Assembly (NCBI GenBank): GCA_024640845.1
Contig: JAHEEE010000039.1
Span: 1 to 36,123, forward strand
Origin: Myxococcales bacterium
GTDB taxonomy: Bacteria > Myxococcota_A > Polyangia > Polyangiales > Houyiibacteriaceae
Direction: 5' to 3'
DNA length: 36,123 nt
The notes beneath the pieces were generated by a model. The model saw nothing but the letters and a program-made list of their open reading frames with translations, was not told the DNA's origin and made no database searches. Both the position numbers and the translations under genes were made by a program. Positions 1 to 36,123 of this stretch are shown piece after piece. How positions within the stretch are numbered: the first letter of the stretch is position 1; each line of letters begins with the position of its first letter.

Positions 1-314
1 AGCAAGTCCGCGACCCCAATCTGGTGGGGCGAAAGCCGTTCGTAGACCGCTGGCGCCACGTCTTCGCCCTCGATTCGAACTTGGGTTCCGGGCGGGCCCT
101 CGGCATTGATCGCGTCGACCAAAATCACCTGATCGGCGTTGTCGACGAGAGGCAACAGCGAGAGCCCGAGGGTGCCGCCGTCGAGCGCAACCACGCCTTC
201 TGGCATCGCATATTCGCGAATCAGCTTGTGGATGGCAGCAATCCCAGCTCCGTCGTCCGTGCAGACGACGTTGCCAAGCCCCAACACCAGAACCGGTGTT
301 CGAGATTCAATCAT
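1..314 (-). CDS. hyaD: [NiFe]-hydrogenase maturation protease, HyaD/HupD family (partial, C-terminus outside window)
   Basis: The product (about 104 residues visible, starting MIESRTPVLVLGLGNVVCTD) begins with the GxGN...DDGxG motif of the HyaD/HybD/HupD peptidases. A later segment, ALDGGTLGLSLLPLV...ILVDAI, matches the nickel-sensing part of the family. These endopeptidases remove the C-terminal tail of the large subunit once the NiFe(CN)2CO centre is inserted, and HyaB here carries such a tail. The ATG at 314-312 overlaps the hyaC stop (ATGA), so it is translationally coupled as the fourth operon gene. It is too short and too near the edge to have an ORF of its own listed elsewhere; I translated it directly. 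The reading frame stays open to base 1. Family proteins are usually about 150-200 residues, so roughly half is present. The Hyp maturation genes are not visible and could follow beyond the edge. Confidence 0.88.
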   Translation of the reverse strand, partial: MIESRTPVLVLGLGNVVCTDDGAGIAAIHKLIREYAMPEGVVALDGGTLGLSLLPLVDNADQVILVDAINAEGPPGTQVRIEGEDVAPAVYERLSPHQIGVADL

Positions 315-1054
315 TTGTCGCGATTACGCCAACCCTTTGGGAGCCATTTGTAGCCGCTGAAGAGCGAGTCGATGAGTCCCATGCCTTCGATGCGGGAGAC
401 GAGCATCGCGCTCCAGATGTGGTGAGCGACGAACCCGAGCAAGAACCACATTGCCAGGTGGTGAATCCAGCGAGCCGTCTGCGCGCCGCCGAGCACTGGC
501 ACCAGCCACTCGAACCACGACATGTAGCCCACTGCACTGATCGAGTAGAGCGCAACGCCCGTCACGATTAGGATCAGGTAGATGGCGAACACCGCCAGGT
601 AGGTCATCCCTGCGAGCGGATTGTGTCCGACGTTGAGCGGGGGCTCACTGCTGAAAAACGAGTAGAATTTCAGCATACCAAAGACATCACGGCGGCGGCG
701 TGGGCTCATCGGTACGAACTGCTGCCAGCGCGCATAGTACGAGCCGACGAACATCCAGCCGATGCGGACGAAAACCGCGAGCGTGAAGATGATCGCGGAG
801 TAGAAGTGAATGACCTTCATCGTGCCCATGATCGAAAACTGGTCGGTTGGGCCGTCTGCGATCAGGTAGGGTTTGCCGATGTAGATCCCCGTGACTGCGA
901 GGATGAACGTCGTCAGCATGATCACCCAGTGCGAGACCCGTACCACGAGGTCCCAGACGTAGACACGCTCCATCTCAGAGGAGTGAGCCGGGTGCACGGC
1001 GCCCGCATGCGCCCGAGCCGGAGCTTCCGCCGCCGTTGCGCCAGGGGGGGTCAT
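311..1054 (-). CDS. hyaC: Ni/Fe-hydrogenase b-type cytochrome subunit
   Basis: A 247-residue integral membrane protein with four strongly hydrophobic segments (about residues 40-60, 80-102, 147-170 and 200-220). It has the His pattern of hydrogenase cytochromes b: SHWVIM in helix 1, VIHFYSA in helix 2 and WIHHLAMWFLLGFVAHHIW in the last helix, consistent with two b hemes. It takes electrons from the distal cluster of the small subunit and passes them to quinone, anchoring the hydrogenase to the membrane. The N-terminus (about 27 residues, rich in Ala, Pro and His) is longer than usual; an internal start at the Met of SSEMERVYVWD would give a more typical protein of about 220 residues. Its ATG overlaps the hyaB stop, and its stop overlaps the hyaD start, both as ATGA. 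Confidence 0.93.
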   Translation of the reverse strand: MTPPGATAAEAPARAHAGAVHPAHSSEMERVYVWDLVVRVSHWVIMLTTFILAVTGIYIGKPYLIADGPTDQFSIMGTMKVIHFYSAIIFTLAVFVRIGWMFVGSYYARWQQFVPMSPRRRRDVFGMLKFYSFFSSEPPLNVGHNPLAGMTYLAVFAIYLILIVTGVALYSISAVGYMSWFEWLVPVLGGAQTARWIHHLAMWFLLGFVAHHIWSAMLVSRIEGMGLIDSLFSGYKWLPKGWRNRDK

Positions 1055-2757
1055 CGCGCCTTCACGCGAGTCACCTCGCGCCCTCCAGGTTCAACGACGT
1101 GCACGCCACAGGCCATGCAGGGGTCGAAGGAGTGGACGGTTCGGAGAATCTCGATCGGCTGCTCGGGGTCGGCGACCGGGGTCCCGACCAGCGCGGCCTC
1201 GTACGGGCCCGGTATGTCTGCGGAATCCCGAGGTCCGGCATTCCAGGTGCTCGGAACGACGCACTGGTAACGCGCGATCTTCTCGTCCTTCACGTGCACC
1301 CAGTGGCTGAGCGAGCCGCGCGGAGCCTCGTGGAAGCCCGCGCCCATCGAATCCTTCGGCCAGGTGCTCGGGTCCCATTTGGCGTTGTCGTGAATGCGAA
1401 GCTCGCCATTGCCCATGTTGGCTGCGAGCTCGTCCACGAAGTCGCCGATCTTGTCGACGAGGATCTGGGTTTCGATGCCGCGCGCGGCGACTCGACCGAG
1501 CGTCGAGAACAGCGCCTCCGGCCCGACGCCGAGCGTCTGGAGCACGTGATTGACGAGGCCCACGACCTGCTCGTGCCCCTGTGCGTAGTTCACGAGCATC
1601 CTCGCGAGGGGACCGACTTCCATCGGCACGCCATCGTAGCGTGGCGACTTGAGCCATGAATACCCGTTGGCGGTGTTCAGTCGTTCGAAGGGTGGCTCCG
1701 GCCCGGTGTAATTCGGATTGGTTTCGCCTTCCGAGGGGTGGAGCTTCGCGTCCTCGCCGCCTTCGTAGGTATACCAGGAGTGCTTGATCTCCTCGGTGAT
1801 CTTCGAGGGATCGAATGCTTCGACGGTGGACAGATCCTTGTTGCGAATGATGCCCGATTTGATGAACTTCTCCGGGTCTGCTTCGTCGTCGAGAGGGTAC
1901 TCGCCGAACACCATGTAGTTGCCGACACCGCCGCCGTAGCCCGCCCAGTCCTTGTAGAACGAAGCCACCGCGAGGAGGTCCGGGATGTAGACCTGGCTCA
2001 CGAACTGCTGCGCTCCGGCGATCATCTTCTTGAATGAAGCGATCGTATGGATGTTGAGCGAAGCCTGCTTGTCGGGATCGACCGGAGTCGCCATGCCACC
2101 GACCAAGAAGCTCTGGAGGTGTGGGTTCTTGCCGCCGAGGATCGCGTGCATCTTGATGAACTCGCGCTGCCATTCGAGGGCCTCGAGGTAGTGCGCGACC
2201 GCCATGAGGTTGGCCTCGGGCGGAAGCTTGTACGAGGGATGGCCCCAGTACGCGTTGGCAAACGGGCCGAGCTGACCACGGTCGACCAGGCCTTTGACAC
2301 GCGCCTTGATGCCGGCGAAGTATTTCTCGCTCGACTTCGGCCAATCGGAGATCGATTGTGCGAGCTTCGAGGTCGCCGCTGGATCCGCATCGAGAGCCGA
2401 CACGATGTCGACCCAATCGAGCGCATGCAGGTGGTAGAAGTGAATCACGTGGTCCTGGATGCACTGGGACGCGATGATCAAGTTGCGGAGCAGTCGCGCG
2501 TTGGGCGGCGGTTTGGCTCCGATCGCATCCTCGACCGCGCGGATCGATGCGATTGCGTGCACGGTGGTGCAGACGCCGCAAATGCGTTGGGTGAAAGCCC
2601 ACGCGTCACGTGGGTCTCGGCCCTGGAGAATGATCTCGATGCCGCGGAACATGGTCGATGAAGACCAGGCGTTCGTGACTTGGCCCCCGTCGATTTCCGC
2701 TTCGACGCGCAGGTGGCCTTCGATGCGGGTTACGGGATCGACAACGATATGGGTCAT
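1051..2757 (-). CDS. hyaB: Uptake [NiFe]-hydrogenase large (catalytic) subunit
   Basis: 568 residues. The N-terminal L1 motif RICGVC is at residues 58-63 (C60 and C63) and the C-terminal L2 motif DPCMACGVH at 545-553 (C547, C550). These four cysteines are the expected ligands of the NiFe site. After H553 a 15-residue tail remains, the part that the HyaD/HupD protease removes during maturation, so this is a normal, processable precursor. The opening VVDPVTRIEGHLRVE is characteristic of group 1 large subunits. The protein oxidises H2 at the periplasmic face as a heterodimer with HyaA. Its ATG overlaps the hyaA stop (ATGA at 2754-2757). Length is typical (about 560-600). Symbols hupL or hoxG would be equally valid. 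Confidence 0.96.
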   Translation of the reverse strand: MTHIVVDPVTRIEGHLRVEAEIDGGQVTNAWSSSTMFRGIEIILQGRDPRDAWAFTQRICGVCTTVHAIASIRAVEDAIGAKPPPNARLLRNLIIASQCIQDHVIHFYHLHALDWVDIVSALDADPAATSKLAQSISDWPKSSEKYFAGIKARVKGLVDRGQLGPFANAYWGHPSYKLPPEANLMAVAHYLEALEWQREFIKMHAILGGKNPHLQSFLVGGMATPVDPDKQASLNIHTIASFKKMIAGAQQFVSQVYIPDLLAVASFYKDWAGYGGGVGNYMVFGEYPLDDEADPEKFIKSGIIRNKDLSTVEAFDPSKITEEIKHSWYTYEGGEDAKLHPSEGETNPNYTGPEPPFERLNTANGYSWLKSPRYDGVPMEVGPLARMLVNYAQGHEQVVGLVNHVLQTLGVGPEALFSTLGRVAARGIETQILVDKIGDFVDELAANMGNGELRIHDNAKWDPSTWPKDSMGAGFHEAPRGSLSHWVHVKDEKIARYQCVVPSTWNAGPRDSADIPGPYEAALVGTPVADPEQPIEILRTVHSFDPCMACGVHVVEPGGREVTRVKAR

Positions 2758-3893
2758 TCTGCGCCTCCTTGATCACTTGCGTCGGTCGCTGCGGGCGGGC
2801 CATCAGGTGCGTGGTCTCGGCCACTCTTCGCGATCTTCTTCGTGAGATGTACGAGCGTGTGCCCCGCAAATGCGGTGGTGACGCCTATCGTCGCCCAGAA
2901 CCCGATCTTGTCGATGTTCGAGCCTTGGCCGAAGCCTGGGAAGCCGGGCAGATGCGAATAGAAGGGTGTCATCTTGTCCCAGAAGTCGGGTTCGGCGCAG
3001 CCGATGCATCCGTGGCCGCACGCGATCGGCCAGCTCGTGTTGTCGTTCCACCCGACGTTCGGACAGTTCTGGAACGACACCGGGCCCTTGCACCCCATCT
3101 TGTACAGGCAGTGACCGTCGCGGTGTGCCTCGTCGCCCCATTGCTCCACGTACTGTCCCGAGTCGTAGTGAGCGCGCCTCTCGCAGTTGTCGTGAATCGA
3201 CTTTCCGTATGCGAAAAGCGGGCGATTTAGCTTATCTAGCGCCGGGAAGCGGTTGTATGTGAGGAAGTACACGAGGGTGGCCGTGAGGTTCTGCGCGTTG
3301 ACCGGACAGGCCGAGAGATTGATGAGGTTCTTCAGCCCCGGCACCGCGTCGGATACGCCGAGCGCGCCTGTTGGATTCGGTGAAGCCGCGGGGATGCCAC
3401 CGAACGACGCGCAGGTTCCGACGCACACGGTCGCGAGTGCGTTGCCGCAAACCTCGTTTGCAGTCTGCAACGCCGACTTACCACCGACGGTGCAGTACGC
3501 GCCGTTCGCGCCGGTCGGAATCGAGCCCTCGACGACGGCGATGTACTGACCCTTCTTGTTCTCGACGACGCCGTGGAGGTTCGCCTCCGCCTGGTGACCT
3601 GCCGCAGCCATGATCACCTCGTGGTAATCGATGGAGATCAGATCGAGGATCACCTCGGCCGCTGTAGGCTTGCTCGCTCGCAGAAACGACTCGGTGTTGC
3701 CCGCGCAGTCCTGGAAGTTGAGCCACACGAGGGTGGGTTTTTGCTTGTTTTCAATCGCGTCCGCGATCATGGCTGTCGCGCCTTTCGGCAAGCCAAACAT
3801 CACGGCCATCGCCGAGCAGAAGCCCATGAACTCACGGCGTGACACGCCGCGCGCTTCTAACTCACGACGGAAGTCGCTCCTCGGTTCGTCCAT
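2754..3893 (-). CDS. hyaA: Uptake [NiFe]-hydrogenase small subunit with Tat signal
   Basis: 379 residues from the ATG at 3893, which lies five bases after an AGGAGG sequence; a GTG one codon upstream is too close to it. A twin-arginine signal (SRREFM, residues 18-23) directs folded export, and a C-terminal hydrophobic helix (about 330-350) followed by lysines anchors the protein beside HyaC. Iron-sulfur ligands visible: C63, C161 (VGTCASFGG) and C196 for the proximal cluster; C277, C296 and C299 for the medial; H234, C237, C262 and C268 for the distal. The proximal CxxC motif is changed to DCAGN, placing Asn66 where the second cysteine normally sits. The extra cysteines of six-Cys oxygen-tolerant enzymes are also absent (Gly five residues after C161). 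An additional Cys (C292) lies next to the medial motif. First gene of the hya operon. Confidence 0.95.
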   Translation of the reverse strand: MDEPRSDFRRELEARGVSRREFMGFCSAMAVMFGLPKGATAMIADAIENKQKPTLVWLNFQDCAGNTESFLRASKPTAAEVILDLISIDYHEVIMAAAGHQAEANLHGVVENKKGQYIAVVEGSIPTGANGAYCTVGGKSALQTANEVCGNALATVCVGTCASFGGIPAASPNPTGALGVSDAVPGLKNLINLSACPVNAQNLTATLVYFLTYNRFPALDKLNRPLFAYGKSIHDNCERRAHYDSGQYVEQWGDEAHRDGHCLYKMGCKGPVSFQNCPNVGWNDNTSWPIACGHGCIGCAEPDFWDKMTPFYSHLPGFPGFGQGSNIDKIGFWATIGVTTAFAGHTLVHLTKKIAKSGRDHAPDGPPAATDASDQGGAE

Positions 3894-4210
3894 CACACCC
3901 TCCTTGCTGGTTGAGCAAAGGCCGCGGCCGAATGTGGTTTTGCCGGCCGCCCGGTCCCTGCGACTCTAACCCCTCAAAAGCAGGCAAAACAAGGTTTTCG
4001 TCCCTATTGAGAGACGTTTTCGCGAACGCGCGCGCAACTTTCGTTTCTCGCCCAACGCGCGCAATATTTGCGCGTTCGATCCAAGGTTTCGACGCACGCG
4101 CTCTCCTCGTCCCCGAATCTCAAATTCTGGAAATTCTGGAACGATACGGGCACGTTGAGACACAGCAGGCGCCTTGACAATCGCGCCGCGCAGCAGCACT
4201 CCCAGGAGTC
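3894..4210. other. Intergenic region between the divergent hya operon and the PATAN-protein operon
   Basis: About 317 bases without a convincing gene. It is more A+T-rich in patches than its surroundings and contains a CG-rich inverted repeat at 4054-4076 and a tandem nine-base repeat AAATTCTGG at 4122-4139. A weak promoter candidate faces hyaA (TTGTTT, 17 bases, TTAGAG on the minus strand, about 3965-3995). TTGACA at 4173-4178 faces the rightward operon but lacks a good -10 partner. I found no sigma-54 -24/-12 element facing hyaA. Small ORFs here have no recognisable features. Confidence 0.5.
4054..4076. promoter_or_regulatory. Inverted repeat, possible operator in the hya/PATAN divergent region
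   Basis: AACGCGC at 4054-4060 and GCGCGTT at 4070-4076 are exact inverted copies, and an overlapping pair CGCGCAA/TTGCGCG (4058-4064, 4068-4074) surrounds the bases TAT. A related half, AACGCGCGCGCAA, occurs just upstream around 4025-4037. The size and position suit a dimeric regulator between two divergent operons, but no regulator gene is adjacent and the CG-rich background can create such repeats by chance. Confidence 0.3.
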
Positions 4211-5125
4211 ATGGTTGCGGACGCAGTATTCGAGGGTCCGATCCCCGAACAGGGCGTCGGCGATCTTCTCGGCTGTCTCGAGGAGATCCGGACGAGTGGT
4301 GTGCTGGCGTTTCAGAGCCCGTCGGGCTCAGGTGCGATACGACTGGTGCACGGGCAGATCGCCGACGATGCGGCGACCGCCGAAGAGGAACGCGCGCTCG
4401 AGACGCTCCTTTCGCTGCGCGACGGCCAGTTCGCCGTCTATCCCAAGCTTCCGCCCCTTCCCGTTTCGCGCGGCACCGACACCACCCGACGCGGCTCGCT
4501 CGCAGTCCATCCGCCCACCGAGCTGATGCGCTATTGCGAGAATGCGGGTCTTACGGGCCGCCTGTTGTTGGAGCATCGCGGCCGTCTGGCGATCGGCTAC
4601 TATGACAAAGGCGAGCTCAGCGACGTCAGCATCGACGGCGGAAGCCCCGCGGACTTCGTGACCGCGTTGGAGTGGACGGAGGGCAGCTTTCGAGTCGACG
4701 CCGTGCCGCCCCCTCGCGAGACTCTTCCTCCTGCTCTGCGATACGCGACCTCCGATCTACCTCCAAAGGATCCGACGCAGCTTCCACTCGTGCAGGCATT
4801 CGAAGAGGGTCTGGCGGAGCTTCGCCGCGCCGACGAGACGCCGGTGTCGGGTCTTCGCCCAAGGATGGAAGAAGCCGACGAGGATGCGACGATCCGCATC
4901 ATCCGCCGGCCGGACGCTGAGGATTCGGACAGGCCGAACGCGCGGTGGAACGGCCTCGACTATTCTCCCTCATTCGCTGTGGAATCTGCTACAACTGCAC
5001 CCGTGAAGTCGAAAGACGACGGCCGACCGATGGGATTTTGGCGCACGCTCGGATGGGTGGGCGCCGTGTTCGTGGTCGTTGCTGGCTGCCTTTGGCTTCT
5101 CGCGTCGCTCCCGCCCCTGGAGTAA
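4211..5125 (+). CDS. Tail-anchored protein with two tandem PATAN (DUF4388) domains
   Basis: 304 residues. Residues about 15-75 (GDLLGCLEEIRTSGVLAF...VHGQIADD...ALETLLSLRDGQFAVYP) and about 98-165 (PPTELMRYCENAGLTGRLLLEHRGRLAIGYYDKGELSD...EWTEGSFRV) repeat the same pattern: a helix, a glycine-marked strand pair, a GxI/GxL stretch followed by Asp, and a closing G(Q/S)F. This is the DUF4388/PATAN pattern, frequent in myxobacterial and cyanobacterial signalling proteins. A charged linker follows, then one hydrophobic helix (about 278-300) at the very C-terminus, so the protein is probably held at the inner membrane with its PATAN domains in the cytosol. AGGAG lies only three bases before the ATG. 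The next gene starts ten bases after the stop. Role unknown; a signalling adaptor is an inference. Confidence 0.75.
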   Translation: MVADAVFEGPIPEQGVGDLLGCLEEIRTSGVLAFQSPSGSGAIRLVHGQIADDAATAEEERALETLLSLRDGQFAVYPKLPPLPVSRGTDTTRRGSLAVHPPTELMRYCENAGLTGRLLLEHRGRLAIGYYDKGELSDVSIDGGSPADFVTALEWTEGSFRVDAVPPPRETLPPALRYATSDLPPKDPTQLPLVQAFEEGLAELRRADETPVSGLRPRMEEADEDATIRIIRRPDAEDSDRPNARWNGLDYSPSFAVESATTAPVKSKDDGRPMGFWRTLGWVGAVFVVVAGCLWLLASLPPLE

Positions 5126-5135
5126 CCTCCGATTC

Positions 5136-6743
5136 GTGGGCCCGCGCTTGCGACCGAGACGCTGGCTTTCGAGCCTGATCGCCGTAATGCTTCTCGCGTC
5201 TCCGATCGTGGCGGGCGCGCAGGGTTCCGATCCGAAGGGCGAGCCCTACCGACCGGGAGATGTGGTCCAGGCCCGAGCGCCCTCTGACGACAGCGCGGAT
5301 GATGAGGCGTTCGTCGATCGGTACGGCGACGCGAGTGACGAGACCGACATCGGTGCGGTCACGTCCCAGGTTCGGTACGTGCTCGAGGGTATCGTCGTCA
5401 GCGGGAACACTCGCACCAAGGCCCGCCTGATTCGAAAGTTCGTTCCCCTCAAGCCGGGTGACTTCCTCGATCCTGAATCGCCGGAGCTCTTGGAGACCGA
5501 GTGGCGGCTGATGGGCACTGGTTGGTTCGACGAGGTCGACATCCGTCTCGAGCGCGGTGCGGAGCGCGGATACGTCGTGATGGTCGTCGAGGTGCAGGAG
5601 CGCAATACGGTCATCGTCGAGCAAGTCGTTCTCGGTCTCTCCGAAAGCGTGAAGGAAACGACGGATCGCAGTCGAAATCTGTTTCCCTGGTTCGGGTTCA
5701 AAGTGACCGAGACTAACTTGGCGGGCCTCGGCATTCGACTGTCGGGAACGGCTTTGGTCAGCGGGTTTCAGCAGGGCGGTCGCGCCGACCTCGCTTACCC
5801 CAAGCTGATCAAGAACGAGTATGGCATTCGTTTCGCCTCCTATTTCCTCAATGGTCGTGAATTCTACGGGAACGACCCTCTGGTCAGTGTGCCGTGTGGA
5901 ATGTCGACTTGCCCTGGAACCTCGGTCGTCAACTACGCCGTGGTCCGCTACCGCCGGGGCGGTTTCGTGCTCGGCACCGGAAAAGACTTCACCAACAAGT
6001 TGCGCTACCAACTCGATTGGATTGGCGACATCGTCAGCGTGCTCAACCGTCCCGAGGCCGCAAGCGATGTGCGGGGCAACGGCATTCTTCCGATCAATTT
6101 CGCCATCGAAGATGGCCACAGCTTCGTTTCGACGATTCGCTTTTCCCTGATCTTCGACAAGCGCGACGACCCTGGGATCACGAAAGAGGGCGTGTTGTTC
6201 CAGGGAGACGTTTCCGTCGGAACTAGATTCCTCGGCAGCGATTACGACTACCTGAAGATCGAAGCGCGAGTCCGTCGTTGGTGGCTGCTTCCTTGGAAGC
6301 ACACGCTCCTCGTCTCGGCCTACGGTGGCGCCGCGTTCGGCAACACACCGTTCTTCTACCTCTTCCACATCTCGGACCTGAGCGACTTGATCCCGCCGCG
6401 GTTCCTCGAGATGCAGCTCGACGCTCGCCGGCCGCCCAACCTTCTCAATACCTCGATTGACGACAACCACCTCGGTGAGCTCGCCTGGCGCATCGACCTC
6501 GGGTACGACGTGCCGGTCTACGAGCGCGCGCGCGAACGCGGGCTTCGCGAGATCAACCTCTACACGCTGATCGGCTTGCTCTCCTTGGAGAACCTCCGAG
6601 ATCCTCGGCCCGGGCTCTCCGGGTACTCCGGGTTCTCGCGCTATCCGCTCGACCTGACATTCGACATCGGGTTTCGCTTCGACACGCGCGCGGGCGTGTT
6701 TCAGGTCGGTTTTTCCACGATTCTGGGGTTCATACGCCTGTGA
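5136..6743 (+). CDS. Omp85/BamA-like outer-membrane protein with one POTRA domain
   Basis: About 535 residues from a GTG start chosen because it gives a clean signal peptide (RPRRWLSSLIAVMLLASPIVAGAQG). The open frame extends back to 5079, but that would overlap the previous gene by 47 bases. Residues about 80-155 (VLEGIVVSGNTRTKARLIRKF...GDFLD...LMGTGWFDEVDIRLERG) match a POTRA domain. The rest, with alternating aromatic and glycine-rich strands and a typical FDKRDDPG loop, resembles an Omp85/surface-antigen barrel. BamA has five POTRA domains and about 800 residues; this has one, so it is nearer to TamA-like, patatin-fused or FhaC-like relatives, and its substrate is unknown. The terminal residue is Leu rather than the usual aromatic. 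Its stop overlaps the next start (GTGA). Confidence 0.8.
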   Translation: MGPRLRPRRWLSSLIAVMLLASPIVAGAQGSDPKGEPYRPGDVVQARAPSDDSADDEAFVDRYGDASDETDIGAVTSQVRYVLEGIVVSGNTRTKARLIRKFVPLKPGDFLDPESPELLETEWRLMGTGWFDEVDIRLERGAERGYVVMVVEVQERNTVIVEQVVLGLSESVKETTDRSRNLFPWFGFKVTETNLAGLGIRLSGTALVSGFQQGGRADLAYPKLIKNEYGIRFASYFLNGREFYGNDPLVSVPCGMSTCPGTSVVNYAVVRYRRGGFVLGTGKDFTNKLRYQLDWIGDIVSVLNRPEAASDVRGNGILPINFAIEDGHSFVSTIRFSLIFDKRDDPGITKEGVLFQGDVSVGTRFLGSDYDYLKIEARVRRWWLLPWKHTLLVSAYGGAAFGNTPFFYLFHISDLSDLIPPRFLEMQLDARRPPNLLNTSIDDNHLGELAWRIDLGYDVPVYERARERGLREINLYTLIGLLSLENLRDPRPGLSGYSGFSRYPLDLTFDIGFRFDTRAGVFQVGFSTILGFIRL

Positions 6744-7333
6744 GACCCTGGCTCGCAGCGCTGGTCTTGCTCGCGAGTGCGGGTGCGTACGCGCAGTCGA
6801 ATCTTCCTGCGCGTGACATGCGGGTCGTGTGGGACCGCGGGGCTCCCAAGGTCTCCTTCTCGGCCAAGGACCTGGCCGACGAACGCGTCCGCAGTGAGCT
6901 CTCGGGCGGGCTTCGCAAGCGCCTCGTCGTACACGTCAGCTCGCACCTCAAGGGCTCCAACCGCCGGATCACGCATCGCACCTTTGCGTGCGACGTCACT
7001 CGCGACCTCTGGGAGGATGGATACCTCGTTCGCATTGCGACGAAGACCATGCGCTTCAAGACATTGGAGCGGGTGCTCGACCACTGTTTGGCCGTCGAGG
7101 GGCTGTTCGTCGGAGAGCCCCAGCAATACGAGCGGGACAAGGGCAAGGAGATCTATTTCTTCGTTGCGGCGGAGTTCAACCCGATCTCGAAGAAGCAGTG
7201 TCGTGAGCTCATTCGTCCGACATCGGGAAGCGATCCGGTGGGGCCCATCACGGTCAGCATCGTTCGTAGGAGGATCTGCCAAGCGGAGCGCACCGTCGAA
7301 TTCCGAAGCGAGTTCTTCGAGGTGCCGCAATGA
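6740..7333 (+). CDS. Small secreted protein, DUF4390-like
   Basis: 197 residues starting at a GTG that overlaps the upstream stop (GTGA). A short signal peptide (RPWLAALVLLASAGAYA) predicts export. The mature part has the segments MRVVWDRGAPKVSFSAKDL, a GLRKRLVVHVSSHLKGS strand region, a Trp/Tyr-containing middle (RDLWEDGYLVRI) and a conserved-looking FKTLERVLDHC helix. It resembles DUF4390 proteins, which in some proteobacteria sit directly before an NtrY-like histidine kinase; the same order here supports that reading, but the similarity was judged by eye. Four cysteines (one in the middle, one in the helix, two near the end) could form periplasmic disulfides, of interest because a thioredoxin-like protein is encoded two genes on. 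It could be a periplasmic input partner of the kinase; that is inference. Confidence 0.5.
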   Translation: MRPWLAALVLLASAGAYAQSNLPARDMRVVWDRGAPKVSFSAKDLADERVRSELSGGLRKRLVVHVSSHLKGSNRRITHRTFACDVTRDLWEDGYLVRIATKTMRFKTLERVLDHCLAVEGLFVGEPQQYERDKGKEIYFFVAAEFNPISKKQCRELIRPTSGSDPVGPITVSIVRRRICQAERTVEFRSEFFEVPQ

Positions 7334-8844
7334 ACCGCTTCGAGCGAAAGATCTTGTTCGCCATCGGGCTTTCGGTGTTCCTGGCGCTCGGCGGCGCGGT
7401 GTTCCTGGCTCAAGGGGCGCTCCGCGAGGTCTACAGCGTCGGGATCAACGAGCGGTTCGGCGCTGAGCTGGTCCACGGCGTCGAGGCGCGTCGCAATCAA
7501 CTCATGGCGCTTCGTTCGAGCACGGAACAGGCCGCAGACGCCGTCCAGTGGGCAGTCGAAGCCGAGATGGCACGCAAGCGCGGACCGACACGACTTTCGG
7601 ACCTGCTCCAACAGCTGCTCGAACGCTATCCCTTCGTCCGGGGGATCAGGGTCACCGGGGTCGACGGCAGGATCGTCGAGAGTGTGTCGCGCCCCGTCGA
7701 TCCGACTGCGGAGCCGATGCGTGTAACGACCCGCGACCGCATCGCTTCGGCCGGCGAACGCAGGTTGAACATCGCCGTGGAGGTCGCCGTTCCCGAGGTC
7801 TATTTCCAGCGACTCCAGGAGGCCGGCGAGGCAGCGGATGTCTACTCCCGCTTGCAGCGCCGGAGCGCGTCGGTGTCCGACGTCTACGTGTGGGTGTTCG
7901 GCGTCTTGGTGTTCGTCGTGATCTTGGTCGCGTTTCTCATTGGCGCGATCCTTTCGCGACGCGTCACGAAACGCGTCGTCGCGCTGGCCGAGGCGTCGCG
8001 CAAAGTCGGGGCAGGAGACCTCACCGTCGAGCTCCCGACGAGTGCGACGGACGAGATCACCGAGCTCACAGAGGCCTTCAACGACATGGTGCGGGACTTG
8101 CGCGACTCGCGCAGCCGCATCGAGTACCTTCAGAGGATCGGCGCGTGGCAGGATTTCGCTCGCCGCCTCGCCCATGAGATCAAGAATCCGCTCACTCCGA
8201 TTCAACTCGCGGCGCAGGAGCTGGACGAGACCTACGTCGGTGGTGACGAAGCGTACCGGCGCAAGCTTCAGAACGCGCGCGCCATCATCGAGGAAGAAGT
8301 GGCCACGCTTCGACGGCTGGTCGGCGAATTCAGCTCGTTTGCCAAGCTTCCGGAGGCGGATCTCGCGCCCGCCGACCTCGGCGAGGTGGTCCACGCAATC
8401 GAGACTTCCGTGCCGGCCATGCTGGAAGACGTCGGTCACGGAACCCCCGTCGGGGTGGAAGTCGTCGTGGACGCCACAACGGAACCCATCGAAGTGCGTA
8501 TGGACCCCATGATGCTCAAGCGAGGTGTGGACAATCTCGTTCGGAACGCGATTCAAGCGGTCAACGAGGCGAAGCCCGATGGCGGTGGACGCGTGCTGGT
8601 GCGCGCTTACAAGACACGCAATCGCGGCTTCATCGAGGTGCGCGACAACGGCCTCGGCATTTCCGAGGAGCACTGGGAGAGGGTCTTCGACCCCTACTAT
8701 ACGACCCGAGCAGAAGGGACCGGGCTCGGCTTGGCCATCGTGAAGAAAGTCGTCCTCGAGCACGGCGGTGAGCTGCGTCTGGACCGGGCTCCGGAGGGCG
8801 GTGCACGGTTCCGCATCGAGCTACCCTTATTGGAGTCACGTTGA
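7330..8844 (+). CDS. Membrane sensor histidine kinase, NtrY-like
   Basis: 504 residues. Transmembrane helix 1 is at about 8-29, an extracytoplasmic region at 30-183, helix 2 at about 184-210, a HAMP domain at 211-265 (RRVTKRVVALAEASRKVGAG...), a HisKA helix with the phospho-acceptor H282 in LAHEIKNPLTP, and a HATPase domain at about 395-504 with the N box (NLVRNAIQAV), the G1 box (DNGLGI) and GTGLGLAIVKK. Unlike classical NtrY it has no obvious PAS domain between HAMP and HisKA. The HEIKNPLTPIQLAAQEL segment is typical of the NtrY/AtoS-type branch. No response regulator is encoded anywhere in the operon, so the partner must be elsewhere. The ATG overlaps the upstream stop (ATGA) and the stop overlaps the next start (TTGA), giving tight translational coupling. 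Confidence 0.92.
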   Translation: MNRFERKILFAIGLSVFLALGGAVFLAQGALREVYSVGINERFGAELVHGVEARRNQLMALRSSTEQAADAVQWAVEAEMARKRGPTRLSDLLQQLLERYPFVRGIRVTGVDGRIVESVSRPVDPTAEPMRVTTRDRIASAGERRLNIAVEVAVPEVYFQRLQEAGEAADVYSRLQRRSASVSDVYVWVFGVLVFVVILVAFLIGAILSRRVTKRVVALAEASRKVGAGDLTVELPTSATDEITELTEAFNDMVRDLRDSRSRIEYLQRIGAWQDFARRLAHEIKNPLTPIQLAAQELDETYVGGDEAYRRKLQNARAIIEEEVATLRRLVGEFSSFAKLPEADLAPADLGEVVHAIETSVPAMLEDVGHGTPVGVEVVVDATTEPIEVRMDPMMLKRGVDNLVRNAIQAVNEAKPDGGGRVLVRAYKTRNRGFIEVRDNGLGISEEHWERVFDPYYTTRAEGTGLGLAIVKKVVLEHGGELRLDRAPEGGARFRIELPLLESR

Positions 8845-9386
8845 CCCAGGCAGTACAGAAGCGCTCGAGCAAGTGGATCCAATGGGCGATCACCGCGGCG
8901 GTGTTCATCGCGTTTTACGCTTGGATGACGCGTGGGACCGCCTCGCCTTTCATGGGTGAGCCGGCGCCGGCCCTTTCTCTGAGAGTCGCCGCGGGCGCAC
9001 TCCCCGACGGGCCAACGCACGTAAATCTCGCCGAGATGCAAGACGAGGTCGTCGTGCTGGAGTTCTGGGCGAGTTGGTGTAGCGCGTGCAAACGCACGAC
9101 GCCTGTCCTCAACGACCTCAACCGCGAGTTCGGTGACCAGCCGGTAGCCTTCTACGCAGTCAATGTCGAACCGATCGATCGACAGCGGCTAGAGGCGGCC
9201 CATATTGCGTTCGGCACCGAATTCCCCACGCTGCAAGACAGGAGCGGAGAGGTTCAAAGACGATACGCCATCAAGATGCTTCCAACGGTCATCGTCATCG
9301 ACCGGTCGGGGGTAGTCCGCTGGGCGTCTACCGGAGTTCCAAGCAAATTGCGGCTCCGCAGCGCGATCTCGGAGGCCCTGAATTAG
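8841..9386 (+). CDS. Membrane-anchored TlpA/ResA-like thioredoxin
   Basis: 181 residues from a TTG start that overlaps the kinase stop (TTGA) and follows GGAG. An uncleaved-looking helix (about 14-30) anchors the protein with the thioredoxin fold outside the cytoplasm. The active site is FWASWCSACK with C80 and C83, and the cis-proline context is KMLPTVIVID. Such proteins usually reduce or oxidise disulfides during cytochrome c or envelope-protein biogenesis. Placed behind a secreted Cys-containing protein and a sensor kinase, it may act on one of them, which is inference. The operon probably ends here: the next gene starts 100 bases later behind its own promoter candidate. Confidence 0.88.
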   Translation: MTQAVQKRSSKWIQWAITAAVFIAFYAWMTRGTASPFMGEPAPALSLRVAAGALPDGPTHVNLAEMQDEVVVLEFWASWCSACKRTTPVLNDLNREFGDQPVAFYAVNVEPIDRQRLEAAHIAFGTEFPTLQDRSGEVQRRYAIKMLPTVIVIDRSGVVRWASTGVPSKLRLRSAISEALN

Positions 9387-9402
9387 CTGGATTCGGCCGT
9401 GG

Positions 9403-9431
9403 TTGACGCCTCTGTGCGGCGCTGTTAAGGT
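9403..9431 (+). promoter_or_regulatory. Candidate sigma-70 type promoter for the Fic-like gene
   Basis: TTGACG at 9403-9408, a 17-base spacer and TAAGGT at 9426-9431. It lies in the only gap (9387-9485) between the thioredoxin gene and the Fic-like gene; a GGAGG at 9475-9479 then leads the TTG start at 9486. Confidence 0.5.
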
Positions 9432-9485
9432 CGGCCGCCCCGATGGGGCCGGCGGTGCGGGTACGTCGTAGTTGGAGGCATTTCC

Positions 9486-10241
9486 TTGGTTCAAGCGCTT
9501 CAGGGTCCGAGCTTAGAAGAGCGGGTTAGCACGCTACGCGAGTTGATCGACGCTTCGTCGGAGGAGGTCCTCACCGAGTATCAAGCGCGCTTCGACATCG
9601 CGTGGATCTATCACGACAGCGCGCTCGAAGGGGTCGTGTACTCGATGGACGAGCTCCGCGCGGCCATGAGCGATGAGATCGTGACCGATACATCCATGAT
9701 CCCGGTCTACGACGAGATTCGCAATCACATGGGCGCAATCGAGATGATTCGCGAGATGTCGACGCGCCGTCGTTTCAACGTGAGTCTCGAGGTCATCAAG
9801 AAGCTCTTCGCGCAGCTCGCGCCGGAGGAGCTAGAAGGCAAGGGCCCGCCCAAGTACCGCAAAGACATGCCGCTTCACCGGCTGTACTTTCACGAAATCT
9901 CCCAGCCCGACAAGATCAGCTATCGCATGCGACAACTCGTGCAGTGGCTGTCCGATCCCGAGACCAAAAAGACGATGCATCCGGTGCGCATGGCGAGCAA
10001 GGCGCACTTCCAGTTGCTGCACATCTATCCCTTCCCGCGCCACAGCGGCAAGGTCGCGCGGCTGGTGATGAACTTGATCTTGATGCGCGCGGGGTATCCG
10101 CCCGTCGTCATTCACGCGACGGAGCGGCAGCGATACTACGAAGCGTTGCGCAACGGCGAGGACGCGACTTCGACGCTAGTCAACCAAGCGCTCGGCGCCG
10201 CGATCGAGACGGCGATCCAGTACTTCGACGAGGATGCCTAA
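9486..10241 (+). CDS. Fic-fold protein with degenerate catalytic motif
   Basis: 251 residues from a TTG start six bases after GGAGG. The N-terminal half contains IYHDSALEGVVYSMDEL, which corresponds to the inhibitory-helix region (xxxEG) of Fic proteins, then an all-helical core. At residues 179-192 it reads HIYPFPRHSGKVAR, followed by LVMN. Aligned with the canonical Fic motif HPFxxGNGRxxR, the catalytic His is Tyr181, the acidic residue is Arg185, GN becomes HS, and the first Arg is Lys189. Only PF, the second Gly and the last Arg remain. The fold therefore seems kept while AMP transfer by the usual mechanism is unlikely. It could be a regulatory or binding protein, or use different chemistry. 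It stands alone, with its own promoter candidate, convergent with thiE nine bases beyond its stop. Confidence 0.75.
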   Translation: MVQALQGPSLEERVSTLRELIDASSEEVLTEYQARFDIAWIYHDSALEGVVYSMDELRAAMSDEIVTDTSMIPVYDEIRNHMGAIEMIREMSTRRRFNVSLEVIKKLFAQLAPEELEGKGPPKYRKDMPLHRLYFHEISQPDKISYRMRQLVQWLSDPETKKTMHPVRMASKAHFQLLHIYPFPRHSGKVARLVMNLILMRAGYPPVVIHATERQRYYEALRNGEDATSTLVNQALGAAIETAIQYFDEDA

Positions 10242-10250
10242 ACGCTGCGG

Positions 10251-10832
10251 TCAGGCGCCTCCGAGGAAGCTCGGCAGAGCCGAGATCACTGCGATGTAGC
10301 GAGCGCCGGCTTCCAGCGTCGCGTCCGCGTTTTTCGGCGTGATACCGCCGATCGCCACGACCGGGCGCGAGACCTGCCGGCAGACCTCCCGGAGCGCTCT
10401 CAGCCCTACCACGGGATCGGGGTTCTCTTTGGTCTTCGTCTCGAAGACAGGTCCGAACGCGATCAGATCCGCGCCTCCGCGTTCTGCTGCTGCGGCTTGA
10501 TCCGCATCATGGGTCGAGACCCCGATCTGCATGTCCCCGACGATTCCCCGAGCGTCCTTGGGGCTGAGGTCGTCTTGTCCTAGGTGAAGCCCGTCGGCGC
10601 GAACGAGTCGCGCGATATCGGCCCTGTCGTTGATGACGAACCTGGCGCCCGCCTCGGTGCACAGGGCGCGAAGCTCGATGCCGAGCTCGACGAAGCTTCG
10701 GTCGTCGAGGCGCTTGGCCCGGAGCTGCAAAACAGGACACCCAGCCCCGAGGGCCTTCCGGGCGAGCGCGATCGGCTCGCGGGACGCCTCCACGTCGACG
10801 ATGGCGTAGACCCTACTCAGTGGGGTCGTCAC
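10251..10832 (-). CDS. thiE: Thiamine-phosphate synthase
   Basis: 193 residues forming a TIM barrel with the ThiE signature segments in order: QLRAKRLDDR, FVINDRADIA, GLHLGQDDL, GVSTHDADQ, DLIAFGPVFETKTKENPDP (phosphate-binding loop) and PVVAIGGITPKN. It joins hydroxymethylpyrimidine diphosphate to thiazole phosphate to make thiamine phosphate in the cytosol. The protein is somewhat shorter than many ThiE proteins (about 210). No other thiamine gene and no recognisable TPP riboswitch is nearby. The ATG lies 20 bases inside the end of aguB, so it is probably the last gene of the minus-strand operon. Confidence 0.9.
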   Translation of the reverse strand: MTTPLSRVYAIVDVEASREPIALARKALGAGCPVLQLRAKRLDDRSFVELGIELRALCTEAGARFVINDRADIARLVRADGLHLGQDDLSPKDARGIVGDMQIGVSTHDADQAAAAERGGADLIAFGPVFETKTKENPDPVVGLRALREVCRQVSRPVVAIGGITPKNADATLEAGARYIAVISALPSFLGGA

Positions 10833-11676
10833 TCGTGAGCCTCCCGTAGAGCTCGGGTCGGCGATCTCGGAAAAACCCCCAGTTGGCCCGGTATCTGCGA
10901 AGCGCCTCGCGGTCGAACGATGCCACCGCGACTCCCTCCTCGTCGCGGCCGAGCTCGACCCTCATGTCACCGCGCTGATCGCAGACGAAAGAGCTTCCGT
11001 AGAAGCGGAGCGCCGTTTCGGAGCCGATTCGGTTTGCCGCGGCGACCGGCATCGCATTGGCCACCGCGTGTCCCAGCATCACTCGCTGCCACGGGGCACA
11101 TGTGTCCTCTTCGGGGGCTCCCGGCTCGCTGCCGATCGCGGTCGGGTACAACAACGCTTCTGCCCCACCGAGCGCCATGGCACGCGCCGCTTCGGGAAAC
11201 CATTGATCCCAGCAAATTCCAACGCCTATCCGGCCGTGTCGGGTATTCCACACGCGAAATCCGGTGTCCCCGGGCCGGAAGTAGAACTTCTCTTCGTAGC
11301 CTGGCCCGTCCGGGATGTGGCTCTTGCGATAGACGCCGAGCATTGCGCCGCCGGCGTCCACCATGGCAACGCTGTTGTAGTGAGCCTGGCCCGCGCGCTC
11401 GAAAAACGAGACGGGGAGCACTACGTCGAGCTCGTCGGCGAGCTTTTGCATGTGCCCGATGGTCGGGTGCCCCTCGAGGGCCGCGGCGAGGTCGAATGCG
11501 CTCTCGTCCTCGGCTTGCGGGAAATACTTCCCTTCGAGGAGCTCGGGTGTGAGCACGACCTTGGCGCCTTGGCGCGCAGCTTCGCGAACGAGGGAGCTCA
11601 CGCGTGCGACGTTGTCGTCGCGGCTTTCCGCGAGGGCGCATTGAACGACGGCAATTGAAAGCTGAGCGGCGGTCAT
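10813..11676 (-). CDS. aguB: N-carbamoylputrescine amidase
   Basis: 287 residues from the ATG at 11676, which overlaps the aguA stop (ATGA); the open frame runs 17 codons further upstream but that part is unlike the family. A nitrilase-fold carbon-nitrogen hydrolase with the catalytic triad E45 (LTPELLEGKYF), K118 (YRKSHIPDG) and C155 (GICWDQWFPEAAR). The motifs PDGPGYEEKFYFRPGDTGF and CWDQWFPEAARAMALGGAE are those of plant/bacterial AguB. It hydrolyses N-carbamoylputrescine to putrescine, CO2 and ammonia, the step directly after AguA, which fits the coupling of the two genes. Confidence 0.93.
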   Translation of the reverse strand: MTAAQLSIAVVQCALAESRDDNVARVSSLVREAARQGAKVVLTPELLEGKYFPQAEDESAFDLAAALEGHPTIGHMQKLADELDVVLPVSFFERAGQAHYNSVAMVDAGGAMLGVYRKSHIPDGPGYEEKFYFRPGDTGFRVWNTRHGRIGVGICWDQWFPEAARAMALGGAEALLYPTAIGSEPGAPEEDTCAPWQRVMLGHAVANAMPVAAANRIGSETALRFYGSSFVCDQRGDMRVELGRDEEGVAVASFDREALRRYRANWGFFRDRRPELYGRLTSDDPTE

Positions 11677-12671
11677 GGGGCGTGGGGCTCGGGTTGGGTG
11701 GCGCAATGGAACGCGCCGCCTCCACATAGCAGGTCTCGCGCGGGAAGGCCGATCACCTCGCGCCCCTGAAACGCATGGCCGATGGCCTCAAGGGCGGCAT
11801 CGTCTTCCGGCAACCCATAGGTCGGGACGATCACTGCACCGTTGGCAACGTAGAAGTTGCAATAGCTCGCCGGCAGCGGCGCGCCTCGTGTGTCCGCGAG
11901 GGCGGAAGGTGCCGGGATCTCGACGATCGAAAGCCCCTCATCGCGCAACACCCCCGCTATCTTGCGGAGGATCCCGGCGTTCGGCACCTCTCCGGTGGGC
12001 CGCATGCTGAGCACCGTGTCGGCCGATGCAAAGCGAGCGATCATGTCGACGTGCCCGTCGGTATGATCGTGCCGCAGGCCCCGTTCGAGCCAAATGACTC
12101 GCCTCAGCTCGCAGAGCTCAGCGAGCGCGTGTTCGAAGGCCTCGCGCGTGAGCCCCGGGTTCCGGTTCGGGTTGAGCGTGCACGACTCCGTCGTCAGGAA
12201 GGTCCCCCCGCCATTCGAGTCGAGCGCGCCGCCCTCCAAGAACAGCTTGCTTTTCGCGGCGCGGGCGCCAAGGCGGTCGAGCCACCAGTCCCCGACGCTA
12301 TTGTCGAAGGGCATCTCGTACTTGCCTCCCCACCCGTTGAACCGGAAGCGGAGCCCATGGAGCCGGCCCTGCGCATCGTGCCCGAGGAGCGGGAGCGTGT
12401 CGCGAAGCCAGCAGTCGCCGTAGGCGGCGGGCACATACTCGATGCCGGCCGCGTTTCCGAGTAGCGCGCGTGCTTGCCGCTCGACGTCCGCGTTGCGGAC
12501 GAGAAGGCGTACGGGCTCCTTGCCCGGGCCGGCGATCGCAAGGCACAACGAAGCGATCGAGCGCTGCGCCATCGGAAGGCCGAGCGGCCACTCCTCAGCG
12601 AGGTGCGGGAACGCGAGCCAGCACGCCTCGTGCCGTTCCCACTCTCCTGGGACTCTGAACCGCTCTTTCAC
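11673..12671 (-). CDS. aguA: Agmatine deiminase
   Basis: 332 residues of the PPAD (Porphyromonas-type peptidylarginine deiminase) family. Recognisable parts: PGEWERHEACWLAFPH near the N-terminus, GDCWLRDTLP, GWGGKYEMPFDNSVG, LEGGALDSNGGGTFLTTESCTLNPNRNPG, the HDHTDGHVDMIARF active-site segment, and the catalytic cysteine C323 in GGGAFHCATQ close to the C-terminus. It converts agmatine to N-carbamoylputrescine and ammonia. It lies nine bases after the kinase-like gene and overlaps aguB. The length is slightly below the usual 340-370 residues, but all core motifs are present. Confidence 0.94.
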   Translation of the reverse strand: MKERFRVPGEWERHEACWLAFPHLAEEWPLGLPMAQRSIASLCLAIAGPGKEPVRLLVRNADVERQARALLGNAAGIEYVPAAYGDCWLRDTLPLLGHDAQGRLHGLRFRFNGWGGKYEMPFDNSVGDWWLDRLGARAAKSKLFLEGGALDSNGGGTFLTTESCTLNPNRNPGLTREAFEHALAELCELRRVIWLERGLRHDHTDGHVDMIARFASADTVLSMRPTGEVPNAGILRKIAGVLRDEGLSIVEIPAPSALADTRGAPLPASYCNFYVANGAVIVPTYGLPEDDAALEAIGHAFQGREVIGLPARDLLCGGGAFHCATQPEPHAP

Positions 12672-12680
12672 CGGCCGATC

Positions 12681-13682
12681 CTACCACGGGAGGACCGCGG
12701 CTTCACCGAAGCGCGCAACGAGATCATCGACGTGATCGAGCACGGCTTGGCGCCGCTGGCGCAACCCGTCGAGCTGCTTCTCGTTGAGAACGGGAGCCAG
12801 CGGGTCGTCTTCGAGTCGCTTGGCAAAGGCGTCGACGTCGAGCTCTCGCACCGCGTCGATCGTCGCGCGACGAAAGCGTTGTAGCGCCTTGAGCCTCGCC
12901 TCCATCAACCCGAGACGCTGCTCCCCGAGCCAGAATCCGGCTCCGTTGTCGAGATAGATCAGCGGCCCACCGTCGCCGCGTGTTCGAACGTTGGTGAAGT
13001 TGCCCCCCCATCGGTCGACGTTCTGCGTGAGGTAGTCGAAGAGAATCAGATCCGAGAGCTCGGCCGGCCTCGTCTCGGTGTCCGGCGATTTCGCGAGCGG
13101 TCGGCTCGGATCGGTCGCTTCACGTACACCGGGTCGGCGATTGAGATCGGCGCGGTAGTCCACTGGCCGTTGATACGGAGTGACTGGCAGTGTCTTCTGG
13201 ACCCTCACCCAACTCTCCCATTGTCGTCCCATGCGCAGCCGTTTCAGCGGGTCGGGTATCCACCAGACGAATGCGCCCTTGATCGTGCCATCAGGAGCGA
13301 TGCCGAGCTCCATCACACGATCATCGCCCCGCGCGGCCTTTCTCAGCTCGTCCCATTCGAACCTGCGGCCCGTCGTTGGCGGAACGCGTCCGATTCCAAG
13401 CTCGCGATCCAGATAGTACGCGGCGAGCTCCGAGTACCAGTGCGCGGCAGAAAACGCCTGCTTCGGTTTGAAATAGCCCTTCGTTCCGTCCTCGAGCGTG
13501 ATTTGAAACGCGAGGCTTCGACCGCCCTTCCCCTTCTTCACCTCGGCAATCGGAGACTCCCGTAGCGACGCGATGCGTGGACCGTCCGGTTCCCCGAGGA
13601 ACGCCGGCGTAGCTTCATCTGCGGCACTTGGGAGCGCGAAGAGAAGGGGAGCGAGCAAGGCAACGGGGACGATTCTCAGCAC
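12681..13682 (-). CDS. Secreted FAM20-like (Four-jointed/HipA-related) kinase
   Basis: About 333 residues from a GTG at 13682, chosen because it gives a signal peptide (RIVPVALLAPLLFALPSAADEA) ten bases after the preceding stop; the open frame extends to 14024 but only as a shadow of the upstream gene. Numbering from this GTG, GTKGYFKPKQAF carries a candidate ATP-binding Lys (K72). WYSELAAYYLDRELG carries a candidate Glu pair partner. NVDRWGGNFTN (N221, D223, N228) matches the N-x-D-R-x4-N catalytic loop, and YLDNGAGF (D245, N246) matches the DNG metal motif of FAM20C/Four-jointed kinases. If active it would phosphorylate an extracytoplasmic target. It lies inside an agmatine/ornithine operon; the link is unexplained. 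A lipid or small-molecule substrate is possible. Confidence 0.65.
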   Translation of the reverse strand: MLRIVPVALLAPLLFALPSAADEATPAFLGEPDGPRIASLRESPIAEVKKGKGGRSLAFQITLEDGTKGYFKPKQAFSAAHWYSELAAYYLDRELGIGRVPPTTGRRFEWDELRKAARGDDRVMELGIAPDGTIKGAFVWWIPDPLKRLRMGRQWESWVRVQKTLPVTPYQRPVDYRADLNRRPGVREATDPSRPLAKSPDTETRPAELSDLILFDYLTQNVDRWGGNFTNVRTRGDGGPLIYLDNGAGFWLGEQRLGLMEARLKALQRFRRATIDAVRELDVDAFAKRLEDDPLAPVLNEKQLDGLRQRRQAVLDHVDDLVARFGEAAVLPW

Positions 13683-13692
13683 CCGCGGGAGC

Positions 13693-14658
13693 CTACCCGT
13701 CGACGCCGACGAGGTCGATTTCGACGCCAAGGCCGTGGGCCCGCGCTGCATCGTAGATCGCCCGGGCAAGCGAGACGTCTTGAATCGCGAGACCGGTCGA
13801 GTCGAAAATCGTCGTGACAGCGTAGGCAGGCTTTGGAAGCAATCCCGCGACCACCTCTCCAAGCGTCCCCGCGATGTCGTCGATCGCGAACTCGCCTCGC
13901 GCGAGTGGCACGTTGATCTCACCGCTTCCCTCAGCCTGGTGAATGTCGTCGATATAGACGGCCGCCGCGCGGAGAAGGCCTGACGCGAGCTCTTGCTTTC
14001 CCGGTGCGTCGGCGCCCATCGCATTGATATGGGCGCCGGGAGTGACCCAGTCGGGCTCTAGAAATGGCACGCGCGACGGGGTTGCCGTGCAGACGATGTC
14101 GGCCGAAGCGGCCGTCTGCAGGCTCACTACGCGCCCGCCAACCTCGCTGGCAAACAGCGCGGCGTTCTCGGGGCTCTTATCGTGCACGAGGGCTTCGAAG
14201 CTGCCGAAGATCGCCCGATGAGCACCGTGGAGTGTGCGCGCTTGCGCGCCGGCGCCGATGAAGGCGATGGTCCTAGGCGAGGGAGAGGCGAGGTGTTTCG
14301 AGGCGACACCCGCCGCGGCGCCGGTTCGCAGCGCGGTGAGCGACGTGCCGTCCATGACAGCCAAAGGGAAGGCATTGCGGGGATCGTTGAGCACGTAGAC
14401 ACCCATCACCGTCGGTAGGTCGTGCCGTTCGCGATTGTGCCCGTGCACGTTGACCCACTTGATGCCGGCGGATGGCCCGAGGCGCGCGGGCATCGCGCGA
14501 AAGTCGCCGTCGTGGTCCTCGATTGGGAGGTAGACCTTGGGGGGCATCGAGGCTTCCCCACGGCCAAAGGCCTCGAACGCCGATTCGACGGCAGCCACCG
14601 CCAAATCCATCGTGGCGACGCGTTCGACCTCGGCGCGGGTCAAAACCAGTGTCTTCAT
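13693..14658 (-). CDS. Ornithine cyclodeaminase / mu-crystallin family dehydrogenase
   Basis: 321 residues. N-terminal substrate domain (MDLAVAAVESAFEAFGRGEASMPPKVYL), then the Rossmann part with TIAFIGAGAQARTLHGAH as the NAD-binding loop. Further family motifs are GIKWVNVHGHN (substrate Lys region), LDMTSLTALRTGA-like DGTSLTALRTGAAAG, and GAHINAMGADAPGKQEL. Members act as ornithine cyclodeaminase (ornithine to proline), alanine dehydrogenase, or ketimine reductase; the sequence alone does not decide which. With agmatine catabolism downstream, an arginine/ornithine-related substrate is attractive. GGAGGG lies seven bases before the ATG. First gene of a five-gene minus-strand operon ending with thiE. 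Confidence 0.85.
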   Translation of the reverse strand: MKTLVLTRAEVERVATMDLAVAAVESAFEAFGRGEASMPPKVYLPIEDHDGDFRAMPARLGPSAGIKWVNVHGHNRERHDLPTVMGVYVLNDPRNAFPLAVMDGTSLTALRTGAAAGVASKHLASPSPRTIAFIGAGAQARTLHGAHRAIFGSFEALVHDKSPENAALFASEVGGRVVSLQTAASADIVCTATPSRVPFLEPDWVTPGAHINAMGADAPGKQELASGLLRAAAVYIDDIHQAEGSGEINVPLARGEFAIDDIAGTLGEVVAGLLPKPAYAVTTIFDSTGLAIQDVSLARAIYDAARAHGLGVEIDLVGVDG

Positions 14659-14684
14659 GCGCGTGCCCTCCCCAAAGAGCTTCC

Positions 14685-14714
14685 TTGTTCGGCAGTGTCC
14701 CCATTCAGTATAGT
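14685..14714 (+). promoter_or_regulatory. Candidate promoter for the MAPEG gene
   Basis: TTGTTC at 14685-14690, an 18-base spacer and TATAGT at 14709-14714, in the 92-base gap between two divergent genes. AGGAG at 14740-14744 then leads the ATG at 14751. Confidence 0.45.
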
Positions 14715-14750
14715 CCGCGCGCTACGCGTCGTGGCAACCAGGAGAAAGCT

Positions 14751-15167
14751 ATGTCCCCCTCCGCGCTCGCACTCGTCGGATACGTTGCATGGACCCTGCT
14801 TTTGGCGATCGGGATCATCGGCTATCGAACGGGGCTCTTCCTCACCAAGAAACACGCGGCAAACGGGTTCGACCCCGGCGGCTACGACGTTTCTGAGCTC
14901 TCCGGACGAATCTGCCGCGCGCACGCGAACTGCTATGAGAACCTCCCCATGTTTGCGGGCCTCGTGCTCCTCGCGATGGTGACTGGGAACGGCGCCATCA
15001 CGGATCCACTTGCTCGTTGGGTGCTGGTTGCCCGTGTCGCGCAGTCCACCGTGCATCTCATCTCCACCAGTGAGACGGCCGTCACGATTCGAGTCACGCT
15101 GTTCATGGTGCAGGTCGGCATCATGGTATTGTGGGTGTACCAGCTCGGTATGCTCGGCTTTCAGTGA
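14751..15167 (+). CDS. MAPEG-family membrane protein
   Basis: 138 residues with four hydrophobic segments (about 5-25, 60-80, 85-105 and 115-136). The segment RICRAHANCYENLPMF is the conserved MAPEG signature (R-x2-R-A-H-x-N-x3-E-N). MAPEG proteins are trimers that in eukaryotes conjugate glutathione or make eicosanoids; bacterial members are largely uncharacterised. The ATG is six bases after AGGAG. The open frame extends upstream to 14472 only as a shadow. Its TGA overlaps the convergent dnaE2 stop by seven bases (15161-15167). A glutathione link is possible since gshB and ggt lie 15 kb away, but that is weak. Confidence 0.87.
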   Translation: MSPSALALVGYVAWTLLLAIGIIGYRTGLFLTKKHAANGFDPGGYDVSELSGRICRAHANCYENLPMFAGLVLLAMVTGNGAITDPLARWVLVARVAQSTVHLISTSETAVTIRVTLFMVQVGIMVLWVYQLGMLGFQ

Positions 15168-18100
15168 AAATCACGTGAGCGGTGCGTTTGCTCTACAAGA
15201 GCGACGTCCGGCACCCATAGGGACTTGGCGATCAGATGGATGACGCCATCGGCCTTTTGGATCTCGCCCGTGACTCCGAGCAGCGCAGCGGTTTTGGCGA
15301 GCGCGGCGTGTTGATCGAACACGCGCTTCCAGATGACGACATTGACGAAGCCGGTTTCGTCTTCGAGTGTGAAAAAAGTGACGCCAGATGCGGTACCGGG
15401 GCGTTGCCTGCAAATCACCATACCGACGTATCGGAGCTCGTCGCCATGGGCGCGGCGCTGCACCGCGGTGGCCTCTGGGATGCCGCGAGCCCGCAGCGCG
15501 TGTCGAAGCACGCGCATCGGGTGACCGCGCGTGCTGTGATGACTCGTCCGATAATCCCAGATCACTTTGTCGTCGCTCGCGAGGGAGCTGAACGATATCT
15601 GGCTCGACGCCGGCTCTAGCGGCAACGAGTCCCGCGTGAATCGAGACAAGCTTCGGACCTGCCAAATCGCGTCTCGCCGATTGAGGCCGAAGCACTCGAA
15701 GGCGCCCGCTTCGGCGAGTGCATGAAGGGCCTTCTTGTTGAGCCGTGTCTGCCGCACGAAGCTCGGTAGATTCGGGTGCGGGGCTTCGGCGGCTTCGATT
15801 CGCTCGCGCTCGACGGCACCGAGGCCCTTCACATACCGAAGGCCCATTCTCACCCCGTAAAGCGAGCGCTTAGCGCTCGCCACGGGGCTTTGCCCCTTCT
15901 CGAGCTTGCAATCCCAGCTGCTTTTGTTGATGTCGATGGGGAGGACTTCGACCCCATGCCTTTTGGCGTCTTCGACCAGTGTCGCGGGCGTGTAAAACCC
16001 CATGGGTTGGGCGTTCAGAATCGCGCAGGCGAAAGCCTCGTGGTGGTGGCGGCGCAGCCATGCAGTGACGTAGGCGAGCAACGCAAACGAAGCAGCGTGA
16101 CTTTCGGGAAACCCATACTCGCCAAAGCCGCGAATCTGCGAGAACACGCGCTCCGCAAACTCTTCGGGGATGCCCTGTGCGATCATGCGCGGGACCATTC
16201 GAGACCGGTGCTTCTCGATACGCCCCGATCTTCGCCAAGCAGCCATGTCGCGTCGGAGTTGATCGGCTTCACCGGGCGTGTAACCGGCTGCTTCGACCGC
16301 CAACTTCATCACTTGTTCTTGAAAGATCGGCACGCCGAGCGTCTTCTTCAAGATCCGTTCGAGCTTTGGGTGTGGGTACACGACTTCTTCCTCGCCCTTT
16401 CGACGACGAAGATAGGGATGCACCATGTCGCCTTGAATCGGACCGGGACGAACGATCGCGACCTCGATCACCAAGTCGTAGAACGTTCGCGGGCGAAGGC
16501 GAGGAAGCATCGCCATCTGCGCCCGGCTTTCGATTTGGAACACCCCGACGGTGTCGCCTTTGGACACCATCTGGTAGGTGGCTTCGTCTTCCGCAGGCAC
16601 GGTTGCGATCTCGAACGCCAGCCCTTTGTGCTCGGCCAAGAGGTCGAACGCATGATGGATGCACGTGAGCGCCCCGAGACCCAAGAGGTCGACCTTGAAC
16701 AAGGCGAGGTTGTCGACGTCGTACTTGTCCCACTGGATGACGGTGCGGGCTTCCATGGTGGCGGGCTCGATGGGCACGATCTCGTCGACCGGTCGGTGGC
16801 CGAGTAAAAAGCCACCTGGGTGGATCGACAAATGTCTAGGAAACTCGAGCACTTGCGAGGCAAGCGACCAGAGGTGATGGGTGGCCGGGGAATCTTTGTC
16901 GAGGCCGGCTTCGCGCAAGAGCTCGGGGTTGAGCACATCGTCGCGATGCCGGAGCAAACGGGTGGCGGTTTCCAGATCGGTTCGTGACAAACCGAGCACT
17001 TTTCCGACGTCGCGCACCGCTGAACGGATGCGATAGCGAATGATGTTGGCGACCATTGCCGCGTGTCGGCGTCCGTACTTCGCGTAGACGTGTTGGATGA
17101 CTTCTTCGCGCCGGTCGTGCTCGATGTCGAGATCGATGTCAGGCGGCTCTGCGCGCTCGACGCTCAAGAATCGCTCGAACAAGAGGTCCATGCGCACGGG
17201 ATCGATTGCCGTGATGCCCAGACAAAAACACACGACACTGTTCGCGGCGCTTCCGCGTCCTTGGCATAGAATGTTGCTCTGCCTGCAGTACTGGACGATC
17301 TCGTGCATCGTCAGGAAGTAGCCGCCATAGTCGAGCTTGCGAATGATGTTGAGCTCACGTTCGATCTGCGAGCGGACATCGCTCGGAACCTTGCCGTGGT
17401 AGCGGGCACGCGCTCCATGGAACGTGAGCTCACGAAGCCAGCTCTCCTCGGACTTGCCCGATGGTAAGTGCTCTTCGGGGTATCGATACCGAATGTCATC
17501 GAGGTTGAATGCGCATTGATCGGCAATCTCGAGCGTGCGCCGAAGGCATGCGGGGTCGTCCCGAAAGAGATGCGCTGCTTCTTCGAACGACTTGAGATCG
17601 TGCTCGGCGTTCCCGCGGATGACAAAGCCAGCCTCCGAGAGCACTTTTCCCTTGCGAATACATGATAGAACGTCCTGAAGAGGGCGCCTCGATTTGTCGT
17701 GATAGAGCACCTCGTTGACACCGACCGAAGACACGCCGAGCTCGCGCGCGACTCCGCGCAGGCGGCGCTCTTTGGGCCTTTCGTAGTCGCTGAGGTGGCG
17801 AACGCACAGCGCGAAAAGCGATGAAGGTCCATGCGCGGCATGTAGCGCGCGCAAAGCCTCGGGTGTTTTGCAGAGGAACAGTACGTCTTCGATCTCACGA
17901 AGGTCTTCGAGCTTGATCAGGGAGATACCCTTTTCACAGCGTGAGTGACCGAGCGACAAGGCTCTACACAAGTTGGCGTAGCCGAGACGGGTCTTCGACA
18001 ACGCAATGACTCGATGATCGGCGCCTTCGACGTCGACGGTGAGCTGTGCACCGGTCACGAGCCGAATACCGAGCTCTTTGGCTCGCATGTGCGCCCGTAC

Positions 18101-18244
18101 CAAACCATACACACCGTCGCGATCGGTGATGGCAATCGCAGGTAAGCCGAACGCATGAGCGCGATCAACGAGCTCTTCGGGAAACGAGGCGCCTTCCAAA
18201 AAGCTGTGGTTGCTCTTGACCCACAACGGAACGTACGTGTTCAT
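15161..18244 (-). CDS. dnaE2: Error-prone DNA polymerase DnaE2 (ImuC)
   Basis: 1027 residues. N-terminal PHP domain (YVPLWVKSNHSFLEGASFPEELV...AITDRDGVYG), then the C-family polymerase core with PPDIDLDIEHDRREEVIQ, whose acidic residues D369, D371 and D373 include the catalytic pair. Other family blocks are GRGSAANSVVCFCLGIT, LSIHPGGFLLG, IVRPGPIQGDMVHPYLRRR and FPESHAASFALLAYVTAWLRRHH. An OB-fold follows near the C-terminus (YVGMVICRQRPGTASGVTFFTLEDETG). The length and the absence of the long C-terminal tau-binding part of DnaE1 mark it as DnaE2. It performs translesion synthesis and damage-induced mutagenesis together with ImuB. It starts directly after the imuB stop without a gap. Confidence 0.96.
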   Translation of the reverse strand: MNTYVPLWVKSNHSFLEGASFPEELVDRAHAFGLPAIAITDRDGVYGLVRAHMRAKELGIRLVTGAQLTVDVEGADHRVIALSKTRLGYANLCRALSLGHSRCEKGISLIKLEDLREIEDVLFLCKTPEALRALHAAHGPSSLFALCVRHLSDYERPKERRLRGVARELGVSSVGVNEVLYHDKSRRPLQDVLSCIRKGKVLSEAGFVIRGNAEHDLKSFEEAAHLFRDDPACLRRTLEIADQCAFNLDDIRYRYPEEHLPSGKSEESWLRELTFHGARARYHGKVPSDVRSQIERELNIIRKLDYGGYFLTMHEIVQYCRQSNILCQGRGSAANSVVCFCLGITAIDPVRMDLLFERFLSVERAEPPDIDLDIEHDRREEVIQHVYAKYGRRHAAMVANIIRYRIRSAVRDVGKVLGLSRTDLETATRLLRHRDDVLNPELLREAGLDKDSPATHHLWSLASQVLEFPRHLSIHPGGFLLGHRPVDEIVPIEPATMEARTVIQWDKYDVDNLALFKVDLLGLGALTCIHHAFDLLAEHKGLAFEIATVPAEDEATYQMVSKGDTVGVFQIESRAQMAMLPRLRPRTFYDLVIEVAIVRPGPIQGDMVHPYLRRRKGEEEVVYPHPKLERILKKTLGVPIFQEQVMKLAVEAAGYTPGEADQLRRDMAAWRRSGRIEKHRSRMVPRMIAQGIPEEFAERVFSQIRGFGEYGFPESHAASFALLAYVTAWLRRHHHEAFACAILNAQPMGFYTPATLVEDAKRHGVEVLPIDINKSSWDCKLEKGQSPVASAKRSLYGVRMGLRYVKGLGAVERERIEAAEAPHPNLPSFVRQTRLNKKALHALAEAGAFECFGLNRRDAIWQVRSLSRFTRDSLPLEPASSQISFSSLASDDKVIWDYRTSHHSTRGHPMRVLRHALRARGIPEATAVQRRAHGDELRYVGMVICRQRPGTASGVTFFTLEDETGFVNVVIWKRVFDQHAALAKTAALLGVTGEIQKADGVIHLIAKSLWVPDVALVEQTHRSRDFH

Positions 18245-19726
18245 TCAATCGAGCACGCCATGCAAGAACCAACGCTTCCGCGGCCGGTCGTAGAACAACC
18301 ACAACAAATCACCGTGATCGGTTTCGGCGTAGTAGTAGTCGCGTTCCACCAAACGCTTCCACCAACCTCCGCTGACACGATAGGGCCCGTACATGTGCTC
18401 GATGCTCTGATCGCGAGCGAGCGAAGGACCGGCTTCTGGCTCCATTGGGAGGCGGGCCGCCAAGGGCTTAGGGCGGCTGTAAACACGTCGAACCATTGAG
18501 GAAAGTGGAGGCACCCGGGCTTGCTCGCCGGTGCGTGCATGCTGAATGGGCTCCCATCGAAAGGAAGCCTCGGGCAAGTGTGCCTCTCGGACAGTGGCTT
18601 TGGTCACCGACTGCTCGCCGTAGGCTGCGCGAATCCGATCGAGTGCCCGATGTGCCGCGCTCATGTCCCGCCGAGGTTGATGACCGGGCAATGCTTCTTG
18701 CTCGGCGTGAGCGCGCACGGTGTTAGCGAGAAGCTCGACCTCTTCGACCGCGCCTTGCAACTTCGTTTCACCAAGCCGAAGACGAATGAGCTCGAGGATC
18801 AACATCAAGTCCAACGTCGGCGACGCTGGCTCGATGTGCTCTCGATGAATGGGCGCACGCTCGAGGTGAAGCGTGAGCTCGAGTGAATGCACGGCTTCTA
18901 CGCGAGCGCGCACTTGATGCAACAACGAATGAAGCGCGCCTTTGATCGCGAAGAGCAAACGAGTTTGATCTTCGTCCGGCGGATCGACTTGGAACGATAT
19001 GCGCGCTGGTTCATCAAAAGCATGGGGTTGAATTGGAAGTTGAAGATCTTCCGCGAACAAATCGTGAAGTGCCCTCGCCTCTTCGCCGAAACGACTATGA
19101 AGCTCACCCACGGGAACGATGAGAAAGTCGCCCAGCGTTTCGATGCCCAACGCCATCAAGCTTTCGCAGACCTCGCCGGACAAGCCAAGCTCGCGAAGAG
19201 GGGTTTGATTCGCCAGCTCGCGTTCCTGATCGGCGCTTCCGAGTACCGTCACACCGTCGCGAGTCATCGCGACGGCCGTCGCTCGATGGCGATGAAAGCC
19301 CACGGTCACCGAGCTCTTCCAATGACGAGCTCGAAGATAGCGGTGGACGCAGGTCGCCCAGGTGCGATACCCGCCGTAGATGCGACGTAACCCCTCGGGA
19401 TCAATGTGGAAAACACCTGCCTCGTTCGCTGGCTCGACCCGAGGAGAGAAGGTCTGAAGAGCGCTCCGAAGCTCTCGGGTGACCTCGGCTGCTTCTTCGG
19501 GTGACACGAGCGCGGTGTGTAGGTTCGGCAGCAGATCGCGTGCAACGCTTTGTCGCATCCCAATGCGGAGCCGGCTCTTTTTCGCCAGCGTGTTGAGTTG
19601 CGTGATCCGACCGCCCGGGCCTTCATCGTCGACGACGGCAATCGGTGCGCCCTGCCAATGTGGTTTGTCGCGCAGCACGATCTGCAACGGAAGCCGCGGT
19701 AACAAAACACAGCTCACCCGTTTCAT
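18245..19726 (-). CDS. imuB: ImuB, catalytically degenerate Y-family polymerase-like protein
   Basis: 493 residues from the ATG at 19726, which overlaps the imuA stop (ATGA). It opens VSCVLLPRLPLQIVLRDKPHWQGAPIAVVDD, the Y-family palm start, but the motif-I Asp that binds metal is replaced by Leu/Pro, as in other ImuB proteins. Later blocks are LNTLAKKSRLRIGMRQSVAR (finger region), FHIDPEGLRRIYG where the active enzymes have the DEA motif, a helix-hairpin region LRELGLSGEVCESLMALGIETLGDFL, and the little-finger-like DEPARISFQVDPPDED. ImuB bridges DnaE2 and the beta clamp. I could not point to an unambiguous QLPLW-type clamp-binding motif. The C-terminal part (SGGWW...YYYAETDHGDLLWLFYDR) is the typical ImuB/DUF6504-like ending. 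Confidence 0.92.
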   Translation of the reverse strand: MKRVSCVLLPRLPLQIVLRDKPHWQGAPIAVVDDEGPGGRITQLNTLAKKSRLRIGMRQSVARDLLPNLHTALVSPEEAAEVTRELRSALQTFSPRVEPANEAGVFHIDPEGLRRIYGGYRTWATCVHRYLRARHWKSSVTVGFHRHRATAVAMTRDGVTVLGSADQERELANQTPLRELGLSGEVCESLMALGIETLGDFLIVPVGELHSRFGEEARALHDLFAEDLQLPIQPHAFDEPARISFQVDPPDEDQTRLLFAIKGALHSLLHQVRARVEAVHSLELTLHLERAPIHREHIEPASPTLDLMLILELIRLRLGETKLQGAVEEVELLANTVRAHAEQEALPGHQPRRDMSAAHRALDRIRAAYGEQSVTKATVREAHLPEASFRWEPIQHARTGEQARVPPLSSMVRRVYSRPKPLAARLPMEPEAGPSLARDQSIEHMYGPYRVSGGWWKRLVERDYYYAETDHGDLLWLFYDRPRKRWFLHGVLD

Positions 19727-20355
19727 GATGGTCCTCGCAAACCTGCCGGCGCAATCGAAGAGCTCGTTGCAAGCTCGGCATCGAGGCCGATCTTGTCTTT
19801 GAGAACCTGCGTGTGAACTTCGAATCGATCTTCCTGAAGTGGGCCGCGCTGTGGTTCGACGCGCAAACCCACCAACGGACCTGAAGAAGGATCTTCGTAT
19901 GCGCTCGATGTGAGCAAGAGAATGCGACCTTCGTATTGGCGCAACAGGCCCTGAAGCCGCCCTTGCCAATTGATCGAAGAGCCGGGCGGCAAAGCGTCAG
20001 TGAGATCGATGACGGTCAACCCGAAGGCGCCCGAACGTGCAAGCCACTCGGCCGCGCGCACCAATCCAAACGGGCCCGCGTGACGAGGCACGTGAATCGC
20101 AACGAACGAATCGAGATCGACGCCGGCTGTTTCGAGGTCGGGAGGAAACAAGCTGCCGTCTTTCGGTTGCACCCAAGCGACGAGCTCTCCCTGTGCCTGT
20201 GCTTGGATCACACAGGAAACCGCCGTGGTCGTTCGCGCACATGCGTGTCGTCCAGAGACCTCGACCAACCGAGCTCGAGGCAACAACTCCGACAGAGGCA
20301 GGACCTTGGGCTGGACCCTCTGCTCTCCAATCTCGGTGACCGTCCCAAAAGCCAT
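19723..20355 (-). CDS. imuA: ImuA-like RecA-fold protein of the mutasome
   Basis: 210 residues from the ATG at 20355; the open frame reaches a TTG at 20406, but the promoter candidate lies within that stretch, so the later start is preferred. The sequence is of the ImuA/SulA-like type: a RecA-like core with strands VELVEVSG-like (RARLVEVSGRHACARTT), LVAWVQPKDGSLFPPDLETAGVD and LTVIDLTDALP. The Walker A position (residues about 35-43, GRHACARTT) lacks the GKT ending, so ATP binding is doubtful. ImuA is required with ImuB and DnaE2 for damage-induced mutagenesis; in mycobacteria a different partner (ImuA') fills this role. First gene of imuA-imuB-dnaE2, its stop overlapping the imuB start. The -10 box ends only ten bases from the ATG, so the transcript is probably leaderless or nearly so. 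Confidence 0.82.
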   Translation of the reverse strand: MAFGTVTEIGEQRVQPKVLPLSELLPRARLVEVSGRHACARTTTAVSCVIQAQAQGELVAWVQPKDGSLFPPDLETAGVDLDSFVAIHVPRHAGPFGLVRAAEWLARSGAFGLTVIDLTDALPPGSSINWQGRLQGLLRQYEGRILLLTSSAYEDPSSGPLVGLRVEPQRGPLQEDRFEVHTQVLKDKIGLDAELATSSSIAPAGLRGPS

Positions 20356-20365
20356 GGGACCACTC

Positions 20366-20393
20366 ACTATACTGAACAAATAACCAGTGGCAA
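20366..20393 (-). promoter_or_regulatory. Promoter of the imuA-imuB-dnaE2 operon
   Basis: On the minus strand TTGCCA (20393-20388), a 16-base spacer and TATAGT (20371-20366). It is the best promoter match I see in the window and lies just before the imuA ATG at 20355. The spacer is exactly occupied by a LexA-like palindrome. Confidence 0.65.
20370..20389. promoter_or_regulatory. LexA-like SOS box in the imuA promoter
   Basis: TACTGAACAAATAACCAGTG contains CTG-N10-CAG (20372-20387) with an A+T-rich centre, the layout of the gammaproteobacterial LexA box TACTG(TA)5CAGTA. On the minus strand it also ends in GTTCAG, a half-site that I recall from the described Myxococcus LexA box. It fills the spacer between -35 and -10, where bound LexA would block RNA polymerase. 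Binding is inferred; no lexA gene is in the window. Confidence 0.6.
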
Positions 20394-20438
20394 GAGCAGT
20401 CTGCAACTCTTGTCCAACATTATGGAATTACTATTAAT

Positions 20439-22223
20439 TCATGCGATTGTAAGCTTGCGTTTCGCCGAATCGTCTCCCGATATTCCCAAGGCAGCGGCGG
20501 CGGTGCGCGCTCGCCGTTCTGGCGACTCGCCGTCGTCGACGATCGCGAGCACGGCCTCTCGAGAAGGACCCACTAGGACGGCTTCTAGAACCTCGACGCT
20601 GGCAGCGCGTAGACGCGCGTTGTCGCTTCGTAAACCTCGCCACACCAACGTGAAATTTTCCTCCGGATGACGAAGCCCCATCAGCCAGAAAGCTCGCTCC
20701 AAGGTTGCCAGCTCTTTGTCGTACAGCGCGCCGCGCAACAGCTCTCGGTCAGAGGAGCTCTCCTCATCAGCGTCGACTGCAGCGCGCCACTGCAAGAGCT
20801 GGACGACGCGCTCTAAGCTCCAGCGAAGTTGCTCCTCGAGAAGATCTTCGTCGGCGATCGTCGAGAGAACCTCTTCATCTCGATCGTCATCGAGTGCGTC
20901 CAAAAGAGCATCGATCGAGTCACGGTCGAGCTCTTCGAGATCGAGCTCGGTGTCGATGAAGCCCTGACGAAGTCTCGTGCGGAACTGATCCACGTACTGG
21001 TGTCGTGTCGACAGAATCGCGGCAAGCCAAGCAGCCACCAGTAACAACAGCGCTAGGCCGAGGTCCTCGGTCGTGAGACCGAGCGCGACTGCACCGATGA
21101 TCAAGATCGAGCCCATCGCCTGCCCGACGCGGTGCCCAAACACCTCGATGATGCCCTTGGCGCGCTCGCGTTGGCCGCTGTCGAGGGGCAAGTAGAGCAC
21201 TTCGACCGAGCTCCGGTAGAGCGTATGGCGGAGGCTCCCGTCGACGGCCTTGAGGGCCACTGCGAATGGTAAAATCGGCCCGATCGCCAAGCCGGCGGCC
21301 CCGCCGAAGATGAGGATGGGCAGCAACGCGGAGCTCCGGTGAGCCCCGAACCCTCGGAGAAGCCAGCCCGCTCCGACGACCTGCACGACAAGCGCGACGC
21401 TGTTGAGTCCGAGATAAAAACGAGCGAAGAACGGGCCGAGCGCCTGCGGAGGAATGTTCTGCGCTACGGTGCTCTTGAAAATGAAGTCTATGATCGTGAG
21501 CGCAATCGTGCCGAGTGCCACCAGTCCGAGCACACGCGACAGATAGCTGTCCCGCAGGAGCCACCCGAGCGATGGCCCCCGCTCCGAATCAGAGGGGTGT
21601 CGCGTTTCTCCGACTCGCCACAGAAACGCCGAGCTTGCGGCCATGCCGAGGATCGCCGAGGCCATGAGCACCAGCCCGGCGGGGGATGTGAAGCGTAAGA
21701 ACCCCTCGGACAGCGCAGAGCCCAACATGGCGCCGGTGACGCCGCCAGCGGCGATGGCGGGAAAGATGCGTTTCGCTTGGGTCACGGTCACCGCGTCGTC
21801 GAGCAGCAACCAGAACTCGACCAGAACGACGGTGATCAACAGACCCGTCCACACGTAGAAACCGAACGGTGCCCACGCGCCGAGGTCGTCGAGCAGCGCC
21901 CAGAACCCGAGGGTGATCAACGAGCCGAAAACCAAGGATGCGGCCAGGAGCGTGCGCCGGTCGCGCACGTGGGGGAGCACCCGCTCGTGGACTTTGAGCT
22001 CCAGGATTGCGAGGAGCGCGATGGCTAGGTAGGCGCGGGGGAGGTCAGTCGCCGGTAGGCTTGTGAGAAAGAGCGTGTCGCGCGCGGTTTCCATGACGGA
22101 ATGCGCGGTCATGATCGCCATCAGGCCGACGAAGCCGACGATTAGGTTTCTGCGGTCTTCTCGGCGAAAGGCAAGGCGCATGGCTCGAACGGCACCGTAA
22201 CGCACAAGACGGCCCCGGGTCAT
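20439..22223 (-). CDS. Npt1/Npt2 (Tlc/ADP-ATP carrier-like) family transporter with C-terminal cytosolic domain
   Basis: 594 residues. Residues about 25-410 form some 11-12 hydrophobic helices, opening MTAHSVMETARDTLFLTSLPATDLPRAYL, which resembles the nucleotide exchange transporters of Chlamydia/Rickettsia and related MFS-like proteins. RSSVEVLYLPLDSGQRERAKGIIEVFGHRVGQAMGS is a further family-like segment. From about residue 411 the sequence becomes soluble and very acidic (DTELDLEELDRDSIDALLDALDDDRDEE) and then helical, with a final part (LRSDNARLRAASVEVLEAVLVGPSREAVLAIVDD) like HEAT repeats. Free-living bacteria with such fusions are known, but substrates are mostly not. An internal ATG at codon 15 (MRLAFRRED) is an alternative start. 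It follows the glycosylase gene by 32 bases. Confidence 0.72.
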   Translation of the reverse strand: MTRGRLVRYGAVRAMRLAFRREDRRNLIVGFVGLMAIMTAHSVMETARDTLFLTSLPATDLPRAYLAIALLAILELKVHERVLPHVRDRRTLLAASLVFGSLITLGFWALLDDLGAWAPFGFYVWTGLLITVVLVEFWLLLDDAVTVTQAKRIFPAIAAGGVTGAMLGSALSEGFLRFTSPAGLVLMASAILGMAASSAFLWRVGETRHPSDSERGPSLGWLLRDSYLSRVLGLVALGTIALTIIDFIFKSTVAQNIPPQALGPFFARFYLGLNSVALVVQVVGAGWLLRGFGAHRSSALLPILIFGGAAGLAIGPILPFAVALKAVDGSLRHTLYRSSVEVLYLPLDSGQRERAKGIIEVFGHRVGQAMGSILIIGAVALGLTTEDLGLALLLLVAAWLAAILSTRHQYVDQFRTRLRQGFIDTELDLEELDRDSIDALLDALDDDRDEEVLSTIADEDLLEEQLRWSLERVVQLLQWRAAVDADEESSSDRELLRGALYDKELATLERAFWLMGLRHPEENFTLVWRGLRSDNARLRAASVEVLEAVLVGPSREAVLAIVDDGESPERRARTAAAALGISGDDSAKRKLTIA

Positions 22224-22255
22224 ATCTCGTGCGGCCGAGCGGCCCCCACGATCCG

Positions 22256-23155
22256 CTATTTTCGGTCCATGGATTCGAGCTCCTCGAGGGAACGAGGCCA
22301 GTCGCCTTTGAGCAGACGCGACAAAGCCCGGTCGGCCAGGAGCTTGCCGCCGGTCTGGCAGGCAGCGCAGTAGTTCGTTTCGCGATCGGCGAAGACGATG
22401 CGTTGGATTGGGCTACCGCACACCGGACAAGGCTCACGGTGCTTGCCGTGTGCTGCCATCTCTGGTCGAAAGGCAGTCACCTTCTCCGGGAAGCGCTCGG
22501 CATGTTGTGCGATCAGTCGCTCCACCCACTCGGAAAGCACCTCACGCGTTGCGGCGTGAAGTCGTTTGAGCTGCTCGTCGGTCAGTCGCTGGGTCCAAAC
22601 GAGGGGCGAGAGCTTCGCCCGGTGCAGGATCTCGTCCGAATAGGCGTTCCCGATGCCGCTCAGAATGCGTGGATCCGTCAACGCACGTTTGACCGTGTGG
22701 TTGCGCTCGGTGATCGCTTTGCGAAACGCATCGTAGCTGGCCTCGAGTGGCTCGATCCCGCCCGGATCGTGCTCCCTGAGCGCCGCCCGTCCTCGACATA
22801 CGTGGAGCGACGCACGCTTCTTCTTGCTGGCCTCGGTCAGGAGCAGTGTGCCCTCATCGAAATCAAACGCAGCGAGTCCGAGCCGCGCCGGGATCTTGTC
22901 CTTCGGGGGCTTCCAACGCAGCCTTCCGGCGATCATCAGGTGAATGACCACGAAGAGATCATCTTCGAGCTCGAGGACGATCCGTTTTCCGAGTCGATTG
23001 ACCCCGGTCACCCGCTTGCCAGCGACGACCCCGATTGCGGGATCGACGCTGCGCAAGACGAAAGGCGACGTGATCCGAACGCCGACGAGCTCGCGACCGA
23101 CCACCCGCTGGCGAAGCGCATGGAGATAGAGCTGGACGTCGGGAAGCTCAGGCAT
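22256..23155 (-). CDS. Fpg/Nei family DNA glycosylase
   Basis: 299 residues from the ATG at 23155, two bases after the permease stop. Mature N-terminus PELPDVQLYLHAL gives the catalytic Pro (after Met removal) and Glu. RLGKRIVLEL supplies the beta-hairpin Lys, and HLMIAGRLRW supplies the void-filling Met. The helix-two-turn-helix is RILSGIGNAYSDEILHRAKLSP, and the C-terminal zinc finger is CPVCGSPIQRIVFADRETNYCAACQ (four Cys). These proteins excise oxidised bases (8-oxoguanine, formamidopyrimidines or oxidised pyrimidines) and cut the strand by beta/delta elimination. The Fpg segment DPRRFG is here KKKRASLHV, so it belongs to a divergent subfamily rather than classical MutM; substrate preference is uncertain. 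Confidence 0.88.
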   Translation of the reverse strand: MPELPDVQLYLHALRQRVVGRELVGVRITSPFVLRSVDPAIGVVAGKRVTGVNRLGKRIVLELEDDLFVVIHLMIAGRLRWKPPKDKIPARLGLAAFDFDEGTLLLTEASKKKRASLHVCRGRAALREHDPGGIEPLEASYDAFRKAITERNHTVKRALTDPRILSGIGNAYSDEILHRAKLSPLVWTQRLTDEQLKRLHAATREVLSEWVERLIAQHAERFPEKVTAFRPEMAAHGKHREPCPVCGSPIQRIVFADRETNYCAACQTGGKLLADRALSRLLKGDWPRSLEELESMDRK

Positions 23156-23157
23156 GA

Positions 23158-23976
23158 TCAACGAAGGCGCGGGTCCAGTCGGTCGCGCAGCCAGTCGCCC
23201 ATCAAGTTGAAGCCCAGCACCGTCAGGGCAATCGCCCCCCCCGAGAATAGGGCGACGTGGGGGAAGCGCAGCAGCACGCTCGTGCCCTGGTCGAGGAGCG
23301 CCCCCCAAGACACGGCCTTCCCCGGACCCAGACCGAGGAACGAGAGCGTCGATTCGGCCAAGATGACGACCCCGAGTCCTGTCGTCGCTTGAATCACCAG
23401 CGGGCCCAGCAGATTGGGGACCACGTGTCGGCGCATCACCTGGTGCGCTGGGACACCGAGCGCGCGCGCCGCTTCGACGAACTCGCGCTCGCGCAGCGAG
23501 AGGGTTTCTGCTCGCGCGAGCCGCGCATAGAGCACCCACCCATTCACAGCGAGTGCGACGATCAAATGCAAGAGCCCCGGCTTTGCCACGAGGGCTAGCA
23601 CGGCGATGTTGAGCACGATCGCCGGAAACGCCTGCACCAGGTCGGCGATGCCCGTCACGACGTGATCGGGGAGCTTCCCGTAGTAGCCGGCCCAGGTTCC
23701 GAGGGCGGTCCCGAACGAGACCGAGATACCAACCACCACGATGCCGACGATGGCCGCCAGCCGGGCGCCGTGAAGCAACGCGCTGAGGATGTCGATGCCG
23801 TTGTCGCCTGTGCCGAGCCAGTGCCTGAGAGACGGCGCCTGGTACTCGTGGAGCAAGTCGATGGCCATGGGGTCGTAGGGCGCGATCCACGGACCAATTG
23901 TGCCGAGCACGAAGAATGCGATGACGATCAGCAATCCGATCGGCGTCCTTCGAAGGCGGGCTCGAACGCGCTTCAC
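23158..23976 (-). CDS. ABC transporter permease, DppC/OppC type
   Basis: 272 residues from a GTG that overlaps the stop of the partner permease (GTGA). N-terminal segment RLRRTPIGLLIVIAFFVLGTIGPWIAPYDPMAIDLLHEYQAPSLRHWLGTGDNGIDILSALLHGAR is the classical OppC start with the D-x-x-GxD turn. The EAA loop is EFVEAARALGVPAHQVMRRHVVPNLLGPL, which contacts the ATPase, and the end (ALTVLGFNLMGDWLRDRLDPRLR) is typical. Six transmembrane segments can be traced. It should pair with the upstream DppB/OppB-like protein to import peptides, nickel or similar small substrates. No ATP-binding subunit or solute-binding protein is encoded in this window. Confidence 0.93.
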   Translation of the reverse strand: MKRVRARLRRTPIGLLIVIAFFVLGTIGPWIAPYDPMAIDLLHEYQAPSLRHWLGTGDNGIDILSALLHGARLAAIVGIVVVGISVSFGTALGTWAGYYGKLPDHVVTGIADLVQAFPAIVLNIAVLALVAKPGLLHLIVALAVNGWVLYARLARAETLSLREREFVEAARALGVPAHQVMRRHVVPNLLGPLVIQATTGLGVVILAESTLSFLGLGPGKAVSWGALLDQGTSVLLRFPHVALFSGGAIALTVLGFNLMGDWLRDRLDPRLR

Positions 23977-24914
23977 GACAACCTCACCCTCGGGTCGACC
24001 ACCCCGTACGCCAAATCGACCACGAGATTGACGCCCACGTAGATGACCGCGATGATCAAGACGCAGCCCTGAACCACCGGGATGTCTCTCGCGAAGAACG
24101 CATCGAGAAAGAGCGTTCCGAGGCCCTGCCGTTCGAAGATCTTTTCGGTCACGACGGTTCCGGAGAGCAAGGCGCCGAGCTGCGCCGCACCGATCGTCAT
24201 CACGGGAAGCAGAGCGTTCCTGAGCGCATGACGAAGCAGCAGCGGGATCGACGGAACGCCACGCGCGCGAGCCGCGCTGATGTATTGTTGTGAGAGTACG
24301 TCGATCATCGCGGCGCGGGTTTGTCGGGTCAAGACGGCGGCGAGCGCCGTCCCAATCGTGATTGCGGGCAAAATCAGCGCTTCGGGCCCTGCGAGGTCGT
24401 CCCCGGGAAGAGGGAGCCAGCGGAGCTTCACCCCGAAGGCGAGAATCAGTAGGGGCCCGAGCCAAATGTTGGGAATCGCCAAGCCCAAGACCGCCGCTGC
24501 CGACGCAACCTTGTCCCATCCGCGACCCGCGCGCGCCGCGGCGATCGTGCCGAGCGGCACAGCGACGAGCCAGGCGACCAGAAGGGCCGCGATCGCGAGC
24601 GCGATCGTGTACGGCAGCACATCACGCATCAATGACCACACCGATCGGTCGGGTTGGCGAAACGAGGTGCCCAGCGTCCCATCCACCATGTCGCCGAGAA
24701 ACGACAGGTACTGTTCAGTCACCGGTCGATCGAGGTCGAGCGCCCGCCGGAGCTCCGCCTTTTCTTCCGGCCCGGCCTGGTCTCCTAGGATCGCCTCCAC
24801 CGGATCGCCCGGAATCAAGCGCACCAGGAGGAACACGATCGTCACCAGGCCGATGACGGTCAGCAACGCCCTGGCGAGGCGGCTGGCCAAGTACCGCAGG
24901 AGGCCCGGAGACAT
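23973..24914 (-). CDS. ABC transporter permease, DppB/OppB type
   Basis: 313 residues. Starts LLRYLASRLARALLTVIGLVTIVFLLVRLIPGDPVEAILGDQAGPEEKAELRRALDLDRP, the OppB/DppB family opening with its periplasmic loop. The EAA loop is YISAARARGVPSIPLLLRHALRNALLPV, and the ending VDLAYGVVDPRVRLS is diagnostic. The substrate could be di/oligopeptides, glutathione or nickel; the sequence does not decide. A nickel role would fit the hydrogenase 20 kb away but is only a possibility. It starts 55 bases after the lipoprotein gene, which could belong to the same transcript. Confidence 0.93.
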   Translation of the reverse strand: MSPGLLRYLASRLARALLTVIGLVTIVFLLVRLIPGDPVEAILGDQAGPEEKAELRRALDLDRPVTEQYLSFLGDMVDGTLGTSFRQPDRSVWSLMRDVLPYTIALAIAALLVAWLVAVPLGTIAAARAGRGWDKVASAAAVLGLAIPNIWLGPLLILAFGVKLRWLPLPGDDLAGPEALILPAITIGTALAAVLTRQTRAAMIDVLSQQYISAARARGVPSIPLLLRHALRNALLPVMTIGAAQLGALLSGTVVTEKIFERQGLGTLFLDAFFARDIPVVQGCVLIIAVIYVGVNLVVDLAYGVVDPRVRLS

Positions 24915-24969
24915 CTCTCAGTGATACTACCCGCAATCGCTGTTTCGGTCGGGTTCCCGGCGAGGATGG

Positions 24970-25461
24970 CTAGAGACCCGCGTCCAGCTCGCCGGCTTGG
25001 GGCTCGAGCGCGTCGTCTACGGCGTTTCGCTCAGACTCGGGTGGAGGCGGTGTGGTTAGGGCGACGCAGATCTTCGCCGTCGCCTTGTTCGTGGCGAGGT
25101 CGATGATGCGTGCGACGCGCTCAGCGACGGGGACCTCCTCCTGGTACTCGCCTTCCATGTTGATTTGGGCGGGAAGGACGCAGGAGTACTGAGACCGGCA
25201 TATGCCGTCGTCGCTGCAGGTCTGCATGCACCAGGTCTCCGCGGTGCGGCTCGGGATGAAGCGCCACTCCACGCACGCGCCCTCCGGGCAGGTGTCCGGG
25301 TCGCACGAGAACACGGTGCAATAGCCCCCCGGCTGGGAGAGATCGCACTGCCGCTCTCCGGTTTGGGAGCAGTCGGAGGAGCCCGAGCACGAGTCTCCGA
25401 TGTTCTGCTGACACCCCACGACCGCCACCGCGGTCAGCAATAAAGCAATTCCAAGTCGCAT
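24970..25461 (-). CDS. Cysteine-rich lipoprotein
   Basis: 163 residues from the ATG at 25461, chosen because it begins a compact signal peptide (MRLGIALLLTAVAVVGC) with a lipobox VVGC; the frame extends 17 codons further back. After the lipidated Cys the mature part contains about fifteen cysteines in 75 residues (for example GDSCSGSSDCSQTGERQCD, YCTVFSCDPDTCPEGACVEW, WCMQTCSDDGICRSQYSC), a pattern of disulfide-stabilised loops seen in many myxobacterial outer lipoproteins. The C-terminal 60 residues lack Cys, with a helix and a Pro/Glu-rich tail. Function unknown. It precedes oppB-like on the same strand but does not resemble a substrate-binding protein. Confidence 0.72.
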   Translation of the reverse strand: MRLGIALLLTAVAVVGCQQNIGDSCSGSSDCSQTGERQCDLSQPGGYCTVFSCDPDTCPEGACVEWRFIPSRTAETWCMQTCSDDGICRSQYSCVLPAQINMEGEYQEEVPVAERVARIIDLATNKATAKICVALTTPPPPESERNAVDDALEPQAGELDAGL

Positions 25462-25574
25462 CGTCTGGCGCCGGAGCATACGAGACGCGTCGAACGATCG
25501 CCAATCGCCCATCTAGAATGACTTCGTCGCCACGAGGCTTCGCCTCCGCTGGTGGCAGCGGTTGCCGAGCAAAG

Positions 25575-25602
25575 CTGCACCGGGGCCAAAGGGTGATAGA
25601 TT
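25575..25602 (+). promoter_or_regulatory. Weak promoter candidate for the lytic transglycosylase gene
   Basis: CTGCAC at 25575-25580, a 16-base spacer and TAGATT at 25597-25602. The -10 box ends nine bases before the TTG start at 25612, implying a leaderless or nearly leaderless mRNA; no ribosome-binding site is visible between them. The same eight bases GATAGATT recur before the PP2C gene. Confidence 0.3.
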
Positions 25603-25611
25603 CCCGGCGCA

Positions 25612-27735
25612 TTGCGACATTTCTTGCTGGGGGCATCGGTCGTGTGGTTGGTTTGTGCTTGGGCACTGGCCGAGGACGACCTGGCCCGAATCGCGTCTCT
25701 GGTGCGAACCGGGGACCGTTCGGCGGCTCTACGAGCGCTCGAAGCCCTTCCCGAAAAGACCCGAGACGAGGACGCGCTTCGCTACCTCCGAGGACGACTT
25801 CTCCTCGACGCTGGTCGGCCCTGCGATGCGATGGAGGCACTCGCTCAAACGCCCGCGACGCTCCCCGAGCCCATGCGCGAAGATTCGAGGCGCCGGTGGG
25901 CGCGGGCGGCGGCGCGCTGCGGGCACTGCGAAGAAGCGCGGCCGATCTTGCTGGGCGCCGATTCGACTGAAGTCATCGTCACGCGCAGCGACCGTGCGGT
26001 CGCCGCGGATTGCGCAGTTCAAATGGGCGAGCTCGAAACGGCAGCGGAAGAGCTCGCCGATCTGACTCGGCGCAAGGGGAGCCTAGACAACCGCGTCGCC
26101 TTGCTCGCTCTGCTCTCGGATGTTTACGTGGATCTCGACCGCCCGGACGATGCGCGAGCGGCCGCGCTCGAGGCTTGGAAAGCGGCCGTGAGCCCCCACC
26201 AACAGGCTGCCGCGCAGAAGCTCCTTGGCCGCGCGTCGCCCACGCTCGAAGACCGCGTGGCCCGCGCCGAGGCACTGATGGCCGCGCGCCGCTTCGCCCG
26301 CGCCGTCGAAGAGCTCGAACAGATCGGCGCCGAGGCCGTCGAGGGTGACCCGACACTCGACGAGCGTTGGCACCACGTTTACGGCATGGCGCTCTTTCGG
26401 ATGCGCACGCGCTATCTCGACGCCGCTCGGGTCCTTCACCGCTCGGCCGTCCTTGGGGGGTCGAGCGAGATCGAAGACGCTTTCCACTCGGCGCGCGCAC
26501 TGTCCCGCGCGGACAAGGATGTTCGCGCGATCCGCGCGTATCGGCGTTTCGCCGCGCGCTATCCCAAGAGCAAGCGGGCCCCGGAGGCGCGGTTCCTGGC
26601 AGCGTGGCTCGAGATTCGCCTAGGCCGAGCCAACGGAGAAACGCAAATGGAGCGGCTCGTGCGCGGCAAGTCGCAGGTTCGCGGCCGCTGGCGCCGTTCC
26701 GCGCTCTGGGAGCTCGGTTTCAGAGCGTTCGAAACACGCCGCTACGCGCGCGCGGTTCGCTATTTGTCGGAGTACGTGAAGCTCACCACGACCGCGATGG
26801 ACGAAGCGCGCGGCCACTACTGGATCGGCCGCTCTTACCGGCGTGGCCCAAAGGCGGTAGAGGCGTATCGCGCAGCCATCGCAGTCGAACCGCTCCACTG
26901 GTATGCGGTCCTCGCCGCGAACCGCCTCGAACGGCTCGCCGTCGAGCCTCCCAAACCCTTCGAAAACGCCGCTTCACCGGGTTCAGTCGTCGTTCCGACA
27001 GCGTTCTTGCCGTTGCCAGAGACCTTCGAGGCGTACCGCCGACTCGGCCTCGACGTCGACGGAATCACTTGGCTCGGCGCGCACGAGAGCGCTTTGGTGA
27101 AGGACGTCGACAAGGCTGAGCGCATCCCAATCCTCGCGCGGCTGTACCGCGATGCCGGCGCGTACCGCGAAGCCATGCTCACCGCCCGAAGGAAAATGGT
27201 GTTTCTGAAAAGCGATCCCGCGGAGCACAGGTGGTGGTGGGATGCAGCGTACCCGATGCCGTGGCTCGAGGTCGTCGACGCGCACCGCGGTGATCTGCCG
27301 CGCGGGTTGGTGTATGCGACGATGCGGCAAGAGAGTGGCTTTCGACCCGAGGTCGTCAGCCGCGCAGGCGCCGTCGGGTTGATGCAGGTCATGCCAGAGC
27401 TCGCGGCCAAGCTGGCGGGCCAACCGGTCAATCGCTACCAGCTCCGAGATCCCGACGTCAACATCGCGCTGGGCCTGAAGGAGATGACCGCGCTCGCCGA
27501 TGAGCTCGACCACGTGTATCCGCTCAGCATCGCAGCTTACAATGCGGGCAAGAGCCGGGTCCGGCGGTGGCTCGAAGAAAGCGGCAAGATGGAGCTAGAT
27601 CGCTTCGTCGAGCGGATTCCGTTCAACGAAACGCGCAACTACGTTCGAAGGGTGAGCACGCACTACACGAGGTATTCGTACTTGGATGATCCCGCGTCGG
27701 GCTGGCCGCACTTGCCTCGCTTCGTTAACCCCTGA
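25612..27735 (+). CDS. Soluble lytic murein transglycosylase with TPR-like superhelix
   Basis: 707 residues from a TTG start with a signal peptide (RHFLLGASVVWLVCAWALA). Residues about 25-500 are almost entirely helical with alanine-rich TPR-like repeats (for example DALRYLRGRLLLDAGRPCDAMEAL and DVRAIRAYRRFAARYPKSKRAPEARFLAAWLEIRLG), forming the ring or superhelix of Slt70-type enzymes. The SLT domain lies at about 555-690: VYATMRQESGFRPEVVSRAGAVGLMQVMP with the catalytic Glu574, then NIALGLKEM and the AAYNAGKSRV motif. It cleaves glycan strands of peptidoglycan with 1,6-anhydro formation in the periplasm. Slightly longer than Escherichia Slt (about 645). It stands at the head of a rightward group with the PP2C gene 112 bases downstream. 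Confidence 0.93.
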   Translation: MRHFLLGASVVWLVCAWALAEDDLARIASLVRTGDRSAALRALEALPEKTRDEDALRYLRGRLLLDAGRPCDAMEALAQTPATLPEPMREDSRRRWARAAARCGHCEEARPILLGADSTEVIVTRSDRAVAADCAVQMGELETAAEELADLTRRKGSLDNRVALLALLSDVYVDLDRPDDARAAALEAWKAAVSPHQQAAAQKLLGRASPTLEDRVARAEALMAARRFARAVEELEQIGAEAVEGDPTLDERWHHVYGMALFRMRTRYLDAARVLHRSAVLGGSSEIEDAFHSARALSRADKDVRAIRAYRRFAARYPKSKRAPEARFLAAWLEIRLGRANGETQMERLVRGKSQVRGRWRRSALWELGFRAFETRRYARAVRYLSEYVKLTTTAMDEARGHYWIGRSYRRGPKAVEAYRAAIAVEPLHWYAVLAANRLERLAVEPPKPFENAASPGSVVVPTAFLPLPETFEAYRRLGLDVDGITWLGAHESALVKDVDKAERIPILARLYRDAGAYREAMLTARRKMVFLKSDPAEHRWWWDAAYPMPWLEVVDAHRGDLPRGLVYATMRQESGFRPEVVSRAGAVGLMQVMPELAAKLAGQPVNRYQLRDPDVNIALGLKEMTALADELDHVYPLSIAAYNAGKSRVRRWLEESGKMELDRFVERIPFNETRNYVRRVSTHYTRYSYLDDPASGWPHLPRFVNP

Positions 27736-27736
27736 T

Positions 27737-27764
27737 TTGCGCCGCACCGCCAGCGCGATAGATT
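27737..27764 (+). promoter_or_regulatory. Weak promoter candidate for the PP2C gene
   Basis: TTGCGC at 27737-27742, a 16-base spacer and TAGATT at 27759-27764, followed by ATTAATT. It lies in the 112-base gap (27736-27847) between the transglycosylase and phosphatase genes, about 83 bases before the ATG. Confidence 0.35.
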
Positions 27765-27847
27765 AATTGGACCGATTTGGGTTGCCTGTCGCTGAGGGGA
27801 AGGCCAATAGAAAGGACCGGCCACCTCGACAGGGCGCGTAGACGCAC

Positions 27848-28621
27848 ATGAACTTCATTGCCGCAGGGCTCTCGGACGTGGGACTCCAACGAGAGCACAA
27901 CGAAGACAGCTTCTGCATCTTGGCGGAGCACCGACTCTTCGTGGTTGCCGATGGGATGGGCGGCCATCGCGCCGGTGACATCGCCAGCCGCATGGCGACG
28001 GCCGAAATCAAGGCGTTCTTCGATGCGACCGACCTCGAGCGCAACGCGAGCGAGTGGCCTCACGCTGGCGACTCGGACCTCGATGAGGAGCAGAAGCGTC
28101 TCGTCTCGGCCGTGAAGCTGGCGAATCAGCGGATCTTTCAGGCTTCGATCCGCAACCGTTCCGTCCAAGGAATGGGCACCACCGTCGTTGGCGCCCTCTT
28201 CCACCGTGGCGATCGGAAGATCCACATCGCGCATGTAGGCGACAGTCGGGCCTATCTCGTCCGCGAAGGATCCATCACCCAGCTCACGCGCGACCACTCG
28301 CTTCTAAACGACTATTTGCTCGTCATGCCGAACCTGACCGACGCTCAAAAAGAACGGCTCCCGAGCAATGTGATCACGCGCGCGCTAGGGATGCAGGATG
28401 CGGTGGCCGTCGATGTTTGTGTCGAGCGCGTCGAGGCCGGCGACGTCTTCGTTCTTTGCTCCGATGGCCTCAACGGGATGGTGAGGGACGAGCGCATTCT
28501 CGACCTCGTTCGCACCTCCAATGGCGACATCGAGTGGGCAGCCAAGGCATTGATTGGCGAGGCGAACCAAAACGGCGGCGAGGACAACATCACCGTCGTC
28601 CTCGTTCGGATTACGGAATAG
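27848..28621 (+). CDS. PP2C-family Ser/Thr protein phosphatase
   Basis: 257 residues with all PP2C metal and phosphate motifs: LSDVGLQREHNEDSF (first Asp and the ED pair), FVVADGMGGHRAGDIAS, GMGTTVVGALF, HIAHVGDSRAYLVR, LTRDHSLLNDYL, FVLCSDGLNGMV and GGEDNITVVLVRI. It is a stand-alone cytosolic enzyme of the Stp1/PrpC kind that dephosphorylates Ser/Thr sites set by Hanks-type kinases; no such kinase is in the window. The stretch between DATDLERNASEW and DEEQKRLV is a slightly longer acidic loop than in the shortest members. Only two bases separate it from the next gene. Confidence 0.95.
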   Translation: MNFIAAGLSDVGLQREHNEDSFCILAEHRLFVVADGMGGHRAGDIASRMATAEIKAFFDATDLERNASEWPHAGDSDLDEEQKRLVSAVKLANQRIFQASIRNRSVQGMGTTVVGALFHRGDRKIHIAHVGDSRAYLVREGSITQLTRDHSLLNDYLLVMPNLTDAQKERLPSNVITRALGMQDAVAVDVCVERVEAGDVFVLCSDGLNGMVRDERILDLVRTSNGDIEWAAKALIGEANQNGGEDNITVVLVRITE

Positions 28622-28623
28622 TC

Positions 28624-29118
28624 ATGAGCAAGAGTCTCGTGATACGGCAGCTGCTCGACTGCTCGGAACAAGAATTCTGGGAGCGGATCTTCGGGAGCGA
28701 GGACTTCAACGAGTACCTCTACGAAGGACTCGGCTTCGAGTACGAGCTTCAAGAGTGGAACCCGGAGACCGGATACCGCAGGGCGAAGGTGTCGCCCGGG
28801 CATCAGATGCCTCGACCGGTTGCCAAGGTCCTCGGGGAGCGGTTCAGCTACGTCGAGGAGGGTAGGTTCGACCCAAGCACTAAGCGATACGAGTTTCGCG
28901 TCATTCCGTCGGCGCTACCGGATCGCATTCGCGCAGAAGGCGTGGTGGTGGTCCAAGGGATTTCCGAGCATCAATGCGAGCGCAAGGTCACGCTCGAGAT
29001 CAACGCTAATGTGCTCGGCCTCGGACGGTTGGTGGAAGCCTATTTCGTCGCCACTACCCGTGAGCAGTACGTGAAGAACGCCGCGCTCGTGAACGAGTAC
29101 CTCGCAGGCTTCCGCTAG
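28624..29118 (+). CDS. START-like protein, DUF2505-type
   Basis: 164 residues. The layout is that of a SRPBCC/START fold: an N-terminal strand and helix (IRQLLDCSEQEFWERIFGSEDFNEYLYEGLGFEYELQEW), a series of strands with YEFRVIPSALPDRIRAEGVVVVQ, and a long C-terminal helix (LVEAYFVATTREQYVKNAALVNEYLAGF). This resembles DUF2505 proteins, small ligand-binding proteins of unknown function. The ATG is two bases after the PP2C stop, so the two are very probably co-transcribed. No catalytic motif is visible. Its stop codon lies inside the hairpin shared with the convergent ggt gene. Confidence 0.6.
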   Translation: MSKSLVIRQLLDCSEQEFWERIFGSEDFNEYLYEGLGFEYELQEWNPETGYRRAKVSPGHQMPRPVAKVLGERFSYVEEGRFDPSTKRYEFRVIPSALPDRIRAEGVVVVQGISEHQCERKVTLEINANVLGLGRLVEAYFVATTREQYVKNAALVNEYLAGFR

Positions 29119-29136
29119 ACCGATCTGGGTCTAGCG
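29113..29136. terminator. Hairpin shared by two convergent stop codons, possible bidirectional terminator
   Basis: CGCTAGACC (29113-29121) and GGTCTAGCG (29128-29136) form a perfect nine-base stem around a six-base loop. The TAG stop of the DUF2505-like gene sits in the left arm and the TAG stop of ggt in the right arm. There is no T-run on either side, so intrinsic termination would be weak; a second stem (GCGCCC/GGGCGC, 29134-29149) overlaps it. Confidence 0.4.
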
Positions 29137-30849
29137 CCCTGCGGGGCGCCCGCCCTTGCGTGGGTCGCTTGCCGCGCGCAGAAGACGCTCGGGCGAACGC
29201 TCGATCTGAATCGCTTGGACGTTTGCGACGTTGTGGATGGGCTCAATCGTGTGACCGAGCCCGACGAGCGCATCCTGTAGCTCGCGCGGGAGCGGCGCGA
29301 CCGTCTCGACCCTCAGTGTGCCGGGAATACCTTGGTGGTGAATGCGCGGGGCGGCGACGGCCTCGCCAGCAGTCATCCCGTGCAAGAGAACGTTCATCGC
29401 TACCTGCTGGGTCGCTGTGACGATCCTGCTGCCGCCCGAGGCGCCGACACAGAGCGCCGGTTCCCCACCTTGCAGCACTATCGTCGGAGACATGGTCGAC
29501 ACGGGGCGCTTCCAAGGTCCGGGAAGATTTCGATCGCCTCCGACCAGACCGAAGGCGTTGGCCTTGCCCCCTCCGCGCGAGAAATCGTCCATTTCGTCGT
29601 TCATGACGATGCCCGCGCCGGTGAACCGCGCGCCGAACGGAAGGTTCACCGTCGTCGTCACCGACGCGACGTTGCCTTCGGAATCCACGACGCAAAGATG
29701 AGACGTGCCGGCGTTGTCCGGCGTCGTCGCTGGTCGGCGCTTCCATTCGACGGGGAGGTCGTAGTCGCTCGTTGGGTGAGCAACACCGTCTCCGGCGAGC
29801 GTGGCGCGTTTCTCGATTCGCGCGGGGCTCAGCATGCCTTCGATGGGAAGGATGACCTGGTCGGGGTCACCGAAATACCGCTGCCGATCGAGGAACGGCC
29901 CTTTCCACGACTCGGCCATCGCGTGCAATAGCGGGGCGCCTAGCTCTGGGGCCTCGCCGACCGCCAACTCGAGAATCGAAAGACTCTGGATCATCGTGAA
30001 ACCGCCGGCGCTCGGCGGAGGGGCGGTGACCCAGCGATAGCCGAACGCGTTGGTTTCGAGTGGCTCTCGGGTTCGCACCCGATATGCGTAGAGGTCGTTC
30101 AGCGTCATTACGCCGCCGTGCTCTCGGACCGATGCGACCATCTCCTGGCCGATGATGCCGCCGTAAATCACCCGTGCGCCCTCCTCAGCGAATGCTCGGA
30201 GGACGCGGGCGAGGGCCGGCCTTTTGAGGACGGCACCAGGTCGGAGGTCCCACTTCGACATCACCGTGTCCTCGCGAAGCTGAACGTCGAAGGCCTCGCC
30301 CATCTTCGAGAGCGCTTCGCTGACGGCAAAACCCTTTTCGGCCAAACGAAGGGCCGGAGCGATGATCTCGCGAAGCTGGAGCTTTCCAAATCGATCGACG
30401 AGTGCTTCGATGCCGGCTGGCTCCCCGGGCACGCCGGCCGCCAGACCACCCAGCTGTGACGGGGCGTTCGCCGGGCCTCGGGGCCGTGCGCCCTCGGCGT
30501 CGAACATTTTGGCATCGGCCGCGCGTGGTGCGCGTTCGCGGAAATCGAGAAACGTGAGCGAATGGTCTTCCGCGCGATAGTAGAGTGCGAAGCCGCCGCC
30601 GCCGAGGCCGCTGCTCGCCGGATTGACCACGCCGAGGGCCAGCATCGTGGCCGCGGCTGCGTCTGCTGCGTTGCCACCGGCAGCCAGCACCTCCGCGCCG
30701 GCCCTGGACGCCTCGAAGTGGTCGGCCGCGACCGCTTCGGCAGAAAAAGCAGAGGAATGCTCGGAGGACGTGCTGAAGGTGAGGCCCGCGATCAGACCTG
30801 CTGACACGGCCCATGAAACCATCGAAACCCAACGCTTCATGGCTCGCAC
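29131..30849 (-). CDS. ggt: Gamma-glutamyltranspeptidase
   Basis: 572 residues from a GTG four bases after GGAGG; an ATG three codons later (30840) is the alternative. A signal peptide (MKRWVSMVSWAVSAGLIAGLTFS) directs export. The large subunit opens GAEVLAAGGNAADAAAATMLALGVVNPASSGLGGGGFALYY, typical of the family. The autoprocessing nucleophile is Thr382 in NAGTSHLCVVDSEGNVAS, giving a light subunit of about 190 residues. GARFTGAGIVMNDEMDDFS and LCVGASGGSRIVTATQQ are the glutamate-binding and oxyanion segments. In the periplasm it cleaves the gamma-glutamyl bond of glutathione. It is divergent from gshB with only about 40 bases between the coding regions. The open N-terminal region is complete; no frameshift. 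Confidence 0.94.
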   Translation of the reverse strand: MRAMKRWVSMVSWAVSAGLIAGLTFSTSSEHSSAFSAEAVAADHFEASRAGAEVLAAGGNAADAAAATMLALGVVNPASSGLGGGGFALYYRAEDHSLTFLDFRERAPRAADAKMFDAEGARPRGPANAPSQLGGLAAGVPGEPAGIEALVDRFGKLQLREIIAPALRLAEKGFAVSEALSKMGEAFDVQLREDTVMSKWDLRPGAVLKRPALARVLRAFAEEGARVIYGGIIGQEMVASVREHGGVMTLNDLYAYRVRTREPLETNAFGYRWVTAPPPSAGGFTMIQSLSILELAVGEAPELGAPLLHAMAESWKGPFLDRQRYFGDPDQVILPIEGMLSPARIEKRATLAGDGVAHPTSDYDLPVEWKRRPATTPDNAGTSHLCVVDSEGNVASVTTTVNLPFGARFTGAGIVMNDEMDDFSRGGGKANAFGLVGGDRNLPGPWKRPVSTMSPTIVLQGGEPALCVGASGGSRIVTATQQVAMNVLLHGMTAGEAVAAPRIHHQGIPGTLRVETVAPLPRELQDALVGLGHTIEPIHNVANVQAIQIERSPERLLRAASDPRKGGRPAGR

Positions 30850-30888
30850 CTTGCCTCCAAAGCCGCCTGGATGCTACCGCAGGGCTTG

Positions 30889-31842
30889 ATGCGCTTCGTG
30901 TTTGTCATGGATCCCGTGTCCACCGTCATCGTCGACGAAGACACGAGCTTTGCGCTCATGCTCGAGGCGCAGGCCCGCGGTCACCGGGTCGATCACTGCC
31001 TCGCGAGTGACGTAGGTCTTCGCGGCCGTCGGGTCGTCGGAAGGGTTCGGCGAGCGACCATGCAGCTCGATCCCGCCAAGCCGATCATCCTTGCGGAGCC
31101 TGAAGACATCGATCTAGCTGACGTCGATGCCGTGTTCATTCGCAAGGATCCGCCATTCACGGACGCGTATCTGTGGTTGACGCTCGTTCTCGACCATCTG
31201 GAAGGCAGCACGCTCGTCGTGAACAGCCCGCGGGGCTTGCGGGAAGCCAACGAGAAGCTTTACGCGCATCACTTTCCGGAGATTGTGCCTCCGACGATCA
31301 TGACGAGTCACAAGGACGAGATTTTGCGCTTCGTCAACGATGTTGGTGGGAAGGCCGTGATCAAGCCGATCGACGGCCACGGTGGTGAGGGCGTGTTTCT
31401 TCTCTCTCAGGGTGACAACAACGTCAATGGCTTGATCGAGGCGGTGACCCGGCTCGGCCGGCGCAACGCAATCGTGCAGGCGCTGATTCCAGAGATCTAC
31501 GACGAGGGTGACAAACGCATTCTCTTGGTCGATGGCGAGCTCCTCGGCGTCGTAGGCCGCGTCCCGAGCAAAGGGGACCTCCGTAGCAACGTCCATGTCG
31601 GCGGTTCCGCCGCGCCCGCGGAGATGTCCGATGCCGACCGCAAGATCGTCGAGACGATTCGGCCTCGGCTCATCGCGGACCGCTTGTTCTTCGTCGGCCT
31701 CGACGTCATTGGGGGCAAGCTCATCGAGGTCAACGTCACGAGCCCGACGCTCATTCAGCAGATGTCCCGACTGTGCGGCGCGAACCTCTCGGTGAAAGTG
31801 ATCGACAGGCTCGAAGAGAAAGCGCGCGCGTACTCCATCTAG
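30889..31842 (+). CDS. gshB: Glutathione synthetase
   Basis: 317 residues from the ATG at 30889, chosen because it gives the family start MRFVFVMDPVSTVIVDEDTSFALMLEAQ and follows AGGG; an ATG six codons upstream is possible. Prokaryotic GshB ATP-grasp enzyme: AVFIRKDPPFTDAYLWLTLVLD, VNSPRGLREANEKLYAHHFP, KAVIKPIDGHGGEGVFLL (ATP loop), EGDKRILLVDGELLGVVGRVPSKGDLRSNVHVGG, and IEVNVTSPTLIQQMSR (metal-binding end). It adds glycine to gamma-glutamylcysteine. GshA is not in the window. Its stop overlaps the convergent membrane-protein gene within a CTAG palindrome (31839-31842). Confidence 0.96.
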   Translation: MRFVFVMDPVSTVIVDEDTSFALMLEAQARGHRVDHCLASDVGLRGRRVVGRVRRATMQLDPAKPIILAEPEDIDLADVDAVFIRKDPPFTDAYLWLTLVLDHLEGSTLVVNSPRGLREANEKLYAHHFPEIVPPTIMTSHKDEILRFVNDVGGKAVIKPIDGHGGEGVFLLSQGDNNVNGLIEAVTRLGRRNAIVQALIPEIYDEGDKRILLVDGELLGVVGRVPSKGDLRSNVHVGGSAAPAEMSDADRKIVETIRPRLIADRLFFVGLDVIGGKLIEVNVTSPTLIQQMSRLCGANLSVKVIDRLEEKARAYSI

Positions 31843-32192
31843 CTCGAGCCGATTCGCACGGCTGCAGACGCGCCAGCGGCGGCGATTGCGCCTATCCCGA
31901 TCGCCACGAGCAACGCGACGGGCGGCACGAATAGGTTGAGCCCATCGAGAATGAGTCCCGTCATCCCGAAGAAGGATACGAAGAACGTCCAGAAGCGTCT
32001 CGACCGAATGGTGCGAACCACGAAGTCATTGCCGCTGACTCCATCGAGCTGTCCGAGCTGGCTGGGTCGCGTGGTGTCGTCGTGCGCGCGTGTCTGATCA
32101 TCGGCGTCGACGCGCTTGCCATCGAAGAACAGCGCAACCGCGAGAAGCACAGCTCCCAGCACGAGGGACAAGATGTAGAGGTTGATGAACAT
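31839..32192 (-). CDS. Small membrane protein, unknown function
   Basis: 117 residues. One hydrophobic helix at about 3-22 (NLYILSLVLGAVLLAVALFF), a hydrophilic stretch with many Asp (residues 24-60), and two helices at about 67-110 (FWTFFVSFFGMTGLILDGL and PPVALLVAIGIGAIAAAGASAAV). The arrangement recalls the membrane part of NfeD/YuaF-like proteins without the OB-fold, but I cannot assign a family. It begins 15 bases after the mevalonate gene cluster ends and is likely its last gene. Confidence 0.55.
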   Translation of the reverse strand: MFINLYILSLVLGAVLLAVALFFDGKRVDADDQTRAHDDTTRPSQLGQLDGVSGNDFVVRTIRSRRFWTFFVSFFGMTGLILDGLNLFVPPVALLVAIGIGAIAAAGASAAVRIGSS

Positions 32193-32207
32193 CGGTCTCT
32201 CGTCCCT

Positions 32208-33137
32208 TCAGTCCGCCCGAACCCCGGGCGCGCCCCAAGAGACTTCGATAGGATGAAGCCCTTCGTCCTTGCAGGCCAGTTTGAAGGCGTCCGCCGCCTC
32301 AGGATCGGCGAAGAACGCCACAGCTACGTCCCCGCCGCCTGCGCCGCAGGGCTTTGCGCTCCCGGAAAACCGGGCTGCGAGCTCCGCCGCGCGTCTCAGG
32401 TGGACTTCGACGATCGGCGCGCCTGCCGAGTCTCCGAGGTTTGCCATCTGCACTGCGTACGATTCGGCGGCGAGGATGACGTCGGCTGCGCTCCCATCTC
32501 CGAACGCGTCGACGAAGTCCGCGGCGACAGCGCCAAGTCGCGCCATCCGTTGACGATACTCCCCTGGAGCGCGTTCACGGAGCTCGAGGACCTTCGCAAC
32601 GAGGTCGCTGGTGCGCGCAGCGTGGCCGGTCCACACGAGCTCGATACAGAGCCCTACGGGCGCCGAGAGGGGCTCGAGCTGAAACTCGTCTCCCCGCCTG
32701 AATCGGAGGAAGCCGCCGAGCGTCGACGCCGCGACGTCGACACCGCTCCCTTGCGGTGCGATGGAAGCGTGACCTTCGAAGGCGCACTCGAACACCCGCC
32801 GCGCGACCGCCGAGTCCTGCAGTGAGTGGCCATGCGTCGCGAACACGGCGCCGGCCGTCGCTGCGGCGGCTGCGGCGGAAGACCCGAGCCCGAGCTTGAT
32901 GTCTTCTCGGCGGAGCGCGCTCGCGTCGACCGCGAGCATCCCAGGAACGTCTCCACACCTGGCCCGCCCGAGCTCCAAAGTGGCCTGCACCTCGGGCGGC
33001 ATTGACGCCACGTCGTCCGCCCAGGAGACAGTGACGCGCCTATCGACCGCGGCCACGACTGCAGGAGCCCCCTCGAGGACAGCGTACTCCCCAGAGAGGA
33101 GTGCCTTCCCTGGCGCGCTCGCGCCCACTCGATTCAC
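32208..33137 (-). CDS. Phosphomevalonate kinase (GHMP family)
   Basis: 309 residues from a GTG overlapping the mvaD stop (GTGA). GHMP kinase fold: ASAPGKALLSGEYAVLEGAPAVVAA at the N-terminus, the phosphate-binding loop GLGSSAAAAAATAG (residues 83-96), and GAGGGDVAVAFF near the end (motif 3). The segment GSGVDVAASTLGGFLRFRRG matches phosphomevalonate kinases of the ERG8/MvaK2 kind. In the same operon mevalonate kinase and the decarboxylase are present, so this is the missing middle step, phosphomevalonate to diphosphomevalonate. The identification rests partly on that context; other GHMP substrates are possible. Confidence 0.83.
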   Translation of the reverse strand: MNRVGASAPGKALLSGEYAVLEGAPAVVAAVDRRVTVSWADDVASMPPEVQATLELGRARCGDVPGMLAVDASALRREDIKLGLGSSAAAAAATAGAVFATHGHSLQDSAVARRVFECAFEGHASIAPQGSGVDVAASTLGGFLRFRRGDEFQLEPLSAPVGLCIELVWTGHAARTSDLVAKVLELRERAPGEYRQRMARLGAVAADFVDAFGDGSAADVILAAESYAVQMANLGDSAGAPIVEVHLRRAAELAARFSGSAKPCGAGGGDVAVAFFADPEAADAFKLACKDEGLHPIEVSWGAPGVRAD

Positions 33138-34123
33138 GAGTGTACCTCGACGCCGGGACCGGGCTTGGTGACCCACGTCCGCGTGACTCCGGCGGTTCGG
33201 TCGAGGGCTTGTCGGACGCGGGCCGCATCGCTCGCATCGCAGAGCGTCTTCACGTGCGGCCCCGCGTCCATCGTGGCCCAAGCCGATACGCCGCGCTCTC
33301 GGAGCCCACGCACGGTATCGAGCGCAGTGAGCGTTTGCGGCGCCCAATATACGATCGACGGGGTCGAGGTGATCGCGCAGCAATGAAAGGCGAGCGTGCT
33401 CTGTTCCATCGCCAGGCCGAGCGCGTCCAGATCGCGGTCCTTGATCGCACGCTTGATCGTTCGAGCCCACTTGGGCGCCTGTCCGATCCAGGTCGTGTAG
33501 TACGGCGAGGTCTTTCGCGAACGCTCCATTCCTTCCGTCGAGCCAACTTTCTTGGGACCCGTCGCCGTTTGCGCGACGATCAATCGGAGGTTCCAGTGCC
33601 CCGGCGGCGCGAGCTGTCGAGCCGCGAGATCCGCATCGCCTCGCTTGCCAGCAGGAAGCTCGACGAAGCCGCCGAAGATTGAGCGCGCGGCGGAAGCGCT
33701 GGAGGCTCTTGCGAGAGCGCTCAATCGGCGCGCGCTTTGCCGAAGCCCGGCCGCGGCGGACGCAGCAGCCGCAAGCGCGGCAAACCCGGAAGCGCTCGAG
33801 GCGAGGCCTGCGGCCGTCGGAAAGTGGTTGTGACTGCTTACACGCGCGCGCGTCTGAAGGCGCGCTTGGCGCCGAACTCGGTCGAGCATGGCGACCACGC
33901 GCGCCGCCTCCTCGGTGCTCGCGCGCCTACCGTCCAGGCGAACGTTGTCGGCGTCGAGACTGGGGTCGAATCGGACTCTCGTCTCTGTGACGAGCTGGTC
34001 GAGCGTCATGGAGATGCTCGGGACAGCCGGTAAGTTTCGCTTCACGTCCGACTTACCCCAGTACTTCGCGAGGGCGATGTTCGCGCACGCCCTCGCACTC
34101 GCCTCGTGGGGCCGGCCGCTCAT
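33134..34123 (-). CDS. mvaD: Diphosphomevalonate decarboxylase
   Basis: 329 residues from the ATG at 34123 overlapping the mvk stop (ATGA). The signature ALAKYWGK (17-24), the serine-rich loop FPTAAGLASSASGFAAL (101-117), and D286 in TMDAGPHVKTL (the catalytic Asp) mark it as the decarboxylase. Further family blocks are SMTLDQL and SIFGGFVELPAG. It converts diphosphomevalonate to isopentenyl diphosphate with ATP. The open frame continues upstream of the start as a shadow of mvk and is ignored. Confidence 0.94.
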   Translation of the reverse strand: MSGRPHEASARACANIALAKYWGKSDVKRNLPAVPSISMTLDQLVTETRVRFDPSLDADNVRLDGRRASTEEAARVVAMLDRVRRQARLQTRARVSSHNHFPTAAGLASSASGFAALAAAASAAAGLRQSARRLSALARASSASAARSIFGGFVELPAGKRGDADLAARQLAPPGHWNLRLIVAQTATGPKKVGSTEGMERSRKTSPYYTTWIGQAPKWARTIKRAIKDRDLDALGLAMEQSTLAFHCCAITSTPSIVYWAPQTLTALDTVRGLRERGVSAWATMDAGPHVKTLCDASDAARVRQALDRTAGVTRTWVTKPGPGVEVHS

Positions 34124-35016
34124 GCGCTCACCTCCGCGACGAACGCGTCGCTCCCGAGAGCTTCGCGAATCCGCTCTGCCTCGCTGCGCTTGGGGGCCAG
34201 CGCAAACATGCACCCCCCGCCGCCCGCGCCCGTGATTTTCGCGCCGAGCGCGCCAGCCTCGCGTGCGGCGCGGCACATCGCGTCGAGCTTGGTCGTGCAG
34301 AGCATCAGCGAGGCCAGCAGCGTGTGATTGAGGTCGAGAAGCTGACCCAAAGCGATCAGGTCGCCGGCCCCGATTGCGTGTGTTGCATTGTGCACCAAGG
34401 TTTCGATCGCGGCGAACGTGTTGCGAACGCGCTCCGGATCGCTTTCGAGCTGCCGGCGGACCGACGTGACCATCTCCTTGGTGCTCGATGATTCGCCACT
34501 GTAGCCGACCACCAAACAAAGGGGCTTGTTCGAGTGAATCGGACGCAGCGGCATGCCCCGCACGAACAGCGCGACACCTCCCACGGCCGACATCGCATTG
34601 TCCACCCCGGAAGGATCGCCGTGAAAGACCTCCTCCCACACCAGGGCGGCATCGCCGAGCTCCGCTCGGGGTCGCTTGCGCCCGAGCGCTTCATCAATCG
34701 CGTCGAGAACCGCAACGCCGATCGCGGCTGAGCAACCGAGCCCAGCGCCGGCCGGAAGCTCGACGGTGGCCCGAACCTCGAGCGGCGGTCTGTCCTCATA
34801 TTCGCCGAGGATCGCGGAAAACGCGCGCTCGAGCGGCTCTCGTCCATCAGGGTCCGGTTCGAGCGCCAAATCCCAGGGTTCGAGCCGGAGAAGGTCTCGT
34901 TTCGCCGGCGCGGCCTCGGCGTGAACCCCCCGCTCGATCCCAACCGCGATCGCCGGGTAGCCGTGAACGACCGCGTGCTCACCGAGCAGGATGACCTTTC
35001 CGCGTCCAAAGCCCAT
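34120..35016 (-). CDS. mvk: Mevalonate kinase
   Basis: 298 residues. Starts MGFGRGKVILLGEHAVVHGYPAIAVGI, the GHMP motif 1 of mevalonate kinases. Motif 2 is PAGAGLGCSAAIGVAVLDAID (88-108), with FHGDPSGVDNAMSAVGGV as the substrate and metal segment, and motif 3 is GAKITGAGGGGCMFAL. It phosphorylates mevalonate in the cytosol, the entry to the lower mevalonate branch. Its ATG shares one base with the preceding stop (TGATG), and its stop overlaps mvaD, so translation of the group is coupled. HMG-CoA synthase and reductase are not in the window. Confidence 0.95.
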   Translation of the reverse strand: MGFGRGKVILLGEHAVVHGYPAIAVGIERGVHAEAAPAKRDLLRLEPWDLALEPDPDGREPLERAFSAILGEYEDRPPLEVRATVELPAGAGLGCSAAIGVAVLDAIDEALGRKRPRAELGDAALVWEEVFHGDPSGVDNAMSAVGGVALFVRGMPLRPIHSNKPLCLVVGYSGESSSTKEMVTSVRRQLESDPERVRNTFAAIETLVHNATHAIGAGDLIALGQLLDLNHTLLASLMLCTTKLDAMCRAAREAGALGAKITGAGGGGCMFALAPKRSEAERIREALGSDAFVAEVSA

Positions 35017-36038
35017 CAGCTTTCTCGATCGGTCATGCGTCGGGTGACCTCCTCGAGCATCTGCTTGGCCTCTTCGTCGAATGGCCCAGCCACCAATGCA
35101 CGGGTTGCCTCATCCGCGAGGAAAGAGAGCCGCGTTTCGACGTCGGCTTTTGCTTCCGAGAGCACCGCCGTCGCTGCCTCGACCGCTTCGTCGCTGGCAT
35201 CTGGCTGTCCCCAGACCGCATCGATGATCTCGAGAGCCGAACGGCCGGGCGCGCTCTTTCGAAACGCGCCGATCACCGCATTGTGCTTGCCATGGCGCAA
35301 GTCGTCCCCGGGCTTGCCGGTTTCCTCGGAGCTTCCGAACGTGCTCAAGAGATCGTCGCGCAACTGAAACGCAACCCCGAGCGGCCCTGACCACTCGCGC
35401 AAGGCGTGCATGGTGTCCGAATCGGCGTCGGCCAGAAGCCCGCCGAGCTCTGCGGGTCCGCGTGTGGTGTAGCTGCCTGTCTTCAGATCATGCATGCGTT
35501 CCACTTCTTTGTCGGCCATCAGGTCGAGCTGTTGGCCTGCGAACACCTCCTTTTGAATCCTCACGAAGAGCGCGTTGCCGTCGTTGCGGCGACTCTCGGG
35601 AAACTGGCCCTGGAGGAAAAGCTCCCAGCAGAAGGTGGACGCCAAATCCCCCGCGAGGATGCCGAGGCTCGCCCCGAGGTGGGCGTCACCGTGTCGTCGC
35701 TGAAAGGCGTAGTGAGCTGCCGGTCCACCTCGGCGCTCGTCGTCTTCGTCCATCCAGTCGTCGTGGATCAACAGATACGTTTGCAAGAGCTCGAGTGCGC
35801 CGCCCACCTCGAAGGTGGTGTCGACCGAGTCCGGTCCGTGCACTGCCCTGAATGCGGCAGCGGTCACGATTGGACGAAGCCGCTTTCCTCCTCGCATCGT
35901 CAAGTCCCGGACTTCGGTCACCAGCTCTATCGCCCGAGGCGACAGCGCTTCGGCCTCCTTTGCCTTGGCGTCGAAAAACGCCCCCAGGAGGGCGTCGACG
36001 TCCTGCCGGATGTCGGCCATCCAGGAATCCAGATTCAT
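35016..36038 (-). CDS. Polyprenyl (geranylgeranyl/farnesyl-type) diphosphate synthase
   Basis: 340 residues from the ATG at 36038 (MNLDSWMADIRQDVD). GGKRLRP (50-56) and the first Asp-rich motif DDWMD in LLIHDDWMDEDDERRGG (D93, D94, D97) are clear. The second is FQLRDDLLSTFG, where the usual DDxxD ends in Ser, a variant known from actinobacterial-type synthases, followed by TGKPGDDLRHGKHN. It elongates isoprenoid chains from IPP and DMAPP supplied by the mevalonate genes downstream. Product length cannot be read reliably, though bulky Tyr/Leu residues (QTYLLIHDD) lie before the first motif. The frame stays open to the right window edge without a stop, so a longer N-terminus is possible, but nothing there resembles the family. 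Confidence 0.9.
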   Translation of the reverse strand: MNLDSWMADIRQDVDALLGAFFDAKAKEAEALSPRAIELVTEVRDLTMRGGKRLRPIVTAAAFRAVHGPDSVDTTFEVGGALELLQTYLLIHDDWMDEDDERRGGPAAHYAFQRRHGDAHLGASLGILAGDLASTFCWELFLQGQFPESRRNDGNALFVRIQKEVFAGQQLDLMADKEVERMHDLKTGSYTTRGPAELGGLLADADSDTMHALREWSGPLGVAFQLRDDLLSTFGSSEETGKPGDDLRHGKHNAVIGAFRKSAPGRSALEIIDAVWGQPDASDEAVEAATAVLSEAKADVETRLSFLADEATRALVAGPFDEEAKQMLEEVTRRMTDRES

Positions 36039-36123
36039 TTGCCCTTGCACCACGCGGAGAGTGTCCTTATTGCGAGCTACGTACACGGCGGGACGCTGCC
36101 GAGCAAGCAAGGCGATGAGCGCG

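Follow-up and report, generated by a model that had tools for sequence, protein, structure and literature searches.

A gene for a Fic protein with a dismantled catalytic motif lies in the window (the whole stretch of DNA analysed, 36,123 nucleotides from a Myxococcales bacterium), raising the question of whether it is a damaged copy of an active enzyme or a protein kept for another role. Kinase and phosphatase pseudoenzymes have been studied extensively. The analyses below point to a class II, FICD-like Fic protein that probably lost catalysis once, in an ancestor shared by much of Myxococcota, and now acts as a non-enzymatic binding module. The gene and its elements are as follows.

9486-10241, + strand: Fic pseudoenzyme gene, 251 aa, with a conserved TTG start and a TAA stop
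9403-9431, + strand: sigma-70-like promoter of the Fic gene, TTGACG-N17-TAAGGT, from a footprint across loci
9474-9478, + strand: Shine-Dalgarno sequence GGAGG, 7 nt upstream of the TTG
9612-9632, + strand: inhibitory-helix motif HDSALEG, residues 43-49, in which Glu48 corresponds to FICD Glu234 and Asp44 replaces the canonical Ser/Thr
9858-9899, + strand: putative target-docking flap RKDMPLHRLYFHEI, residues 125-138, placed by alignment to FICD
10026-10061, + strand: dismantled catalytic loop YPFPRHSGKVAR, residues 181-192, compared with HPFx[D/E]GNGRxxR

Fold and domain identity

Fic (PF02661) is the sole Pfam match above its curated cut-off in the 251-aa protein, with 44.6 bits against a cut-off of 24 (E 2.8e-11). 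When solved structures were searched, human FICD was found both by phmmer with the single sequence (E 2e-22) and with the family profile (E 4.3e-39). The AlphaFold2 model, built from a 109-sequence alignment, has a mean pLDDT of 94.2 and a pTM of 0.91, and FICD entries rank first in its structure comparison (6i7l, Z 28.3, rmsd 2.2 over 236 residues). A distant orthologue, L182, with roughly one quarter of its residues identical to those of the window protein, was likewise predicted with a pLDDT of 96.2 and a Z of 28.8 to FICD. Judged by the predicted structure, the window protein is a member of the Fic-fold family, in agreement with the preliminary description, which had recognised the fold from the letters and proposed structure prediction as a check. 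The protein spans the inhibitory helix and the Fic core; no TPR domain match was found in it, and about 25 residues and one helix are all that precede the inhibitory helix segment. Identity with XopAC was considered and rejected, the match being to the shared Fic domain only and far below the XopAC family cut-off.

Loss of the catalytic motif across orthologues

In the window protein, the canonical His is replaced by Tyr181, the acidic residue by Arg185, the first Gly of GNG by His186, Asn by Ser187 and the first motif Arg by Lys189, while Pro182, Phe183, Gly188 and Arg192 are kept; the motif had been described as dismantled, and this reading holds. Aligned to FICD, Tyr181 corresponds to His363, Arg185 to Asp367, Ser187 to Asn369, Lys189 to Arg371, Arg192 to Arg374, Glu48 to Glu234 and Asp44 to Thr230, with the numbering taken from PMC12974487 and PMC8373988 and Thr230 placed by counting back from Glu234.

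Motif statistics were gathered from 162 distinct Myxococcota orthologue sequences. Position 181 is Tyr in 77, Phe in 76, Trp in 7, Ser in 1 and His in 1, so that the catalytic His is absent from 161/162. The acid at position 185 is lost in 144 orthologues (Asp/Glu in 18/162), the first Gly of GNG at position 186 is present in 0/162, the Asn at position 187 is lost in 160 (present in 2/162), and Arg stands at position 189 in 15/162. None of these five catalytic positions is matched in 133 of the 162 orthologues, and at most two are matched in any. The motif residues held across the family are Pro182, Gly188 and Arg192, together with positions 181 and 183, which are held only as aromatics. Since the dismantled motif is conserved in orthologues, it is not a chance occurrence. 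Some branches still carry the acid and the first motif Arg, as in FPWPDISGRVAR, while the loss of His is common to the clade; this pattern suggests that what the members share is the missing His and that the metal and phosphate residues were eroded unevenly. The sole orthologue with His at position 181, L093 (HPFARHSGKLAR), has lost the remaining catalytic positions.

The suggestion that His179 and His186 might support a different chemistry did not survive the comparison, as residue 179 varies among His, Arg and Gln and residue 186 among His, Asp, Gln and Asn. Catalysis through the Tyr181 hydroxyl was rejected in view of the nearly equal numbers of Tyr and Phe at that position, and catalysis through Lys189 because this residue is not conserved. 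The idea of a Fic pseudoenzyme, by comparison, gains support from the loss of catalytic residues across the family.

Conservation outside the catalytic loop

Several residues beyond the loop are invariant or nearly so in the orthologues: Arg125, Arg192, Arg214 and Tyr217 (each 162/162), Gly49, Glu/Asp at 48 and Asp/Glu at 44 (each 161/161), Tyr134 (161/162) and His174 (159/162). The flap residues His131, Arg132 and His136 are mostly conserved. The class II inhibitory Glu-Gly/Asn, N-terminal to the core, is present as Glu48-Gly49, and the near-invariance of this pair bears out the earlier observation that an inhibitory-helix-like ALEG segment is retained (HDSALEG). The first position of the class II motif [S/T]xxxE[G/N] is Ser/Thr in 0/161 orthologues and Ser in 26 of 27 other Fics; the protein departs from class II Fics at this one inhibitory-motif position. 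Because Ser at position 44 occurs in 26/27 other Fics and Tyr at 134 in 0/27, the aromatic residue at 181, the acidic residue at 44 and Tyr134 serve as markers of the clade.

Distribution, phylogeny and selection

A profile search at E 1e-15 found the gene in 207/212 genomes of the class and in 120/122 genera, mostly as one copy (genomes at least 90% complete; every best match listed at 1e-55 or better). It is present in 171/183 genomes of the order, with more distant orthologues in other parts of Myxococcota, and encodes the only Fic domain found in the source genome (4.1 Mb, 145 contigs). The pseudo-Fic is a class-wide core family, not a single-gene oddity. When 61 pseudo-Fics were compared with 27 other Fics, of which 26 have an intact motif and one is a separately degenerate plasmid Fic, the two sets were split on one branch with an SH-aLRT of 100, and again with 99 after removal of the motif and inhibitory-helix columns, in unrooted trees from quick searches without bootstrap.

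A scan of viral contigs found no relative. Three of the plasmid matches were inspected: the motif is ordinary in two of them, and the third, L232, has degenerated separately. This Fic, on the Aneurinibacillus plasmid NZ_CP116888.1, carries SPFFVGNGKTAR, with the catalytic His changed to Ser and the Asp to Val, and falls outside the pseudo-Fic clade as an independent degenerate Fic in Bacillota.

Against 15 near orthologues, dN/dS ranges from 0.054 to 0.107, and dN is lower around the cleft and the flap. At the same loci, protein identity is 87% for Fic versus 67% for ThiE, 75% for AguB, 68% for TlpA and 75% for the kinase. Purifying selection on the Fic gene is stronger than on the neighbouring metabolic genes.

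Expression signals and neighbourhood

The promoter-like TTGACG-N17-TAAGGT occurs at the same distance from the Fic gene in 17/17 near-genus loci, and an element of the pattern TTGAC(G)-N17-TAnnnT is also present in several more distant loci of the same family. A mechanical consensus scan did not report the element at 9403-9431, and its support therefore comes from the phylogenetic footprint. A GGAG-type Shine-Dalgarno sequence is kept ahead of the start in family-level loci; a TTG start behind such a strong Shine-Dalgarno sequence may hold translation down. The TTG itself (9486-9488) is kept in nearly all family-level orthologues despite large divergence of the protein. With its conserved promoter and start and its low dN/dS, the gene is intact and not decaying, as had been proposed from its own promoter and ribosome-binding site.

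The upstream histidine kinase and TlpA-like genes and the downstream thiE persist mainly among nearer relatives, and elsewhere the neighbours change. They vary by lineage and include ThiE and, as identified by eye from sequence only, RibA, IlvE, RecN, RsmH/FtsI and HisF. No constant neighbour of at least 110 aa was found across 163 loci. An operon with the upstream kinase and TlpA-like genes was rejected, the arrangement being confined to nearer relatives and the Fic gene having its own promoter. Two further genes of the window were recorded. A 447-aa open reading frame at 12681-14024 (- strand) has a C-terminal match to Pfam Fam20C, a secretory-pathway kinase family, in a bacterium (E 3.7e-9). 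At 11673-12671 (- strand), an agmatine-deiminase-like protein gives a strong PAD_porph match in two pieces and adjoins a clear AguB, and it scores far below the agmatine deiminase equivalog cut-off.

Histone-H1-like tails

At 26 loci, picked by a simple composition rule, the pseudo-Fic domain is preceded in the same frame by an N-terminal extension of 160-400 residues that is rich in Lys, Ala, Pro and Arg. These loci are:

L025, 7290-8759: tailed pseudo-Fic
L029, 6807-8756: tailed pseudo-Fic
L188, 5798-7756: tailed pseudo-Fic
L026 and 22 others: tailed pseudo-Fics

Tailed orthologues in Polyangiaceae come from Sorangium (L026, L029), Polyangium (L032), Minicystis (L025), Byssovorax (L030) and others. 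Many extensions begin with MAAKKTRK or MAARKARK. Lys makes up 12-29% of the extension versus 5-7% of the Fic core in six orthologues, and the GC3 of the extension is 0.76-0.93 in ten. Pfam reports Fic only in the tailed proteins, and "H1-like" is a description by composition with no family match. The window protein is the stand-alone form, with no tail of any kind. Short basic C-terminal tails were seen in L102, L196 and L197, and acidic ones in L045, L052, L057 and L059.

CarD is tethered to DNA and the nucleoid by its tail (PMC4374960). With this precedent and their composition, the H1-like tails of the pseudo-Fics may likewise bind DNA.

Proposed function and alternative explanations

In FICD, pairing of Glu234 with Arg374 inhibits AMPylation, and deAMPylation needs Glu234 and His363 (PMC8373988, PMC6826200, PMC12974487). 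Both reactions need the His, and the H363A variant forms a stable trap for AMPylated BiP (PMC8373988, PMC6826200). Since Glu48 and Arg192 are kept and the His, the acid and the GNG nest are lost, neither AMPylation nor deAMPylation would be expected of the pseudo-Fics from the established mechanism. A protein lacking the catalytic residues could still dock a partner protein through its flap. A non-catalytic binding module is preferred because neither reaction is expected and docking by the flap is still possible. As judged from the alignment to FICD, the inhibitory helix would stay docked through a Glu48-Arg192 salt bridge, leaving the cleft permanently closed to triphosphate, and the conserved flap and cleft rim would hold a partner protein rather than modify it. 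In tailed orthologues, the H1-like tail would tether the pseudo-Fic to DNA, in the way known for CarD and its HMGA/H1-like tail. The preliminary description had named both nucleotides and proteins as possible ligands; nucleotide binding appears less likely, because the GNG phosphate nest is lost.

The main rival, which we regard as unlikely, is that a different reaction takes place in a rebuilt cleft, as AvrB uses UDP-rhamnose, through His43, Asp44 and Glu48 of the inhibitory helix, Tyr134 of the flap, and His174, Arg192, Arg214 and Tyr217 of the helices. The proposed residues are invariant or nearly so in the 162 orthologues, Asp44 and Tyr134 are specific to the pseudo-Fic clade, and AvrB, which appears in the structure list with a Z of 12.1, sets the example of a Fido protein with a divergent motif that is an active glycosyltransferase (PMC10866546). 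However, Glu48, Arg125, His174, Arg192 and Tyr217 are conserved in ordinary Fics too and can be structural, and Arg192 is the only conserved residue of the catalytic loop able to do chemistry. Less probable still is a ligand sensor, which would signal the level of a nucleotide or diphosphate metabolite that its cleft binds but does not turn over. The retention of Arg192 and Gly188 and the nanomolar affinity of FICD for farnesyl pyrophosphate (PMC12974487) would suit such a sensor, but this ligand contacts FICD at Asp367, Asn369 and Arg371 (PMC12974487), three positions that most orthologues have not kept, and none of the 162 retains the first Gly of the GNG nest.

A toxin-antitoxin or defence module with the Fic as an inactive or regulatory component is strongly disfavoured and most improbable. 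Matches to PADLOC candidate Fic models were obtained (the best to PDC-S04, E 1.7e-16), as any class II Fic would give, but a gene present in nearly every genome of the class, mostly in single copy and with no other Fic domain found in the source genome, argues against it, and among neighbours of at least 110 aa the lack of a constant one means that it is not a toxin-antitoxin pair. The view that an active Fic has suffered a local mutation here, or is decaying into a pseudogene, found no support and is refuted by the motif change common to the whole clade, in which no orthologue has an intact motif, by the dN/dS of 0.05-0.11 and by the conserved promoter and start.

A non-enzymatic binding module is thus the preferred reading. 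A bolder version of it, offered tentatively, is that an AMPylase fold became a nucleoid-associated adaptor and class-wide core regulator, whose pseudo-Fic domain would grip a core protein, perhaps one belonging to the transcription, replication or chaperone machinery; in Polyangiaceae the H1-like tail would bring that protein to DNA. The family combines a single origin and near-universal presence in a bacterial class with an autoinhibitory Glu/Arg pair kept while catalysis was lost, and it is fused to H1-like tails in the cultivable genera Sorangium, Polyangium and Minicystis. It makes the role of a non-catalytic Fic fold, and the protein that it recognises, directly testable.

Comparison with known systems

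Full-text literature searches found no described Fic pseudoenzyme family kept as a core gene, the nearest cases being BepC, AvrB and a His-to-Gln Doc clade. By the sequence features tested, the window protein is not a catalytic AMPylase, FICD/HYPE proper or a FicTA module. Human FICD/HYPE and C. elegans FIC-1, class II AMPylases/deAMPylases, align with it end to end over the Fic core and the N-terminal inhibitory helix, sharing the inhibitory Glu-Gly, the second motif Arg, the His that precedes the motif and the Tyr that follows it. Unlike them, the pseudo-Fic has no TPR, has lost the catalytic His, the Mg-binding Asp, the first Gly and Asn of GNG and R1, and carries Asp/Glu in place of the inhibitory-motif Ser/Thr.

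Bartonella BepC is similar in that its Fic domain acts by binding and its catalytic His is dispensable (PMC7842913, PMC8401265), but its motif is largely retained, His and Asn included; it is a secreted effector with a BID domain and falls outside the pseudo-Fic clade. AvrB also has a Fido fold with a strongly divergent catalytic motif (PMC10866546), whereas it is an active rhamnosyltransferase, is not autoinhibited (PMC12974487) and shows modest structural similarity to the model. Doc-like clade D2 offers an entire Fic/Doc clade without the catalytic His, which is replaced by Gln (PMC4454073); its motif, Qx[F/Y]x[D/E][G/V]NKR, is otherwise intact, in contrast to the pseudo-Fics, which lack His, acid, Gly and Asn. 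Myxococcus CarD and CdnL offer a possible parallel in architecture, with one protein-binding domain that occurs in myxobacteria with or without an HMGA/histone-H1-like DNA-binding tail (PMC4374960), although the folded domain is unrelated.
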